Assembly (NCBI RefSeq): GCF_023502235.1
Contig: NZ_JAMFLY010000004.1
Span: 124,001-188,000, forward strand
Source: Flagellimonas myxillae
GTDB lineage: Bacteria > Bacteroidota > Bacteroidia > Flavobacteriales > Flavobacteriaceae
Direction of reading: 5' to 3'
DNA: 64,000 bases
This document shows, in pieces, positions 1 to 64,000 of the stretch. Positions within the stretch are counted from its first letter, which is position 1; each line of letters starts with the position of its first letter. Made by a program: the position numbers and the translations under genes. The notes below the pieces were generated by a model. That model saw only the letters and a program-made list of their open reading frames with translations. It was not told the origin of the DNA and made no database searches.

Positions 1-1266
1 TGTTAGACTTAAAGTCTGGTCATCTGTGTCCGTATCAATTGAGCTGATGTCTACGGTGTTTCCATCTGCGATGGTCAAGTCGGTTCCTGACAAGCTCAAC
101 GTTTGGTCGTCCGTATCTACATATCCACTCAAATCGACCGAGTTCCCATCTGCAATGGAAAGCGTATTTCCACTCAAGCTTAAGGTCTGGTCGTCTGTAT
201 CTGTATCAATGGTGCTGATATCGATGGTGTTGCCATCAGAAATGGTCAAATCTGTACCTGACAAGCTCAACATTTGGTCATCAGTATCTGTATCAATGCT
301 GCTGATGTCAATGGTATTTCCATCTGCAATGGTCAGGTCAGTGCCGGACAGACTCAGAGTCTGGTCGTCTGTGTCCACATATCCACTCAAATCGACCGAG
401 TTCCCATCTGCAATGGAAAGCGTATTTCCGCTCAAACTTAATGTCTGGTCATCTGTATCGGTATCAATGCTGCTGATATCAATGGTATTTCCATCTGCAA
501 TGGTCAGGTCAGTGCCGGACAGGCTCAAAGTCTGGTCGTCCGTATCCGTGTCAATTGAGCTGATATCAACAGTGTTTCCTCCACTAATGGATAGGTCAGT
601 TCCACTCAATGATAATGTCTGCGCATCAGTGTTTACTCCGGAAATATCTACCGTGTTTCCGTCAGCGATAGAAAGGTCGGTACCTGACAAGCTCAACGTT
701 TGGTCATCGGTATCAACAGAACCTATATCAATCGTATTCCCATCTGAGATGGTTAAATCCGTTCCCGAAAGGCTCAAAGTTTGATCATCCGTGTCCGTAT
801 CAATCAATGCAGCAATATCTGCTAGAGCAACAGCAAATGTATTCGCATCGGAATCTGTAATAACAAGATTTGTATTTGTACCATCAATCCCAAAAGAGGC
901 AATTGTGGTATTTGTATCGGTAAGTGAATCGCTTAAACTACTTAAATCGACATTTACACTTCCCCCATTTTCCAAAGTCAATGTCAACTCATTTGTAGCT
1001 CCATCTAAAGTAAACCCAGTAAGCTGCTGATCATCCGTAGATGTCAATTCCCAGGAATCCCCATCCCAAAAATAAATAGTTCCAGTTCCTGTGTTGACAT
1101 AAATATCGCCAGTATCCACACCTGATGGAGTGGTAGCTCCTGCTGCGGACACATCTGTTCCACTCAGGACTTCACAGTTGCATTGATCTTGAAGGGTTAC
1201 TGTTGTTTGCGAAAAGGCAAATCCTGTGCAAAGCAGCAGGAAAATGACTAAGATGCTCTTTTTCAT
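1..1266 (-). CDS. repeat-rich secreted surface protein (adhesin-like), 3' end outside window
   Basis: The frame is open from an ATG at 1266 to the left edge (422 codons, no stop), so the C-terminus is missing. The first 19 residues (MKKSILVIFLLLCTGFAFS) form a signal peptide. Residues about 20-160 are a head containing a YFWDGDSWEL stretch. From about position 800 leftward come ten imperfect repeats of 26-29 residues with the core DDQTLSLSGTDLTIADGN followed by (T/S)(I/V)D(I/L). Repeats of this kind occur in long beta-structured surface or fibre proteins of Flavobacteriia. Function is inferred only: a cell-surface adhesin, perhaps exported by the type IX system. The repetitive sense strand produces a long antisense reading frame at 26-784 that is not a gene. 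Confidence 0.8.
   Translation of the reverse strand, partial: MKKSILVIFLLLCTGFAFSQTTVTLQDQCNCEVLSGTDVSAAGATTPSGVDTGDIYVNTGTGTIYFWDGDSWELTSTDDQQLTGFTLDGATNELTLTLENGGSVNVDLSSLSDSLTDTNTTIASFGIDGTNTNLVITDSDANTFAVALADIAALIDTDTDDQTLSLSGTDLTISDGNTIDIGSVDTDDQTLSLSGTDLSIADGNTVDISGVNTDAQTLSLSGTDLSISGGNTVDISSIDTDTDDQTLSLSGTDLTIADGNTIDISSIDTDTDDQTLSLSGNTLSIADGNSVDLSGYVDTDDQTLSLSGTDLTIADGNTIDISSIDTDTDDQMLSLSGTDLTISDGNTIDISTIDTDTDDQTLSLSGNTLSIADGNSVDLSGYVDTDDQTLSLSGTDLTIADGNTVDISSIDTDTDDQTLSLT
10..800 (-). repeat. tandem repeats of 78-87 bp inside the adhesin gene
   Basis: Ten units can be counted by the QTLSL codons, near positions 14, 105, 185, 268, 356, 440, 527, 614, 694 and 775. Unit length alternates between 78 and 87 bp because the linker is either IDTDTDD or a shorter form (VDTDD). 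Two units use the variant NTLSIADGNSVDLSGY. The array continues beyond the left edge. Confidence 0.85.
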
Positions 1267-1599
1267 GGGGTTATGCTTAGTAGACATCGCGTCTGGGTTG
1301 AGTTTTTGTAATCTTTAGAGCTTATTTAAGCTTTTAAATCAATTGTTCTTTTAGTTGAGTATTTCTACACTTTACAAAATTACCCTTACCTCTAGGGGGG
1401 GAAAATATTTGTTGTGTACGCTTGAAATCCGACTGTATAGGGTTTAAATCTTGAGGTCACCCCTTTAAATTGAGGCAAAAAAAGCATGGTCATTGGTCGA
1501 TAAATCCAGTACTGCAAAAGGTTTAAGCACATGACAAAATGATAGGTCGAGCCCAAAAATCAAGTAAGAAAATTCGTAAAATTGATCCTGGAAAAGGGG
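1267..1599. other. intergenic region upstream of the adhesin gene
   Basis: These 333 bp separate two minus-strand genes. A -7 type element (TAATTTTG, minus strand, 1375-1382) lies 109 bp upstream of the adhesin start. No convincing -33 element is visible at the right distance. The only hint of a terminator for the upstream gene is a short GGG/CCC hairpin at 1594-1606 that overlaps its stop codon. No reading frame or RNA gene was recognised. Confidence 0.5.
1375..1382 (-). promoter_or_regulatory. possible -7 promoter element for the adhesin gene
   Basis: The minus strand reads TAATTTTG, an exact match to the Bacteroidota -7 consensus TAnnTTTG. A TTG -33 box is not evident 17-23 bp upstream, so this is only a candidate. 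Confidence 0.35.
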
Positions 1600-4500
1600 T
1601 TAATCCCGATTTACCCGGTAGGTAATTCCACGGTTGGTAATCACCGTTGGAATGCTCAAAATGGACATCGGGGAAAACTCTGATGTGGAGTTCCCCAAAG
1701 TTGCTGTTGCCGTGAGCAAGTCACCTCCACTTGGGGACACTGAAAGCGGAATTGAAAATTGGAAAGCATTGGTATTATCGGCATTCCCGTCCGCATCGGA
1801 AAAGGAAGATGTACCACTATCGCTGTCTGAACCACTTCCTTCAACATCACTTCCCAAAAAGGTCTGTCCTTCACCATAATCCACTGTTAAACCCAATTGG
1901 TTATCCCCACTGGTAGCGGTTCCCTCACTTACATCCGTCAAGAAAAACTCCAGTGTGGTTCCTGGACGTGACCAACCTTTTACAATAAGGTTGGAGCCAG
2001 ATAAATAAGCAGATTCAATTATCGGAAAGTTCAGCAGATTGTTTGGTCCGGAATCTCCATCCCCCGAGTCATTGATGGTTACCCCATCCCCTACTGTGGC
2101 AGAGGCGTCCAAATCAATACCCAAAGAAGCTGAAGCGGTTCCATTGGCATAAATGGAGTTCTGACTGATCAAGTTACCGGTACCACCGATAACTACCACA
2201 CCGGCCCCTCCGTTGCTATATATTAGATTATTGGACAATTGGGAATTGTCCCCAGCAATAATTACACCCATATTCTCAACGTTTCCGGAACAGTTTCCAC
2301 CATCCTGACCAGAGGTCGTAATGGAATTTTCCGTGAGGGTCAAACCACCAGTTATGGCAGAGGCATCCACGCCCCCGGCAGCCGCATTCTCAATTAGATT
2401 TTGTTGAATTGTGATACTGCTTCCACTTTGCAGTTCTATATTATCATCACAGGGTTGATCCCCGTTGCTCGTGATATGATTGTTCTGAATCAGACTTGAA
2501 GTACCACCATTTACCAAAATTCCAGCATCGGTATTGGTGGCAATGTAATTTCCGTCAATGGTCAAGTTACCACCCAGAATTTCGACACCAAAGTCCACAT
2601 TTCCAGCATTGGAACCTTGAGCATTAACCCCTAACAAATTAGCCAAAACACTAACAGTACCGCTGTTTAGCTGAATTGCGGCATTGTTGCTGGCATACAC
2701 AGCTAGATTTCTAAGGGTAGCGTTTGCCTGAACATCAAAAACATCTCCTTGATCTCGATGCACCTGTATTTCCGGTCTTGTAAAGGAAGGAAGTGCAATA
2801 GCGGAAGTTCCGACCGCACTGCCACCAGACCCTACAGTACCAGAGTTAGTATCTCCTGAATAGGCTGTTTGGGTACGTCCATCAATGATGGTGTTGTTGG
2901 CTGTAATGGCTGTTAATGGATTCCCATTGCTGATGCTAATATCAAAATATCCACTTGAATAATTGGCGTCCGTGGTTCTTCCCAAAGGGTCCGCGCTTGA
3001 TGGAATCATAAAGATTGAAGTGTCATCCCCGGCAGCTGGGTCAAATATTGCATTTGCCCCAATATCCAAGCCCGTCTCATCCAAGTTGTTCGCATTCACG
3101 ATAAATTGTTCCAAGGAACCTTGTCCGTCCTCATTGGTATTCACAATGGTATTAAAGTTGAATCCAAAATCTAGACCCACAATACCACCACTTGCTATTG
3201 TAACTGGTGAACTTGTCTGGGCACCTGTCAGGGTTCCGGTTCCGACATCCTCCGCAGAAGGATCTGCTCCCCCTACCTCATCGGTCACATCCACAAAAGA
3301 CCCGGACGTGTTGTAATTTCTATAGGTCTGGACTGGAACACAAGACGTACATCCCACGCCTCCACCCCTTGTGGAACGCACCGTGGAATTGACCACTCTC
3401 ACGGTATAATCGCCATCGGCCATACCACCAAAAGTATAGTCGCCATTGTTATCACTCGTCACACTTTCGATATAGACATTGGAGGAGTCATATAGTTCCA
3501 AAGTGGCATTTTCCACTCCTGCTCCAGAAGCCGTGGCCATATCCCTTCCCGAACCTCCTGGATAGTTCACATCCTCAAACACGGTTCCGTTGATCAGGTT
3601 GGATTGTACGCGAATCAATACGGCGTTAAAAAACACCGCATCATTGGCTACAGAAACATTGGCGGTTACCTGGGAATCGCCAGGGGATATGTAAGAAGAA
3701 ATCCCATAGGTGTCCAAATCAACACCGTAGGTGGTAGCATCATTGTAGACAGGTGCTTGAGTATCATCATAAATGGTACCGTTGTATGCGTTATTTCCGG
3801 TTTGACCACCATCTCCACTCAAGGTAAATGTAGTAGTCGCTTGGTTAGTAATTGAAAGTGTTTCCGAGGCACCAGAAAGCGTGTCGTCCCCTTCCCAAGA
3901 TAAGAAGGTGGCTTTGGCACCAGAACCGGCAATGGCATAAAACGAATCCAAAGTAAAGGAATCACTGGAATTTCTAAGTCTTTGAAAACCTTGGTATAAG
4001 TTGATACTGGATGCAGGCAAGGTAGGATCATCATAAAAAACCATCAAGGCCCAACCGCCCAAAACTCCTTCACTCCCACAGCTGGATGTGTTGTCTATCG
4101 TCAAATCGGCAAAATCGTAGGTGTTCGTAGAAGGATCGCTAACCCCTGTCACAATTGATGTTACATCACTTAAATAACTCCAATAGGTAGCGGAATATGC
4201 GTTGTAAGCCAAGTCGGCGGTAACCGATTGCCCTTCAAAGGTAACGTCAGCGTCCATTGTGGAACTGGAGTGTGCCCAGTATAAATAAGCCTTTCTAATG
4301 GTTCCTGTGCCCGGAATAGGTGCAATCAGTGTACCGGAGCTGGAATTGGTTACTGCACAAGCGTCTGTGTTGTTATGTGCAGTTCTTAGCGTGTTTCCAG
4401 TAACAACATAATCCACGTTCCCATGGAATTCTTCATAAAGGACCAAGGGTGCATCCGAAGAAATCTGCGCATTTATGGTTCCAGTTGCTGTATCCGAATA

Positions 4501-6030
4501 GTCCACAGTACCGTCAGAAGAGCTTGTAAATTGTATGGTAAAAGTCTCATCTGATTCAATAACGGCATCGTCCGTAATAGGAACTGTTATGGTATCGGTA
4601 TCCCCGACTGTTCCATTAAAATTTAAAGTGCCGGTCGTGCTTGTATAATCGCTACCGGCCGTGGCAGTACCATCAACCGTTTGGTAATTCACCGTAAACG
4701 CACCTGAAGCACTGGCTCCTGTATGGGTCACGGTAAACACCGCATTTCCTGCATCTTCGTCCACAGAAATATCCGAAATGGTCATGGTAGGGCCTGGTAC
4801 ATAACAAGAAACTGTAGCTTCCCATCCATTGTTGGTCACACTAAAATCCGAAGTAAACCGGAAGGTAAGACAACCAGAACCATCTGTTGAGGTAATTGTG
4901 CTTGGGGGTGTATTTCCATTATGATATTGACCAATCAATGTTCCACCGGTTGTAGTTCCTTCATATACATACAAAAAGTCATATCCATTTTCCACATCAA
5001 AGCTGGTAAAATTGATTCGCACAAAACTACCGCCTGTATCAGGGCAAATGGTATAGGTAATGTCTTCATTGTTGGAATAAGCTGCAGATTGACCTCCAGT
5101 ATCCAGAAAGGTTTCACTACAGCTATTATCGGTAACTCCATCGGTTATAATCAAACCATCATTATCCGTAATGTTTCCGGTTGCTGTATCTGAAAAATCC
5201 ACAGAACCATCTGACGAAGCTGTGAATTGAATGGTAAAGGTTTCTGTACTTTCCAAAGTGCCATCATCGGTAATGGGAACGGATATGTTATCTGTATCTC
5301 CGCTGGTACCATTAAAATTAAGAATACCACTGGTGAAGGTATAATCACTTCCCGAAGTAGCAGTCCCATTTACCGTTTGGAAGTTAACCGTAAAGGCGCC
5401 AGAGGCATTTGCTCCGGTATGCGTAACGGTAAAAACGGCATTTCCTGTCCCCTCATCAAATGTAATATCGTTTACAATCATGGTTGGACTAAATGTCGCT
5501 GTAAAAAGCACATTGTCTATATAAATGGTTTCGCTCCCGCCCCAGTTGGAATCCCCACCGACGAATCGGATGGAAGAATTGGAAGATATTTGATCAGCGG
5601 TCAAATTATGGGAAACCGATCCGGTATTGGTACTATTTATGGTTGCTACGGTTTGATAGGAAGAGGTATTGTCATTCCACAACTGGACCAAAAGTGACTC
5701 ATTTCCACGAGAGTTTGCATCGTAATCCAAGTCTAGGGTCACACTGGAAGCGCCAGAGAGGTCCAAATCCCGAAAAATGGTCCTACTGTCGATGTTGTTA
5801 AATTCAAGCTCATTGCCAACAATTTCTATTCGACCCGAGCTTGGGCTATCGTCATCTCCTGTTTCGTCCCAATTGTTATCAAAATTTTGGGTTCCATCGT
5901 TGTTGGAATAGGAGGTAGAGCTAAAATTGTCACGATAAGTATCCTGGGCCGAAATTGTAGACCAGCCAAATACTGATAGTACAACTAACAGCGAAAATGT
6001 TCTTTTTATACGTATTACGTTGGCAAGCAT
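1600..6030 (-). CDS. multidomain extracellular protein (Calx-beta, CUB, SdrD_B-like, parallel beta-helix)
   Basis: This 1476-residue protein has a signal peptide ending near residue 30 (SVFGWSTISAQ). Domains in order: an N-terminal lectin/jelly-roll-like region (about 35-175), Calx-beta (about 180-290), CUB-like (about 300-410), a second Calx-beta (about 413-520), a conserved module with KAYLYWAHSS (about 530-810), an SdrD_B/prealbumin-like domain (about 812-880), and a right-handed beta-helix region introduced by NEDGQGSLEQFI (about 958-1343). It is probably secreted and binds glycans, calcium or surfaces. ATG at 6030 is preferred over the in-frame TTG at 6057, because it directly precedes the signal peptide and a -7 box overlaps the TTG. 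No type IX sorting domain is recognisable at the C-terminus, which is unusual for such a protein. Confidence 0.8.
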   Translation of the reverse strand: MLANVIRIKRTFSLLVVLSVFGWSTISAQDTYRDNFSSTSYSNNDGTQNFDNNWDETGDDDSPSSGRIEIVGNELEFNNIDSRTIFRDLDLSGASSVTLDLDYDANSRGNESLLVQLWNDNTSSYQTVATINSTNTGSVSHNLTADQISSNSSIRFVGGDSNWGGSETIYIDNVLFTATFSPTMIVNDITFDEGTGNAVFTVTHTGANASGAFTVNFQTVNGTATSGSDYTFTSGILNFNGTSGDTDNISVPITDDGTLESTETFTIQFTASSDGSVDFSDTATGNITDNDGLIITDGVTDNSCSETFLDTGGQSAAYSNNEDITYTICPDTGGSFVRINFTSFDVENGYDFLYVYEGTTTGGTLIGQYHNGNTPPSTITSTDGSGCLTFRFTSDFSVTNNGWEATVSCYVPGPTMTISDISVDEDAGNAVFTVTHTGASASGAFTVNYQTVDGTATAGSDYTSTTGTLNFNGTVGDTDTITVPITDDAVIESDETFTIQFTSSSDGTVDYSDTATGTINAQISSDAPLVLYEEFHGNVDYVVTGNTLRTAHNNTDACAVTNSSSGTLIAPIPGTGTIRKAYLYWAHSSSTMDADVTFEGQSVTADLAYNAYSATYWSYLSDVTSIVTGVSDPSTNTYDFADLTIDNTSSCGSEGVLGGWALMVFYDDPTLPASSINLYQGFQRLRNSSDSFTLDSFYAIAGSGAKATFLSWEGDDTLSGASETLSITNQATTTFTLSGDGGQTGNNAYNGTIYDDTQAPVYNDATTYGVDLDTYGISSYISPGDSQVTANVSVANDAVFFNAVLIRVQSNLINGTVFEDVNYPGGSGRDMATASGAGVENATLELYDSSNVYIESVTSDNNGDYTFGGMADGDYTVRVVNSTVRSTRGGGVGCTSCVPVQTYRNYNTSGSFVDVTDEVGGADPSAEDVGTGTLTGAQTSSPVTIASGGIVGLDFGFNFNTIVNTNEDGQGSLEQFIVNANNLDETGLDIGANAIFDPAAGDDTSIFMIPSSADPLGRTTDANYSSGYFDISISNGNPLTAITANNTIIDGRTQTAYSGDTNSGTVGSGGSAVGTSAIALPSFTRPEIQVHRDQGDVFDVQANATLRNLAVYASNNAAIQLNSGTVSVLANLLGVNAQGSNAGNVDFGVEILGGNLTIDGNYIATNTDAGILVNGGTSSLIQNNHITSNGDQPCDDNIELQSGSSITIQQNLIENAAAGGVDASAITGGLTLTENSITTSGQDGGNCSGNVENMGVIIAGDNSQLSNNLIYSNGGAGVVVIGGTGNLISQNSIYANGTASASLGIDLDASATVGDGVTINDSGDGDSGPNNLLNFPIIESAYLSGSNLIVKGWSRPGTTLEFFLTDVSEGTATSGDNQLGLTVDYGEGQTFLGSDVEGSGSDSDSGTSSFSDADGNADNTNAFQFSIPLSVSPSGGDLLTATATLGNSTSEFSPMSILSIPTVITNRGITYRVNRD

Positions 6031-6054
6031 ATAGTTAGTGGAATATACTTTTAC

Positions 6055-6062
6055 CAAATGTA
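6055..6062 (-). promoter_or_regulatory. possible -7 promoter element
   Basis: The minus strand reads TACATTTG (consensus TAnnTTTG), 24 bp upstream of the ATG at 6030. It overlaps the alternative TTG codon, which argues against that start. No clear -33 box is present. Confidence 0.38.
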
Positions 6063-6167
6063 ACCGTAGTTGTAAGCACCTCTAAATAATTGTTGTGAAA
6101 GGGCTTATCGATAAAGTGAACACCATTAAATTCGGTGTATGGTTTCCAAATTTTAGCCTATCTCCAT

Positions 6168-6196
6168 AAAAAAAGAGCTCTTGAAAAGAGCCCTTT
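6168..6196 (-). terminator. rho-independent terminator of the porP/porE-like operon
   Basis: On the minus strand GGGCTCTT and AAGAGCTC form a hairpin with a short loop, followed by seven T. It lies about 30 bp after the stop codon at 6225 and separates the secretion operon from the multidomain gene downstream. Confidence 0.75.
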
Positions 6197-6224
6197 ATCG
6201 ATTCAAAAATGTAATATTTTTGCG

Positions 6225-8180
6225 TTATTCGAAGATTATGAACTCAGACCTACGGTTTAGCTGATGTTCGTCACTGCTACAGCGAACTCCATTGATACAA
6301 TCGTTCACCAAGCGTTTTTCACCAAAGCCTTCCCCTTGCAATCTATCTGCCGCTATTCCTTTGGAAATCATATAATTGACGGTGGATTCTGCTCTTTTCT
6401 GGGATAACCATAGGTTATAGGCATCGTTCCCCCTACTGTCGGTATGGGAATTGACCTTGATTTTTAAGCTGGGGTATTTCTCCATGGCCACGATGACCTT
6501 TTGAATCTCAATTTCGGCATCGGGTCGGATGTTATACTTGTTCAAATCGAAATAAATGGTACTCAACTGAAGTAGTTTTGCCAAATCATCGCCAAAGCCA
6601 CCTGTTACGACATCCCTTTCGAGATAGAAATCAACAATTCTTGGTTTTCCGTAAGATCTGTTCAAATATTCCTCTGCGGGAACATATCCATCTCTTGAAG
6701 CCCGAACAAAATTCCCCTTGGAACAATCCAAGCTCAACACATAGTTTCCATTGGAATCGGTTAAAGTGGAAGACACCTCCCTGTTCTCTTCGTCAATGAT
6801 CATTACCGTGGCACCGGCCAAAACTTCATTGGATATCCTATCCCGCACCGTACCGGTAACTTCTTGGATACAGTCCAATACCAATGGCTCATTTTCGGTA
6901 AATTCATAAATGTCATCCTCACCCAGACCTCCTTCCCTGTTGGAGGAGAAATAACCAATCTTGGTCTCATTGTCCAATATGAACGCGAAATCATCCTGGT
7001 TTCCATTAATGGGTTTCCCGACATTTACTACAGGTTCGTCAAATTTTCCAAAGGTGATTTTGGTTGCAAAAACATCCAATCCGCCAAGACCAGGGTGCCC
7101 ATCCGAGGAAAAATAGAGTACGCCCTCTTTGGTGATATAAGGAAAAGTTTCACGGGCCCTAGTATTGATGTTCTTGCCTAGGTTGATAATGGGACCGTAG
7201 GTTCCATCCCCGATTATCTCTGTGACAAAAATGTCCGATTCCCCAACAGAACCCGGCATATCCGAAACAAAATAGAGCTTTTTACCATCGGGGCTCAACA
7301 CAGGATGGGCCACCGAATAGGAATCGCTATTGAATGGCAGTTCGATAATATTGGTCCATTCCCCATCAATCAGGGTGGCGCTATATATCTTTAGGCGGAT
7401 GATGCCCTGTTGATCCTTGTACTTTTTCCCATCCAAAAAGTTGTTTCTGGTAAAGTACATGGTCGTTCCGTCCTTGGTCACCACCGAAGTGGATTCATGC
7501 AATCTCGTATTCACATCGCCCTTAAGCTTCACTACCCTATCTTGGGACAGACTATCCGCATTCACCTTGTATAGGTCCAAAAAGTCTTTGGAATTCCATG
7601 TGTGCCTATATCTCGCCAAATTTCCCGTATCCCGATCGGAAGAAAATATCAGACCCTGCTCATAGAATGCAGCTGCGAAATCTGAGTATTTACTGTTATA
7701 ATCAAAGGGTTTTACGGTGAACCTTCCTGAGTTTTCCTCAATTTTTGCCAAATAGTCCTCATCTGACGGTAGCTCACCCTGGGCGGTCATTTCCTTAAAC
7801 TTTGCCATTATCGTGGCGGCGCCGTCATAATCCCCAAGGGATTTTAAACTCTGTGCGTATCGAAAAAAATAATCGGCTTCCGTTTCATCTGGAAAAGCCT
7901 CCGCCAATCGCTTATAGACATTTGCGGCTTCCTCATACTTTGCGTTGAAATAATAGGCATTACCCAGGCGCTTCAGTAGATCTTGGGAGACATAGCCTTT
8001 ATCCAATACTTTTTTATAGATGTCAATGGCCGGACTAAAGGAATATTCGTTGTAGCGTTCGTCTGCCTTGGCTTTTGCCTTCGCACCTTGTTTCTCGTTC
8101 ACCTTCGCAGGTTCCTGCGCCCAAGTTTGCACAGCATACCCTAGGAAAACAAAAAGGAAAATCAGTATTCTTTTCAACAT
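6225..8180 (-). CDS. PorE-like OmpA family protein (TPR, PD40 propeller, CRD, OmpA)
   Basis: The 651-residue protein has a signal peptide (to AQ at about 22), TPR-like helices (about 25-140), a WD40-like PD40 beta-propeller with repeated SPDGKKLYFVSD-type strands (about 170-420), a carboxypeptidase-regulatory-like domain (about 430-510) and a C-terminal OmpA peptidoglycan-binding domain (about 535-650; NSHTDSRGNDAYN). This order matches the published architecture of PorE, a type IX secretion component that links the system to peptidoglycan. It is the third gene of an operon, 10 bp after the PorP/SprF gene. Such triplets often serve one secreted substrate, so a paralogue dedicated to the giant protein upstream is more likely than the core housekeeping PorE. 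Confidence 0.85.
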   Translation of the reverse strand: MLKRILIFLFVFLGYAVQTWAQEPAKVNEKQGAKAKAKADERYNEYSFSPAIDIYKKVLDKGYVSQDLLKRLGNAYYFNAKYEEAANVYKRLAEAFPDETEADYFFRYAQSLKSLGDYDGAATIMAKFKEMTAQGELPSDEDYLAKIEENSGRFTVKPFDYNSKYSDFAAAFYEQGLIFSSDRDTGNLARYRHTWNSKDFLDLYKVNADSLSQDRVVKLKGDVNTRLHESTSVVTKDGTTMYFTRNNFLDGKKYKDQQGIIRLKIYSATLIDGEWTNIIELPFNSDSYSVAHPVLSPDGKKLYFVSDMPGSVGESDIFVTEIIGDGTYGPIINLGKNINTRARETFPYITKEGVLYFSSDGHPGLGGLDVFATKITFGKFDEPVVNVGKPINGNQDDFAFILDNETKIGYFSSNREGGLGEDDIYEFTENEPLVLDCIQEVTGTVRDRISNEVLAGATVMIIDEENREVSSTLTDSNGNYVLSLDCSKGNFVRASRDGYVPAEEYLNRSYGKPRIVDFYLERDVVTGGFGDDLAKLLQLSTIYFDLNKYNIRPDAEIEIQKVIVAMEKYPSLKIKVNSHTDSRGNDAYNLWLSQKRAESTVNYMISKGIAADRLQGEGFGEKRLVNDCINGVRCSSDEHQLNRRSEFIIFE

Positions 8181-8190
8181 AACTTACGCT

Positions 8191-9141
8191 TTAAAAGAAT
8201 CTTGGTGATACCGTTCTTTGGAATGCTTTTAGCAATTCCAACCGCAAAAACAGTTCGAAGGATCCATCATTGAATTGGGTACCTCCCAATTCCGTGGTTT
8301 CCCGGTCATAGGCCAATCCCACCATAATCTGATCGGTAATTTGAAAACCTGCCAAGGCACTCACGGCAGCATCCAACCTATAGGCTCCTCCGAAGTAAAA
8401 TTTATCGGCATATAAAAAGTTGGCCGATATATCCACTTGCAGGGGTGCTCCCCCTACAGCCTTGGTCAACAAGGCCGGTTTAAATTGTAAATCGGAATTT
8501 AGATCAAACACATAGCCCGTAATCAAATAGAAATTAATACGCTCTGTGGACAAAAAGTTAACGGAGTTGGCATCGTTCGAATTATTGTCAAAGTACTCGG
8601 TCTCCAGAAGGTTTGGTGCTGAAACGCCGGCATAAAACTTATCGGTGTGATAATAAATTCCAAGTCCAAAATTTGGATTGAACTGATTGTCAATATTATC
8701 CTGTTGCACCACCTCTTGATCAAAGTTCCTAAGGCCATTGAAATCCAAGCTCAACATATTCCCTCCAGCCTTTAGTCCGAAGGACAGCTTGGCATTAAGG
8801 GCGACATCAATGGTATAGGATAAAACTGCATCCAAATACGTTTCTTGAACCACTCCGTCCCCAATATTGTCATTGACCAACGATATCCCATAACCCAATC
8901 TACTATTTCTTATGGGGGAATGTAGATTGATAGTGAAGGTTTCCGGGGCACCATCCAACCCAATCCATTGGGAGCGGTACAATCCGGCAAAGCTCAGTTG
9001 GCCCCGCGAACCTGCATAAGCCGGGTTAACGGTGAGCGTATTGAACATGTACTGGGTGTACTGGGCATCTTGTTGGGCAACAAGGCTTTGAATTGTGATT
9101 CCAATAAGTAAAAACGGAATTAAAAAGTGCTTTTTAATCAT
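8191..9141 (-). CDS. type IX secretion membrane protein, PorP/SprF family
   Basis: This 316-residue protein has a signal peptide ending at VAQQ and the family hallmark DAQYTQYMFNTLTVNPAYAG directly after it, then a 14-stranded-type outer-membrane beta-barrel pattern ending in a terminal Phe. PorP/SprF proteins sit in the outer membrane. In Flavobacterium johnsoniae, SprF is needed for secretion of the type B CTD protein SprB. Here the gene lies 14 bp after a gene whose product ends in a type B CTD and 10 bp before a PorE-like gene, so it is probably the dedicated partner of that substrate. The length is normal for the family. Confidence 0.92.
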   Translation of the reverse strand: MIKKHFLIPFLLIGITIQSLVAQQDAQYTQYMFNTLTVNPAYAGSRGQLSFAGLYRSQWIGLDGAPETFTINLHSPIRNSRLGYGISLVNDNIGDGVVQETYLDAVLSYTIDVALNAKLSFGLKAGGNMLSLDFNGLRNFDQEVVQQDNIDNQFNPNFGLGIYYHTDKFYAGVSAPNLLETEYFDNNSNDANSVNFLSTERINFYLITGYVFDLNSDLQFKPALLTKAVGGAPLQVDISANFLYADKFYFGGAYRLDAAVSALAGFQITDQIMVGLAYDRETTELGGTQFNDGSFELFLRLELLKAFQRTVSPRFF

Positions 9142-9155
9142 TCTGTTTCAATATG

Positions 9156-12100
9156 TTACCTGCTTATGTAAATGTATTCGGAGTCGGTAAAACTTCCTTC
9201 TTCCGTTTCGTAGTCAAAGATATAAAAATATACCCCCGCCGGAAGATAATCGTTTACGCTCAAGGTTGATCGACCGCGAGATCGGCCATCAAATACATTA
9301 TTGATATTATCATAGTTCTTTCCTTCGTAAACCGCTACTCCCCATCGGTTAAAGATGCGAAGCGTGCTCGACCTAATATTTCTTACGCCTCGGATAAACA
9401 AGAAGTCATTTTTAAGATCTCCGTTGGGTGTCAGCATTTGGTTTACCTCAATATTCTCTATGGAAACCGTTACCACCGCCGTGTCGCAATTCTCTGGATT
9501 AGTGGCCTCACAGATAGTATACTCGATGGTATAGACGCCATCTGGGGTATTGGGCGTAACAGTCACGCTTCCGTCCTCGTTGATGGTCAAGTCTCCTGTG
9601 GGTGTGGAGCTAAGAATCACATCCGATAGGGTAATCGACTCCCCATTCAGGGTATCGTTGTCAAGCACATTGCTGTTTGCAATCAATCCACCGGCACTAT
9701 TGGAACCGTAGGAATCATCCACAGCATCAATTAGATTCACCATGCCAGGGCCAACTTCCACGGTCACCGTTCCGGTGTCGCAGTTCTCCACATCCGCCAT
9801 TTCACAGATTGTGTAGTCGATGGTATACGTGCCCTCCGGGGTATCTGGTGCAACGGTGATGCTTCCATCCTCGTTGATGGTCAGCTCGTCCGTTGGCGTT
9901 GAAGTGAGAATTACATCCGATAGGGTAACCTCTTCTCCATTTAAAGTGTCGTTTGCCAGTACGTTGCTATCTGGAATATCCCCTCCCATGGTGTCAGCAT
10001 TGTATGAATCGTCTACTGCGATAAGCTCGTTCCCCATACCGGGTCCTACTTCCACGGTCACCGTTCCGGTGTCGCAGTTCTCCACATCCGCCATTTCACA
10101 GATTGTGTAGTCGATGGTATACGTGCCCTCCGGGGTATTTGGTGCAACGGTGATGCTTCCATCCTCGTTGATGGTCAGCTCGTCCGTTGGCGTTGAAGTG
10201 AGAATTACATCCGATAGGGTAACCTCTTCTCCATTTAAGGTGTCGTTAGCCAGTACGTTGCTATCTGGAATATCCCCTCCCATGGTGTCAGCATTGTATG
10301 AATCGTCCACGGCGATAAGCTCGTTCCCCATCGCGGGTCCTACTTCCACGGTCACCGTTCCGGTGTCACAATTGTCCGTATCCGCTGCCTCACAAATGGT
10401 ATAGTCGATGGTATACGTTCCCTCTGGGGTATCTGGAGCAACCGTGATACTTCCATCTTCATTAATGGTCAATTCGTCCGTAGGAGTAGATGTCAAAATA
10501 ATATCTGATGGGTCTACAGGTTCACCATCCAAGGTATCATTGGAAACCACATTACTATCCGGAATCTGTCCTCCTGAGGTATCTGCATTAAAGGCATCGT
10601 CAACCGCATCGATAACGTTCCCCATGAAAGGTCCAACCACTATGGTCACCGTTGCAGTATCACAATTTTCCTCATCAGCCTCTTCACAGATTGTATAGTC
10701 TATGGTATATGTCCCTTCGGGAGTCCCAGGGGTCACCAATATCGTTCCATCCGCATTGATGGTCAACTCGTCCGTGGGCGTGGAGATCAAAACAATATTG
10801 TTTAGATTCACAGGTTCGCCATCCAAGGTATCATTGGTAAGTACATTGCTATCCGGAATCTGCCCTCCAGAGGTATCCGCGCTAAAATTGTCATCAACTG
10901 CATCAATGACATTTCGTGGATCGGGGCCTACCTCTACTGTGACTGTTCCTGTGTCACAGTTATCCTCATCGGCCACTTCACAGATCGTATAGTCGATAGT
11001 ATAGGTCCCTTCAGCTATTCCGGTAGTCACTGTAATCGTTCCATCTTCATTAATGGTCAATTCGTCCGTGGGAGTTGATGTCAAAATAATATCTGATGGG
11101 TCTACAGGTTCGCCATCCAAGGTATCATTGGAAAGCACATTACTGTCTGGAATCTGCCCTCCAGAAATATCCGCACTAAAATTATCATCCACCGCATCAA
11201 TGCCGATAGGCATATCTGGATCGAGATAGTCCGGGGAACCGTCATCGTCTGTATCGTCGTTGGTCGGGTCGCCATCACCATCGGCGTCCTCGTCCGGGGT
11301 GTCGATCCCGTCACCGTCGTCGTCAAGGTCCCGGTAGTTCACGTCCTCAGTGCCATCGGTGTCCGGAAGGTCGTTGGCAGGGTCGTCGATCTCGTCGTTC
11401 ACATCGTAGCCATCGTCAACATCGCTGCCCTCGTAGCCGTCGTCCAGTCCGTCGTTGTCCGTGTCCGTGCCCGTGAAGGCCTGGTCCGGAACTCCGTCGA
11501 AGTTGAAGTCGTTCCCCTCGTTGTTGTCCGGTACAAGGTCGTTGTCCGTGTCGCTGTCCAGATAGTCGGGAAGCTGGTCGTTGTCCGTGTTCTCTGGTGT
11601 AAGTCCGCCGATATAGGCGCTGTTCACACCTTGGTTCGCCTCATAGGTCGCCTCGTCGTCATCGTTGGGTGCAATGTAGGTGGCCGTCGGCTGGGCCTCC
11701 ACATTGTCCGGGATGCCGTCGTTGTCGCTGTCGATGTCCAAGTGGTCGGGACGTCCGTCGCCGTCGCTGTCCAAGGGATCGGTAAGCGGGTCGTCGTCTC
11801 CATCTATGTTCGGGTCCTCGGTCGTATCCAGGATCCCGTCGTTGTCGTCATCAAGGTCCACACTGTCCGGTACGCCGTCACCGTCGGTGTCGTCACCGGG
11901 GCTGTCGGGGTCCAGGTAGTCCGGGGTACCATCATCGTCTGTATCGTCGTTGGTCGGGTCGCCGTCACCATCGGCGTCCTCGTCCGGGGTGTCGATCCCG
12001 TCACCGTCGTCGTCAAGGTCCCGGTAGTTCACGTCCTCAGTGCCATCGGTGTCCGGAAGGTCGTTGGCAGGGTCGTCGATCTCGTCGTTCACATCGTAGC

Positions 12101-13973
12101 CATCGTCCACATCGCTGCCCTCGTAGCCGTCGTCCAGTCCGTCGTTGTCCGTATCCGTGCCCGTGTAGGCTTGGTCCGGAACTCCGTCGAAGTTGAAGTC
12201 GTTCCCCTCGTTGTTGTCCGGTACAAGGTCGTTGTCCGTGTCGCTGTCCAGATAGTCGGGAAGCTGGTCGTTGTCCGTGTTCTCTGGTGTAAGTCCGCCG
12301 ATATAGGCGCTGTTCACACCTTGGTTCGCCTCATAGGTCGCCTCGTCGTCATCGTTGGGTGCAATGTAGGTGGCCGTCGGCTGGGCCTCCACATTGTCCG
12401 GGATGCCGTCGTTGTCGCTGTCGATGTCCAAGTGGTCGGGACGTCCGTCGCCGTCGCTGTCCAAGGGATCGGTAAGCGGGTCGTCGTCTCCATCTATGTT
12501 CGGGTCCTCGGTCGTATCCAGGATCCCGTCGTTGTCGTCATCAAGGTCCACACTGTCCGGTACGCCGTCACCGTCGGTGTCGTCACCGGGGCTGTCGGGG
12601 TCCAGGTAGTCCGGGGTACCATCATCGTCTGTATCGTCGTTGGTCGGGTCGCCGTCACCATCGGCGTCCTCGTCCGGGGTGTCGATCCCGTCACCGTCGT
12701 CGTCAAGGTCCCGGTAGTTCACGTCCTCAGTGCCATCGGTGTCCGGAAGGTCGTTGGCAGGGTCGTCGATCTCGTCGTTCACATCGTAGCCATCGTCCAC
12801 ATCGCTGCCCTCGTAGCCGTCGTCCAGTCCGTCGTTGTCCGTATCCGTGCCCGTGTAGGCTTGGTCCGGAACTCCGTCGAAGTTGAAGTCGTTCCCCTCG
12901 TTGTTGTCCGGTACAAGGTCGTTGTCCGTGTCATCGTCAAGGTAGTCGGGATTATCTGTACCATCTGTATTTACAGGGGTAATTCCTTCGTCCCCACTTC
13001 CTTCATAGGCATTGTCCAATCCATCCTTGTCATCATCCATACCTGAAGGCGGGATATATCCAGCGGTAGTTTGTCCTTCAACATTATCAGGCAAACCATC
13101 ATTATCCGAATCTATATCTCTAAAATCATCATTGCCATCATCATCCGAATCTATGGGGTCCAATCCCCCGGTAAAGCCACAGGTTTCTTCGCAGGCACCC
13201 AAGGTGTCCCCATGGTCCAGATGTGCTTGGACTGCAGCTGGAGCTACACTAATAGTGTGATATCCATTTCTCGGATTGCTATGACTCTTATCTTCTTTAT
13301 GGCATAATTCTACTTTGTCCTCGCCTTTATAATGGCTTTCCTTTCCATTATAATTGCATTTACCATCACCAAGTTCTTCATATGCATCATCCAGACCATT
13401 TTCATTGTCATCCTCTCCAGAGAGGGCAATAAATCCTTGAACGGTTTGAGCCTCCACATTGTCCAAAATTCCATCGTTATCGGAATCTATATCCTTTAAA
13501 TCTGGAATTCCGTCCCCGTCAGTATCCACAGGTAGAAGTCCACCACAACTTCCAGGTGTTTCCTCGTAAGCATCATCCAAACCATTTTTGTCTTTATCTT
13601 CACAAGAAGGAGGAATATATCCCCCGGAAGTTTGCGCTTCAATGTTATCAATGATACCATCGTTATCTGAATCCAAATCCAAATAATCGGGGATTCCGTC
13701 CCCATCTGTATCCGTAGGATTGGTCCAGCATTTATTATCCCCATCCAAATTCTTGTCCTCAACGGTATCGATTATACCGTCATTATCATCATCAAAATCC
13801 TTATCGTCGCGAATACCATCACCGTCCGAATCAGGAGGCAGAACCATTTCAACGTCGGCAATTGATGAAATACCATCAAAAGATGTAAGTGAAAAATAGC
13901 AGGTAAGGGCTATTATTGAAAAAAGACCGTATAAAACCTTTTTCTTAAGATTTAAGAAAGTAAAATTTTCCAT
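9156..13973 (-). CDS. giant secreted calcium-repeat protein with gliding-type (type B) C-terminal domain
   Basis: The product has 1605 residues. A signal/anchor segment occupies about 10-40. Thrombospondin type 3-like DxDxDGxxD calcium repeats fill about 50-920, with a Cys/His-rich insert at about 218-262. Six repeats of 98 residues (IDAVDDxxxADTxGG...[10 protein letters not shown]) cover about 922-1510. The last 90 residues ([17 protein letters not shown]...[11 protein letters not shown]) are the gliding-motility-associated CTD, a type B type IX secretion signal. It is the first gene of the operon with PorP/SprF and PorE-like genes, which suggests a SprB-like surface adhesin. ATG at 13973 is preferred over the TTG at 13991. 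The middle part is GC-rich and internally duplicated. Confidence 0.9.
9446..11210 (-). repeat. six 294-bp repeats encoding 98-residue modules
   Basis: Six consecutive units encode an Ig/cadherin-like module with the landmarks AVDD, NVLx[24 protein letters not shown] and NCDTxTVTVxV. Units four and five (about 9766-10059 and 10060-10353) are almost identical at DNA level, which points to a recent duplication or gene conversion. The first and last units are the most diverged. Confidence 0.85.
11227..12931 (-). repeat. near-perfect 690-bp tandem repeat (about 2.5 copies), GC-rich
   Basis: Landmark sequences recur exactly 690 bp apart; for example CCGGGG occurs at 11231, 11921 and 12611. Two full copies plus a partial third encode 230-residue blocks of Asp-rich calcium repeats. 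Only a few base differences are visible between copies, such as near 11413 versus 12103 and 11474 versus 12164. Asp is nearly always GAC here, whereas the rest of the gene also uses GAT freely, and GC content is visibly higher than in neighbouring genes. The long antisense frame 11631-13046 is a by-product. Confidence 0.9.
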
Positions 13974-14373
13974 AATGACAGTTTTGGTCAACTTATCACC
14001 ATGGCATTAGTGTTCTCGAACTAGTAAGAAAATGGGGCTTTTCTTATCTATTATTTGTGGTGCTTTGGTCGAAACCCATCCAACCACATTTTGTGCGCAT
14101 AGTTAATGCATTTAAGATGCATCACCTATTTTAATCGACAAAAGGTATATTCCTCGTCATTAGCTACCACATATATTTATACGAACAGTTCTTTGAAAAA
14201 GTTTTTGACCTTTCAAAAAACGTGAACATTTAGTGTGGGAAAATTACTCCACTTTTAGCTTTTTCACAGGATTTTTCTAGTTTTTTTCTCCTTATTATAT
14301 CAACAATCCAAGCTATTGGAATTATTAAGATCAAAAAGGGATAAAACCCCTATTTTTGCCGAAATTTTTGTAG
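13974..14373. other. divergent intergenic region between the giant gene and prfC
   Basis: These 400 bp must hold the promoter of the minus-strand secretion operon and that of plus-strand prfC. A -7 type box for prfC is at 14351-14358. On the minus strand no exact TAnnTTTG element was found. Two ATGCAT hexamers separated by five bases (about 14107-14122) form a symmetric pair of unknown meaning. No small gene was recognised. Confidence 0.5.
14351..14358 (+). promoter_or_regulatory. possible -7 element for prfC
   Basis: TATTTTTG matches TAnnTTTG and lies 15 bp before the prfC ATG, which implies a very short leader. No -33 TTG is found at 17-23 bp, so confidence is low. Confidence 0.33.
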
Positions 14374-15966
14374 ATGGAATTTGAAAAGGAAATAGCAAAA
14401 CGAAGGACTTTTGGAATTATATCCCACCCCGATGCGGGTAAAACCACCCTGACCGAAAAATTGCTTCTTTTTGGGGGTGCCATCCAAGAGGCCGGGGCCG
14501 TAAAGAACAACAAAATCAAAAAGTCGGCCACGAGCGATTTTATGGAAATAGAGCGACAAAGGGGAATCTCCGTCGCCACCTCTGTGCTGGCCTTTATCTA
14601 CAAGGATAAGAAAATCAACATTTTGGACACCCCGGGCCACAAAGATTTTGCGGAAGACACCTTTAGAACACTTACTGCTGTAGATAGCGTAATTGTTGTA
14701 ATTGATGTAGCCAAAGGGGTTGAGGAACAAACTGAAAAACTCGTGGAAGTCTGCCGTATGCGCAATATTCCCATGATCGTGTTCATTAACAAATTGGACC
14801 GTGAGGGGAAGGACGCATTTGACCTTTTGGACGAAGTGGAGCAAAAGTTGGGTCTATCGGTAACCCCGCTCAGTTTTCCCATAGGAATGGGATACGATTT
14901 TAAAGGTATCTACAACATCTACGAGAAAAATATTAACCTATTCAGCGGTAACAGCAAGCAAAATATTGAGGAGACGATTGCTTTTACCGATATAGACAGT
15001 CCAGAATTGGAGAAAATTATCGGAGAGGCGGCCGCTTCGGAGCTTCGTGATAATCTAGAGTTGGTGTCCGGGGTTTACCCCGAATTTGACATGGAGGCCT
15101 ATCTGAATGGAACCCAACAACCTGTATTCTTTGGCTCTGCTCTTAACAACTTTGGGGTTCGGGAATTGTTGGATTGTTTTGTGGACATTGCACCAGCCCC
15201 ACGGGCCAAAATGGCCGAAGAGCGCTTGGTGGAATCCAATGAAACGGATTTTTCTGGGTTTGTGTTCAAAATCCATGCAAACATGGACCCCAAACACCGG
15301 GACAGGCTGGCCTTTATAAAAATTGTATCGGGAACCTTTGAACGGAACAAACCCTATTTGCATGTTCGCCATAACAAAAAATTAAAATTCTCCAGCCCCA
15401 ATGCCTTTTTTGCCGAGAAAAAGGAAATAGTGGACATCTCCTATCCAGGCGACATTGTAGGTTTACACGATACTGGGAACTTTAAGATTGGGGACACCCT
15501 GACCAATGGTGAAAACCTAAACTATAAGGGAATTCCGAGTTTTTCACCGGAGCACTTTAGATACATCAACAACGCAGACCCGATGAAAGCCAAACAGTTG
15601 TATAAGGGCATTGACCAGTTGATGGACGAGGGAGTTGCCCAATTGTTCACTTTGGAATTGAATGGCAGAAAAGTTATTGGTACGGTTGGAGCGCTACAGT
15701 ACGAGGTTATACAATACAGGTTGGAGCACGAATACGGCGCCAAATGCACCTACGAAAATTTCCCCGTCCACAAGGCCTGTTGGGTGGATGCTGAAGACCC
15801 AAACAATGATGAATTTAAGGAGTTTAAAAGGGTAAAACAGAAGTTTCTGGCCCAAGATAAAAGAGGTCAACTGGTGTTTTTGGCAGATTCGGCCTTTTCC
15901 CTTCAAATGACGCAGCAGAAATACCCAACTGTTAAACTTCGCTTTACTTCGGAAGCTACTACCTAG
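14374..15966 (+). CDS. prfC: peptide chain release factor 3
   Basis: RF3 is the translational GTPase that releases RF1/RF2 from the ribosome after termination. The 530-residue length is typical. The G1 loop SHPDAGKTT is at residues 17-25, the switch region SDFMEIERQRGISV at about 54-67, G3 DTPGHKDF at about 88-95 and G4 NKLD at about 142-145, followed by the EF-Tu domain 2-like region and the RF3 C-terminal domain (EYGAKCTYENFPVHKACWV). ATG at 14374 gives the normal N-terminus (MEFEKEIAKRRTFGIISHP). The gene stands alone, divergent from the secretion operon. Confidence 0.97.
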   Translation: MEFEKEIAKRRTFGIISHPDAGKTTLTEKLLLFGGAIQEAGAVKNNKIKKSATSDFMEIERQRGISVATSVLAFIYKDKKINILDTPGHKDFAEDTFRTLTAVDSVIVVIDVAKGVEEQTEKLVEVCRMRNIPMIVFINKLDREGKDAFDLLDEVEQKLGLSVTPLSFPIGMGYDFKGIYNIYEKNINLFSGNSKQNIEETIAFTDIDSPELEKIIGEAAASELRDNLELVSGVYPEFDMEAYLNGTQQPVFFGSALNNFGVRELLDCFVDIAPAPRAKMAEERLVESNETDFSGFVFKIHANMDPKHRDRLAFIKIVSGTFERNKPYLHVRHNKKLKFSSPNAFFAEKKEIVDISYPGDIVGLHDTGNFKIGDTLTNGENLNYKGIPSFSPEHFRYINNADPMKAKQLYKGIDQLMDEGVAQLFTLELNGRKVIGTVGALQYEVIQYRLEHEYGAKCTYENFPVHKACWVDAEDPNNDEFKEFKRVKQKFLAQDKRGQLVFLADSAFSLQMTQQKYPTVKLRFTSEATT

Positions 15967-16066
15967 GGGAACTGAAAGTCTATTAGTCCGATTTTCAAGG
16001 AGTTGCAAAAAGCACTTTTTAAGATTTTTTGTACTTTATTGGCTGTAACCACAAAAAACAACTCTT

Positions 16067-16498
16067 ATGACTAATTCAAACAAGCCACCAATTTGGTTCT
16101 GGGTGGTAAGCGTCCTCCTTTTATTATGGAACCTTTCTGGTGTTTATAGTTATCTAAATACCAAGTTTAACCAAGTTGAAATGTTGGAAGCCATGACCCA
16201 GGCACAGCGAGAATTATTTGAAGCCTTTCCGGCATGGGCCACTGCGGCATTTGCCATAGCCGTATTTGGCGGAACCATTGCCGCCATCGGGCTGTTATTG
16301 AGAAAAAAATGGGCAAAACCTCTATTCGTTGTGTCCTTGGTAGCAGCGGTTGCCCAATTCATCAATTGGTTGTTCATCCAAAATGCTCCGGAGGCTTTTG
16401 GTAGCGAGGCCTACACCATGCCAATAATTGTAGTCGTAATCGGAATTTTCCAGATTTGGTTTGCTAAAAATGGGATTCAAAAAGGCTGGTTGAGTTGA
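16067..16498 (+). CDS. small four-helix integral membrane protein, unknown function
   Basis: This 143-residue protein has four hydrophobic segments: about 10-27 (FWVVSVLLLLWNLSGVYSY), 57-77 (ATAAFAIAVFGGTIAAIGLLL), 85-106 and 116-134. A positively charged loop (RKKWAK) follows the second segment. Similar small proteins are widespread and uncharacterised in Flavobacteriia. Nothing indicates a substrate or partner. The gene is monocistronic, 100 bp after prfC, and ends at a clear bidirectional terminator. Confidence 0.8.
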   Translation: MTNSNKPPIWFWVVSVLLLLWNLSGVYSYLNTKFNQVEMLEAMTQAQRELFEAFPAWATAAFAIAVFGGTIAAIGLLLRKKWAKPLFVVSLVAAVAQFINWLFIQNAPEAFGSEAYTMPIIVVVIGIFQIWFAKNGIQKGWLS

Positions 16499-16516
16499 AC
16501 CGCCAAACATATAGAT

Positions 16517-16551
16517 AAAAAAAACCTGACATTAATGTCAGGCTTTTTTTT
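16517..16551. terminator. bidirectional rho-independent terminator
   Basis: CCTGACAT and ATGTCAGG (16525-16532 and 16535-16542) form a perfect 8-bp stem, flanked by A8 on the left and T8 on the right. It serves the plus-strand membrane protein gene and the convergent DUF3467 gene. The right T run overlaps the stop codon of the DUF3467 gene. Confidence 0.85.
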
Positions 16552-16861
16552 AGGCTTCTCCCGTAGGTCCGAAGTTCAACGGAATGGGAGGTTGTTCGTA
16601 ATCCTTGATCGTGCCATGGGCCTTTTCAAACCGGGCCACATTATCATTAAGTGCCTTCAGGAATTTTTTGGCATGTTGCGGTGTCAACACTATCCTGCTC
16701 TTGACCTTGGCCTTGGGTGCGCCGGGCATCATGCTGATAAAGTCCACAACAAATTCTGAAACAGAATGGTTAATAATAGCGAGATTGGAATATATCCCCT
16801 CTGCTGTTTTTTCATCCAATTCTATATTGATTTGCTTTTGGTTCTTGTCGTTTTCAGCCAT
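16550..16861 (-). CDS. DUF3467 domain-containing protein
   Basis: The 103-residue cytoplasmic protein shows the family pattern: QINIELDEKTAEGIYSNLAIINHS followed by SEFVVDFI, then a stretch ending ARFEKAHG. DUF3467 proteins are common in Bacteroidota and have no established function. In this phylum the gene often lies downstream of rpoBC, as here, where it is 167 bp after rpoC on the same strand. It is separated from rpoC by the rpoC terminator and two palindromic repeats, so it may be transcribed on its own or by read-through. Confidence 0.88.
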   Translation of the reverse strand: MAENDKNQKQINIELDEKTAEGIYSNLAIINHSVSEFVVDFISMMPGAPKAKVKSRIVLTPQHAKKFLKALNDNVARFEKAHGTIKDYEQPPIPLNFGPTGEA

Positions 16862-16899
16862 TTTATGCTTTTTTGAACTTCTACTGATTTTTAGTCGTC

Positions 16900-16990
16900 A
16901 TTCTTGATGGACACTTCGACTCCGCTCGGTGTCCATCAAGAATCTCAAATTTAACATTTTCATTATGAGACCCCGAACTAAATTCAGGGT
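16900..16990. repeat. composite palindromic repeat (two REP-like elements)
   Basis: The first element is a 15-bp perfect inverted repeat (ATTCTTGATGGACAC at 16900-16914 with its complement at 16929-16943). Its loop carries the TTCGACTCCGCTCG motif of the dispersed Bacteroidota repeat. The second, at about 16968-16990, pairs CCCCGAA with TTCAGGG. Both lie in the spacer between rpoC and the DUF3467 gene. Confidence 0.75.
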
Positions 16991-17021
16991 AAAAAGAAAA
17001 CCCTGACATTGCTGTCAGGGT
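16990..17021 (-). terminator. rho-independent terminator of rpoC
   Basis: AACCCTGACA (16998-17007) and TGTCAGGGTT (17012-17021) form a 10-bp stem with a 4-base loop. On the minus strand it is followed by TTTCTTTTT. It starts 8 bp after the rpoC stop codon and ends the ribosomal/RNA polymerase operon. Confidence 0.88.
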
Positions 17022-17028
17022 TTGTGTA

Positions 17029-20000
17029 TTAGAATTTGAATTCCTCTTTTCGGGCCATGATCTCATCATATTCCTCTTTCGAGCCAACAATGATGCTATC
17101 GTAATCCCGCATACCGGTGCCGGCAGGAATCTTATGTCCAACAATGACATTTTCCTTCAATCCTTCCAAAGTATCCACTTTACCACTTACCGCAGCCTCG
17201 TTCAATACCTTGGTAGTTTCCTGGAAGGAAGCTGCAGAGATAAAGGACTTGGTCTGCAAGGAAGCTCTTGTAATACCTTGTAGTATTGGGGTAGCTGTTG
17301 CAGCAACCGCATCCCTGGCACTTACCAAAGTCTTATCTTCTCTACGCAAGATGGAGTTTTCATCCCTCAATGCACGTGCAGAAATAATCTGTCCTGGCTT
17401 CAAGTTCTCAGAATCTCCTGCATCTTCAACCACTTTCTGACCGAAAATCTCATCATTCTCACGGATAAAGTCATCCTTGTGAACCAACTGGTTCTCCAAG
17501 AAGGTAGTGTCTCCAGAATCCTCGATACGAACTTTACGCATCATCTGACGTACCACAACCTCAAAGTGCTTATCGTTGATCTTTACACCTTGGAGACGGT
17601 ATACTTCCTGAACTTCGTTCACCAAGTATTGCTGTACCGCAGATGGACCTTTGATCGCCAAGATATCTTCTGGAGTAATAGAACCATCGGATAATGGCAT
17701 TCCAGCGCGAACGTAATCGTTCTCCTGGACCAAAATCTGGTTGGACAGTTTCACCAAGTATTTCTTGATCTCACCTGACTTCGCTTCGATAATAATCTCA
17801 CGGTTACCACGCTTGATCTTTCCGAAGGAAACCACACCATCAATCTCAGAAACTACAGCTGGGTTAGAAGGGTTACGCGCTTCGAAAAGCTCGGTTACCC
17901 TTGGAAGACCACCTGTAATATCCCCTGCTTTAGCAGACTTTCGAGGAATCTTAACCAAAATCTTACCTTCCTTGATCTTCTCACCATCGTCTACCATCAA
18001 GTGGGAACCTACTGGCAAGTTGTACGAACGCAAGGTCTCACCTTTTCCGTCCTTGATCAACAAGGTTGGGATCAACTTCTTATTTCTAGATTCAGAAATT
18101 ACCTTTTCCTGGAAACCGGTCTGTTCGTCGATTTCCACTTGATAGGTAACCCCTTGTTCTATATTCTCGTAGGCAATCTGCCCTGTGAATTCGGAAACAA
18201 TAACCCCGTTATATGGATCCCATTGACAAATCACCGTACCTGGCTTGATCTTGGCACCATTCTTCACAAACAATTGGGAACCGTAAGGAATGTTGTTGGT
18301 ACTCAAAGTAATTCCGGTATTGGAATCAACAACCTTGATCTCTGAAGTTCTGGAGATTACGATATTGGCTTTTTCGCCTTCGCTGTTCTCACCAACCACA
18401 GTTCTCAAATCCTCGATTTCCGCAACACCTTCAAACTTGGCTTCCAATTTGTTATCCTCGGAAATGTTACCTGCAATACCACCCACGTGGAAGGTACGCA
18501 AGGTCAACTGTGTTCCAGGTTCACCAATGGACTGTGCTGCAACCACACCAACGGCCTCACCACGCTGTACCATTTTATTGGTAGCTAGGTTTCGACCGTA
18601 ACACTTGGCACATATACCTTTTGGAGCCTCACAGGTCAATGCAGAACGCACTTCTATCTTCTCGATAGGTGCCGCATTTACCTTTTTCACATCGGCCTCA
18701 GAGATTTGCTGGCCTGCTGCCAACAACAACTCCTCGTTCAATGGGTTGTATACATCGTGTAAGGAAACCCTTCCTAGGATTCTTTCTCCCAAGGTTTCCA
18801 CTACTTCTTCATTTTTCTTCAATGCCTGTACCTCAATTCCTCTAAGAGTACCACAGTCATCGATATTGATGATCACATCCTGGGACACATCCACCAAACG
18901 ACGGGTCAGGTAACCAGCATCCGCAGTTTTCAATGCGGTATCCGCTAGACCTTTACGCGCACCGTGGGTAGAGATAAAGTATTCCAAAATCGAAAGTCCC
19001 TCCTTAAAGTTGGAAAGAATCGGGTTTTCGATAATCTCACCACCACCGGCTGTCGATTTTTTCGGCTTGGCCATCAAACCACGCATACCGGTCAACTGGC
19101 GAATCTGCTCTTTGGAACCCCTTGCCCCAGAATCCAACATCATATACACAGAGTTGAATCCTTGCTTGTCTTCACGAATTCGCTTCATGGCCAATTCCGT
19201 CAACATGGCATTGGTAGATGTCCAAACATCAATAACCTGGTTGTAACGCTCGTTATTGGTGATCAGACCCATGTTATAGTTCATCATAATACCATCAACC
19301 TGCTCGTTGGCATCGTTGATCATATCGTGTTTCTCCGGTGGAATAATGATATCACCCAAACTGAAGGACAAACCTCCTTTAAAGGCGAATTCGTATCCCA
19401 TGGTCTTGATCTTATCCAAGAACTCAGCAGTTGTAGGAACATCGGTCACGGCAAGAATATCCCCGATAATATTCCTTAGGGATTTCTTGTTCAATACCGT
19501 GTTAATATATCCTGCTTGCTCTGGTACCACGCTGTTGAACAATACACGCCCACAAGTAGTCTCTATAATTTGGTTAACAAGCTCACCTTCTTCGTTAAAG
19601 TCCTTGGCCCTAACCTTGATGCCGGCATTCAGTTCTACTTTTCCTTCGTTGAAGGCAATTTCAACTTCTTCTGCGGAATAAAAGGTCAAGCCTTCACCTT
19701 TAACAGGTTCTTTTTTAGTTGATTTCTTCTCCTTGGTCATATAATACAGACCCAAAACCATATCCTGGGATGGTACCGTAATCGGAGAACCATTCGCAGG
19801 GTTCAAGATGTTTTGGGAGGCCAACATCAACAATTGCGCTTCCAATATTGCCTCTGGACCCAAAGGCAAGTGAACTGCCATCTGATCCCCATCGAAATCC
19901 GCGTTAAATGCGGTACAAGCCAATGGGTGCAAACGAATCGCCTTACCTTCTATCAACTTAGGTTGGAAGGCTTGGATACCCAATCTGTGAAGCGTGGGGG

Positions 20001-21327
20001 CCCGGTTTAATAGTACTGGATGTCCTTTAAGAACATTTTCCAGGATATCCCAAACCACAGGCTCTTTCTTGTCTATGATTTTCTTGGCTGATTTTACCGT
20101 CTTTACTATTCCTCTTTCAATCAGTTTTCTGATAACAAAAGGTTTGTACAGCTCAGCAGCCATATCTTTTGGCAGACCACATTCGTACAATTTCATTTCC
20201 GGTCCAACAACAATTACGGAACGGGCAGAGTAATCCACACGTTTACCGAGCAAGTTCTGACGGAAACGACCTTGTTTTCCTTTCAAGGAATCCGAAAGGG
20301 ATTTTAAGGGTCTGTTTGATTCTGTTTTTACCGCGGAGGCTTTTCTTGTATTATCGAACAAGGAATCCACAGCTTCTTGAAGCATACGCTTTTCGTTCCT
20401 CAAGATCACCTCTGGTGCCTTGATTTCCATCAAACGCTTCAAACGGTTGTTACGGATGATAACCCTACGGTACAAATCGTTCAAATCGGAAGTGGCAAAA
20501 CGTCCACCATCCAATGGTACCAATGGGCGTAATTCTGGTGGAATTACAGGAACCACCTTCATGATCATCCACTCCGGTCTGTTTTCACGATTATCTTGAG
20601 ATTCACGCAAGGCCTCAACAACTTGAAGTCTCTTAAGGGCCTCAGTCTTACGCTGCTTGGAAGTCTCCGTGTTTGCCTTGTGTCTCAATTGATAGGACAA
20701 TTCCTCCAAATCGATACGAGACAACAAATCGATTAAACATTCCGCACCCATTTTGGCTACGAACTTATTTGGATCGGAATCTTCCAAATATTGGTTTTCA
20801 GCCGGTAGCTCTTCCAAGATGTTCAAGTACTCCTCTTCGGTCAAGAAATCCATTTTGTTGATTTCCTCACCTTCTGGACCTTTGGCCAAACCTGGTTGGA
20901 TCACCACATACCTTTCGTAATAGATGATCATATCCAATTTCTTGGAAGGCAATCCCAAGAGGTAACCTATTTTGTTTGGAAGGGAACGGAAATACCAGAT
21001 GTGCGCTACAGGAACCACCAAGTTGATGTGCCCCACACGGTCTCTACGTACTTTTTTCTCCGTAACCTCCACACCACAACGATCACAAACAATACCACGG
21101 TAACGGATACGCTTGTACTTACCACAGGCACACTCATAATCCTTCACAGGACCGAAGATACGCTCACAGAACAATCCGTCACGCTCGGGCTTGTGCGTTC
21201 TGTAGTTAATGGTTTCAGGCTTTAACACCTCGCCACGGGACTCGGCCAAGATAGACTCCGGAGAGGCCAATCCGATGGAAATTTTGTCAAACCTTTTTGG
21301 TGCGTTATTATCTTTTATTCTAGCCAT
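17029..21327 (-). CDS. rpoC: DNA-directed RNA polymerase subunit beta'
   Basis: The 1432-residue length is typical of Bacteroidota. The N-terminal zinc site is C66-C68-C81-C84. The catalytic magnesium motif NADFDGD is at residues 475-481. The second zinc cluster includes [11 protein letters not shown] near residues 899-909. The clamp, bridge helix and C-terminal regions are continuous with no frameshift. The gene is the last of the operon, 44 bp after rpoB. Known role: with beta, alpha and omega it forms core RNA polymerase and carries the active-site magnesium. Confidence 0.98.
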
Positions 21328-21371
21328 AATACTATGGAGATGATATGATTAAAAATGCTTTATAAACTTAA

Positions 21372-24300
21372 CTACTCTTCCAAACGGATATCCAAGCCCA
21401 ATCCTTTAAGCTCGTGCATCAATACATTGAAAGATTCTGGCAATCCAGGTTCTGGCATGGTCTCACCTTTTACAATGGACTCATAGGTCTTGGCCCTTCC
21501 GATAACGTCGTCCGACTTCACGGTCAGGATTTCACGTAAGGTCGATGAAGCTCCATAGGCCTCCAATGCCCAAACCTCCATCTCACCAAAACGCTGACCA
21601 CCAAACTGTGCCTTACCACCCAACGGCTGTTGCGTGATCAAGGAGTATGGTCCAATAGATCTGGCGTGCATCTTATCGTCTACCATGTGTCCTAGTTTCA
21701 ACATGTAGATTACACCCACAGTTGCTGCTTGGTCGAAACGTTTCCCTGTTCCACCATCATACAAGTGGGTATGTCCAAATCTTGGTACGCCTGCCTCATC
21801 GGTAAGCTCATTGATCTGTTCCAAAGTAGCACCATCAAAAATTGGGGTTCCATATTTTCTGCCCAATTTAAGACCTGCCCAACCCAATACGGTTTCGTAG
21901 ATCTGTCCAATGTTCATCCTTGAAGGTACCCCAAGTGGATTCAATACAATGTCCACAGGAGTTCCATCTTCCAAGAAAGGCATATCTTCTTGACGAACGA
22001 TACGGGCAACAATACCTTTGTTACCGTGACGACCGGCCATTTTATCACCAACTTTAAGCTTACGCTTTTTGGCAATATACACCTTGGCCAACTTCATGAT
22101 ACCTGCAGGAAGCTCATCCCCAACTGAGATGGTAAACTTGTCCCTTCTTAGGTTACCTTGAATATCGTTCAGCTTGATCTTGTAGTTGTGCAACAAATCG
22201 GCCACCAAAGCATTGGTTTTATCATCTGTTGTCCAGCTACCGCCAACCAAGTGTGCAAAATCGTCAACAGCGTTCAACATTTTGATGGTGTATTTCTTTC
22301 CTTTTGGAAGTACTTCTTCACCCAAATCGTTGATCACTCCTTGTGAAGTCTTACCATTGATCAATCCAAAGAGTTTTTCGATCAAAACATCTTTCAACTG
22401 CTGGAATTTCACTTCGTAGTCCATTTCCAATCTGGAAATAGCCTCTTTGTCCTCGGAACGCTTACGCTTATCCTTGATGGAACGGGAGAACAACTTCTTG
22501 TCGATCACCACCCCTCTCAAAGAAGGAGAAGCTTTCAAGGAAGCATCTTTTACATCACCCGCTTTATCACCAAAGATGGCACGTAACAATTTCTCTTCCG
22601 GAGTTGGATCGGATTCTCCTTTTGGAGTAATCTTACCAATTAGGATATCACCAGGCTTAACTTCAGCACCAATACGGATCATACCGTACTCGTCCAAATC
22701 CTTGGTCGCTTCTTCAGATACGTTTGGAATATCGTTGGTCAATTCCTCAGCACCCAATTTGGTATCCCTAACTTCAAGGGCGTACTCGTCAATATGGATG
22801 GAGGTAAAGATATCTTCACGCACCACTTTTTCAGAGATTACGATCGCATCCTCAAAGTTGTATCCTTTCCACGGCATGAAGGCTACTTTCATGTTTCTAC
22901 CCAAGGCCAATTCACCTTTTTCGGTAGCGTATCCTTCACAAAGTACCTGACCTTTTTTCACCTTATCGCCTTTTCTAACAATAGGTTTAAGGTTGATACT
23001 GGTACCTTGGTTGGTTTTTCTAAATTTCACCAAATCGTAGGTCTTGGAATCTTCCTCGAAGCTTACCAAGCGCTCTTCGTCTGTTCTGGTGTATTTGATA
23101 GTGATCTGCTGAGCATCCACATATTCCACAACCCCATCACCTTCTGCATTGATCAATACCCTGGAATCGGTTGCTACCTGTCTTTCCAAACCAGTACCTA
23201 CAATCGGGGATTGAGGTCTTAACAACGGAACAGCCTGACGCATCATGTTTGATCCCATCAAGGCACGGTTCGCATCATCATGCTCCAAGAATGGAATCAA
23301 GGATGCCGAAATGGAAGCAATCTGGTTTGGTGCAACATCCGTATAGTTAACCTCTGAAGGATCAACTACTGGGAAATCACCTTCTTCACGGGCAATTACT
23401 TTATCGTCCTCAATCTTTCCTTTGGCATCCATTGGAATGTTTGCCTGGGAAATCTTCATTCCTTCTTCTTCCTCAGCACTTAGGTACACATACTCCTTTG
23501 TATCCACTACGCCATTGGCAACCTTGCGGTATGGAGTTTCCAAGAAGCCCATTGGGTTTACCTTGGCGAATACGGAAAGGGAAGAAATCAAACCAATGTT
23601 CGGTCCTTCAGGAGTTTCAATTGGACAAAGTCTTCCGTAGTGGGTATAGTGAACGTCACGTACCTCGAAACCGGCTCTTTCACGGGAAAGACCCCCTGGT
23701 CCAAGGGCGGACAATCTTCTTTTGTGCGTAATCTCAGCCAATGGATTCGTTTGATCCATAAACTGGGAAAGCTGGTTGGTACCAAAGAACGAGTTGATAA
23801 CGGAAGACAAGGTCTTCGCATTGATCAAATCAATTGGGGTAAATACCTCGTTGTCACGCACGTTCATACGCTCACGAATGGTACGTGCCATACGCGCCAA
23901 TCCAACACCGAATTGTGAAGACAACTGCTCCCCTACGGTCCTAACACGACGGTTGGACAAGTGATCGATATCATCAATCTCCGCTTTGGAGTTGATCAAC
24001 TCGATCAAGTACTTGATGATGGTAATGATATCTTCCTTGGTCAAGACTTGCTTGTCCATTCCAATATCAAGACCCAATTTTTTGTTCATTCGGTAACGAC
24101 CAACCTCACCTAGGTTGTAACGCTGATCGGAGAAGAACAATTTATCGATAATACCACGCGCAGTTTCCTCATCTGGCGGCTCGGCATTACGCAATTGTCT
24201 GTAGATATGTTCTACCGCCTCTTTTTCGGAGTTGGTAGGATCCTTTTGCAAGGTGTTGTGAATAATGGCATAGTCAGACTGCGCATTGTTCTCTTTGTGA

Positions 24301-25184
24301 AGTAGGATGGTTTTCACATCGGCGTCGATGATCTCATCCACATGTTCTTTTTCAAGAACGGTATCACGATCTAGGATAATCTCATTACGCTCAATGGAAA
24401 CTACTTCACCGGTATCTTCATCCACGAAATCCTCGTGCCAAGTGTTCAATACCCTAGCAGCAAGTTTTCTACCCAAAACCTTCTTTAATCCGGTTTTGGT
24501 AACCTTTACTTCTTCGGAAAGGTCAAAGATTTCCAAAATGTCCTTATCCCTTTCAAATCCGATAGCTCGGAAAAGTGTGGTTACGGGTAATTTTTTCTTT
24601 CTATCAATATAGGCGTACATCACCCCATTGATATCTGTTGCAAATTCAATCCAAGACCCTTTGAATGGGATTACCCTGGCTGAATATAGCTTTGTACCGT
24701 TGGCGTGGAAAGATTGCCCAAAGAACACACCGGGAGAACGGTGCAACTGGGAAACAACAACTCTTTCCGCTCCATTGATCACGAAGGTCCCACTTGGGGT
24801 CATGTACGGAATGGTACCCAAGTACACATCCTGTACGATGGTCTCAAAATCCTCATGTTCTGGATCGGTACAGTATAATTTTAGACGTGCCTTTAAAGGA
24901 ACGCTATAGGTAAGACCACGCTCTATACATTCTTGGATGGAATATCTTGGTGGATCTATAAAGTAGTCTAGAAATTCGAGTACAAACTGGTTTCTAGTGT
25001 CAGTAATTGGAAAATTTTCCATGAAGGTATTGTAGAGACCTTCATTTCCTCTTTCGTCAGATTTAGTTTCAAGCTGGAAAAAGTCTTGAAAGGATTTAAT
25101 CTGAATGTCCAAGAAATCCGGGTATTCCGGTATGTTCTTAGCGGATGCGAAATTTACTCTTTCAGTATTGTTTGTGAACATCAA
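21372..25184 (-). CDS. rpoB: DNA-directed RNA polymerase subunit beta
   Basis: The product has 1270 residues. The rifampicin-binding cluster ([20 protein letters not shown], then [13 protein letters not shown]) carries the wild-type Asp, His and Ser at the positions where resistance changes usually occur, so a sensitive allele is expected. Later motifs include [12 protein letters not shown] and the C-terminal [18 protein letters not shown] that contacts beta'. Translation may begin at ATG 25184 or at the next codon, also ATG (25181). The gene lies between rplL and rpoC. The 126-bp gap to rplL holds an imperfect hairpin. Confidence 0.98.
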
Positions 25185-25255
25185 TGGACAAGTTTTGATC
25201 GTGAATACTATGCGGGTCGGTGTACGGCTTTATACACTCCTTATTAAAAGAGGCT

Positions 25256-25285
25256 AAGGCCTAACCATTAAAATGGAAAGACCTT
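25256..25285 (-). other. imperfect hairpin in the rplL-rpoB spacer
   Basis: Outer pairs AAGG/CCTT and inner pairs CCATT/AATGG with a 2-base loop form an interrupted stem. It is not followed by a T run. Spacers at this position in other bacteria contain an attenuator or RNA-processing site, but that role is only an inference here. Confidence 0.35.
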
Positions 25286-25310
25286 AACCAAACTTGTATG
25301 GTAAAAGCTA

Positions 25311-25694
25311 TTATTTAAGCTCAACTTCTGCTCCAGCTTCTTCTAATGATTTTTTGATACCTTCTGCCTCATCTTTGGCAATTCCCTCCTTAACAGCTTT
25401 AGGTGCGCTGTCAACGATGTCCTTAGCATCTTTTAATCCAAGACCGGTCAACTCTTTTACAAGTTTAACAACAGCCAATTTGGAAGCACCGGCAGCTTTA
25501 AGGATAACATCAAATTCTGTTTTTTCCTCAGCAGCTTCACCTTCACCACCACCAGCGGCAGCACCACCAGCAACAGCTACTGCAGCAGCAGCAGGCTCAA
25601 TACCGTATTCTTCTTTTAATATGTCGGCCAACTCGTTTACCTCTTTTACTGTTAGGTTAACCAACTGTTCTGCAAAATCTTTTAAATCTGCCAT
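25311..25694 (-). CDS. rplL: 50S ribosomal protein L7/L12
   Basis: This 127-residue acidic stalk protein has an N-terminal dimerisation helix pair ([20 protein letters not shown]), an Ala/Gly-rich hinge (about 35-58) and the conserved C-terminal domain ([20 protein letters not shown] ... [12 protein letters not shown] ... [10 protein letters not shown]). It recruits translation factors to the ribosome. It lies between rplJ and rpoB in the usual order, 54 bp after rplJ. Confidence 0.98.
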
Positions 25695-25748
25695 TTTTCT
25701 ATCGTTTAAATAAAATTTTTAAAATATACTTAGTTAATTGTGCGCGAA

Positions 25749-26267
25749 TTATTCTTTTTCAGACAAAGTCTTAAGGATACCGGCCAGTTTACCACCACCT
25801 GATTTAAGACCAGAAATAACATTCTTGGCCGGTGATTGCAACAATCCGATGATATCCCCAATAACTTCCTCTTTGGACTTGATATTAACAAGTGCCTCAA
25901 GGTTTTCATCCCCGATATAAACTGCCTCCTCAATGAAAGCACCCTTCAATACGGGTCTATCTGATTTTTTTCTAAAGTTCTTGATAAGTTTCGCAGGTGC
26001 GTTTCCGGTTTCGGAAAACATCATGGAGGTATTCCCTTTCAATACTTCGGGAAGTTCTCCAAACTCCTTGTCAGAAGCTTCCATTGCTTTTGCAAGCAAG
26101 GTGTTCTTTACGACTGCAAGTTTAATGTTTGCTTTAAAACAAGCTCTTCTTAAATTAGAAGTTGTTGTAGCATCCAAACCTGATATATCCGCCAAGTAAA
26201 TATTAGCGTTATCAGCCAACTGTGCAGTCAAGTCTTCTATTACGATTGCTTTTTCTTCTCTTGTCAT
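25749..26267 (-). CDS. rplJ: 50S ribosomal protein L10
   Basis: The 172-residue protein shows MTREEKAIVIEDLTAQLADN at the N-terminus, the L10 core (RRACFKANIKLAVVKNTLLA, then KGNTSMMFS) and a C-terminal helix that binds L12 dimers. It forms the stalk base with L11 and L12. The 22-bp gap to rplA is too short for an extensive L10 leader, so classical autoregulation by a separate leader upstream of rplJ is not obvious. Confidence 0.98.
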   Translation of the reverse strand: MTREEKAIVIEDLTAQLADNANIYLADISGLDATTTSNLRRACFKANIKLAVVKNTLLAKAMEASDKEFGELPEVLKGNTSMMFSETGNAPAKLIKNFRKKSDRPVLKGAFIEEAVYIGDENLEALVNIKSKEEVIGDIIGLLQSPAKNVISGLKSGGGKLAGILKTLSEKE

Positions 26268-26289
26268 AATTAAAATATTGAACTACCAG

Positions 26290-26982
26290 TTAGGAAACTG
26301 CTTTTGGGTCTAATTGAACACTTGGACTCATGGTACTGGACAAGTAGATGCTCTTCATATAAACACCTTTTGCCGCTGCAGGCTTCATTTTTACCAAAGT
26401 ATCTAACAATTCCTTGGTGTTACCTGCAATTTTGTCCGCAGAAAAAGAAGCTTTTCCTATTGCTGCGTGTACAATTCCAGTCTTGTCCACTTTAAAGTCA
26501 ATCTTACCAGCCTTCACATCGGAAACAGCCTTGGCCACGTCCATAGTTACTGTGCCAGTCTTTGGATTGGGCATTAAACCTCTAGGTCCCAAAACTCTAC
26601 CAAGGGGTCCAAGTTTACCCATAACGCTTGGCATGGTGATGATCACATCAACATCTGTCCAACCGCCTTTGATTTTATCCAAATATTCATCTAACCCAAC
26701 AAAGTCAGCACCAGCCTCTTTGGCTTCTGCTTCCTTATCTGGGGTCACCAACGCCAAAACCTTAACGTCCTTACCTGTTCCGTGGGGAAGGGTAACCACG
26801 CCACGCACCATTTGGTTTGCTTTTCGTGGGTCTACACCCAAACGAACCGCAAGGTCTATGGAAGCGTCAAATTTTACGTTGGTTATTTCTTTTACTAAAG
26901 CTGATGCCTCTTCCAAAGAATAAAGCTTATTCTTATCGATCTTGGAATGGGCTTCCTTTTGCTTTTTAGTCAATCTTGCCAT
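26290..26982 (-). CDS. rplA: 50S ribosomal protein L1
   Basis: Starting at ATG 26982 the protein has 230 residues ([16 protein letters not shown]...), the usual length. An upstream in-frame ATG at 27057 would add 25 residues and run into rplK, so it is rejected. Diagnostic motifs are LPHGTGK, the segment ending MPSVMGKLG, and [17 protein letters not shown]1 binds 23S rRNA at the E-site stalk and in many bacteria represses the L11 operon. The gene starts 19 bp after the rplK stop. Confidence 0.97.
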
Positions 26983-27001
26983 TATAAATTGCTTTAAGAT
27001 T

Positions 27002-27439
27002 TTAAAAAGGTCTCTTACCGGCCACTTTAAGTCCCATGGAACGTGCAGTACCCGCAACCATACTCATTGCAGATTCTACGGTAAAAGCATTCAAATCGAC
27101 CATTTTGTCTTCAGCGATCGCTTTTACTTGATCCCATGATACAGAACCAGATTTAACCCTGTTAGGTTCGCCAGATCCTTTTTTAATCTTAGCTGCTTCC
27201 AACAATTGAACTGCCGCGGGTGGTGTTTTTACAACAAACTCGAAAGATTTGTCTTTGTAAACGGTGATAACAACAGGTAATACTTTACCTGGCTTGTCCT
27301 GTGTACGCGCATTAAACTGCTTACAGAACTCCATAATGTTAACACCAGCAGCACCTAAGGCGGGTCCAACCGGTGGCGATGGATTCGCAGCACCTCCCCT
27401 AACTTGTAATTTAACTACCTTATCTACTTCTTTTGCCAT
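27002..27439 (-). CDS. rplK: 50S ribosomal protein L11
   Basis: The 145-residue protein contains the signature regions [20 protein letters not shown] and [18 protein letters not shown], and ends with the RNA-binding C-terminal domain ([19 protein letters not shown]). The Pro-rich thiostrepton-binding segment is intact. The gene opens the rplKAJL group, 151 bp after nusG. That gap contains short direct repeats and may hold a promoter, although no exact TAnnTTTG was found. Confidence 0.98.
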
Positions 27440-27519
27440 TGTTTTTAATTAAAATGAAAGTGTGTCAATTGGAAGCAACACAACTTTATATATGTAACAG
27501 CTCTATTATTCTATTTTGA

Positions 27520-27598
27520 GAGACAAGATTTTTGGAGACAAGAGACAAGACAAATTCTGGTCTTGCATCTTGATTCTTTTAATCTTGAATCTATACTT
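27520..27598. repeat. short AGACAAG direct and inverted repeats in the nusG-rplK spacer
   Basis: GAGACAAGA-type heptamers occur several times at 27522-27561, and complementary TCTTG words follow at 27563-27592. They could form several alternative hairpins. The pattern resembles low-complexity spacers often seen in Flavobacteriia; no function is assigned. Confidence 0.45.
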
Positions 27599-28142
27599 TC
27601 TCTACTTGCATATAGCTCAGTTCCAATGGTGTTTTTCTACCGAAAATTTTCACCATAACCTCCAGCTTACGCTTTTCTTCATTGATTTTCTCAACAGTTC
27701 CGTTGAAACCGTTGAAAGGACCATCAATAACCTTGACCGTTTCACCCAACACAAATGGAATGGCAACATTGTCCGTATTTACGGCAAGCTCATCCACTTT
27801 TCCTAGCATTCGGTTCACCTCCGATTTTCTCAAAGGCACAGGGTCACCACCTTTGGTTTCCCCTAAAAAGCCAATTACATTGGTGATGGAACGGATAATG
27901 TGCACCATCTCACCTCCCAAATTGGCCTTGATCATGATATATCCCGGAAAGTAAACACGCTCTTTGTTGATTTTCTTTCCGTTACGGATCTGAACAACTT
28001 TTTCGGTAGGAACAAGGACCTCTTCAAGGTAATCGCCAAAACCGTTGCGCTCTACCTCACTTTCGATATAGCCCTTGATCTTGTTCTCTTGACCACTGAC
28101 TGCCCTTACTACATACCACTTTTTCTCCAGAACCTCAGACAT
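27591..28142 (-). CDS. nusG: transcription termination/antitermination protein NusG
   Basis: From ATG 28142 the protein has 183 residues (MSEVLEKKWYVVRAVSGQEN). The in-frame TTG two codons upstream is less likely. It has an NGN domain that binds RNA polymerase (about 9-110, with FPGYIMIKANL) and a C-terminal KOW domain (VIDGPFNGFNGTVEKINEEK). NusG couples RNA polymerase to Rho and to the ribosome through S10. It follows secE with a gap of 6 bp, the usual secE-nusG pair. Confidence 0.97.
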   Translation of the reverse strand: MSEVLEKKWYVVRAVSGQENKIKGYIESEVERNGFGDYLEEVLVPTEKVVQIRNGKKINKERVYFPGYIMIKANLGGEMVHIIRSITNVIGFLGETKGGDPVPLRKSEVNRMLGKVDELAVNTDNVAIPFVLGETVKVIDGPFNGFNGTVEKINEEKRKLEVMVKIFGRKTPLELSYMQVEKV

Positions 28143-28148
28143 ACCCAA

Positions 28149-28337
28149 TTATCCTATTACGTTATCAAAATACAATCGAATCAACTTGCTGAAAAGGGAA
28201 TCAACACCCCAGGTTGCCAAGGCAAATAGGATGGAAAATACTGCCACAACCACCATAAGGTTAGAAGCTCTTTCCCTGTCCAACCAAGTGACATTGCTTT
28301 TTAATTCCTCAAAAGATTCCTTTATGTAAGTCAACAT
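28149..28337 (-). CDS. secE: preprotein translocase subunit SecE
   Basis: This is the short one-helix form of SecE, 62 residues, typical of Bacteroidota. An amphipathic N-terminal part (MLTYIKESFEELKSNVTW) is followed by one membrane helix (about 27-46, LMVVVAVFSILFALATWGVD) and a short tail. SecE clamps SecY in the SecYEG channel. Its position directly before nusG and after tRNA-Trp supports the call. The ATG at 28337 is the only plausible start. Confidence 0.95.
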   Translation of the reverse strand: MLTYIKESFEELKSNVTWLDRERASNLMVVVAVFSILFALATWGVDSLFSKLIRLYFDNVIG

Positions 28338-28369
28338 AATTCTTGTATTTTCTCAGCATGCTTCGACTG

Positions 28370-28541
28370 TACTCAGCACAGGCTTCGGAGAGATTTCCCA
28401 TTGGTTAATGCTCTCGTCTCGCATACTTTTTTGTCTTTTCCACTTTGCACGGGAGGAGAGACTTCCTTCGACTAAACTCAGGATAAACTTCTCGTCCCAG
28501 TATACTTTTCGTCTATTCTACTTTGCACGGGAGGAGAGACT
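28370..28541. repeat. tandem units of REP element plus tRNA-Trp 3'-end copy
   Basis: A 22-bp exact direct repeat occurs at 28442-28463 and 28520-28541. The second copy is the 3' end of the tRNA-Trp gene (last 16 nt plus 6 nt of flank); the first is a displaced copy without the rest of the tRNA. Imperfect similarity continues for about 25 bp to the left of both. REP-like TTCGACTnnnCTCAG sequences lie at 28372-28385 and 28468-28481, one before each copy. The unit is about 78 bp. Confidence 0.8.
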
Positions 28542-28598
28542 CGAACTCCCGACACCTGGTTTTGGAGACCAGTGCTCTACCAACTGAGCTACACCCGT
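28526..28598 (-). tRNA. tRNA-Trp (CCA anticodon)
   Basis: The 73-nt cloverleaf has the anticodon loop CTCCAAA, a D-arm AGCTCAGTTGGTAGAGC and a T-arm GGGAG-TTCGAGT-CTCTC. The acceptor stem is ACGGGTG/CTCCCGT with one T-T mismatch at the sixth pair. The discriminator is G and CCA is not encoded. It lies between tuf and secE, a conserved position. Confidence 0.95.
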
Positions 28599-28615
28599 TT
28601 ATATTTACACTGAAA

Positions 28616-28640
28616 GGTATTCCGCATAAAACGGAACACC
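28616..28640 (-). other. hairpin between tuf and tRNA-Trp
   Basis: GGTATTCCG (28616-28624) pairs with CGGAACACC (28632-28640), a 9-bp stem with one G-T pair and a 7-base loop. On the minus strand it is followed only by TTTCAG. It may be a weak terminator of tuf or an RNA-processing site before tRNA-Trp. Confidence 0.45.
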
Positions 28641-28670
28641 CTTTAGTGCAATATTTTATTGTAAAATGAT

Positions 28671-29858
28671 TTAATCTAGGATCTCAGTAACCTGACCGGC
28701 ACCTACCGTTCTACCACCCTCACGGATAGCGAAACGAAGACCTACACTCAATGCGATTGGTTGAATCAAATCAACATTGATAGTCAAGTTATCACCAGGC
28801 ATTACCATTTCAACTCCATCAGGAAGACCAATGTTTCCTGTTACGTCAGTAGTTCTAACATAGAACTGTGGACGGTAGTTGTTGTGGAATGGAGTGTGAC
28901 GACCACCTTCTTCTTTCTTAAGGATATAAACCTCTGCTTTGAATTTAGCGTGTGGCTTAACGGAACCTGGCTTACAGATTACCATACCTCTTTTGATATC
29001 GGATTTTTCAATACCTCTCAAAAGGATACCTACGTTATCACCAGCTTCACCTCTATCCAAAATCTTACGGAACATCTCAACACCAGTAATGGTAGAAGCC
29101 AATTTCTCAGCACCCATACCAATGATATCAACTGCATCACCAGTATTGGCGACACCAGTTTCGATACGACCAGTAGCAACAGTACCACGACCAGTAATGG
29201 TGAATACATCTTCTACAGGCATCAAGAAGTCTTTATCAACATCTCTTTTTGGAAGCTCGATCCACTCATCAACAGCAGCCATCAATTCCATAACAGTATC
29301 AACCCATTTTTGCTCACCGTTAAGTGCTCCAAGGGCAGAACCGGAAATTACAGGTCCGTTGTCACCATCATACTCATAGAAAGAAAGCAATTCCCTTACT
29401 TCCATCTCAACAAGTTCCAAAAGCTCCTCATCGTCAACCATGTCAACTTTGTTCAAGAAAACAACAATTCTTGGAATACCAACCTGACGTCCAAGAAGGA
29501 TGTGCTCACGAGTTTGTGGCATAGGTCCATCAGTTGCAGCAACAACCAAGATAGCACCGTCCATTTGAGCAGCACCAGTAACCATGTTCTTTACGTAATC
29601 CGCGTGACCTGGACAGTCAACGTGAGCGTAGTGACGGTTCTGAGTTTGATACTCTACGTGAGAAGTGTTAATTGTAATACCCCTTTCTTTTTCCTCAGGC
29701 GCATTATCAATAGAATCAAAGCTTCTAAGCTCTGACAAACCTGCATTAGCCAATACAGTAGTAATAGCAGCAGTCAATGTGGTTTTACCATGATCCACGT
29801 GTCCAATAGTACCAATATTTAAGTGCGGTTTGGAACGATCAAAAGTTTCCTTTGCCAT
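28671..29858 (-). CDS. tuf: translation elongation factor Tu
   Basis: EF-Tu has 395 residues. GTPase motifs are [10 protein letters not shown] (about 19-28), the T-containing switch I with [17 protein letters not shown] and NKVDMVDD. Domain 2 ([18 protein letters not shown]) and domain 3 ([20 protein letters not shown]) are intact. It delivers aminoacyl-tRNA to the ribosome. The gene is flanked by tRNA-Thr(GGT) and tRNA-Trp, the same neighbourhood as tufB in Escherichia coli, and is likely co-transcribed with the four tRNAs upstream. Confidence 0.98.
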
Positions 29859-29908
29859 TTTTAAATAATTTTAATCTTAGTTTATATTAGTGTGTACAAA
29901 TCGTTTTG

Positions 29909-29980
29909 AGCCAATGACGGGATTTGAACCCGTGACCTCTTCCTTACCAAGGAAACGCTCTACCCCTGAGCTACACCGGC
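29909..29980 (-). tRNA. tRNA-Thr (GGT anticodon)
   Basis: The 72-nt cloverleaf has acceptor GCCGGTG/CATTGGC (two G-T pairs), anticodon loop TTGGTAA and a T-loop in CGGGTTCAAATCCCG. The discriminator is T and CCA is not encoded. It lies 50 bp upstream of tuf. Confidence 0.95.
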
Positions 29981-30028
29981 GTAAAGTGTTGAATCAACTC
30001 CTTCAAAATCCTTTTTAAAGGAAGAGAC

Positions 30029-30044
30029 TCCTGCCTTCGCAGGA
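30029..30044. repeat. small palindrome (REP-like) between tRNA-Gly and tRNA-Thr(GGT)
   Basis: TCCTGC and GCAGGA form a 6-bp stem around CTTC. The word CTGCCTTCGCAGGA is a common dispersed palindrome type in flavobacterial spacers. It lies on the far side of the displaced tRNA-Gly fragment. Confidence 0.55.
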
Positions 30045-30064
30045 AAGACAAAAATGTCAATTTA

Positions 30065-30162
30065 GAGCGGGAGACCGGGTTTCCCTCGTCTTCGCTCAGG
30101 ATAAACTTCTCACCCTACCAAAAGGCCAATCACTTTATCCTTTTTGAGCGGGAGACCGGGTT
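30065..30162. repeat. displaced tRNA-Gly 3' end with REP element
   Basis: A 17-bp exact direct repeat occurs at 30065-30081 and 30146-30162, period 81 bp. The second copy is the last 16 nt of tRNA-Gly plus one flanking base; the first is an orphan copy. Between them CTCAGGATAAACTTCTC (30095-30111) is identical to 28477-28493 beside tRNA-Trp. Both junctions fall three bases before the end of the T-loop. Confidence 0.8.
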
Positions 30163-30219
30163 CGAACCGGCGACATTCAGCTTGGAAGGCTGACGCTCTA
30201 CCAACTGAGCTACTCCCGC
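30147..30219 (-). tRNA. tRNA-Gly (TCC anticodon)
   Basis: The 73-nt cloverleaf has acceptor GCGGGAG/CTCCCGC, anticodon loop CTTCCAA, D-arm AGCTCAGTTGGTAGAGC and a T-arm with TTCGAAC. The discriminator is T and CCA is not encoded. It lies between tRNA-Tyr and tRNA-Thr(GGT). Confidence 0.96.
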
Positions 30220-30298
30220 GTTTATGGATTTTACATCCAATGGTATTCAATATTTCAAAAAACCTTTCCACTTTGGTTGTTCTCGAAACAACACTTAG

Positions 30299-30381
30299 TG
30301 GGGAGAGCAGGATTCGAACCTGCGAAGGTGAAAACCAACAGATTTACAGTCTGTCCTCGTTGGCCGCTTGAGTATCTCCCC
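30299..30381 (-). tRNA. tRNA-Tyr (GTA anticodon)
   Basis: This is an 83-nt class II tRNA with acceptor GGGGAGA/TCTCCCC, anticodon loop CTGTAAA, a variable arm (TTGGTTTTCACCTTC) and T-arm GCAGG-TTCGAAT-CCTGC. The discriminator is A and CCA is not encoded. Confidence 0.96.
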
Positions 30382-30403
30382 GCCTTATTTTCAGTATCTT
30401 ACG

Positions 30404-30477
30404 AGCCGATAGAGGGACTCGAACCCACGACCTGCTGATTACAAATCAGCTGCTCTAGCCAGCTGAGCTATATCGGC
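30404..30477 (-). tRNA. tRNA-Thr (TGT anticodon)
   Basis: The 74-nt cloverleaf has acceptor GCCGATA/TATCGGC, anticodon loop TTTGTAA and T-arm GTGGG-TTCGAGT-CCCTC. The discriminator is T. It is the first tRNA of the Thr-Tyr-Gly-Thr-tuf transcription unit, after the hpf terminator. Confidence 0.96.
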
Positions 30478-30497
30478 CTTTTACAGCCTTTTTTCCA

Positions 30498-30526
30498 TAA
30501 AAAAAGTCCGCTATTTCTAACGGACT
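30498..30526 (-). terminator. rho-independent terminator of hpf
   Basis: AGTCCG (30505-30510) and CGGACT (30521-30526) form a 6-bp stem with a 10-base loop. On the minus strand seven T follow. It lies 52 bp after the hpf stop and before tRNA-Thr(TGT), so the tRNA-tuf unit needs its own promoter in the roughly 20 bp between. Confidence 0.75.
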
Positions 30527-30578
30527 GCAAATGTATATATTTATTTGTTTATTCAAAATAATTTTTTAAAAATTTTCA

Positions 30579-30881
30579 TCAGGCTTTTGCCCTCATTTTT
30601 TCCTTCTTTTTAACTAATTGCCTTTCCAACGAATTACAGGCCGAATCCACGGCTTCTTCAAAGGACTTGCATTGTTTTTTCACCATCAACTGATCTCTTG
30701 GTACCAACAACTTGATCTCCACTATCTTATTTTCTTTCGCACTGGTATTTTCAACCTTCAAATAAACATCGGAACCTATGACCTTGTCATAAAAAGTTTC
30801 CAATTTGTCCATCCGCCTTTGAATAAATTCAATGAGCTTTGCATCCGCAACAAAATTTACCGATTGCGCATTTACTTTCAT
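30579..30881 (-). CDS. hpf: ribosome hibernation-promoting factor, HPF/YfiA family (short form)
   Basis: From ATG 30881 the protein has 100 residues (MKVNAQSVNFVADAKLIEFI), the short form without the dimerisation domain. The beta-alpha fold signature (DVYLKVENTSAKENKIVEIKL...CKSFEEAVDSACNSLERQL) and the basic C-terminus (KKKEKMRAKA) fit binding to the 30S decoding site during starvation. The ORF can be extended upstream to 30917, but the added residues do not match the family. It follows xerC by 58 bp. Confidence 0.9.
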   Translation of the reverse strand: MKVNAQSVNFVADAKLIEFIQRRMDKLETFYDKVIGSDVYLKVENTSAKENKIVEIKLLVPRDQLMVKKQCKSFEEAVDSACNSLERQLVKKKEKMRAKA

Positions 30882-30939
30882 AAAGATGTTGTTTTTAGGG
30901 CTACATGGTGGTAGCATGGTTAAACTTTACAAGAAATTA

Positions 30940-31830
30940 TCATTTCTTGTTTCTGGGATGGGCGTTCAGGTGAACTTTCTTGAGTTCGGCGATACTATTG
31001 TGTGTATACACTTGCGTAGATGCCAAACTACTATGCCCCAACAATTCCTTAACGGAATTCAAGTCAGCTCCCCTATTGAGCAAGTGCGTTGCAAAAGTAT
31101 GTCTAAGTATATGTGGACTCTTTTTAACCTTAGGGGATACTAAACTAAAATACTTATTTATGGTGCGATAAACAAGTGTTTCATAAATTTTAAGTCCACC
31201 TCTGGTCAAAAACAGATGTTCTTGATCTTGTATATTTTCCAAAGCGGCACGGTAATCCAAATAATCTGCTAGCATCTGTGAGGTGGATGGTAAAATAGGC
31301 AGTATCCGCTCCTTGTTCCGTTTGCCCAAAACCTTAAAGACACCTTTGGATAGGTCAAGGTCCTGAATTTTTATATTGACTAGTTCTGCGCGCCGTATGC
31401 CCGTAGTGTACAACAATTCAATGATGAGCTTGTCCCTTGCACCCTCAAAATCATCATTATAAGGAATCTCCTGAATAATTTTGGTCATCTCCTGCTCTGA
31501 AAAGGGAACTTCCACCTTTTTCTGGGTCTTCAGGGCTTTATGCTTAGCTAGCGGGGACACTGTAATCTGTTCCGTCTTTTGGAGAAATCCGTAGTATGCA
31601 CGCAAAGAGGATATTTTTCTGTTGATACTTCGGTTAGAGATGCCCTGGTCTACCAAACTTACGATCCAACTCCTAATAATTGTATAACCAATAGTATCTA
31701 TGGAATCAAGGTCAAATTCCTTGGAAGCAAAATCAGTAAAATGCAAAATGTCCTTTCGATATGCCGTAATCGTATGTTTCGAATAGTTTTTTTCGAACTG
31801 AAGATAGGATATGAATGCTTCAACGGACAT
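30940..31830 (-). CDS. xerC: tyrosine recombinase XerC-type
   Basis: The 296-residue protein has an N-terminal SAM-like core-binding domain (about 3-85) and a catalytic domain with the full residue set: R146 (TGIRRAEL), K170 (LGKRNKER), H240 and R243 (SPHILRHTF), H266 (LLGHSS) and Y275 (TQVYTH). The length and context fit the housekeeping recombinase that resolves chromosome dimers at dif, not a phage integrase. Whether it is the XerC or XerD partner cannot be decided here. A -7 box ends 5 bp before the ATG, so the mRNA may be leaderless. Confidence 0.9.
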   Translation of the reverse strand: MSVEAFISYLQFEKNYSKHTITAYRKDILHFTDFASKEFDLDSIDTIGYTIIRSWIVSLVDQGISNRSINRKISSLRAYYGFLQKTEQITVSPLAKHKALKTQKKVEVPFSEQEMTKIIQEIPYNDDFEGARDKLIIELLYTTGIRRAELVNIKIQDLDLSKGVFKVLGKRNKERILPILPSTSQMLADYLDYRAALENIQDQEHLFLTRGGLKIYETLVYRTINKYFSLVSPKVKKSPHILRHTFATHLLNRGADLNSVKELLGHSSLASTQVYTHNSIAELKKVHLNAHPRNKK

Positions 31831-31834
31831 GATT

Positions 31835-31842
31835 CAAATTTA
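31835..31842 (-). promoter_or_regulatory. possible -7 element for xerC
   Basis: The minus strand reads TAAATTTG (TAnnTTTG), separated by four bases from the xerC ATG. A TTTG word at 31858-31861 could be the -33 box, but the spacing of 15 bp is 2 bp short of the usual range. Confidence 0.4.
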
Positions 31843-31859
31843 CCTAAATCTAGAAAACA

Positions 31860-31897
31860 AAAAATCCCGCCACATTCGAAATGCAGCAGGATTTTGT
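31860..31897 (-). terminator. rho-independent terminator of rpsU
   Basis: On the minus strand AATCC.GC..CAT pairs with ATG..GC.GGATT around a TTCGA loop, followed by a T run. It lies 20 bp after the rpsU stop and just upstream of the xerC promoter. Confidence 0.75.
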
Positions 31898-31916
31898 AAT
31901 TACTTTGGAATGGATC

Positions 31917-32111
31917 TTAGATTTCCTCTTGGTCCCTAAGTCCTTGTATATATTGAGCTTTTTGAATTTCAGCTCTGCGCTTTACAGAAGGCTTGGTAAA
32001 CTGCTGTCTTTTTCGCAATTGACGCATGGTCCCTGTCTTGTCAAACTTTCGCTTGAAACGCTTTAAAGCTCTATCGATGTTTTCTCCTTCTTTTACTGGT
32101 ATAATTAACAT
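31917..32111 (-). CDS. rpsU: 30S ribosomal protein S21
   Basis: This 64-residue protein (MLIIPVKEGENIDRALKRFK) has the basic helical pattern of bS21 (KFDKTGTMRQLRKRQQFTKPSVKRR). In Bacteroidota, bS21 with bS18 and bS6 is known to cover the 3' tail of 16S rRNA, which explains the lack of Shine-Dalgarno use. Here the gene itself has GGAGGT 8 nt before the ATG, an expected exception that allows autoregulation. It has its own promoter and terminator and lies downstream of the acyl-CoA dehydrogenase gene. Confidence 0.95.
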   Translation of the reverse strand: MLIIPVKEGENIDRALKRFKRKFDKTGTMRQLRKRQQFTKPSVKRRAEIQKAQYIQGLRDQEEI

Positions 32112-32119
32112 AGGCTACA

Positions 32120-32125
32120 ACCTCC
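32120..32125 (-). promoter_or_regulatory. strong Shine-Dalgarno sequence of rpsU
   Basis: GGAGGT (within GGGAGGTTG) lies 8 nt upstream of the rpsU ATG. Other genes in the window lack such a sequence. It matches the published bS21 autoregulation model in Flavobacterium johnsoniae, in which ribosomes lacking bS21 use this site. Confidence 0.8.
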
Positions 32126-32141
32126 CTTCTTTTAGTATTGA

Positions 32142-32157
32142 CCCAATCGTTATTGGG
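32142..32157 (-). other. 5' leader hairpin of the rpsU mRNA
   Basis: CCCAAT and ATTGGG form a perfect 6-bp stem with a 4-base loop. It lies at or just after the predicted transcription start, between the -7 box and the Shine-Dalgarno sequence. It could stabilise the mRNA or take part in regulation. Confidence 0.5.
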
Positions 32158-32161
32158 CGTG

Positions 32162-32194
32162 CAAATATACGGGCAAATATTCTAACTGGACAAA
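32162..32194 (-). promoter_or_regulatory. promoter of rpsU
   Basis: On the minus strand TTTG (32191-32194) and TATATTTG (32162-32169) are separated by 21 bp, in full agreement with the Bacteroidota consensus (TTTG, 17-23 bp, TAnnTTTG). The predicted leader is about 45 nt. Confidence 0.7.
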
Positions 32195-32195
32195 A

Positions 32196-33335
32196 TTACT
32201 TCAAGATATTTCTTGAAATTACCACTTTTTGAATTTCGGTGGTACCTTCCCCAATAGTGCACAACTTGGCGTCCCTGTAGAATTTCTCCACTGGAAAATC
32301 TTTAGTGTACCCGTAGCCACCATGGATTTGAACCGCATCATTAGCGATTTTTACACAAATTTCCGAAGCAAACATTTTACACATGGCACCCAATTTGGTC
32401 ATTGGTCTCCCCTCATTTTTAAGAAAAGAGGCCTTGTGCAGTAACAATTCGGCAGCCTCAATCTCTGTGGCGGCCTCAGCCAACTTAAAGGAAATACCCT
32501 GAAACTGACTAATGGGTTTTCCAAACTGCACCCGTTCCTTGGAATATTTTAGGGCTGCTTCGTAAGCTCCTTTTGCAACTCCCAAAGACAAAGCACCGAT
32601 GGAAATTCGACCTCCATCCAACACCTTCATCGACTGGATAAACCCATCACCGATTTCTCCCAACCGGTTTTCATCGGGAATCCTACAATCGGAAAATATT
32701 AGTTCCGCGGTTTCACTGGCACGCATGCCCAGTTTGTTTTCTTTTTTTCCACTACTAAAACCAGGAGTGCCTTTTTCAATGGCGAATGCCGTCATTCCAT
32801 GGCTATCTCCTTTTTCACCCGTACGAGCAATCACAACAGCGATATCTCCACTCTTCCCGTGGGTGATAAAATTTTTCGCTCCATTGAGGATCCAATGATC
32901 CCCGTCTTTTACGGCAGTTGTGTTCATCCCACCTGCATCAGAGCCTGTATTGTGCTCGGTCAAACCCCAAGCCCCCAACCACTCTGCCGTGGCCAGTTTG
33001 GGAATCCAACGTTGCTTTTGCTCCTCATTGCCGAAGGAAAGAATGTGGTTGGTACATAAAGAATTATGTGCGGCCACCGATAACCCTATTGCCGGGTCCA
33101 CTTTGGAGATTTCCTCCAATATGGCAACGTATTCATGATAGCCCAATCCTGAACCACCCAACTCTTCTGGGACCAACACTCCCATAAATCCAAGCTCTCC
33201 TGCTTTCTTAAAAACCTCAATGGGAAAAGTCTGGTTCTCATCCCATTCCAATACATGGGGTTGAATAAATTGTTGGGCAAAATCACGCGCAGATTCGGCC
33301 ACCATCTGTTGGGTTTCCGAATAATCAAAGTTCAT
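32196..33335 (-). CDS. acyl-CoA dehydrogenase
   Basis: FAD-dependent acyl-CoA dehydrogenase of 379 residues from ATG 33335 (MNFDYSETQQMVAESARDFA); an ATG at 33359 would add eight residues. It has the N-terminal helical domain, the beta-domain (GAWGLTEHNTGSDAGG; NGAKNFITHG) and the C-terminal helical domain (ERVQFGKPISQFQ; QIHGGYGYTKDFPVEKFYRD). The catalytic Glu is in IGEGTTEIQ. It catalyses the first step of beta-oxidation or branched-chain acyl-CoA degradation; the chain-length preference cannot be read. It follows the helix-hairpin-helix gene by a few bases, so the two are probably co-transcribed. Confidence 0.93.
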   Translation of the reverse strand: MNFDYSETQQMVAESARDFAQQFIQPHVLEWDENQTFPIEVFKKAGELGFMGVLVPEELGGSGLGYHEYVAILEEISKVDPAIGLSVAAHNSLCTNHILSFGNEEQKQRWIPKLATAEWLGAWGLTEHNTGSDAGGMNTTAVKDGDHWILNGAKNFITHGKSGDIAVVIARTGEKGDSHGMTAFAIEKGTPGFSSGKKENKLGMRASETAELIFSDCRIPDENRLGEIGDGFIQSMKVLDGGRISIGALSLGVAKGAYEAALKYSKERVQFGKPISQFQGISFKLAEAATEIEAAELLLHKASFLKNEGRPMTKLGAMCKMFASEICVKIANDAVQIHGGYGYTKDFPVEKFYRDAKLCTIGEGTTEIQKVVISRNILK

Positions 33336-33363
33336 TGTGGACAACGTATCCGTAATCATCTAC

Positions 33364-34227
33364 TCAATTTTTTAACCTCAAATATAGCTTAATTCTATCA
33401 ATCCTTTCTTTTGGAAATCCCTTCACCATCGTCAATTCGTCCCATGTTCCAAATTGTCCGTGTACCTCCCGATGGGCCACAATCTCTTGTGCCAAATCCC
33501 AATTAATATAGACTAAACGCGCTAGCGAATCGGCTGTTGCCCGATTTACGTTAATTTTCTTGACCTGGGGCGGACTCAAAACCTTGTATTGCGTTAAGGT
33601 GCGTTCTACAACCCCGGGGTCCAGTCCATATACATCGTACAGTTGTCCATCGATTAAAAATCCACCCAATCTATCCCGAAATTTTATGATCCTGGCCGAA
33701 AGCTTATCTCCAATTCCGCGAATGGATTTTAGTTCAGCGGCAGTAGCTGTATTCAAATCCCTTACCTCAAATTTTTTATTTGGGCTTGGTTTTCTTCCCT
33801 TCGAGTCCCAATTCCTATTTTTCCATGCCGGAAACTTAAAGTACGGTGAAATCTTTTCCAGAAGGGAATCCGAGATCTTTGTCACCTCTTGGAACTGCGA
33901 TGCGGAATTAACGAACTTTCCCTGTTGCCTAAAGGCAAACAAACGATCCAATTCTTCCACCGATATTCCTAAGGTATAACCTTTATAATCTGAAATAAAG
34001 TTGGGATTGAAAGGATACAGTTTAACAGTCTCCTCAGGCATTTGGCTCTTCAAACTATCCAAAGTGGCTTCAGCGAGATAATCGACCTTAATATTTGGAG
34101 GGTCGTCATTCGGATATACCTTAAGAAGATAATAAGCGCCTTGGAGCAGCACGATCAGCCCCAACAAAAAGAAAATCCCACTTCGTTCCTGTTTAGTGAA
34201 TCTGAAGTGGGAATTAAATTTTTTCAA
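33364..34227 (-). CDS. membrane-anchored helix-hairpin-helix (ComEA-like) protein
   Basis: The 287-residue protein has one N-terminal membrane helix (about 18-37, IFFLLGLIVLLQGAYYLL) and three helix-hairpin-helix-like segments: about 70-125, 158-195 (DLNTATAAELKSIRGIGDKL) and 225-285 (NVNRATADSLARLVYINWDL). ComEA-type HhH domains bind DNA without sequence specificity, in uptake during transformation or in repair. The multi-HhH Flavobacteriia form is uncharacterised. It starts 9 bp after the symporter gene and ends just before the acyl-CoA dehydrogenase, so it is in an operon without functional theme. Confidence 0.85.
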   Translation of the reverse strand: MKKFNSHFRFTKQERSGIFFLLGLIVLLQGAYYLLKVYPNDDPPNIKVDYLAEATLDSLKSQMPEETVKLYPFNPNFISDYKGYTLGISVEELDRLFAFRQQGKFVNSASQFQEVTKISDSLLEKISPYFKFPAWKNRNWDSKGRKPSPNKKFEVRDLNTATAAELKSIRGIGDKLSARIIKFRDRLGGFLIDGQLYDVYGLDPGVVERTLTQYKVLSPPQVKKINVNRATADSLARLVYINWDLAQEIVAHREVHGQFGTWDELTMVKGFPKERIDRIKLYLRLKN

Positions 34228-34236
34228 AGTAATAGA

Positions 34237-35853
34237 CTACTTGCTCTTGACAAAATTCTTGATGTCCGTAACGTATTTGTCCATTTCTTCCCTAACCCGT
34301 GGGAACAAGAACAACAAACCGATCATATTCGGGAATACCAAGGCAAGAATCATGGCATCGGAAAACTTGATTACTGCATCCAATGTTGCGGCTGCACCGA
34401 CAACCACAAAAATCAAGAAAAGTACTTTATAAGCAGTATCTGCTTTTTTACCTCTTCCGAAAAGGTACTTCCATGATTGCAATCCATAGTAAGACCAAGA
34501 AATCATGGTCGAGAATGCAAAAAGTATGATGGCAATGGTCAGCACATATCTGAAGCCTGGAATAACCGAGTCGTAGGCCATAGAGGTCAAATCAACCCCA
34601 CCAACATATTCTCCGGTCTCTGTAATCAAAACAGTACTGTTCACTGCATTTCCATAATCGAATGCTCCTGCGTCCATATTAAAGAAAATAATCACCAAGG
34701 CGGTCATGGTACAGATTACCACAGTATCTATAAAAGGTTCCAAAAGGGCAACGACACCTTCACTTGCTGGGTATTTGGTTTTTACCGCCGAGTGGGCGAT
34801 GGCCGCCGACCCTGCCCCTGCTTCATTGGAAAACGCAGCTCTTTGGAATCCAACGATGATAACACCGACCACACCTCCTAATCCAGCTGCTGGGCTAAAC
34901 GCTCCGGCGAAAATCATCCCAAAAGCATCACCAATGTATTCGATATTGGCAAAAATAATTACTAGGGAAGCCAATACATATACTCCGGCCATAAAGGGAA
35001 CTATCTTTTCCGTTACACTGGCAATTTTCTTTATTCCACCAATGATCACTATACCCACCAAAATGGCCAAGACCACTCCAATTACGAATCCTGTGGCACC
35101 ACCTTGTAGATTTAGCATGGTGGACAATTGAACCGCCGCTTGGTTGGATTGAAAGGCATTACCTCCACCAAAGGAAGCTCCAACACATAGAATGGCGAAT
35201 ATTACGGCCAACACTTTTCCAAGGCCTGTAAATCCTCTTTCTTTAAGTCCTTTGGATAGGTAATACATTGGTCCTCCATATACGGTCCCGTCCTCTCCAA
35301 CATCCCTGTACTTTACCCCAAGCGTACATTCCACAAACTTGGTCGACATTCCTATCAGTCCACAAACGATCATCCAAAAAGTTGCACCTGGCCCACCTAT
35401 GGCAATCGCAACCGCGACCCCTGCAATATTTCCAAGACCTACGGTACCTGACACTGCCGTTGCCAAAGCTTGGAAGTGACTTACCTCCCCATCCTTGCCT
35501 TCGTCCTTAATGGTACCTGGAAGGTCTCCATCAACAACATTAAGTTCGGTTTTTTCCACACTGTGATGATCCAACTCATCGTATTTGCCCCTTACCGTAT
35601 TAATGGCCAACGGAAATTTGGTGATGTTGGGAAATTTGAATGCTATGGTAAAAAAAGTTGCACCAAAAATCAACAGGATCAAAACTATGGGCATGTTGTA
35701 TTCACCAATGGGAATCGAAGTCAGAACAAACCCTTCCCACCATGTGGCAAATGGCATAAAAGCGTCATTTACCCTTTCATCCAATCCTTTTTCCTGGGCG
35801 GTTGATAAAAAAGGAAGTATCATCAAAATTAGCGTGGGAAGTCTATACTTCAT
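34237..35853 (-). CDS. sodium/alanine (or glycine) symporter, AgcS family
   Basis: This 538-residue permease has the family signatures TAVSGTVGLGNIAGVAVAIA, VECTLGVKYRD and GGPMYYLSKGL, and about eleven membrane segments. It begins with a signal-like sequence (MKYRLPTLILMILPFLSTAQ) and a periplasmic stretch before the first true helix, longer than the common 450-residue form. A hydrophilic insert (about 88-125) precedes the GTVGLGN motif. AgcS proteins import Ala or Gly with Na+. It is the first gene of the operon with the helix-hairpin-helix and acyl-CoA dehydrogenase genes. Confidence 0.92.
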   Translation of the reverse strand: MKYRLPTLILMILPFLSTAQEKGLDERVNDAFMPFATWWEGFVLTSIPIGEYNMPIVLILLIFGATFFTIAFKFPNITKFPLAINTVRGKYDELDHHSVEKTELNVVDGDLPGTIKDEGKDGEVSHFQALATAVSGTVGLGNIAGVAVAIAIGGPGATFWMIVCGLIGMSTKFVECTLGVKYRDVGEDGTVYGGPMYYLSKGLKERGFTGLGKVLAVIFAILCVGASFGGGNAFQSNQAAVQLSTMLNLQGGATGFVIGVVLAILVGIVIIGGIKKIASVTEKIVPFMAGVYVLASLVIIFANIEYIGDAFGMIFAGAFSPAAGLGGVVGVIIVGFQRAAFSNEAGAGSAAIAHSAVKTKYPASEGVVALLEPFIDTVVICTMTALVIIFFNMDAGAFDYGNAVNSTVLITETGEYVGGVDLTSMAYDSVIPGFRYVLTIAIILFAFSTMISWSYYGLQSWKYLFGRGKKADTAYKVLFLIFVVVGAAATLDAVIKFSDAMILALVFPNMIGLLFLFPRVREEMDKYVTDIKNFVKSK

Positions 35854-35919
35854 AATGAGAAAGTTTGGTGTTTTAGTTTAATGTATAGCGGGCAATATCC
35901 TAAAAAAATTCAACGGAAT

Positions 35920-35927
35920 CAAATTTA
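35920..35927 (-). promoter_or_regulatory. possible -7 element for the symporter operon
   Basis: The minus strand reads TAAATTTG (TAnnTTTG), 66 bp upstream of the symporter ATG. No -33 TTG is seen at the usual distance. Confidence 0.35.
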
Positions 35928-35939
35928 AAAGTTATAAAA

Positions 35940-36947
35940 CTACCCTATTTGAAACATTTCGTTGAGTTTCCTGATCTGCTCTGGTCTTCCCAAAACAATC
36001 ACTTTTCCTTTAGGTTGTAATTGAAGATCTGCCTCTGGATTAATGATGTAGTTGCCATCGGGTTCTATATAACCAATTATAGTGCATCCGGTCTTTCTTC
36101 TCAGGTCCAAATCACGTAACGAACTACAGTCCATTTGGTTGGTAAAGTCCTCAATTTCCACTTCTTCAAGATTGGTGGTGTGCTCCCCTTCCATGGAAAG
36201 TTTATCCATAAATGTGATCAAATCGGGCATGACCACCAAGGAGGCCATGTGATCACCTCCAATTTTGTCGGGCATGATTACCTTATTCGCTCCGGCAAAC
36301 TGCAATTTGGTCTGGGTGGTAACCTGCGAAGCCCTACTGATGATAAAGAGATTTTTGTTGAGCTGCCTGGCGGTAAGTACAATAAATAGGTTCTCGGCAT
36401 CGTCAGGAACCGCGGAAATCAAATATTGGGCGCGCTCAATTCCAGCTTGAAGCAAAACTTCATCTTCATTGGCATCGCCTTCTACAAATAGAATGTCCTC
36501 TTCGTGCCGCTCTATAACTTCCTTGTCCCGTTCTATCACCACAAAGGGTTTTTTATAGGCCTTTAACCTTTCTGCGGCCTGCATGCCATTCCTTCCAAAA
36601 CCACATACCACCACATGGTTTGACAAACTGTCTATTCTTTTTTTCACTTTTTTCCTCTTTAATATTTGAAGCGAATTTCTGCCCAACAGATATTCTGTGA
36701 TCACCGAGATGGCAAAACCAAAAATGAAAACACTGGTTACGATTAAAAATACGGTAAAAATCTTTGCATTGGGGTCTAACGGCCTCACCTCGGAGAAGCC
36801 CACCGTAGTCACCGTAATGATAGTCATATAAATGGCCTCCACCCACGAAAAGTCCGCGAGCAATTTGTAGCCCACCACCCCAAACAATAGAACAAGCACC
36901 ATTAAACTAAGGGCCCATACGATTTTGGAACGGAGCAATCTTATCAT
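35940..36947 (-). CDS. two-helix potassium channel with RCK (TrkA-N/TrkA-C) domains
   Basis: The 335-residue protein has two membrane helices (about 10-28 and 65-88) flanking a pore loop with TTVGFSEVRPL. A cytoplasmic RCK domain follows with a Rossmann motif VVCGFGRNGMQAAERL (about 113-128) and a C-terminal TrkA-C ligand-binding domain (about 245-335). The layout is like MthK/Kch, which gate K+ flow by ligand binding. The selectivity filter reads TVGFSE where TVGYGD is canonical, so ion selectivity is less certain. It starts 2 bp after the PspC gene and is translationally coupled to it. Confidence 0.9.
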   Translation of the reverse strand: MIRLLRSKIVWALSLMVLVLLFGVVGYKLLADFSWVEAIYMTIITVTTVGFSEVRPLDPNAKIFTVFLIVTSVFIFGFAISVITEYLLGRNSLQILKRKKVKKRIDSLSNHVVVCGFGRNGMQAAERLKAYKKPFVVIERDKEVIERHEEDILFVEGDANEDEVLLQAGIERAQYLISAVPDDAENLFIVLTARQLNKNLFIISRASQVTTQTKLQFAGANKVIMPDKIGGDHMASLVVMPDLITFMDKLSMEGEHTTNLEEVEIEDFTNQMDCSSLRDLDLRRKTGCTIIGYIEPDGNYIINPEADLQLQPKGKVIVLGRPEQIRKLNEMFQIG

Positions 36948-36949
36948 AT

Positions 36950-37177
36950 TTATAGGTCAAAAACGGAGGTTCGCTTTGTGTACACCAAGTCTTTGATCTT
37001 TAACCAAAACGCAATAAAAAGGTATAGCGCAAATCCAAACCCCAGGGTTACAAACGTGAGATAAATAAAAGTGGTTCTAACCACCCGCGCCCTGATGCCC
37101 AACCGCTCGGCTATCCGACGGCAAACCTCAAATCCGCGTTTTTGGAAAAAGTAAAGTGTATTATAAAACAAGCCCAT
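36950..37177 (-). CDS. PspC domain-containing small membrane protein
   Basis: This 75-residue protein matches the PspC core. A soluble N-terminal part (CRRIAERLGIRARVVRTTFI) is followed by a single long hydrophobic helix (about 37-62, YLTFVTLGFGFALYLFIAFWL) and a short basic tail. In enterobacteria PspC senses envelope stress; in Bacteroidota such stand-alone proteins are uncharacterised. It lies directly before the K+ channel gene (2-bp gap) and 53 bp after the DUF2851 gene, likely in one transcript. Confidence 0.88.
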   Translation of the reverse strand: MGLFYNTLYFFQKRGFEVCRRIAERLGIRARVVRTTFIYLTFVTLGFGFALYLFIAFWLKIKDLVYTKRTSVFDL

Positions 37178-37230
37178 AACGATTATCCGTATCTAGCGGA
37201 TCTTTGCGCCGTACAGATACCTGGCTAAAA

Positions 37231-38511
37231 TTATGTATTTCTGTTCAATAAATTGGAACCCAAGGTACATTGCAAACATTTATTTTTGGAGCAATACTCC
37301 CTGTACAGTTGAATTTTGGCTTGACTTTCCAGCGCATTCTTGGTTTTGGAACCCAAAGTTTCAAAGTTCTTGATGATGGAGTTGGATTCGCCTTTGACTT
37401 CCGACACCAAAGTAATCAGGTTCCCACTCCAGTCCCTCCCCAAATGTTTGGCATAGCAAAATTTTATGGGAACCAAAGTATTGATGACCAATAAATCCAT
37501 AAAATCCCGGGACAATTTCTTGACTCTTTTTCTGGAAGTCCTACCAAAAGTAAAATGGTCATGCCAATATACACTGGAGGAGGTTTGTAGCACTTTGTAC
37601 AGTCTTTCCAAAGAATCGGTTTCCATTAAAACAGCGAACAAATTTTGCCGATTTGCGTATAAATTGGCAAGCTGGGACAACCGAATTGTCGGGAAATTGG
37701 CAGGCCTCAAACCAAAAAAATCGGGCTTGCCCAAACAAGGGTCGAGTTCGTATTTTCTGCCCAGGTATTGAAACTCCAACCTTAACTGTTCAAAGTACGC
37801 GTCACTGCAATCCTTGGCGTCCAACAAACCGAAAAATCCAAAAAACAAACTTTCCAAGGCGGTAGCATCCTTGCTTTCCTTCCTAATGATGGAAAACGGC
37901 AATTGCAGGGCTCGTTGCAAAAAGAAATCCCCATTGACCTTGGTGCCAAAGCTTTTGGTCAAAAAAGCAAACAGCACAGCTTCCCAGTCATTGTTGGTCT
38001 CTTGTAGGAGCATAAAAATCAATTTGGATTTCTGTTCCAATCGTTCAAGGTATAGTCGCTCCATGAAATTGTCCACCATAAAGGCATCAAAACTGGAAAA
38101 ATCCCTTTCACAATTGATGAACGCTGGATTAAAGTGTCTAAAAAGTTCCTGATATTTCTTTAAAAGGGTCGGTGCCACATGGTTTTTTAGTTCCAATGTT
38201 GGGATGAGCGTACCGTCCTTTCTAAAAATTGAGATATCATCCTCCCAAACCACATGGAGGATTACATTATCGTAGTTGGCATCGGTTTCATGGTGATGTG
38301 CATACCAGTCCGAAGATTTGAGGTGCATTTCCACGTTGCCAGCCCAAAGCTGACCACCCACCTCAACCGAAGCATTGAAAAAATCAGGCCCGGCATACCT
38401 ATTGGGAGTGCCTGGATTTTTGATCACAATGTTTTGGGAGGTTGTTGTGGTAAGAGGTCGTCCTTGAAGCTTGTCGCACCTCCATATAAAATGGAGTAGG
38501 TCTTCCTTCAT
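37231..38511 (-). CDS. DUF2851 family protein
   Basis: The 426-residue cytoplasmic protein starts MKEDLLHFIWRCDKL and contains the family stretch NPGTPNRYAGPDFFNASVEV, then WAGNVEMHLKSSDWYAHHHE and NVILHVVWEDD. The family is restricted mainly to Bacteroidota and its function is unknown. The N-terminal Asp/Glu/His pattern (PDFF, GNVEMHLKSSDW, HVVW) resembles a PD-(D/E)XK nuclease-like core, but this is only a pattern impression. No signal peptide is present. It lies 21 bp after the DinB gene. Confidence 0.87.
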   Translation of the reverse strand: MKEDLLHFIWRCDKLQGRPLTTTTSQNIVIKNPGTPNRYAGPDFFNASVEVGGQLWAGNVEMHLKSSDWYAHHHETDANYDNVILHVVWEDDISIFRKDGTLIPTLELKNHVAPTLLKKYQELFRHFNPAFINCERDFSSFDAFMVDNFMERLYLERLEQKSKLIFMLLQETNNDWEAVLFAFLTKSFGTKVNGDFFLQRALQLPFSIIRKESKDATALESLFFGFFGLLDAKDCSDAYFEQLRLEFQYLGRKYELDPCLGKPDFFGLRPANFPTIRLSQLANLYANRQNLFAVLMETDSLERLYKVLQTSSSVYWHDHFTFGRTSRKRVKKLSRDFMDLLVINTLVPIKFCYAKHLGRDWSGNLITLVSEVKGESNSIIKNFETLGSKTKNALESQAKIQLYREYCSKNKCLQCTLGSNLLNRNT

Positions 38512-38532
38512 GCGATTAAAGATAAGAAATGA

Positions 38533-39042
38533 TCACCATTTTCCCGCGTAGGTAAGGGAATCTCCTGAGTTTAGCTTTAAATAAGCGTGTTTAAGATTGT
38601 TGATTTGCCTAATATGGTGATAGTCGTGGGCCAACCAATTGTACAAAAAAGAAGCGGCCGTGATCCTCCCCAAACTAGGATGGTCCAACGCGCTGTCCCA
38701 ATTTGGGCTGTCCAAACTTTGGAGCCAGGCAATGGATTGCTTCCGCTCTTCCAAGAATTCCTGGAGTGATCGGTCAAAATCCTGTTCCAAATACTTGTGT
38801 TTTGTCATCAACCCAATAGGGTCAAAGGGTATCAAGGGCTCCGTAGGAGTTTCCAAGGCATGCTTTACCCGCATACGGAAATCAAATTTTTCCTCATCTA
38901 CCAGGTGGCAGATAATTTCCAAGAGGCACCAGCCTTTGGGGTCTGATTTCCATAACAACATATCCGAAGGAAAGCCTGTTAGGGTCTCCCTAAAAACCCC
39001 TCCATTGGCCTCTAGTCCGTTTATGATAGATGCAATCCGCAT
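38533..39042 (-). CDS. DinB family protein
   Basis: The 169-residue four-helix-bundle protein of the DinB/YfiT superfamily has the three expected metal ligands: His in LLEIICHLVDEE (about 46) and two His near HDYHHIRQ (about 140-144). These enzymes are thiol-dependent or metal-dependent transferases of mostly unknown substrates, and many are damage-induced in Firmicutes. It starts 3 bp after the rhodanese gene, so co-translation is likely. The redox context (rhodanese, two thioredoxin-fold proteins upstream) would suit a thiol-related role, but this is inference. Confidence 0.88.
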   Translation of the reverse strand: MRIASIINGLEANGGVFRETLTGFPSDMLLWKSDPKGWCLLEIICHLVDEEKFDFRMRVKHALETPTEPLIPFDPIGLMTKHKYLEQDFDRSLQEFLEERKQSIAWLQSLDSPNWDSALDHPSLGRITAASFLYNWLAHDYHHIRQINNLKHAYLKLNSGDSLTYAGKW

Positions 39043-39045
39043 GAG

Positions 39046-39357
39046 TTATTCGGCGACCTCGCCCTCCCAATTCATAAAACCACCTTCCAAGTTAAAGGTG
39101 TTTTTTATGCCAATACTGTTCATCAAGGCACAGGCCTGGGCACTTCGATTTCCGGAGCGGCAGTAGACATAATAGTTCTTGGAGGTATCCAATTTTCCTA
39201 TTTCATCCATAAATTCCTGCCCTAGGTATATATCGATATTGGTGGCTCCAGGGATATATCCCTCCTCCACTTCTTCTGGGGTTCTTACATCCAAAATAAA
39301 GGCATTGGAATCATTTTCCAATTGCTCTTCCCATTCTTCTTGTGATAAATCTGACAT
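39046..39357 (-). CDS. single-domain rhodanese-like protein
   Basis: From ATG 39357 the protein has 103 residues (MSDLSQEEWEEQLENDSNAF). The ORF extends upstream to 39450, but that part overlaps the terminator and the preceding gene and does not match the family. It has the rhodanese signatures ILDVRTPEEVEEGYIPGATN and an active-site loop YCRSGNRS with the catalytic Cys. It probably carries sulfur as a persulfide in the cytoplasm. It lies after the terminator of the thioredoxin-fold pair and 3 bp before dinB. Confidence 0.93.
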   Translation of the reverse strand: MSDLSQEEWEEQLENDSNAFILDVRTPEEVEEGYIPGATNIDIYLGQEFMDEIGKLDTSKNYYVYCRSGNRSAQACALMNSIGIKNTFNLEGGFMNWEGEVAE

Positions 39358-39378
39358 CTTTAAGAGTTTAAGCTCTGC

Positions 39379-39409
39379 AAAAATAAAAATCCGGAGCATA
39401 ACCCCGGAT
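39379..39409 (-). terminator. rho-independent terminator of the thioredoxin-fold gene pair
   Basis: On the minus strand ATCCGG and CCGGAT pair around a central GGTTATGCT, followed by TTTTATTTTT. It lies 23 bp after the stop codon at 39432 and about 20 bp before the rhodanese start. Confidence 0.75.
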
Positions 39410-39431
39410 CTAAATCTTTTAATTCTTTTGA

Positions 39432-40046
39432 TCAAACTTTTATACGGCATCCAATGGCCCTTGTCTTGGTCACTCCAATATCATTTCCAGCCAACATTGC
39501 ATCCACCGCATTTTCCACAAACTTTTCCTTCACCAAGGATTCGTTTTGGTAGTTGTCGTCAATGGCTCCGATATACCGTACAATGTTCCCTTCGGGAGTT
39601 TTTTCCAGAAGATATACATGCGGCGTGCGGGTGGCACCATATTCCGGATACACCTTTTGCCCTTCATCCAACAAGTAAGGAAATGTAAATCCCTTTGCTG
39701 CAGCCCTGCTCTTCATCTTTGCAAAACTGTCCCCGGGTTGTTTGTCGGGATTATTTGGATTAATGGCAATTACGGGAACTCCCTTGGACTTATACTTTTT
39801 ATCCAAGGCAATGATCCTATCCTCATATTTTACCGCGTAAGGACAGGTATTACAGGTAAAAATCAACAGAAAGCCCTTGGCCTCCATAAAGTCTGATAGT
39901 GAGACTTTGTTCCCATCAATATTTATTAAGGAAAAATCAGTTGCAACGTCGCCAATGTCATATCCTTCGGTAACCGGCACGGGGGTACCTGAAAACCCAA
40001 GGTAAAATACCATGGATACAATTCCCAAAAGCTTGAGCACATTCAT
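39432..40046 (-). CDS. exported thioredoxin/peroxiredoxin-like (AhpC/TSA) protein
   Basis: The 204-residue protein has a signal peptide (to about residue 20) and an AhpC/TSA-type thioredoxin fold. The redox motif is CNTCP at about 70-74 (LLIFTCNTCPYAVKYEDRII), followed by DDxYQNE and a cis-Pro region (GATRTPHVYLL). It is probably a periplasmic thiol oxidoreductase of unknown substrate. It starts 5 bp after the TlpA-like gene and ends at a clear terminator, so the two form a two-gene operon for periplasmic thiol chemistry. Confidence 0.87.
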   Translation of the reverse strand: MNVLKLLGIVSMVFYLGFSGTPVPVTEGYDIGDVATDFSLINIDGNKVSLSDFMEAKGFLLIFTCNTCPYAVKYEDRIIALDKKYKSKGVPVIAINPNNPDKQPGDSFAKMKSRAAAKGFTFPYLLDEGQKVYPEYGATRTPHVYLLEKTPEGNIVRYIGAIDDNYQNESLVKEKFVENAVDAMLAGNDIGVTKTRAIGCRIKV

Positions 40047-40051
40047 TATTG

Positions 40052-40603
40052 TTAATTTACGAATACATCCACTGCTTCATTGAGCTCATCCAATGTGAAC
40101 CCATGACCATAGAATTTACGGTTATTTTGGTTGTAGATAACCGTTGCCGGAATAGCACCATCCCAATTTGCGTCTATCTTGGGAATCCATGCATTCTGGT
40201 CGGGGTCATCCAAAATGACCACCTTCGATTTCAGTTGCTTCTTTTCCACATATGGTTCCAATCTGGTTTTCCACATGGAGCGCATGTCCAGGCTTACCAA
40301 TATTACCTCTACCCCTTCCGACTTTCTCTCGGCGTTCACCTCCTCAAAATAGGGCATTTCCTCTAGGCAAGGTTTGCACCAAGTAGCCCAAAAATTGATT
40401 ATATAGGTCTTGCCATCTTCTTGATTGAGCAAAGGTTGTAGCCCCTCAAAATCGTATACAGGGAATTTTACTTGATCCGCAGTGGTCTCAACGGGTTGGG
40501 TATATGCCGTATCAACAACTTCGGCTGTCTTGTCTTCCTTCGCCTTGTTTCCACAAGCGGTAAAGATCAACAAAAATCCCACAGAGAGCAATAAGTATTT
40601 CAT
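40052..40603 (-). CDS. TlpA-family thiol-disulfide oxidoreductase, lipoprotein
   Basis: From ATG 40603 the protein has 183 residues (MKYLLLSVGFLLIFTACGNK); an ATG at 40612 adds three residues. The lipobox LIFTAC indicates a lipoprotein. The thioredoxin fold carries WCKPC (NFWATWCKPCLEEMPYFEEV) and the cis-Pro motif AIPATVIYN. TlpA/ResA-like proteins reduce disulfides in the periplasm, for example in cytochrome c maturation. A -7 box at 40623-40630 supports the downstream ATG, since the upper one would leave almost no leader. It is the first gene of the pair with the AhpC/TSA-type gene. Confidence 0.9.
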   Translation of the reverse strand: MKYLLLSVGFLLIFTACGNKAKEDKTAEVVDTAYTQPVETTADQVKFPVYDFEGLQPLLNQEDGKTYIINFWATWCKPCLEEMPYFEEVNAERKSEGVEVILVSLDMRSMWKTRLEPYVEKKQLKSKVVILDDPDQNAWIPKIDANWDGAIPATVIYNQNNRKFYGHGFTLDELNEAVDVFVN

Positions 40604-40622
40604 TTGCTGCATTTTACAGTTT

Positions 40623-40630
40623 CAAAATTA
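40623..40630 (-). promoter_or_regulatory. possible -7 element for the tlpA-like operon
   Basis: The minus strand reads TAATTTTG (TAnnTTTG), 19 bp before the ATG at 40603. A -33 box at the right distance is not obvious. Confidence 0.38.
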
Positions 40631-40687
40631 ACCAAAGCCAAAGGGCGGCCTTTATTTTTAACAAAAATTTATTGGATAAAAATACAA

Positions 40688-40714
40688 TTTGAAAAATTAA
40701 TCCCTTTACATTTG
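40688..40714 (+). promoter_or_regulatory. possible promoter of the marR-like gene
   Basis: TTTG (40688-40691) and TACATTTG (40707-40714) are separated by 15 bp, slightly less than the usual 17-23. The -7 box is exact and lies 22 bp before the ATG at 40737. Confidence 0.45.
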
Positions 40715-40736
40715 TCTATACAATTGTTGTCGTTAC

Positions 40737-41183
40737 ATGAACGTAGAGGAAATTATTAAAACAGAGAAAAAACTCCCCATCGAACAAAGAACCATGATTC
40801 ATTATGCTTTGGTTTTTAATAAGATTCGTGAGGAATTTTCCCTGGCCCTTAAACCCTTCGAAATCTCGGAGCAACAATTCAATGTCCTTCGCATTTTGCG
40901 GGGTCAAAAAGGAAAACCTGCCAATCTTTCCACCATTAACGAACGCATGGTCACTAAAATGAGCAACACCACCCGTTTAGTGGATAAGCTTATTTTAAAA
41001 GGCTTTGCAGAACGTTGGGTGTGTCCGGAGAACAGACGCAAAGTCGAGATCATGATCACGGACAATGGCAAAAAGGAATTGGAAAAAATTGACTTGGCCG
41101 TTTCCCGAACCGAGGAAAGGCTACTTCAAGGGTTTTCCCATCAAGAACTCGAACAACTAAACGCGCTTTTAGATAAATTTTGA
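40737..41183 (+). CDS. MarR family transcriptional regulator
   Basis: The 148-residue winged-helix regulator shows the MarR core: IREEFSLALKPFEISEQQFNVLRIL (helices 1-3), a recognition helix region MVTKMSNTTRLVDKLILKGF and a wing with CPENRRKVEIMITDNGKKELE. Length and composition are typical of a dimeric repressor. It lies 1 bp before the nitroreductase gene, with the YceI gene next, and is divergent from the tlpA-like operon. It may control these two genes in response to a redox-active or phenolic ligand; this is inference from context. Confidence 0.92.
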   Translation: MNVEEIIKTEKKLPIEQRTMIHYALVFNKIREEFSLALKPFEISEQQFNVLRILRGQKGKPANLSTINERMVTKMSNTTRLVDKLILKGFAERWVCPENRRKVEIMITDNGKKELEKIDLAVSRTEERLLQGFSHQELEQLNALLDKF

Positions 41184-41184
41184 C

Positions 41185-41817
41185 ATGAACAGTGTACTTA
41201 AAAACAGAACTTGGAGGTATGCCACCAAAAAGTTTGATGCTTCCCAAAGAGTTTCGGAAGACGATATGGACCTTATCTTGGAGGCCACCCGTCTAAGTGC
41301 TTCCTCCTATGGCCTGCAGCCGTATCATATTTTCGTTATCACAGATCCTGGGGTAAAAGCCAAACTGCGACCTGTTTCCTGGAACCAATCACAGATTACG
41401 GACGCGTCCCATCTGATTGTCTTTGCCAATGTCACCGATTTTGGGGAAGAACTGTTGGACGGATATATGCAAAATGTGAGCGACACAAGAAATATCCCTG
41501 AAGATCAGCTTAAGGGATATAGCGAATTCATGAAATCCAAGTTGTTGAACTTATCGCTGGAGGATAAAAACCTATGGGCTATCAAGCAGGTTTATTTGGC
41601 CTTGGGCAACATGCTGCAGGCAGCGGCTGAGCTCCAAGTGGATTCCTGTCCCATTGAAGGTTTTGATTCCAAGGCCTACAACAAAATCCTAGATCTTGAT
41701 GAACAGGATCTGAATGCCTCGGTGGTTTTGGCTCTGGGTTATAGATCTGAAGAGGACGAAACCCAACATTTGGCAAAAGTGAGAAAATCCAAAGAAGAAT
41801 TATTTACCTATTTATAA
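41185..41817 (+). CDS. NAD(P)H-dependent oxidoreductase, nitroreductase family
   Basis: The 210-residue flavoprotein of the NfsB/NfnB-like group begins KNRTWRYATKKFDASQRVS with the Arg/Lys residues that bind FMN phosphate. Next come the conserved LSASSYGLQPYHIFVIT segment, the helix LWAIKQVYLALGNMLQAAAEL and the C-terminal ALGYRSEEDE. It reduces quinones or nitro compounds using FMN. It starts 1 bp after marR, so it is translationally coupled and very probably part of that regulon. Confidence 0.92.
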   Translation: MNSVLKNRTWRYATKKFDASQRVSEDDMDLILEATRLSASSYGLQPYHIFVITDPGVKAKLRPVSWNQSQITDASHLIVFANVTDFGEELLDGYMQNVSDTRNIPEDQLKGYSEFMKSKLLNLSLEDKNLWAIKQVYLALGNMLQAAAELQVDSCPIEGFDSKAYNKILDLDEQDLNASVVLALGYRSEEDETQHLAKVRKSKEELFTYL

Positions 41818-41853
41818 ACCCTAATTATTTAAATCAGAAATTTAAACACGATC

Positions 41854-42426
41854 ATGAAAAAGACAATTTTAAGTTTGGCCTTAACGGCCGTTTTTGGACT
41901 AACCGCAGTCGCCGGTCCCATCGATGGAGAAAAAAAGGAAGTAAAGACCAGTGAAAGTACCGTTACTTGGAAAGCTTACAAAGTAGGCGGTTCCCATACA
42001 GGTACCATAGACCTTAAATCTGGGGCTTTGGAATTTGACGGTGACAAATTGGTAGGTGGTGAATTTGTGGTGGACATGTCCACTATAAACAACACCGATA
42101 TGCAAGGGGAGTACAAAGGAAAATTGGAGGGCCACCTTAAGTCCGACGATTTTTTTAGTACCGCCACCAACCCAACTGCCACTTTGGTTTTTACCAAGGT
42201 TGAGGCAACAGGGAAAAACTCTTACGAGGTTACTGGTGATTTAACGATCAAGGGAATCACGGCAGCGATAACCTTTGATGTTTCCGTGTACGATGCCAAA
42301 GCAACTGCAACCTTGAAAGTTGACCGTACCAAATACGACGTAAAGTATGGGTCGGGTATTATTGGTACCGCAAAAGACAAATTGATTTATGACGAATTTG
42401 ACTTAGTGGTTGATTTGCAGATGTAA
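41854..42426 (+). CDS. YceI family periplasmic protein
   Basis: The 190-residue protein has a signal peptide (MKKTILSLALTAVFGLTAVA) and a YceI lipocalin-like beta-barrel: STVTWKAYKVGGSHTGTIDL, then GEFVVDMSTI, the segment ending HLKSDDFFS, and KVDRTKYDVKYGSG. YceI proteins bind polyisoprenoid or amide lipids in a hydrophobic tunnel and are often induced by alkaline, acid or oxidative stress. It lies 36 bp after the nitroreductase, with a strong terminator downstream, so it closes a marR-nitroreductase-yceI unit. Confidence 0.93.
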   Translation: MKKTILSLALTAVFGLTAVAGPIDGEKKEVKTSESTVTWKAYKVGGSHTGTIDLKSGALEFDGDKLVGGEFVVDMSTINNTDMQGEYKGKLEGHLKSDDFFSTATNPTATLVFTKVEATGKNSYEVTGDLTIKGITAAITFDVSVYDAKATATLKVDRTKYDVKYGSGIIGTAKDKLIYDEFDLVVDLQM

Positions 42427-42447
42427 TCAAAGCTAGTTTAGTGTTTG

Positions 42448-42484
42448 AAAATCCCGTTTAAGTCATGCTTAAACGGGATTTTTA
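42448..42484 (+). terminator. rho-independent terminator of the yceI unit
   Basis: AATCCCGTTTAAG (42450-42462) and CTTAAACGGGATT (42468-42480) form a perfect 13-bp stem with a 5-base loop, followed by a T run. A-rich sequence on the left would also let it work on the other strand. Confidence 0.9.
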
Positions 42485-42500
42485 TTTTCACAAAACAATA

Positions 42501-42531
42501 TTTGGAAGTTACAATTTCATTTCTATCTTTG
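42501..42531 (+). promoter_or_regulatory. promoter of the trp operon
   Basis: TTTG (42501-42504) and TATCTTTG (42524-42531) are separated by 19 bp, a full match to the Bacteroidota consensus. The predicted start of transcription is within a few bases of the leader ATG at 42537, so the leader peptide mRNA is probably leaderless. Confidence 0.75.
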
Positions 42532-42536
42532 ATACA

Positions 42537-42593
42537 ATGAAATTAAGAACAGTAAATACTTGGTGGTGGATCAACTTACGAAGAACGTCGTGA
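42537..42593 (+). CDS. trpL: trp operon leader peptide
   Basis: A short frame of 18 codons encodes MKLRTVNTWWWINLRRTS and ends at TGA (42591-42593). Three consecutive TGG codons (42561-42569) sit between a good promoter and a rho-independent terminator, directly upstream of trpE. This is the layout of ribosome-mediated attenuation. When charged tRNA-Trp is scarce the ribosome stalls on TGG and leaves 42587-42593 free to disturb the terminator. When Trp is plentiful the ribosome reaches the stop codon and covers that segment. The start codon lies about 5 nt after the -7 box. Confidence 0.85.
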   Translation: MKLRTVNTWWWINLRRTS

Positions 42594-42646
42594 GCTAGTC
42601 CCCATTGTAACTATATAGAGGCTTGTCATCACGACAGGCCTTTTTT
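42587..42646 (+). terminator. trp attenuator (terminator with competing antiterminator pairing)
   Basis: The terminator stem is AGGCTTGTC (42619-42627) with GACAGGCCT (42633-42641), one G-T pair, loop ATCAC, then six T. The competing pairing is GTCGTGA (42587-42593, which contains the leader stop codon) with TCACGAC (42629-42635), removing the loop and the first bases of the right arm. A further pairing, TGG(T)GGA at the Trp codons with TCCCCA (42599-42604), is possible. Confidence 0.82.
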
Positions 42647-42663
42647 AATTTATAACGGTAAAA

Positions 42664-44061
42664 ATGACCTATAAACTCGAAACACATTATAAACAGATTC
42701 TGGCGGACACAATCACCCCGGTTAGTGTGTATCTTAAGATCCGGGATAAGTTTCCCAATAGCATTTTGTTGGAAAGTAGCGATTACCACGCCAACGACAA
42801 TAGTTTCTCCTATATCTGTTGCAATCCCATAGCCTACATCAAGGTTCAGGACGAGGTGATCACACAACGTTTTCCTGATGGCACCAAGGAGGAAACACCG
42901 ATTGGGCCCGACACCGATGTCACCGATGTGATCCATAATTTTGGTGGACGGTTCTCCGTGGCCTCCAATGGATTTAAATTCATTAACAACGGACTATTTG
43001 GTTATATGTCTTACGATGCGGTTCGCTATTTCGAGGACATTGAGATATCCTCCAAAGCGGATTCCATCCAAATCCCTGATATTTTCTACGCCGTTTACCA
43101 AAATATTATCGCGATAAACCACTTTAAAAACGAGGCTTATATTTTTTCCCATTGTTACGAATCGGAAAGTAATGTGGAAGAAATAGCCCAATTGTTCAAT
43201 GTGCGCAACTTTGCTTCCTACAACTTTTCAAAGGAAGGGGAACCCATCTCCAACCTGAAGGATGAGGAATACATGGATCATGTGGCATTGGCCAAAAAAC
43301 ACTGCCAGCGCGGTGATGTTTTTCAATTGGTGCTGTCCCGTAGGTTTTCCCAGGGTTTTAAAGGGGATGAGTTCAATGTGTACCGGGCATTGCGGTCCAT
43401 CAATCCTTCACCCTATCTCTTTTATTTTGATTTTGGGGACTTTAAAATCTTTGGCAGCTCGCCCGAAGCCCAGCTTATCGTAAAGGATGGCAAAGCTGAA
43501 ATCCATCCCATTGCCGGCACCTATAAGAGAACTGGTAACGATGAGCAAGATGCCGAATTGGCAAAAAAATTGGCCCAGGACGAAAAGGAAAATAGCGAGC
43601 ATGTAATGTTGGTGGACCTCGCCCGTAACGACTTAAGCCGAAATGGAAATACAGTAAGTGTGGAAACCTATCGGGAAGTCCAGTATTTCTCGCATGTTAT
43701 CCACTTGGTGTCCAAAGTAACCGGGGTTAAGAAAGAAGCGAGTCCAACCATGAAGGTTGTGGCCGATACCTTTCCGGCCGGTACCCTAAGCGGCGCCCCA
43801 AAGCACATGGCCATGCAACTCATAGAAAAATATGAGAAAACAAGCAGGGCCTACTACGGAGGCGCCATTGGTTTTATGGATTTCAAGGGCAATTTTAACC
43901 ATGCCATTATGATCCGGACCTTTCTGAGTAAAAACCATCAATTGCACTACCAGGCGGGAGCTGGGTTGGTAGCGGCTTCCGACCCCTCGGCCGAATTGCA
44001 GGAAACGTACAACAAATTGGGTGCCCTGAACAAGGCACTGGAAATTGCTGAAACCATTTAA
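42664..44061 (+). CDS. trpE: anthranilate synthase component I
   Basis: The 465-residue enzyme converts chorismate and ammonia to anthranilate. The N-terminal Trp-binding motif ILLESSDYH is present, so feedback inhibition is expected. Catalytic-domain motifs include HIVLG-equivalent FSHVIHLVSKVTG, the IAGTYKRTGN segment, FPAGTLSGAPKHMA and the C-terminal YQAGAGLVAASDPSAE. It lies 18 bp after the attenuator T run and 1 bp before trpG, with which it forms the enzyme complex. It is shorter at the N-terminus than the enterobacterial protein, as usual for this phylum. Confidence 0.96.
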   Translation: MTYKLETHYKQILADTITPVSVYLKIRDKFPNSILLESSDYHANDNSFSYICCNPIAYIKVQDEVITQRFPDGTKEETPIGPDTDVTDVIHNFGGRFSVASNGFKFINNGLFGYMSYDAVRYFEDIEISSKADSIQIPDIFYAVYQNIIAINHFKNEAYIFSHCYESESNVEEIAQLFNVRNFASYNFSKEGEPISNLKDEEYMDHVALAKKHCQRGDVFQLVLSRRFSQGFKGDEFNVYRALRSINPSPYLFYFDFGDFKIFGSSPEAQLIVKDGKAEIHPIAGTYKRTGNDEQDAELAKKLAQDEKENSEHVMLVDLARNDLSRNGNTVSVETYREVQYFSHVIHLVSKVTGVKKEASPTMKVVADTFPAGTLSGAPKHMAMQLIEKYEKTSRAYYGGAIGFMDFKGNFNHAIMIRTFLSKNHQLHYQAGAGLVAASDPSAELQETYNKLGALNKALEIAETI

Positions 44062-44062
44062 A

Positions 44063-44629
44063 ATGGGAAGAAAGATTTTAATGATCGATAACTACGATAG
44101 TTTTACCTATAACCTGGTTCACTATCTGGAGGATTTGGATTGCGATGTAACCGTAAAACGTAATGACCAGCTCACACTGGAAGAAGTTACTCCCTTCGAT
44201 GAAATTGTGCTTTCACCAGGCCCGGGCATCCCAGACGAAGCAGGGCTCTTAAAAGAAATCATAAAAACCTACGCCCCTACCAAGCGTATTTTAGGGGTAT
44301 GTTTGGGGCAGCAGGCCATTGGAGAGGTATTTGGCGGTAGTTTGGTCAATTTAGATCAAGTTTACCATGGCATTGCCACTACAATTACGGTCACTCAGCC
44401 AGGAGTATTGTTTAAAGATATGCCCGACAAAATCCAAGTGGGCCGGTACCATTCCTGGGTAGTTCATCCCGATTTACCCGAGGACTTGGAGGCCACATCG
44501 ATGGATGAAAACGGACAGATTATGTCTCTTCGGCATAAGTCCTATGACGTTATAGCGGTACAATTTCATCCTGAATCTGTATTGACCCCGGAAGGAAAGC
44601 AAATGCTAAAAAATTGGCTTAACGGCTAG
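44063..44629 (+). CDS. trpG: anthranilate synthase component II (glutamine amidotransferase)
   Basis: From ATG 44063 the protein has 188 residues (MGRKILMIDNYDSFTYNLVH). A TTG-initiated extension would overlap trpE and is rejected. It is a class I glutamine amidotransferase with Cys80 (GVCLGQQAIG), His169 and Glu171 (QFHPESVLTP) as the catalytic triad and SPGPGIP as oxyanion-region motif. It supplies ammonia to TrpE. In many bacteria the same subunit also serves PabB. It follows trpE after one base. A palindromic repeat separates it from trpD. Confidence 0.96.
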   Translation: MGRKILMIDNYDSFTYNLVHYLEDLDCDVTVKRNDQLTLEEVTPFDEIVLSPGPGIPDEAGLLKEIIKTYAPTKRILGVCLGQQAIGEVFGGSLVNLDQVYHGIATTITVTQPGVLFKDMPDKIQVGRYHSWVVHPDLPEDLEATSMDENGQIMSLRHKSYDVIAVQFHPESVLTPEGKQMLKNWLNG

Positions 44630-44634
44630 TTTAA

Positions 44635-44664
44635 GGTCATTCCCGGACAAACGGGAATCCATGA
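44635..44664. repeat. palindromic repeat in the trpG-trpD spacer
   Basis: ATTCCCG (44639-44645) and CGGGAAT (44652-44658) form a perfect 7-bp stem with loop GACAAA, preceded by GGTC. The GTCATTCC start is shared with the element inserted in trpF. It lies inside the operon without a T run. Confidence 0.65.
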
Positions 44665-44709
44665 GAATTGACAAAGATTACTGCGCAAACAGGGATAAAA
44701 AAAGAAAAA

Positions 44710-45705
44710 ATGAAAGAAGCTTTAAATCGACTAATAAACCACGATATCCTTCCGAAGGAAGAGGCCAAGCAGATTTTGGTAAACATTGCCAAGGGAGATT
44801 ACAACACTTCCCAAATTGCTGCTTTTTTAACGGTGTACATGATGCGAAGCATCACCATTGAAGAGCTTGAAGGCTTCCGGGATGCCCTATTGGAACTCTG
44901 TGTAGCGGTGGACCTTTCAGAATACAATCCCATAGATCTCTGCGGTACAGGTGGGGACGGTAAGGATACCTTCAATATTTCCACTTTGGCTTCATTCGTT
45001 ACGGCTGGAGCCGGGATAAAGGTAACCAAACATGGAAATTATGGGGTTTCCTCCAAGTGTGGGAGTAGCAATGTTATGGAGTTTTTGGGCATAAAATTCA
45101 GCAATGAAGCAGGTTTTTTACGCAAGTCCATTGATGAATCAGGTATTTGCGTGCTGCACGCCCCGCTATTCCATCCCGCGATGAAAAACGTGGCACCCAT
45201 CCGTAGGGAATTGGCAGTAAAGACCTTTTTCAATATGTTGGGTCCCATGGTAAATCCGGCTTTTCCAAAGAACCAAATGGTCGGGGTGTTTAACCTGGAA
45301 TTGGCCCGGATGTATGGTTATCTCTATCAGAATACCGATAAAAACTTTACCGTGCTACATGCCCTGGACGGCTATGATGAAATTTCTCTGACAGGGGCTA
45401 CCAAAACCATTTCCAATGAATCTGAAGGGATATTGTCACCAGCAGATTTTGGGGTTGCAAAAATTGCTCAAGAAGAGATTACGGGAGGCGATGATGTTGC
45501 CGAGTCCGCCCAGATATTTTTAAGCGTGTTGGGAGGAAAAGGCACAGAGGCCCAGAACAATGTAGTATGTGCCAACGCTGGTGTGGCCATTGCCACCGTG
45601 GAACAAATCAGCCCCAAAGAAGGGTTTGAAAAAGCCAAAGAGTCCCTTTTAAGCGGAAAAGGAATGCAAGCCTTAAAGAAGCTGCAGGAACTAAGTAAAA
45701 ATTAG
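44710..45705 (+). CDS. trpD: anthranilate phosphoribosyltransferase
   Basis: From ATG 44710 the protein has 331 residues (MKEALNRLINHDILPKEEAK). A TTG 14 codons upstream lies next to the palindromic repeat and is unlikely. It carries the PRPP-binding motif CGTGGDGKDTFNIST, the KHGNYGVSSKCGSSNVME segment that binds anthranilate and phosphate, the Asp-Glu pair in ALDGYDEIS, and a helical N-terminus. It transfers phosphoribosyl from PRPP to anthranilate. The spacer to trpC holds a 7-bp tandem repeat. Confidence 0.96.
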   Translation: MKEALNRLINHDILPKEEAKQILVNIAKGDYNTSQIAAFLTVYMMRSITIEELEGFRDALLELCVAVDLSEYNPIDLCGTGGDGKDTFNISTLASFVTAGAGIKVTKHGNYGVSSKCGSSNVMEFLGIKFSNEAGFLRKSIDESGICVLHAPLFHPAMKNVAPIRRELAVKTFFNMLGPMVNPAFPKNQMVGVFNLELARMYGYLYQNTDKNFTVLHALDGYDEISLTGATKTISNESEGILSPADFGVAKIAQEEITGGDDVAESAQIFLSVLGGKGTEAQNNVVCANAGVAIATVEQISPKEGFEKAKESLLSGKGMQALKKLQELSKN

Positions 45706-45715
45706 GAAAACAATA

Positions 45716-45827
45716 CACTGATTTCTGATCACTGATTACTGATCACCGATTACTGATCACTGATTACTGATCACTGATCACTGATCACTGATTACTGATT
45801 ACTGATTACTGATTACTGATTACTAAT
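45716..45827 (+). repeat. 16 tandem heptamers (consensus YACTGAT) before trpC
   Basis: Sixteen units of 7 bp run without gaps. They are mostly CACTGAT or TACTGAT; unit two is TTCTGAT, unit five CACCGAT and the last TACTAAT. The final two bases are the A and T of the trpC ATG (45826-45828). Each unit contains TGA, so stop codons occur in all three frames. TGATCA palindromes arise at CACTGAT junctions. Slippage would change the trpD-trpC distance in 7-bp steps. Confidence 0.92.
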
Positions 45828-46611
45828 GAACATACTGGACAAAATAGTAGCCGATAAACGCAAGGAGGTCGATTTAAGAAAATCGCTCATCCCCATTTCC
45901 CAGTTGGAACAATCCATTCTGACCCAAAGGGAAACGGTATCACTGGCAAGCGCCCTAAAAACGAGTAGGACCGGCGTTATTGCGGAGCACAAAAGGCGAT
46001 CTCCATCCAAATCGGTCATCAACCAGGGTTTGAACGTGCAAGATGTGGCCTTAGGTTACGAAAGTGCAGGGGTTTCAGGAATGTCAGTACTCACAGACGG
46101 GAAGTACTTTGGAGGTTCTTTGGACGATTTACTTTTGGCAAGGGCATCGGTGAACATTCCCATTTTAAGAAAAGAATTCATCATAGATGAATATCAATTG
46201 CTGGAATCAAGGGCGCATGGCGCAGATGTGATTTTATTAATTGCCGCCATTTTGGGCCGGGAAGAAATAAAAACCCTTTCGGAAAAGGCCAAAAGTTTAA
46301 ACCTTGATGTGCTACTGGAGGTTCACAACGAAGCGGAGCTGCACAAATCCATTATGCCCAGTTTGGACATGCTCGGCGTAAACAACCGTAACCTAAAAAC
46401 ATTTGAGGTGAGTCTGGACACGAGCAAATCTTTGTCTGAACTAATTCCAGATGACTTTGTAAAAGTTTCGGAAAGTGGTATCAGTTCCATCGAGGCCATT
46501 AAAGATTTAAGGCAATATGGGTATCAAGGATTCCTGATCGGGGAGAATTTCATGAAGACCGATAACCCTGGGGAACATGCTGCCCAATTTATAAATGGAT
46601 TAAAAAAATGA
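45826..46611 (+). CDS. trpC: indole-3-glycerol phosphate synthase
   Basis: The 261-residue TIM-barrel enzyme closes the ring of CdRP to give indole-3-glycerol phosphate. Motifs are IAEHKRRSPSKSVIN (catalytic Glu and Lys), SVLTDGKYFGGSL, RKEFIIDEYQL (Lys and Glu), LLEVHNEAEL, LGVNNRNLKTFEV and KVSESGISS. It is separate from TrpF, not fused. Its start codon overlaps the last heptamer of the tandem array, so translation initiation sits directly on repeat DNA. It follows trpD by about 120 bp, the largest gap in the operon. Confidence 0.96.
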   Translation: MNILDKIVADKRKEVDLRKSLIPISQLEQSILTQRETVSLASALKTSRTGVIAEHKRRSPSKSVINQGLNVQDVALGYESAGVSGMSVLTDGKYFGGSLDDLLLARASVNIPILRKEFIIDEYQLLESRAHGADVILLIAAILGREEIKTLSEKAKSLNLDVLLEVHNEAELHKSIMPSLDMLGVNNRNLKTFEVSLDTSKSLSELIPDDFVKVSESGISSIEAIKDLRQYGYQGFLIGENFMKTDNPGEHAAQFINGLKK

Positions 46612-46640
46612 AGTCATTTCGGAATAACTAAAAAATTGCC

Positions 46641-47327
46641 ATGAAACTTAAGGTTTGCGGTCAAAAACACAACATTCAGGAGGTGGCCCAATTGCAGCCC
46701 GATTATTTGGGTTTTATTTTTTGGGAACCTTCTACCCGCTATTTTGATGAGGAAATTCCCAAAATCCCTGACTCGGTGAAAAAAATCGGGGTTTTTGTCG
46801 ATGCACCCTTGGAGGAGGTGTTACGGCAAATCGAAACCCATAATTTGGACGGCGCGCAGCTTCACGGGCAGGAAAGTGCGGAGTTTTGCAAAGCACTCCG
46901 TCATTCCGAACTTGTTTCGGAATCTCATGATAGGAACCGGAAACAAGTTCAGTTTGACATCATAAAAGTCTTCTCCATCAAGGACACCTTTAACTTTTCC
47001 GAATTGAAACCCTATGAAGGGACTTGCGATTACTTCCTTTTTGACACCAAAGGAAAATTGCCTGGCGGGAATGGATATACCTTCGATTGGAGCATCCTAA
47101 AAGATTACCCTTCCAACAAACCCTTCTTTTTGAGTGGGGGTATTGGCTTGGGGTCCTTGGATAAATTGAAGGATTTTTTGAACAGTCCCGCTTCCAAGTA
47201 TTGCCATGCAATCGATGTGAACAGTAGGTTTGAATCAAAACCGGGCTTGAAAAACATTGAACAACTGAAAGAATTTCAAAGACTACTAACTGACAATCGT
47301 CAATCTAATACTGATAACCAAGAATGA
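46641..47327 (+). CDS. trpF: phosphoribosylanthranilate isomerase (with in-frame repeat insertion)
   Basis: The 228-residue TIM barrel isomerises PRA to CdRP. The N-terminal [12 protein letters not shown] has the catalytic Cys, and [20 protein letters not shown] supplies the catalytic Asp and phosphate-binding residues, with LSGGIGL later. Residues about 87-104 ([18 protein letters not shown]) are encoded by a palindromic element inserted between the [13 protein letters not shown] helix and the strand FDIIKVFS. The frame is kept. The C-terminal tail ([14 protein letters not shown]) is also unlike the family. The stop codon overlaps the trpB ATG (ATGA). Confidence 0.93.
46899..46952 (+). repeat. 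palindromic element inside trpF
   Basis: GAACTTGTTTC (46908-46918) and GAAACAAGTTC (46940-46950) form a perfect 11-bp stem; a nested TTCCGAA/TTTCGGAA pairing is also possible. The element is about 54 bp, a multiple of three. Its GTCATTCCGAACTTGTTTCG start is a frequent dispersed repeat in Flavobacteriia spacers and shares GTCATTCC with 44636-44643. Confidence 0.82.
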
Positions 47328-48505
47328 GCTATCACGTCAACGAAAAAGGATATTACGGAGAGTTCGGGGGAGCTTTCATCCCAGAGATGCTATATCCCAA
47401 CACCGAGGAACTTCGACAGAATTATTTGCAGATTATGGCGGAACCTTCCTTTCAGGAAGAGTTCAACCAACTTTTAAAGGACTATGTTGGAAGGCCCACC
47501 CCCTTGTATTTCGCAGAGCGGATGTCTGAAAAATATCAGACCAAAATCTATCTAAAACGGGAAGACCTCAACCATACCGGTGCCCACAAGGTGAACAACA
47601 CCATTGGGCAAATTTTGATGGCCAAGAAGTTGGGCAAAAACCGGATAATTGCCGAGACAGGAGCGGGTCAACACGGGGTGGCTACGGCTACCGTTTGTGC
47701 CTTAATGGGTATTGATTGCGTGGTCTATATGGGGGAAATTGATATCGCCCGTCAAGCTCCCAACGTTGCCCGGATGAAGATGTTGGGCGCAGAAGTCCGG
47801 CCTGCCTTATCCGGAAGTAGAACCCTAAAGGACGCCACGAATGAAGCCATAAGGGATTGGATCAACAATCCTGTGGATACACATTACATTATCGGCTCTG
47901 TGGTTGGGCCACACCCATATCCGGATATGGTCGCGCGTTTCCAATCTGTGATTTCAGAGGAAATCAAATCCCAACTATTAGAGAAAGAAGGTCGCGAAAA
48001 TCCAGATTACGTGGTGGCCTGTGTTGGAGGAGGAAGCAATGCCGCTGGCGCCTATTATCATTTTTTGGATACTCCCGAGGTAGGAATTATTGCTGTGGAG
48101 GCCGCCGGGAAAGGAATTCATTCCGGTGAAAGTGCTGCTACATCGGCCTTGGGCAAAGTGGGCATAATACATGGCAGCAAAACCTTGTTGATGCAGACTC
48201 CAGATGGGCAAATCACCGAACCCTATTCCATTTCAGCTGGATTGGATTATCCAGGTGTGGGACCTCTGCATGCGCATTTGTTCCGATCGGGAAGAGGCGA
48301 GTTTATCTCCATCACCGATGACGAGGCCATGACCGCCGGGCTAACATTGTGCCAATTGGAAGGCATTATCCCGGCCATTGAATCATCCCATGGTTTGGCC
48401 ATTTTGGAACAACGAAAATTTAACCCGGAGGATGTTGTGGTCATGAACCTTTCCGGTCGTGGAGACAAAGACCTTCAGAATTATATCGACTATTTTAAAT
48501 TATAG
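47324..48505 (+). CDS. trpB: tryptophan synthase beta subunit
   Basis: The 393-residue PLP enzyme condenses indole with serine. The PLP lysine is K89 in HTGAHKVNN, the phosphate loop is [11 protein letters not shown], and the [10 protein letters not shown] start and [15 protein letters not shown] region are typical of the canonical TrpB1 group that works with TrpA. Translation is coupled to trpF by the ATGA overlap. trpA follows after 65 bp. Confidence 0.97.
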
Positions 48506-48570
48506 TAAAGTGTAATGGGCATTCAACATTTTACGCTATACCCAGGACTAATAACTCAATACCATATTGA

Positions 48571-49332
48571 ATGAACAGAATACAATCCAAACTTCAAGAA
48601 GACCAAAAACTTCTATCTATATATTTTACTGCGGGATATCCTAATCTCGGCGATACGGTGCAAATAATCCAGGACCTTGAAAAAAACGGAGTGGATCTCA
48701 TTGAAATTGGTCTTCCGTTCAGTGATCCTTTGGCTGATGGGCCGACCATTCAGGCCAGTTCTACCCAAGCACTCCACAATGGTATGACGACCGAACTGCT
48801 TTTTAACCAGCTCAAGGACATCCGTAAAACGGTTTCCATTCCCTTGATTATAATGGGGTACTTCAATCCGGTATACCAGTACGGCGTAGAGGCCTTTTGC
48901 AAGAAATGTCAGGAAATAGGAATCGACGGGTTGATTTTACCCGATTTACCCTTGGATGTCTATCTAGAAGATTATGAAGCCATCTTTAAAAAATATGGCC
49001 TTATCAATGTCTTTCTCATTACCCCCCAGACCAGTGAGGAGCGTATCCGCCTGATAGACGATGCGTCGGATGGTTTTATCTATATGGTAAGCTCGGCAAG
49101 CACTACGGGTGCCAAGGAAGGTTTTGGCGAAGCGCAACAATCCTATTTTGAACGCATCGCTGCAATGAAACTCAAAAATCCACAAATTGTGGGCTTCGGG
49201 ATAAGTAACAAGGCTACGTTTGATCAAGCCACCCAAAGGGCCAAAGGCGCCATCATAGGGTCGGCATTTATTAAACATTTGGATCAAAATGGGCCTAAAA
49301 AAATAGATGGGTTTGTAAGGGGAATTCGCTAA
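48571..49332 (+). CDS. trpA: tryptophan synthase alpha subunit
   Basis: The 253-residue TIM barrel releases indole from indole-3-glycerol phosphate and passes it to TrpB. The catalytic pair is Glu45 (LIEIGLPFSDP) and Asp56 (LADGPTIQ). Other motifs are PLIIMGYFNPVYQYG, GLILPDLPLD, MVSSASTTGAKEGF and GFGISNKATFDQA with the phosphate site near GAIIGSAFIKH. It closes the trp operon. No strong terminator was recognised in the 30 bp before the next gene, so read-through is possible. Confidence 0.97.
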   Translation: MNRIQSKLQEDQKLLSIYFTAGYPNLGDTVQIIQDLEKNGVDLIEIGLPFSDPLADGPTIQASSTQALHNGMTTELLFNQLKDIRKTVSIPLIIMGYFNPVYQYGVEAFCKKCQEIGIDGLILPDLPLDVYLEDYEAIFKKYGLINVFLITPQTSEERIRLIDDASDGFIYMVSSASTTGAKEGFGEAQQSYFERIAAMKLKNPQIVGFGISNKATFDQATQRAKGAIIGSAFIKHLDQNGPKKIDGFVRGIR

Positions 49333-49362
49333 CTTCGATTTTCAATTTAACCCAATCGAGTT

Positions 49363-50859
49363 ATGAGAAAACTGGTTTGTTATTGTGCACTGGTCCTTTC
49401 TATATCCGGCTATTCCCAAAACGCTTCGGCCATTAAATCCCAAGTGGCACACGCCATAGAGGAACTCCGGGAATTCATTGCCATTCCCAATGACGCCCTT
49501 AACCCTGACGATATCGACAACAACATTCTTTGGCTCAAAAGAAAGTTTGGTGATCGAGGTTTCAATACTGCGGTTCTGGATACGGATAACTTGCCGCTTT
49601 TCTTTGCCGCCACCCCCATGGAGGATGCCAAACCGACCCTTTTGATCTATATGCATTTTGATGGGCAGTCTGTCGATCCTTCCAAATGGGATCAACCAAA
49701 TCCTTACCAAACCGTATTGAAAAAGCCAGTAGGAGGAGGTTTTGAGACAGTATCTTTTGATGCCATGGAAGATGACATCAACTATGATTGGCGATTGTTT
49801 GGACGCTCGACTTCGGATGACAAGGGTCCTATTGTGATGTTCTTAAATGCCATAGATCTATTGAAAAAGGATGGCAAGGATATCCCTTTTAACCTAAAGG
49901 TTATTTTGGATGGGGAAGAAGAAAAAAGTAGCAAACCGCTACCCAAAGCAGTAAAACAATACCGGGAATTATTGGAGGCCGATTTTCTTTTGATTGCCGA
50001 TGGCCCTATACACGCCTCGGAAAGGCCCACAGTGGTATACGGGTGTCGCGGTATCATTACCATGACCTTGACCACTTATGGCCCCATAAAACCACAACAC
50101 AGCGGACATTATGGCAACTATGCCCCCAATCCTGGGTTCCAATTGGCCCAGCTATTATCAGGCATGAAAGATGCGGATGGCCGGGTTACCATTCCGGGGT
50201 ATTATGATGGTATTGAATTGGATGAAAACATCCTTGAGGTGCTTAAAAGTGTTCCTGATAGCGATGAGGACATTGCTAACAAGCTCCAGTTTAAAACATC
50301 TGAAAAAGTGGGGAGTTTCTACCAAGAGTCCCTGCAATATCCCAGTTTGAATATACGTGGTCTTGGTTCCGGTTGGGTTGGTCCCCAAAGCAGGACCATT
50401 GTTCCCGCAAGTGCCACTGCCGAACTCGATTTACGACTTGTTCCCGAAAGTGACGGCACCCGTCTAAAGAATTTGGTAAAACGCTATATCTCCGATCAGG
50501 GGTATCATGTTTTGGACCACATCCCATCCAAGCTGGAGCGTAGGTCTCACGATAAAATCGTTACGGTTATCGAGGGCAGTGTTACAGATGCATTCCGTAC
50601 AGATTTGGATAACCCCTATGGGAACTTTTTGGTGGAAACCCTTCAAAACACCTTTGGAAAGGATGTTGTTCGATGGCGGATCATGGGAGGAACTGTACCC
50701 ATTGCACCTTTTATCAATGAGCTAAAGATTCCTGCTTTTCTTGTGCCCATGGTGAATCCAGATAATAATCAACATAGCCCCAACGAAAATTTGAAAATCG
50801 GGCAGCTGGCTTATGGTATCGAGGCATTGTATGCTATTTTGAGCTCATCTGTTGAATAA
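49363..50859 (+). CDS. secreted M20 family metallopeptidase (dipeptidase-like)
   Basis: The 498-residue protein has a signal peptide (MRKLVCYCALVLSISGYS). M20 metal-site motifs are present: His in MHFDGQSVD, Asp in RSTSDDKGP, the catalytic and bridging Glu in ILDGEEEKSS, Asp in LIADGP and the last His in NNQHSPNEN. A dimerisation domain lies in the middle (about 210-370). It probably hydrolyses dipeptides or peptide-derived amides in the periplasm. It begins 30 bp after trpA on the same strand, but nothing links it to tryptophan synthesis. Confidence 0.92.
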   Translation: MRKLVCYCALVLSISGYSQNASAIKSQVAHAIEELREFIAIPNDALNPDDIDNNILWLKRKFGDRGFNTAVLDTDNLPLFFAATPMEDAKPTLLIYMHFDGQSVDPSKWDQPNPYQTVLKKPVGGGFETVSFDAMEDDINYDWRLFGRSTSDDKGPIVMFLNAIDLLKKDGKDIPFNLKVILDGEEEKSSKPLPKAVKQYRELLEADFLLIADGPIHASERPTVVYGCRGIITMTLTTYGPIKPQHSGHYGNYAPNPGFQLAQLLSGMKDADGRVTIPGYYDGIELDENILEVLKSVPDSDEDIANKLQFKTSEKVGSFYQESLQYPSLNIRGLGSGWVGPQSRTIVPASATAELDLRLVPESDGTRLKNLVKRYISDQGYHVLDHIPSKLERRSHDKIVTVIEGSVTDAFRTDLDNPYGNFLVETLQNTFGKDVVRWRIMGGTVPIAPFINELKIPAFLVPMVNPDNNQHSPNENLKIGQLAYGIEALYAILSSSVE

Positions 50860-50921
50860 ACGAATCCTTCCACAATCAATCTTAAAAATTGGCGTTGATA
50901 ACTAAATTTATTCCCGAATCT

Positions 50922-51275
50922 GTGTTTAACAAAGAATTTCTGATACTTCTTGTCTCCTTCTTCCTGATTACTTCCTGCAATCCCAAAATTACAACGGCAT
51001 TGGTCAAGGACTATAAAACCTTGGAGTGCGATAAGGAAGTCACCGTATTCGAATTGGATGAAAAACAACCGGAAGATGCAGAGGTTTTAGGAGTGTTGGC
51101 CCTCCGGGATACCGGCTTCACCGTAAAGTGCAACTACGAAGTAGTTGTGGACAAAGCGAAATTGGAAGCCAGGAAAGCGGGAGGTGACGCGATTAAAATT
51201 ACCATGCACAAAAAGCCGAACTTTTGGAGCACCTGCCATAGAATCGATGCAACCATATTGAAATTAGCCAACTAA
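50922..51275 (+). CDS. small lipoprotein, unknown function
   Basis: No ATG precedes the coding frame. The best start is GTG at 50922, which gives 117 residues beginning (M/V)FNKEFLILLVSFFLITSC, a compact lipoprotein signal with a lipobox ITSC. TTG codons at 50889 and 50895 are alternatives. The mature part has a conserved-looking GGDAIKITMHKKPNFWSTCH stretch and three Cys after the lipidated one. It is not recognised as a known family. It stands 11 bp before a probable outer-membrane barrel gene, so both may be in one transcript. Confidence 0.7.
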   Translation: MFNKEFLILLVSFFLITSCNPKITTALVKDYKTLECDKEVTVFELDEKQPEDAEVLGVLALRDTGFTVKCNYEVVVDKAKLEARKAGGDAIKITMHKKPNFWSTCHRIDATILKLAN

Positions 51276-51286
51276 ATCGACCTTCA

Positions 51287-52162
51287 ATGAACAAATTTTA
51301 CCTTGCCCTGGCAACGCTTTTTTTCTGCCAGGCCGTTCTGTCCCAAGATATCATAGTAACCCAGGACAACGACACCATCCAAGCCTTGATTATCAAGCAA
51401 AAAAAGGAAGAAATCTATTTTGTGTTTAAAAACAAAGGACGTTACCAAAGCTCAATGCTCCCAATGAGTGAAGTAAAATCCTTCCAAAAAGATTTTAATC
51501 CCAAAATCAGAATTCCAAAAGACAGTCTTCCGGGCTATATCCCAGCCTCTGGATTTAGGTTGGCAATTAATGGCGGGTATAGCTATGACCCGGCTAGAAT
51601 AAGCCCTTCCATTCCAACTTTTCTTAGGGATTACAATAACAAATTGCGTTCGGGATACCATATCGAAACAAGCGCTATCTATTTTTTTGATAGAACCTTT
51701 GGAATTGGAATAAAATACAACCTGTTTAAATCCAAAAATTCCATGGATAACATCAACTTTACCGACATCGATGGCATGGAAATCAATGGGACATTGGAAA
51801 ATGACATAACAACTTCGTTTGTAGGTTTGGTTTTGGCAACAAGGATTATGGGCAAGAAAAGCAACAATGCTGTATTTATCAACTCGGCATTTGGTTATTT
51901 GTCCTATAGGGACGATCAACTACGTGTGGACCCTTTTATGTTTACCGGGAATACCCTGGGTTCCAGTGTGGATGTGGGTTACGACTATGAAATTTCGGAG
52001 GACTTTTTTGTTGGGGCCCAAGTGGGAATTACTGGGGGACGTCTTAAAAAAGTTGAAATGGAAAGTGCATCGGGCGTCGAAACAGTGGAACTATCAGACA
52101 ACGAAAGACCTTGGGGAAGTGCCCGGATTGATTTTTCGGTTGGAGTTAGATTTCAGCTATAA
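51287..52162 (+). CDS. probable outer-membrane beta-barrel protein, unknown function
   Basis: The 291-residue protein has a signal peptide (to VLSQ at about 19), an N-terminal beta-rich part (about 20-85) and a C-terminal region (about 90-291) of alternating strands ending WGSARIDFSVGVRFQL, which resembles a small outer-membrane barrel with a C-terminal hydrophobic strand. Function is unknown. It follows the small lipoprotein by 11 bp. Its 3' end overlaps the convergent glycosylase gene by 10 bp. Confidence 0.75.
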   Translation: MNKFYLALATLFFCQAVLSQDIIVTQDNDTIQALIIKQKKEEIYFVFKNKGRYQSSMLPMSEVKSFQKDFNPKIRIPKDSLPGYIPASGFRLAINGGYSYDPARISPSIPTFLRDYNNKLRSGYHIETSAIYFFDRTFGIGIKYNLFKSKNSMDNINFTDIDGMEINGTLENDITTSFVGLVLATRIMGKKSNNAVFINSAFGYLSYRDDQLRVDPFMFTGNTLGSSVDVGYDYEISEDFFVGAQVGITGGRLKKVEMESASGVETVELSDNERPWGSARIDFSVGVRFQL

Positions 52163-52842
52163 TCCATAAAAAAAGGCCGGTACTGCATCACCCTAAAATC
52201 AAAGGTGGTAAACTTGGGGTTTTTGGCCTTCATGTCCTTGTACGCCTGCAGACTTCCTACTGCCCTATTGGCCGCTCCGGAGGGTGCGGTAAACGAAACG
52301 GTTCGTACGCTTCTTGTCTTTCCCCCTTCATTTGAATCCATTGGCAATGCCAACTCATGGATTCTGGGAACTTCGTTGGAAACCACTTCCAATTGCAATC
52401 CCTGTTCCTTTAATTGCCTTCTAAAAAAGTACTCGGGTCCATTTTTACTGTTGCCGCCCATAAACAACACCGTTTTCAAATTTGGATATTTCTGGAGAAA
52501 ACGCACCAAATTCCGGAGTTTTACATTTTGCATTCCCAGGTCGGAGGCATCCACTTTATCCCGTTCTGCGCTTTCCACAATATCGCATACTCCAATCTTC
52601 TGTTCCAACAAAAATTGCTTGCGCTGTTGTACCGCCTCCTTGGTAGTCTCAAACTTCAGCTTCAGTCCAAAAATCTCATCCAAAATGGGCCATAACATAC
52701 CATTACGGCTTCCGTAGCAAAAATCCACATCGTCATCCTTTAAGTCTCCCGTAGTGAACCGCGGTGGTGGTAAGGTGCCAACAATAAGTTTGGTGGCCTC
52801 CTGAAAAAGGAAGGGTTCGTATGGATGGGAATGGAGAAACAT
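52153..52842 (-). CDS. uracil-DNA glycosylase superfamily protein (hypoxanthine-glycosylase-like)
   Basis: The 229-residue protein has an N-terminal LIVGTLPPPRF loop and CYGSRNGMLWPIL. These match the pattern of UDG-superfamily motif 1 (GTxPP) and the YxxxRNxxWPIL helix of family 6 and related glycosylases. LFMGGNSKNGP (about 130-140) and APSGAANRAVG (about 192-202) correspond to later motifs of the fold. It may excise a deaminated or mismatched base. The start overlaps the stop of the TPR gene (TGATG), so the pair is coupled. Specificity is uncertain. Confidence 0.75.
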   Translation of the reverse strand: MFLHSHPYEPFLFQEATKLIVGTLPPPRFTTGDLKDDDVDFCYGSRNGMLWPILDEIFGLKLKFETTKEAVQQRKQFLLEQKIGVCDIVESAERDKVDASDLGMQNVKLRNLVRFLQKYPNLKTVLFMGGNSKNGPEYFFRRQLKEQGLQLEVVSNEVPRIHELALPMDSNEGGKTRSVRTVSFTAPSGAANRAVGSLQAYKDMKAKNPKFTTFDFRVMQYRPFFMDYS

Positions 52843-53567
52843 CAGTTAATTGCTTGCAGTTCTTCCTTAACCCGTTTGATGAATTCACGGTTTTGCCTGA
52901 AATTTTGCTTGGACATATTTTCAGACTCCATCAGCATTTCCTCAAATAACTCCTTGCATGCATCGCGTTTATCTTGACGCAACAAGAATATTCCCAATTC
53001 CAGTCGTTCCATAAAATTGGAATAAGGCGCGTCGAATGTTCTCAGAATTTCCTCTGCCTCTTCCACTTTTCCATTTTTCTCAAGCGTAAGGGCATACAAA
53101 AAGGAGGCCTTGGATTTCCTGAATTTGGTATTTCCCTTAATTTTTTCAGCACAGTTCAACACCTCATCTGTGTTCGAGGAATAATAATAGGCTTCCAAAA
53201 GTTTAGAAATCACATAAAAATCCGTGGAAAATACGTCCTTAAGGGACGACTCATAACGACTTATGGCCTCGAGGTACAAGCCCTCGGCCAAATAGGCATC
53301 GGCTAGGGCCACCCGATTCTCGAAAGTCTCGGAGAACTTCAGCTTCTTTTCCAAATCCTGGATTTTTTTGGAGGGGTTGATCGCAGTGACCAAAGTTTCC
53401 TGCACTTTTTCGATATCCCTTTTTCTAAAAACGTTCATAAAAAGATACAGGAGGCAGCCCACTACTGGGAGAAATATAATGGCAAATATCCAATAGTAGT
53501 TGTTCCTGTTGGTGTAGCAATGATAGACACAAAATCCTTGAAGGGCAATTACGGCGTAGTAGTACAT
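52842..53567 (-). CDS. membrane-anchored TPR protein
   Basis: The 241-residue protein has two hydrophobic N-terminal segments: about 1-16 and 25-45 (YYWIFAIIFLPVVGCLLYLF), a PLDc_N-like membrane module. A cytoplasmic helical-repeat region (about 70-230) includes TPR-like units AYLAEGLYLEAISRYESSLK and ALTLEKNGKVEEAEEILRTF. It probably acts as a scaffold of unknown partners. It lies downstream of ppc, after an inverted repeat, and is translationally coupled to the glycosylase gene. Confidence 0.8.
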   Translation of the reverse strand: MYYYAVIALQGFCVYHCYTNRNNYYWIFAIIFLPVVGCLLYLFMNVFRKRDIEKVQETLVTAINPSKKIQDLEKKLKFSETFENRVALADAYLAEGLYLEAISRYESSLKDVFSTDFYVISKLLEAYYYSSNTDEVLNCAEKIKGNTKFRKSKASFLYALTLEKNGKVEEAEEILRTFDAPYSNFMERLELGIFLLRQDKRDACKELFEEMLMESENMSKQNFRQNREFIKRVKEELQAIN

Positions 53568-53572
53568 TGCTT

Positions 53573-53618
53573 AAAAATAAAAAGTATCAGGTAAAAACCA
53601 TGGATACTTTTTATTTTT
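53573..53618 (-). terminator. AT-rich inverted repeat, probable terminator of ppc
   Basis: A 16-bp perfect stem (53573-53588 with 53603-53618) surrounds a 14-base loop in the 87-bp gap between ppc and the TPR gene. The minus-strand right arm ends in a T-rich run. Its left arm begins 5 bp from the TPR start codon, so it could also affect that gene. Confidence 0.6.
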
Positions 53619-53654
53619 CGCTTTCCAAAAAAGGGAAGTCCCTGACTCCCAGAA

Positions 53655-56201
53655 TTATGCCGAATTCCTACTGGCATTAATGTTCCCATAAAGGGATCGG
53701 GTCACGATTTTCTCGTACAGCTCCTTAAATTCGGTTTCCTGGGTTATATGGTACAGGGCGTTTTGCTGGATGACCAATAATGGCAGCACAATCTGCTCCC
53801 TGATTTTTACGGATTCCCGGGATACTTCCTCGTTCTCCATTAAAATCTTTTGTCCGGCAATTTGTAGCAGCATTTTCTTTGAGAGCTGGAATTCGTCGTG
53901 CAAAACTTTCCAGAATTCCCCAAACTCAGCATCTTCCTTTAAATAGCTGGTCAAATCAAAATTGGTCTTGGCCAAGGACATCATACTGTTGTGCATCAAT
54001 GCTCTAAAGAATGGCACTTGTTTGTACAGTTTTTTTACCTCGCCCAATTTTCCTTCGTCCTTCATTTTTTGGATGGCGGTACCAATCCCAAAATACCCGG
54101 GTACGTTTTGTTTCAACTGGCTCCAAGAACCCACAAACGAAATGGCCCTAAGGTCGGAAAGGGTCAACTGCTTCTTGCTCCCCCTTTTTCCAGGGCGACT
54201 ACCAATATTAGCCTTGGTATAGTACTTCAACGTACTCCTGTGTTCCAGATACGGGATAAATTTCTCGTGCTGTTTAAGAGCTGTGTATTTGTCAAAGCTT
54301 GCTTCGGCCAAGGTTTCTATGAGTTTTCGTTGTTGTGCCGAAATCACATGCTCCTTGCCATATAGATCATTGCTCAACCCCGCGGTAAGCAGCTGTTCCG
54401 CGTTGTGCATAAACTGCTCTTTGGTACCATAGGTACTTGTTATGGTCTGACCTTGTATGGTCATTTGGATCTCGTGATTGGCCACATCGTTGGTCTGGGC
54501 GGCATAGAATCGGTGGGTCTTGCCCCCTCCCCTAGCTGGAGGACCACCCCTCCCATCAAAGAAAATGGCTTTGATTCCATTCTTTTTACAGACTTTGCTC
54601 AATGTTTCCTTGGTTCTTAAAATGGACCAGTTCGCTTTAAGGTATCCCCCATCCTTGGTTCCATCCGAGAAGCCCAACATAATGGTGTGCTTGTTGTTTC
54701 TCCGCTCCAAATGTTCCCTGTAAATCGGGGTATCGAAAAAGGTCTGCATCACTCCTTCAGAAGCATCCATACCTTTCATGGTCTCAAAAAGTGGTATGAT
54801 GTCAAAACTGATTTCCTCGGGCTTCCAACCGCACCATCTGAACAATCCAAATACAAAGAATACGGAAAAAATATCCTCAGAATTACTGATGATATATCGG
54901 TTACAACCTTCTTCACCATTCTTATCCTGAATCCCTTTGAGTTGCTTAATGTTGGCAATGGTATCCCTTACAATGTCCTCTTCGTAGGCCGAGGGGTCCA
55001 ACTTAACATCTTTCTCCAATAGCCAACTGACCAATTCCTTTTGACTCAATTCGTCCAACGATTCCTTGATCACTCCCTGCTGTTTCAAAATGGTTTCCAC
55101 CGTTAGGTAATGCTTGCTATGATCTTGACGAATATCCAAGGTGGCAAAATGCGTCTTAAATATGTGCACTTTGTTAATGAACCTGTCCAACTGCTTTATG
55201 TACAGTCCATGATGATTGGTCTCCAATTTGGCACGAATCGAGGTCAAATGATTCATGATCTCCGAATAGCTGATCAGGGAACTTGCATCGAACATGGCCT
55301 CATACAGGCGACCGCTTAAGGTCATCAGGTCGTCTTGAATACTTTTAAAGGTCAATTTTTTACGAAGTGCCTTTAACTCGTTGTAGTAGCATTTCATTAA
55401 GGTGAGTCGAAGCTCGTCGGCCACCTTTTTGGTAATATCAGCTGTTACAAATGGATTTCCATCCCGGTCACCCCCAGGCCAAAATCCAAGCTTAATGATG
55501 TTGTAATTGGCAAAATCCTCATTCCTGATATTGCTCTTGATATACTCGAACAGTTCACCGATGGCATCGTAATAGGTGTTACGTAAAATGTATATGATGT
55601 TTTTCGCCTCATCCAAAGGAGTCGGCTTCTTGGAATTTACCAAGGAGGTCAGCCCCAATTGCTGTAGGGTCATGTCGATATCATCTACTCTGTCCTCATC
55701 AATCAGTTTCCTTAGGTCGGCAATAATATCCAACACCGCTGGGGTATAGAATTGGGTCGGGTGGGCTGTTAGCACAAACCGAGCACTAAAACTCGATAGG
55801 TTTTTGGCTATTTTATCCCAGTTCTTGGTCTGGTTCACCAATTCAAAATAATCGTTTATGGAAAGTGAATTGGTATATTCCTGTAGTTTCGGAAAAGCGG
55901 AATCTTCTACACTATCGTAGAGCACGACCTGACGCTCCACATATTGAATGATCTTGAACATAAAATCCAATCGGGCCCGCTCATCCTTTATATCAATAAA
56001 ATTGGTAAAGAAGGTTTCCAGAATTTCTTGGGGCTGTTTCCCCGCTTTTAAACCTTCATTACATTGTTCCAACAAAAGCGGAATCAGCATGCCCACATTT
56101 TCAATATCCCTATAGGGTAAGCTCAAAAACAAGCTGTTGTAGATATTGAACTTGTTGGTGACCGATTTTCTAAATTCTTCCAGACGTCTTGAATGCTGCA
56201 T
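53655..56201 (-). CDS. ppc: phosphoenolpyruvate carboxylase
   Basis: The 848-residue enzyme adds bicarbonate to PEP to form oxaloacetate, refilling the TCA cycle. Catalytic His147 is in VLTAHPTQF. Other signatures are GFWPGGDRDGNPFV, MLGFSDGTKDGGYLKANW and the mobile loop FFDGRGGPPARGGGKT. The C-terminus ends NINASRNSA instead of the usual RNTG but is otherwise complete. A TAAGTTTG -7 type box on the minus strand at 56311-56318 may be its promoter, with a leader of about 100 nt. Allosteric control cannot be judged from the sequence. Confidence 0.96.
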   Translation of the reverse strand: MQHSRRLEEFRKSVTNKFNIYNSLFLSLPYRDIENVGMLIPLLLEQCNEGLKAGKQPQEILETFFTNFIDIKDERARLDFMFKIIQYVERQVVLYDSVEDSAFPKLQEYTNSLSINDYFELVNQTKNWDKIAKNLSSFSARFVLTAHPTQFYTPAVLDIIADLRKLIDEDRVDDIDMTLQQLGLTSLVNSKKPTPLDEAKNIIYILRNTYYDAIGELFEYIKSNIRNEDFANYNIIKLGFWPGGDRDGNPFVTADITKKVADELRLTLMKCYYNELKALRKKLTFKSIQDDLMTLSGRLYEAMFDASSLISYSEIMNHLTSIRAKLETNHHGLYIKQLDRFINKVHIFKTHFATLDIRQDHSKHYLTVETILKQQGVIKESLDELSQKELVSWLLEKDVKLDPSAYEEDIVRDTIANIKQLKGIQDKNGEEGCNRYIISNSEDIFSVFFVFGLFRWCGWKPEEISFDIIPLFETMKGMDASEGVMQTFFDTPIYREHLERRNNKHTIMLGFSDGTKDGGYLKANWSILRTKETLSKVCKKNGIKAIFFDGRGGPPARGGGKTHRFYAAQTNDVANHEIQMTIQGQTITSTYGTKEQFMHNAEQLLTAGLSNDLYGKEHVISAQQRKLIETLAEASFDKYTALKQHEKFIPYLEHRSTLKYYTKANIGSRPGKRGSKKQLTLSDLRAISFVGSWSQLKQNVPGYFGIGTAIQKMKDEGKLGEVKKLYKQVPFFRALMHNSMMSLAKTNFDLTSYLKEDAEFGEFWKVLHDEFQLSKKMLLQIAGQKILMENEEVSRESVKIREQIVLPLLVIQQNALYHITQETEFKELYEKIVTRSLYGNINASRNSA

Positions 56202-56369
56202 GGGTCAAATGGTGTGCTAATGGTTATTTTTTACGAAAGGCTAAGATCGTGATAAATGCCGAATAGGCGCCGATATTTTATGCACATCACAATTTAAGGC
56301 ACCTATCCCACAAACTTAACACCCCTATTTTGCAATGGAAATGTTGGGCGTAAATTTATTGGGCCCAGT

Positions 56370-57131
56370 TTATCGGATAAAAACGGGTTCGCTTTCCTTT
56401 AAGGTATGCTCAGCGCTAAAGATGTAACCGTCATAATCAAAGCCCTTGATATCCTCCAGGGTACGGGCATCGGTATCCAAGATATATCGTACCATGGACC
56501 CCCTTGCTTTTTTCGCAAAAAAACTGATGACCTTAAGTTTGTCATTTTTCCAATCCTTAAAGATTGGTGTAATCACAGGTACCTTCAGCGTTTTGGGGTC
56601 TATAGCGCCAAAATATTCGTTACTGGCCAAGTTCACAAAAAGCTCATCATCTTCCAGTTCCTCGTTTAAATGTGCGGTAAGTTGTTTTTGCCAGAACTGG
56701 TAAAGATTCTTTTTCCTTGCTACCTTAAGTTGCGTTCCCATCTCCAAGCGATAGGGTTGAATAAGGTCTAGAGGTTTCAAAATTCCATATAGGCCAGAAA
56801 GAATTCTCAGGGTGTCCTGTAGCTGGTCCAATTTGGATTCTGGTATCGTAAATGCATCCAATCCTTGGTAAACGTCCCCGTTGAATGAGAATACGGCAGG
56901 TCTGGCGTTAGCGGTAGTAAAGGGAGTTGAAAAATCCTGATTGCGCTGCCAATTGAGTTGTGCCAAATTATCCGAAATGGACATTAGTTTGGAAAGCGCT
57001 CTTGGCTTTTTCTTGACCAAAACGGTGTTCAATCTTTTCGATTGTTCCAAAAATTGGGGCTGGCTATATTTTGAGGTGGGCAAAGCCGTTTCAAAATCGA
57101 GGGACTTTGCCGGAGAGATTACAATTTTCAT
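56370..57131 (-). CDS. yaaA: peroxide stress protein YaaA (DUF328)
   Basis: The 253-residue protein begins [20 protein letters not shown] and continues with the family features [44 protein letters not shown] and [16 protein letters not shown]. In Escherichia coli YaaA limits intracellular unincorporated iron during hydrogen peroxide stress and binds DNA. The gene lies 88 bp after the RluA-family gene. A 20-bp perfect palindrome is located 65 bp upstream of its start, a possible operator. Confidence 0.95.
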
Positions 57132-57195
57132 CCAATGTTATTTTTAGTAAAAATAAGGATGAAATTGGTTTTTGGAACCCCTTAGCCAATGGTGT

Positions 57196-57215
57196 TATCA
57201 ATCTTAAGATTGATA
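57196..57215. other. 20-bp perfect palindrome between the RluA-family gene and yaaA
   Basis: TATCAATCTTAAGATTGATA is fully self-complementary, with no loop and no T run. It starts 4 bp after the stop codon at 57220 and lies 65 bp upstream of the yaaA ATG. It could be an operator for yaaA or a weak RNA end signal. Confidence 0.5.
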
Positions 57216-57219
57216 TTGC

Positions 57220-58248
57220 TTATGATTCACTGTGTTTGGCATAGTTTCGCCACTTTTCGATGCAATTGACCATGTCATCCGGCATTTCTGAATCGAAGCG
57301 CATAAACTCCCCACTAACTGGGTGTTCGAACCCCAAAGTCTTGGCATGGAGGGCTTGTCTGGGCAGTATTTTGAATGCATTCTCCACAAATTGCTTATAC
57401 TTGGTGAAGGTAGTGCCCTTTAAAATTTTATCCCCTCCATAACGCTCATCATTGAACAGGGTATGTCCAATATATTTCATGTGCACCCGAATCTGATGGG
57501 TCCTGCCCGTTTCCAATCTGCAGGAAATAAGGGTTACATAACCCAAGCGTTCCACGACTTTGTAGTGCGTTACTGCTTGCTTGCCTTGATCACCTTCAGG
57601 AAAAACCATCATTTGAAGGCGATTTTTGGGATTCCTCGCTATATGACCCTCGACAATCCCTTCATCATCCGCAACATTGCCCCAGACCAAAGCCAAATAT
57701 TCCCTTTCGCTGCTCTTATCAAAAAACTGCTTGGCCAGATGGGTCATCGCAGTTTCCGTCTTGGCAATAACCAGGAGACCGGAAGTGTCTTTATCAATCC
57801 GGTGTACCAGTCCAGGCCGTTCGGAACTGTTTTTTGGCAGATGTTCAAAATGGTGAACCAGGGCATTGATCAAGGTCCCGGAATAATTTCCGTGTCCAGG
57901 ATGTACCACCATGCCTGCGGGTTTGTTCACAACCAAAAGTTCGTCATCCTCGTAAACGATGTCCAACGGTATGTCTTCCGGGGTCAGCAAAAACTCATAG
58001 GGTGGATGCTCGAACATCACTTTTACCTGATCTCCCGCCTTTACCTTATAATTCTGCTTAACAATGGCATCATTGACCCATATATGGCCTTGCTTGGCGG
58101 CCTGTTGGATTTTGTTCCGGGTAGCGTTTTCAATAAAGTTCATCAAAAACTTGTCCACCCGCAGTGGCTCCTGTCCTTTGGAGGCCTCAAATTTGTAATG
58201 TTCAAAGAGTTCTTCCTGTGATAATTCAGGATTATCGGGAGTATCCAT
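57220..58248 (-). CDS. RluA family pseudouridine synthase (RluD-like)
   Basis: The 342-residue protein has an N-terminal S4 RNA-binding domain (about 25-90, LRVDKFLMNFIENATRNKIQ) and the catalytic domain with HRIDKDTSGLLVIAKT containing the catalytic Asp. Further signatures are VVNKPAGMVVHPG and ETGRTHQIRVHMKYIGH. The length and S4 domain fit RluD, which modifies helix 69 of 23S rRNA, but RluC-like specificity cannot be excluded. It follows the PASTA gene by 2 bp and is co-transcribed with it. Confidence 0.92.
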   Translation of the reverse strand: MDTPDNPELSQEELFEHYKFEASKGQEPLRVDKFLMNFIENATRNKIQQAAKQGHIWVNDAIVKQNYKVKAGDQVKVMFEHPPYEFLLTPEDIPLDIVYEDDELLVVNKPAGMVVHPGHGNYSGTLINALVHHFEHLPKNSSERPGLVHRIDKDTSGLLVIAKTETAMTHLAKQFFDKSSEREYLALVWGNVADDEGIVEGHIARNPKNRLQMMVFPEGDQGKQAVTHYKVVERLGYVTLISCRLETGRTHQIRVHMKYIGHTLFNDERYGGDKILKGTTFTKYKQFVENAFKILPRQALHAKTLGFEHPVSGEFMRFDSEMPDDMVNCIEKWRNYAKHSES

Positions 58249-58250
58249 AT

Positions 58251-58838
58251 CTATTGGGATTCTGCCTTTATTCTGGCACTTCCGGGAATCTTCCCGTTCC
58301 CACAGATCAATTCAATCTTGGAGGTTTTGGGCAATTTATCACCTGGTTTAATATGCTTCCCTTTGTGTTTTAACCCATAAACCATATCCAACCCAAGCTC
58401 ATCCCTATAGGTAACCCGCTGTACCTCAAGACCTACGGCATGAAGCATGGTTCTTGCATTGCGCTGGGTAACCTGGATGATATCGGGTACGGTCACTTTT
58501 TTATACCCCGAAGGGTTAACCGTGAAGTAAATTTTCCGATTGGCCTTTACTTTTATTCCTGCGGCCGGGTTTTGTTCCAAAATGGAAAACCTTGGATAAT
58601 CCGGATTGTAATTGGAAGAATCCAAAACCTGACTCCGCAACCCTGCTTTTTTTACCGCATCCCGCATCTCCATAACGGACATTCTGGAAAAATCAGGGAC
58701 CTCCACAAACTCCCCGTGATTGGTAGAGCTCTTGAGCCACTGTAAGGTTAAAAATACCAATAGCACCACGACCCCTAGGGCCAATGCCAATTGAATTAAA
58801 AATACCTTGCTTTTTAAAAAGCTCAAAAAATGTTTCAT
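58251..58838 (-). CDS. membrane-anchored PASTA domain protein
   Basis: From ATG 58838 the protein has 195 residues (MKHFLSFLKSKVFLIQLALA). The ORF can be extended over the divergent ddl gene, but that part is antisense shadow. One N-terminal membrane helix (about 11-31) is followed by two PASTA domains, about 43-108 (VEVPDFSRMSVMEMRDAVKK) and 115-183 (TVPDIIQVTQRNARTMLHAV). PASTA domains bind peptidoglycan fragments or beta-lactams. The protein has no kinase or transpeptidase domain. It is divergent from ddl, a peptidoglycan precursor enzyme, which supports a cell-wall role. Confidence 0.92.
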   Translation of the reverse strand: MKHFLSFLKSKVFLIQLALALGVVVLLVFLTLQWLKSSTNHGEFVEVPDFSRMSVMEMRDAVKKAGLRSQVLDSSNYNPDYPRFSILEQNPAAGIKVKANRKIYFTVNPSGYKKVTVPDIIQVTQRNARTMLHAVGLEVQRVTYRDELGLDMVYGLKHKGKHIKPGDKLPKTSKIELICGNGKIPGSARIKAESQ

Positions 58839-58857
58839 GTACCTAGCCTTGTGTGAA

Positions 58858-58865
58858 CAAATATA
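58858..58865 (-). promoter_or_regulatory. possible -7 element for the PASTA-RluA operon
   Basis: The minus strand reads TATATTTG (TAnnTTTG), 19 bp upstream of the PASTA gene ATG. It lies within the 78-bp divergent spacer shared with ddl. A -33 box is not clear. Confidence 0.45.
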
Positions 58866-58916
58866 GGAAAGCCAGTCATTTTTATTTACTTTGGCCTTGC
58901 CATATTCGACAAACCG

Positions 58917-59891
58917 ATGAAAAAAAACATTGCCATAATAATGGGTGGCTACTCGAGCGAGTACGAAATCTCCATAAAAAGCGGCAAGGTGGCCCATGAA
59001 TTTTTGGACGGCCCCAAATACAACGCATATCCCATTATTGTCACAAAGGAAAAGTGGGTGCTTATCGGAGAAAATGATCAGGAATTCCCGGTGGATAAAT
59101 CCGATTTTAGCATTGCACCCAAAGGAATAAAAATCCATTTCGACTGTGTATTCAATGCCATCCATGGCACTCCCGGGGAAGATGGACTCCTACAGGCATA
59201 TTTTGAGTTATTGGGCATACCGCAAACTTCCTGCAATCATTATCAAGCTGCACTTACCTTTAACAAAAGAGATTTATTGAGTACACTAAAGCCATACGGC
59301 GTACCCTGTGCAACTTCTTATTTTTTGAACAAGGGAGACAACATTGATCGGGCCCAAATTGTTGAAAAGGTAGGTCTACCTTGTTTTGTTAAGGCCAATA
59401 GGGCCGGGAGCAGCTATGGAATCAGTAAGGTTCACCGGCAGGAAGAGCTTCAAGCCGCGATTACAAAAGCATTTGCGGAAGACGATGAAATTATCATCGA
59501 ATCGTTTTTGGACGGCACAGAGGTATCCGTTGGGGTCATTACCTATCAGAATGCGGTAAAGGTGCTCCCCATTACCGAAATTGTAACTGAAAATGACTTC
59601 TTTGACTATGAAGCCAAATACATGGGAAAATCCCAGGAAATAACCCCCGCTAGAATTTCGGAAACGCAGCAAGCCAAGGTGACAGAACTTGCGGCGTTTA
59701 TCTACAAAACCCTGGGGCTTAAAGGCTATACACGAAGCGAGTTTATTTTTATAGGAGATGAGCCACACCTTTTGGAAGTGAACACCACACCCGGTCTTAC
59801 TAAAGAAAGTATCTTGCCCCAACAGGCCCAAGTGGCCGGTATAAGTTTGGAACAATTGTTCAGCAGTGCCGTTGAGGAGGCGTTACGCTAG
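58917..59891 (+). CDS. ddl: D-alanine--D-alanine ligase
   Basis: The 324-residue ATP-grasp enzyme makes the D-Ala-D-Ala dipeptide for peptidoglycan. Motifs are IIMGGYSSEYEISIKSG at the N-terminus, FNAIHGTPGEDGLLQAYFEL, GLPCFVKANRAGSSYGISKV, FLDGTEVSVGVIT and EVNTTPGLTKESILP with the metal-binding Glu/Asn. ATG at 58917 gives the normal start MKKNIAIIMGG. coaD follows after 31 bp. Confidence 0.96.
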   Translation: MKKNIAIIMGGYSSEYEISIKSGKVAHEFLDGPKYNAYPIIVTKEKWVLIGENDQEFPVDKSDFSIAPKGIKIHFDCVFNAIHGTPGEDGLLQAYFELLGIPQTSCNHYQAALTFNKRDLLSTLKPYGVPCATSYFLNKGDNIDRAQIVEKVGLPCFVKANRAGSSYGISKVHRQEELQAAITKAFAEDDEIIIESFLDGTEVSVGVITYQNAVKVLPITEIVTENDFFDYEAKYMGKSQEITPARISETQQAKVTELAAFIYKTLGLKGYTRSEFIFIGDEPHLLEVNTTPGLTKESILPQQAQVAGISLEQLFSSAVEEALR

Positions 59892-59922
59892 AAAATCTGT
59901 ATTTTTAAACAAACAACAGGCC

Positions 59923-60381
59923 ATGAGACGTGCTATATTTCCAGGTTCTTTTGATCCCCTAACCTTGGGGCATTACGACATCATCCAAAGGGGGATAACC
60001 CTTTTTGACGAGTTGTTGATCGCTATAGGAATCAATGCGGATAAAAAATACATGTTCTCCCTGGAAGAGCGTACCAAATTTATAGAACAGGCCTTTAAAC
60101 ACGAGCCCAAAATCAAAGTAGTCACTTATGAAGGGCTTACGGTGGATTTTTGCAAAAAGGTGAATGCCGATTTTATCTTAAGAGGGCTTCGCAACCCGGC
60201 CGATTTTGAATTTGAAAAGGCTATTGCCCATACCAACCGCCAACTATCGGAGATTGAGACAGTATTCTTGCTAACCTCTTCGGGTAAATCGTATATCAGT
60301 TCTTCCATAGTTCGGGACGTAATTCGGAATGGGGGTGATTTTTCCGGCTTGGTGCCCGATACGGTTAAGGTTAGTGATTAA
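59923..60381 (+). CDS. coaD: pantetheine-phosphate adenylyltransferase
   Basis: From ATG 59923 the protein has 152 residues (MRRAIFPGSFDPLTLGHYDI). The ORF extends upstream into ddl, but those codons are not part of the family. It has the nucleotidyl-transferase motif GSFDPLTLGH and SSGKSYISSSIVRDV, plus LRGLRNPADFEFE. It adenylylates 4'-phosphopantetheine in coenzyme A synthesis. It lies 31 bp after ddl on the same strand and probably shares its transcript. Confidence 0.96.
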   Translation: MRRAIFPGSFDPLTLGHYDIIQRGITLFDELLIAIGINADKKYMFSLEERTKFIEQAFKHEPKIKVVTYEGLTVDFCKKVNADFILRGLRNPADFEFEKAIAHTNRQLSEIETVFLLTSSGKSYISSSIVRDVIRNGGDFSGLVPDTVKVSD

Positions 60382-60561
60382 GATTTCTAACTTTCCAGAG
60401 GCCGCTACTTACGCTCCATCCACCCTACCTTTAATCCCATTCATCGAAGAAACCACATATTTTCATCGATTCACAACAATTACTCTTTCGAGAAGGTTAA
60501 TACTTATATTTTAGTGGGAAATTTCTTATAAAATCAATAACCCCAAATCTTCCCCCTAATT

Positions 60562-62400
60562 TTGAAAACTACCAAAACCCTACACCATCAGTATATACTG
60601 AAGCAACTTCCCACGGCTACGGCCTTAGTGGGAATGGATACGGTATTGATCAGCGCTTCCGATTCGTGGCATGCCATTTTTGACACCGAGTCCAAGTTGG
60701 CTAAACCCATACATACCTATTATAGCGGTCATGAGAACATAACCCAAAATCAGCTAAAGAAAAATTTGTTTGAGAGTCAGGAAAAGACTCTCCGCCATAA
60801 AAAATTAGCGGATGGCAAGGAACAATGGTTCAACAGCAGTTGTTCTCCCTGGTTTGACGAAGATGAAAATCAATTGGGCTTTATCATTCAAACCAAAGAG
60901 ATTACTAATTTGGTGGCACAAGAAGAGGAATTAAAACGAACAACCTCTCATTTAAAAGCCACTGCTGAAATTGCTAAAATTGGAAGCTGGGAATACGATT
61001 TGGTCACTGAGGAACTCCATTGGTGCGAAGAGACCAAGAAAATACACCAAGTAGAGCCCGACTATAAGCCTACAATTAGTGAGGGCATAAATTTTTACAA
61101 GCAAGGATATAGCAGAAACCGAATTTCAATGCTTTTCCATAAAATATTGGAAAATGGCTCCTCATATCATGAAAAATTGATAATCATTACCAACAAGGGT
61201 GAAGAAAGATGGGTTGCCGCAGCGGGCAAGGCCATTCGCAAAAATGGGGAAATTATCAAAATCTTTGGCACCTTCCAAGATATACACGAACAGGTGATGG
61301 CAGATAAAAAAATTAGGGAAAGTGAACAATTGCTCACCACCTTAATTGACAATTTACCCATCAATGTATTTGTAAAGGACAAGGACTCCAGAAAAATTTT
61401 GGTCAATAAAGCCGAATGCGAATATTTGGGTACCACCCCGGATACCCTCTTGGGCAAAACCGATTTTGACCTCTATGATAAGGCGGTGGCCCAAATCTCA
61501 AGAGACGAGGATTTGGAAGTGATGCGTACCTTGGAACCTATGTTGGCCAGGGAAACCATTAATGTTAGAAAGGATGGAAGCTCCACCAATTTCCTGACCT
61601 CCAAGATTCCAATTTTGGACCTAAACGGAAAGTCCAATGGGCTCATAGGAATGAGCATGGACATTACCCATATCAAACAAAAGGAGGAACAACTCCATAA
61701 TTTGATCAACGTAACGGCCATACAAAACAAAAAGCTTATCAATTTTGCCCATATCGTTTCGCACAACCTCCGATCTCATACAGCCAACTTCTCGATGCTA
61801 TTGGATTTTCTGATCAGGGAAACCGAAGAAAAGGAAAAACAACGCATCATGAAGATGTTGTTCCACGCTTCTGACAATCTTCTGGACACGTTGGAGAACC
61901 TCAACGAAGTGGTAGATATCAGCACCAATGTCAATTTGGATAAAAAATCCCTGAACCTGGGTGAAAACATCACCAAAATGCAGCAGAACCTTTCAGCCTT
62001 TCTCGAAGAAAATCAAGTGGAATTCGAAAACTTTATTCCAGATGATCTTATGGTGTTAAGCGTTCCTGCCTACTTGGAAAGTATTCTGCTAAATCTTGTG
62101 ACCAATGCCGTAAAATACAGACATCCGGATAGGACTCCTAAAGTTGAGCTTAGGGCGATAAAACAAGAAAAGCATCTGTTATTCAGCGTTACGGACAATG
62201 GGTTGGGAATAGATCTGGAACGGTACGGGAAAAAGATTTTTGGGATGTACAAAACCTTCCACAACAACAAGGATGCCCGAGGACTCGGACTTTATATCAT
62301 AAAAAACCAAATTGAGGCCATGGACGGTAGTATTTCCGTAAACAGTGAAGTGGATAAAGGCACTACCTTCAACGTATATTTTAATGAAAAAATTGAATAG
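60562..62400 (+). CDS. PAS-domain sensor histidine kinase
   Basis: The 612-residue cytoplasmic kinase has no membrane segment. Three PAS/PAC regions occur at about 15-120, 130-255 (ATAEIAKIGSWEYDL) and 262-385 (LIDNLPINVFVKDKDSRKIL). A HisKA-like helix carries His401 in AHIVSHNLRSHTANF, and the ATPase domain has N-box NLVTNAVKYRHP and G-boxes TDNGLGIDL and ARGLGLYIIKNQIEA. The start is uncertain: TTG at 60562 gives a complete first PAS domain, while the first ATG is 60634. A TAATTTTG word overlaps that TTG. The response regulator gene overlaps the 3' end by 17 bp. Confidence 0.9.
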   Translation: MKTTKTLHHQYILKQLPTATALVGMDTVLISASDSWHAIFDTESKLAKPIHTYYSGHENITQNQLKKNLFESQEKTLRHKKLADGKEQWFNSSCSPWFDEDENQLGFIIQTKEITNLVAQEEELKRTTSHLKATAEIAKIGSWEYDLVTEELHWCEETKKIHQVEPDYKPTISEGINFYKQGYSRNRISMLFHKILENGSSYHEKLIIITNKGEERWVAAAGKAIRKNGEIIKIFGTFQDIHEQVMADKKIRESEQLLTTLIDNLPINVFVKDKDSRKILVNKAECEYLGTTPDTLLGKTDFDLYDKAVAQISRDEDLEVMRTLEPMLARETINVRKDGSSTNFLTSKIPILDLNGKSNGLIGMSMDITHIKQKEEQLHNLINVTAIQNKKLINFAHIVSHNLRSHTANFSMLLDFLIRETEEKEKQRIMKMLFHASDNLLDTLENLNEVVDISTNVNLDKKSLNLGENITKMQQNLSAFLEENQVEFENFIPDDLMVLSVPAYLESILLNLVTNAVKYRHPDRTPKVELRAIKQEKHLLFSVTDNGLGIDLERYGKKIFGMYKTFHNNKDARGLGLYIIKNQIEAMDGSISVNSEVDKGTTFNVYFNEKIE

Positions 62401-62797
62401 TATTTATATTATAGATGATGACCCCATCACTGTTTTTGGTATAAATAAAATGTTGAAGACCATCACAACATGTAGGGACATCACTGACTTTGAAAATGGA
62501 AGACTTGCCCTAGAAGGCCTAAAACAGCGAATCCACCAAAATCTACCCTGTCCAGAGGTTATTTTTTTGGACATAAACATGCCCATCATGGACGGATGGG
62601 AGTTTTTGGACGAGCTGGTTTCCTTGGATATCAAGGAGAGAATCATCATCAACGTGATTACCTCCTCCATTGACCCTATAGATTATAAAAGATGGAACGA
62701 ATTCAGGCTCAAGTGCTGGCATTACCTCAATTTTAAGAACAAACCACTCTATAAAATAGAGGCTACAGACCTTACAAGGGTACATTTGGCCTCATAA
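62384..62797 (+). CDS. single-domain response regulator
   Basis: From ATG 62384 the protein has 137 residues (MKKLNSIYIIDDDPITVFGI). The receiver domain has the acidic pocket DDD (about 10-12), phosphoacceptor Asp63 (IFLDINMPIMDGWEF), the Thr/Ser switch in VITSSID and a Lys in FKNKPL near the end of the domain. No output domain follows. The start lies inside the kinase gene (17-bp overlap), so the two are co-translated as a pair. It probably relays phosphate or acts by protein contact. Confidence 0.93.
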   Translation: MKKLNSIYIIDDDPITVFGINKMLKTITTCRDITDFENGRLALEGLKQRIHQNLPCPEVIFLDINMPIMDGWEFLDELVSLDIKERIIINVITSSIDPIDYKRWNEFRLKCWHYLNFKNKPLYKIEATDLTRVHLAS

Positions 62798-62818
62798 GCA
62801 TAATATTCCGTACTTTTA
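62785..62818 (+). promoter_or_regulatory. possible promoter of the M14 peptidase gene
   Basis: TTTG (62785-62788) and TACTTTTA (62811-62818, one mismatch to TAnnTTTG) are separated by 22 bp. The -7 box ends 23 bp before the ATG at 62842. The -33 box lies in the end of the response regulator gene. Confidence 0.4.
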
Positions 62819-62841
62819 GAGTTCTGTAATGGGGTTAGACC

Positions 62842-64000
62842 ATGCATGTTTTAAATCAGACCAAATCCAACTGTAGGCCCTTAATTTTTTTATTTGCCTT
62901 GACATTGTTGCTGTCCTGTGAGACCGCCACGGAGGACAAAGTTCCTACCTATGAAACTTTCTATGAAAAGTCCAAGGGTACGGAAACCGCTACCTATCAA
63001 GAAACCATTGAATTTTATATTGGATTGGCCAAGGATTTTCCAGAAATCAATGTACAGACCATTGGAGAAACGGATAGTGGGTATCCACTGCACTTGGTAA
63101 CCTTTAATCCTGATGGGGATTTCAATTTTGAACATGTGAGGGCCGAAAAGGCCACCGTATTGATTAATAATGGCATACATCCTGGCGAAAGCGATGGAAT
63201 TGATGCCACCATGATGCTGTTCAGGGATTTGGCAATCGGTAAAATGGAATCCCCAAAAAATGTGGTTTTGGCAACCATTCCCATATACAATATTGGTGGA
63301 GCGTTGCAGCGTAACTCTACTACCAGGGTAAATCAAAACGGACCAGTGCACTACGGTTTTAGAGGCAATGCCAGAAATTATGACCTGAATCGGGATTTTG
63401 TGAAAATGGACACCAAAAATGCCAAGACCTTCGCGCAAATCTTCCATTTGGTAAAACCTGACGTTTTTGTGGACAACCACGTGAGCAATGGTGCAGACTA
63501 CCAATATATCTTGACCCATCTCTTCACACAACACAACAAACTTGGTGGCAAACTCGGAAAATATCTTGAAGAGGTACTCCGTCCCCAACTTGAGGAATCC
63601 TTGGCCGATAAAGATTGGGATATTACTCCCTATGTGAACGTTTTTAATCGCCCACCTGAATTGGGCTTTAGCCAGTTTATGGACCATCCACGATATTCCA
63701 CAGGCTACACCACACTTTGGAACACCTTGGGCATGATGGTGGAAACCCACATGCTAAAACCCTATGAACAGCGCGTGGAAGGTACTTACGAGCTCATGGA
63801 AAGTATGATCTCCATAGTGGAAAAGGAGTACAAGACCATTAAAAAATTGCGTGAGGAAACCGCCCATGAGAATCTTGAGCTTGAAAAATACCATTTCAAT
63901 TGGCAGGTAGATAGGGACAAGGGTTCCGCACTCCAGTTCAAAGGATACGAAGCAGCGCAACCCCAAAGTGAAATTACCGGTCATCCCAGGCTGCAGTATC
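62842..64000 (+). CDS. M14 family zinc carboxypeptidase lipoprotein, 3' end outside window
   Basis: The frame is open from ATG 62842 to the right edge (386 codons visible). A lipoprotein signal ends with the lipobox LLLSC (Cys at about 26). The M14 zinc-site motif NNGIHPGESDG supplies His and Glu, with DNHVSNGADYQ as the third His region. PIYNIGGALQRNSTTRVNQN and NARNYDLNRDFVK are typical of the Bacteroidota M14 subgroup. It probably removes C-terminal residues from peptides, or acts on peptidoglycan peptides, at the cell envelope. The long antisense frame 62890-63750 is a shadow. Confidence 0.9.
   Translation, partial: MHVLNQTKSNCRPLIFLFALTLLLSCETATEDKVPTYETFYEKSKGTETATYQETIEFYIGLAKDFPEINVQTIGETDSGYPLHLVTFNPDGDFNFEHVRAEKATVLINNGIHPGESDGIDATMMLFRDLAIGKMESPKNVVLATIPIYNIGGALQRNSTTRVNQNGPVHYGFRGNARNYDLNRDFVKMDTKNAKTFAQIFHLVKPDVFVDNHVSNGADYQYILTHLFTQHNKLGGKLGKYLEEVLRPQLEESLADKDWDITPYVNVFNRPPELGFSQFMDHPRYSTGYTTLWNTLGMMVETHMLKPYEQRVEGTYELMESMISIVEKEYKTIKKLREETAHENLELEKYHFNWQVDRDKGSALQFKGYEAAQPQSEITGHPRLQY

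Follow-up and report, generated by a model that had tools for sequence, protein, structure and literature searches.

Two tRNA genes in the window, as the whole 64,000-nucleotide stretch of Flagellimonas myxillae DNA analysed is called here, carry what are probably gene-less insertion modules that target the T-loop of tRNA genes, replacing the tRNA 3' end and displacing the old one. Each module would have three parts: a new 3' end for the tRNA, running from A58 to the discriminator; a trailer, in which a terminator is often found; and a hairpin with a conserved core, the 5' arm of which is complementary to the target tRNA's own 3' end. On insertion between R57 and A58, the 3' end and trailer of the module would complete the tRNA and the old 3' end would be pushed downstream as an orphan. 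Because the target would thereby be regenerated, further units could enter and stacks would arise, with the older units outermost. This reading draws on features demonstrated by comparison of sequences, namely an exact junction, recurrence in 16 tRNA families, a covarying arm, empty Trp sites and the sharing of tRNA-side trailers at Asn loci. The modules look like a miniature element aimed at tRNA genes that has yet to be described; the open-licence literature searched yielded no account of them, which is weak evidence of novelty.

In the sense of the tRNA, the order of a unit is the tRNA, a trailer, a short arm, GAGAAGTTTATCC(T/C)GAGNNNAGNCGA(A/G)GG, one purine, and then the tRNA again from A58 to its 3' end. 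The intact tRNA-Trp(cca) occupies 28525..28598 of the reverse strand, as called by ARAGORN and Rfam (RF00005). Its module of 78 bp (28464..28541, reverse strand), delimited from the sequence and from occupied versus empty sites between tRNA-Trp and secE, is composed of the last 17 nt of the tRNA (A58 to the 3' end, 28525-28541, read as module-supplied by comparison with the empty sites), the trailer and arm (28494-28524), the hairpin signature GAGAAGTTTATCCTGAG...AGTCGAAGG (28465..28493, reverse strand) and a purine (28464). The arm, GTCCC on the forward strand (28494-28498), stands before the signature and can pair with N59-N63 of the orphan, with one G.U. The orphan itself, the displaced 3' end of tRNA-Trp from A58, follows at 28447..28463 of the reverse strand. 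Beyond it lies what is read from the sequence as an older, decayed unit (28356..28446, reverse strand), with a trailer, the remnant of a second orphan (28387-28394), a hairpin interrupting that remnant (about 28359-28386) and the last tRNA bases (28356-28358). The Trp locus of the window comprises a fresh inner unit and a decayed outer one. The intact tRNA-Gly(tcc) (30146..30219, reverse strand; ARAGORN and Rfam RF00005) has a module of 81 bp (30082..30162, reverse strand), made up of the last 17 nt of the tRNA (30146-30162, likewise read as module-supplied), the trailer, the arm (ACCC on the forward strand, 30112-30115), the hairpin signature (30083-30111) and a single closing purine (30082), and the orphan tRNA-Gly 3' end, again from A58, is at 30065..30081 of the same strand.

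A sequence-only reading of this DNA had reported a second copy of the last 16 nt of each tRNA. The copies are indeed exact, and begin at the same T-loop position in both tRNAs as was claimed; that position is A58, such that the copied length is 17 nt and not 16. The 17-bp word CTCAGGATAAACTTCTC, said to be common to both loci, is identical at 28477-28493 and 30095-30111, and the periods of 78 and 81 bp correspond to the lengths of the Trp and Gly modules. Chance had been argued against, and the best of 145 shuffled controls reached 12/16 compared with at least 14/16 for real copies.

The genome to which the window belongs (G000; 3.94 Mb, 34 tRNAs by Rfam) contains four sites matching CTCAGGATAAACTTCTC with at most two mismatches (two exact and two with one mismatch; one for the reversed-pattern control), and all four are directly 3' of tRNAs, those for Trp, Gly, Leu-tag and Gln. 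Hairpin-joined copies follow the tRNAs for Trp, Gly, His, Gln and Leu-tag, and a terminator-like trailer is part of the units at His, Gln and Leu; copies of Arg-acg and, in degenerate form, Ser-tga have no hairpin. A mirror image occurs at tRNA-Met (fMet-like), with an orphan 5' end upstream, joined to an inverted hairpin at the D-loop; it is also present in G005 and G018. Across the genus, 145 distinct tRNAs of six genomes were surveyed (32 of the 34 tRNAs of G000 and partial tRNA lists of the others) for a 16-nt copy from A58, matching at 14/16 or better within 300 nt downstream. This gave 18 copies, five of which are ordinary tandem Glu-Glu genes, leaving 13 real ones; nine of the 13 are joined to a hairpin of the same core, which takes a variant form in two of the nine (Ile of G005 and Ile of G018), and four have no hairpin. 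A gapped pattern of T-arm plus hairpin matched 25 of 71 genus genomes, and 14 of the 34 rows listed for it were read as tRNAs (Asn in six genomes, Gly in five and Trp in three).

The association with tRNA genes does not depend on searching for them. The signature alone, with no tRNA in the pattern, was scanned across a collection of 84,980 species genomes and yielded at least 116 loci and at least 142 matches; all 116 listed loci were analysed. An ARAGORN tRNA lies in the same sense within 400 nt upstream in 111 of the 142 matches listed, and in 110 of these 111 a copy of its own 3' end directly follows the signature (the adjacent tRNA's own 14-mer from A58, at 10/14 or better). Among these 110 listed matches, the copy begins at an offset of +1 in 106, +2 in three and 0 in one. 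Sixteen tRNA families are represented among the matches listed, chiefly Thr (30), Trp (15), Leu (12), Gly (9), Ile, Asn and Gln (8 each), followed by Arg and Met (5 each), His (3), Ala and Pro (2 each) and Asp, Ser, Glu and Lys (1 each). Reading of the other 31 listed matches found 18 further tRNA-end copies, three doubtful cases, nine without a copy and one cut. For the 18, the tRNA is beyond the edge of the locus, missed, broken or farther along an array, and 16 of them reach 12/14, which none of 400 random places does; at L278, L281 and L339 there is a tRNA-end copy with no intact partner tRNA in view. The total of tRNA-end copies is therefore about 128 of the 142 matches listed. Of the 112 listed matches with a tRNA, 96 have fewer than 80 nt between the tRNA and the start of the signature. 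The sequence-only reading had proposed a search for more tRNA loci with this junction, and many more are present. Hosts among the loci listed are mostly Flavobacteriaceae, along with Pedobacter, other Bacteroidota MAGs and one Chlorobiota MAG. Seven records listed are from candidate phyla, with a clear copy in three (CPR2 L276, Woesebacteria L293 and Shapirobacteria L303), a doubtful one in two (Curtissbacteria L233 and Roizmanbacteria L286) and none in Blackburnbacteria L304 and Daviesbacteria L313; an Omnitrophota record (L309) also has the signature without a tRNA copy.

Comparison of occupied and empty sites in relatives had likewise been proposed, and the Trp-secE interval, readable in 21 of 24 genus genomes, does vary by presence or absence of the unit. 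Thirteen of the 21 genomes are cleanly empty, with a spacer of 18-21 bp and no hairpin, five (G000, G006, G008, G011 and G017) have a unit and a spacer of 91-196 bp, and three (G001, G003 and G018) have the decayed form alone, at 80-93 bp. The arrangement in G006 is like that of the decayed outer unit of the window. In G017 and G008, the bases 3' of the orphan resemble those 3' of the tRNA in the empty genomes. The three states need at least eight changes on the local gene tree, on which several forks are open, and shuffled labels need a mean of 7.5; presence of the Trp unit is therefore patchy. The tRNA-Trp of G006 has C60 and its orphan T60, as in G003, G004 and G015, which are its nearest relatives on the tree. 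At tRNA-Gly, the next tRNA lies 88-94 nt away in five genomes and 164-167 nt away in four occupied genomes, and the spacer sequence past the orphan is not the same in occupied as in empty genomes, leaving no letter-perfect empty site.

Trailers at tRNA-Asn bear on which of the two copies is the newer. The module trailers of six genomes align with one another (scores 36-100), while the orphan trailers do not (14-22), except in the sister pair G011/G085 (155), whose Asn orphans have no evident terminator. Because the module trailers are common to six genomes and the orphan trailers differ in all but one pair, the module most likely brings the new tRNA end and the orphan would be the displaced old end; the direction of insertion, that is, which copy is new, is in this sense presumptive. 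The orphan trailer of G079 resembles the native trailer of the empty G000 (35) and G017 (25). Within genomes, the module and orphan trailers are unrelated in four of six (10-15), weakly similar in a fifth (27) and alike only in G003 (53). The Asn locus of G018 has a terminator and trailer of the module type with neither hairpin nor orphan, for which the reverse direction would also fit. Together, the occupied and empty sites, a module trailer common to genomes with differing orphan trailers, and, in one genome, an orphan bearing the allele of its lineage support what was one of two readings offered from the sequence, a tiny element that restores the tRNA.

The arm that precedes the hairpin is complementary to the tRNA end of its own locus and covaries with it among 127 unique elements. 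Watson-Crick pairs with N59, N60, N62 and N63 of the orphan are formed in 106, 93, 97 and 76 of the 127, respectively, compared with 88, 74, 76 and 55 in the best of 1000 shuffles, which exchange partners and ignore the relatedness of elements. Pairing with N64 is weaker than at these positions, and pairs at N61 and N65 do not exceed the shuffles in the same 127 elements. The alternatives are C-G/T-A and A-T/G-C, with further G-T-type pairs. The inner pair 13/26 of the hairpin is formed in 124 of 127 elements (best shuffle 92), as T-A in 91 and C-G in 33, and encloses an invariant tandem G.A/A.G and a tip that is mostly C-GNA-G. RNAalifold on the 127 elements predicted the inner stem only and not the arm. 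Arms of at least 10 bp (G-T counted) reach the acceptor strand at L243, L259, L263, L279 and L303. A derivation of the arm from the tRNA's own T-stem 5' strand was considered and rejected, as the arms of Thr, Leu and Pro units follow the complement of the second copy where the 5' side of the tRNA differs. Runs of identity between the arm and the T-stem 5' strand average 2.57, versus 1.60 when shuffled (maximum 1.86), so there is some identity too; complementarity to the tRNA end nevertheless appears to describe the arm better. The hairpin would be what the enzyme recognises, and the T-arm and hairpin may both be recognised as folded hairpins.

The T-loop is one of the sublocations used by tRNA-targeting integrative elements. 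As with prophages, ICEs and islands of this kind, insertion at the loci described here would be within the tRNA, with the 3' end restored and a fragment displaced. tRNA genes are classic sites at which mobile DNA docks; the known occupants, however, extend over kilobases and bring an integrase, whereas these units, of about 80 bp (78-81 bp in the window), contain no gene at all, employ one hairpin across 16 tRNA families, have an arm complementary to the target and stack up to six deep. They would thus work like a tRNA-targeting integrative element but without the integrase, and were not REP sequences by the tests made. It is unlikely, if not implausible, that they are satellites of tyrosine integrases of prophages or ICEs, the hairpin serving as a minimal attP that the integrase of a resident island inserts in trans at the T-loop. 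Integration of this kind is known to restore the tRNA and to leave part of it duplicated at the far end (PMC9897764). The genus also has orphan ends without a hairpin. One hairpin serves all 16 families, though, and it is the arm that matches each tRNA instead, whereas the identity block of a single tRNA is what an integrase usually recognises. The exact signature was absent from viral contigs, and one 78-base query had no similar sequence in plasmids or phages; carriage on either was rejected on the same grounds. If the preferred reading of gene-less modules is true, they represent a minimal, target-adapted form of tRNA parasitism and would account for the tRNA fragments and exchanged trailers of Bacteroidota.

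REP and REPIN sequences are short, dispersed intergenic hairpins with stem mismatches, and RAYT (Y1) transposases belong with them. The units differ in having a precise tRNA target, the end of which they replace. REP sequences have a GTAG/CGTC tag and are placed without a fixed target; the fixed signature of the units is found at tRNA ends, and neither of its own ends shows GTAG or CGTC. A RAYT as the enzyme was tried and rejected, since the Y1 domain (PF01797) has no match in G000, with five of 14 control genomes positive. In a comparison with MITEs, which have terminal inverted repeats, a target duplication of fixed length and a cognate transposase, the stretch duplicated in the units was found to be as short as 17 nt or to include the trailer along with the tRNA end, and no terminal repeats were noticed.

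Small GIY-YIG nucleases, whose genes can be found in broken copies of tRNAs or tmRNA and are flanked by hairpins, are the best candidates for the enzyme, which would act in trans, and are put forward tentatively. The link, from gene neighbourhoods and shared sequence, is one of association, and neither a mechanism nor proof. GIY-YIG matches were found in all 24 genomes searched, housekeeping ones included. Thirty small ones (at most 160 aa) were counted by hand among the listed rows for seven genomes, and eight of the 30 lie at a tRNA, tmRNA or an orphan thereof, at four independent sites. Three are orthologous insertions before tRNA-Leu(taa), in the order orphan Leu 5' end, palindrome, GIY-YIG gene and intact tRNA; one follows tRNA-Arg(tcg) and precedes a tRNA copy broken by two hairpins; three form a tandem array in G018, each followed by a tRNA-Ala 3' part with its arms replaced by hairpins, and no intact tRNA-Ala was called near this array; and one, in G000, is about 140 bp 3' of the tmRNA (RF00023, L083 1834-2232). 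Four GIY-YIG frames occur in the 116 loci listed, three of them adjoining tRNAs, in a set that is biased by its selection through the signature. At Leeuwenhoekiella L240 and Pedobacter L247, the frame has an intact tRNA-Asn on one side and, on the other, a second copy that is broken by hairpins and that the signature then follows; in the loci read, no GIY-YIG gene stands between a tRNA and a GAGAAG-type signature without such an intervening broken copy. The two flanks of a small GIY-YIG frame match each other in inverted orientation better than 99% of shuffles for 26 of 46 frames, and 17 of 46 exceed the 95% level set by pairing flanks of different loci; the 46 include several orthologues and eight from loci fetched by a hairpin pattern, and the long GIY-YIG control was a single gene (0/1). 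The core CTGAGCGNAGTCGAAG is common to the tRNA units and one family of GIY-YIG flanks, which is one orthologous site in several genomes; as the GIY-YIG loci with the core hairpin are mostly this one place, they were not counted as independent. Four of the proteins have a plain GIY-YIG domain (PF01541) and no NCBIfam match above cut-off.

GIY-YIG homing nucleases and Slx1-like GIY-YIG proteins are among the closest known systems: some small GIY-YIG genes of the genus are placed in broken tRNA or tmRNA copies and many between hairpins. The units have no reading frame, and none is possible in 78-81 bp; the shared core links them to GIY-YIG mobile elements by association only. It is possible, if somewhat doubtful, that all of these form a previously unrecognised class of mobile DNA. 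Gene-less hairpin modules, mobilised in trans by small GIY-YIG nucleases that read structure, would then home to the T, D and anticodon loops of tRNA and tmRNA genes and swap tRNA ends, with arms that copy the target and one matched module per tRNA family, across Bacteroidota and candidate-phylum bacteria; the palindromes dispersed around GIY-YIG genes in the genus would be part of the same system. Through the modules, the idea that palindromic repeats of these genomes are moved by small GIY-YIG nucleases can be put to a concrete test. The orphan tRNA parts beside GIY-YIG genes have hairpins of various kinds in the D, anticodon or T arm, as would be expected if two independent steps were involved, in which a GIY-YIG or other event duplicates part of a tRNA and an unrelated mobile hairpin then enters the unprotected orphan, hits in functional tRNAs being lethal; with one signature at one exact position in 106 of the 110 copies listed, such a sequence of events is rather improbable.

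The covarying arm, with its further G-T-type pairs, might also belong to a selected RNA device, in which the orphan end would pair with the arm as an alternative hairpin of the tRNA precursor, either to tune 3' processing or as a decoy for the enzymes involved, like the tyrT repeats of Escherichia coli. These repeats (rtT) are tandem 178-bp units 3' of one tRNA, each starting with the tRNA 3' end. Among known arrangements they come closest to a precedent for tRNA 3' ends in tandem; they are not known to share a hairpin signature. RNA folds of three elements chosen for their long arms gave z-scores of -3.21 (L303), -2.06 (L263) and -3.30 (L243), and those of the window units were -2.21 for Gly (in an alternative fold) and a weak -1.14 for Trp. 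Folded as DNA, the same elements scored -3.22, -2.17 and -3.84, with -1.68 for the Gly unit of the window and 0.35 for its Trp unit, the last no better than shuffles. Long arms may equally reflect how the module was made, no Rfam family was called at the unit stretches, presence is patchy, and the outer copies of arrays are equal to or worse than the first and never better, all of which render a selected device improbable.

Tandem duplication of the tRNA 3' end and trailer by local recombination or slippage, with the hairpin already downstream or arriving separately, is very unlikely: it would account for the trailers that are alike after the two copies in 23 of 62 pairs, as local duplication gives such likeness too, and for arrays of near-identical units, up to six, but not for the 13 empty Trp spacers without a hairpin, the unrelated trailers of the two copies at several loci, including most pairs at Asn, or a junction, GG(R)|A58, that keeps AGG beyond TCGA. 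The specific crossover first suggested, between TTCGA of the T-loop and TCGA of the repeat, is rejected as the origin because AGG separates the TCGA of the repeat from the copied tRNA, the actual junction being GAAGG(A/G)|A58. Under the preferred reading of inserted modules, arrays of 2-6 units may still owe their growth to duplication; in 11 such arrays, the last copy is worse than the first in five and equal in six. Where at least 35 nt precede the signature, a T-run is present after the tRNA in 42 of 57 units, after the orphan in 37 of 57 and after both in 33, compared with 1 of 27 and 7 of 27 for tRNA and orphan in units with less than 35 nt, and with 37 of 120 tRNAs that have no element.

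In the window's own genome, G000, the 5' end of a tRNA-Met gene (fMet-like) recurs as an orphan upstream of that gene, where it is joined at the D-loop to the hairpin of the tRNA units in inverted orientation (G000:C10:505598-505763; loci L013, L037 and L090). The orphan 5' end and its inverted hairpin are also present in two other genomes of the genus, G005 and G018. This arrangement is the antisense-strand mirror of the T-loop case, in which a gene-less hairpin is joined to a copy of the tRNA 3' end. Tandem repetition of such units is found in Tamlana nanhaiensis (L311), where tRNA-Gly is followed by six units of 116 bp each, with a perfect 17-nt end copy in every unit except the last. Downstream 3'-end copies from which the hairpin is absent accompany tRNA-Arg(acg), tRNA-Ser(tga), tRNA-Ala(ggc) and tRNA-Arg(tct) (L025, L026, L177, L211), and are possibly remnants of ordinary islands.

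Small GIY-YIG genes also occur beside tRNA or tmRNA sequences and palindromes. One lies approximately 140 bp 3' of the tmRNA (L083, G000:C1:262472-265666), flanked on both sides by hairpins that were judged by eye to be related; its score for inverted matching between the two flanks was low, at 20. At L374 (G018:C1:509800-511500), each of three tandem GIY-YIG genes is followed by a 3' part of tRNA-Ala, with hairpins in place of the anticodon arm and T-loop. Across L376-L388, many small GIY-YIG genes are bracketed on both sides by copies of dispersed palindromes, which belong to different families.

Within the window, a further hairpin, CCTGCCTTCGCAGG on the + strand (30030-30043), is situated just past the orphan 3' end of tRNA-Gly, and hairpins resembling it are found at the corresponding position in G056, G074 and G078. 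The window additionally contains a Bacteroid-trp leader (Rfam RF01692; 42517-42627, + strand, 63.6 bits).
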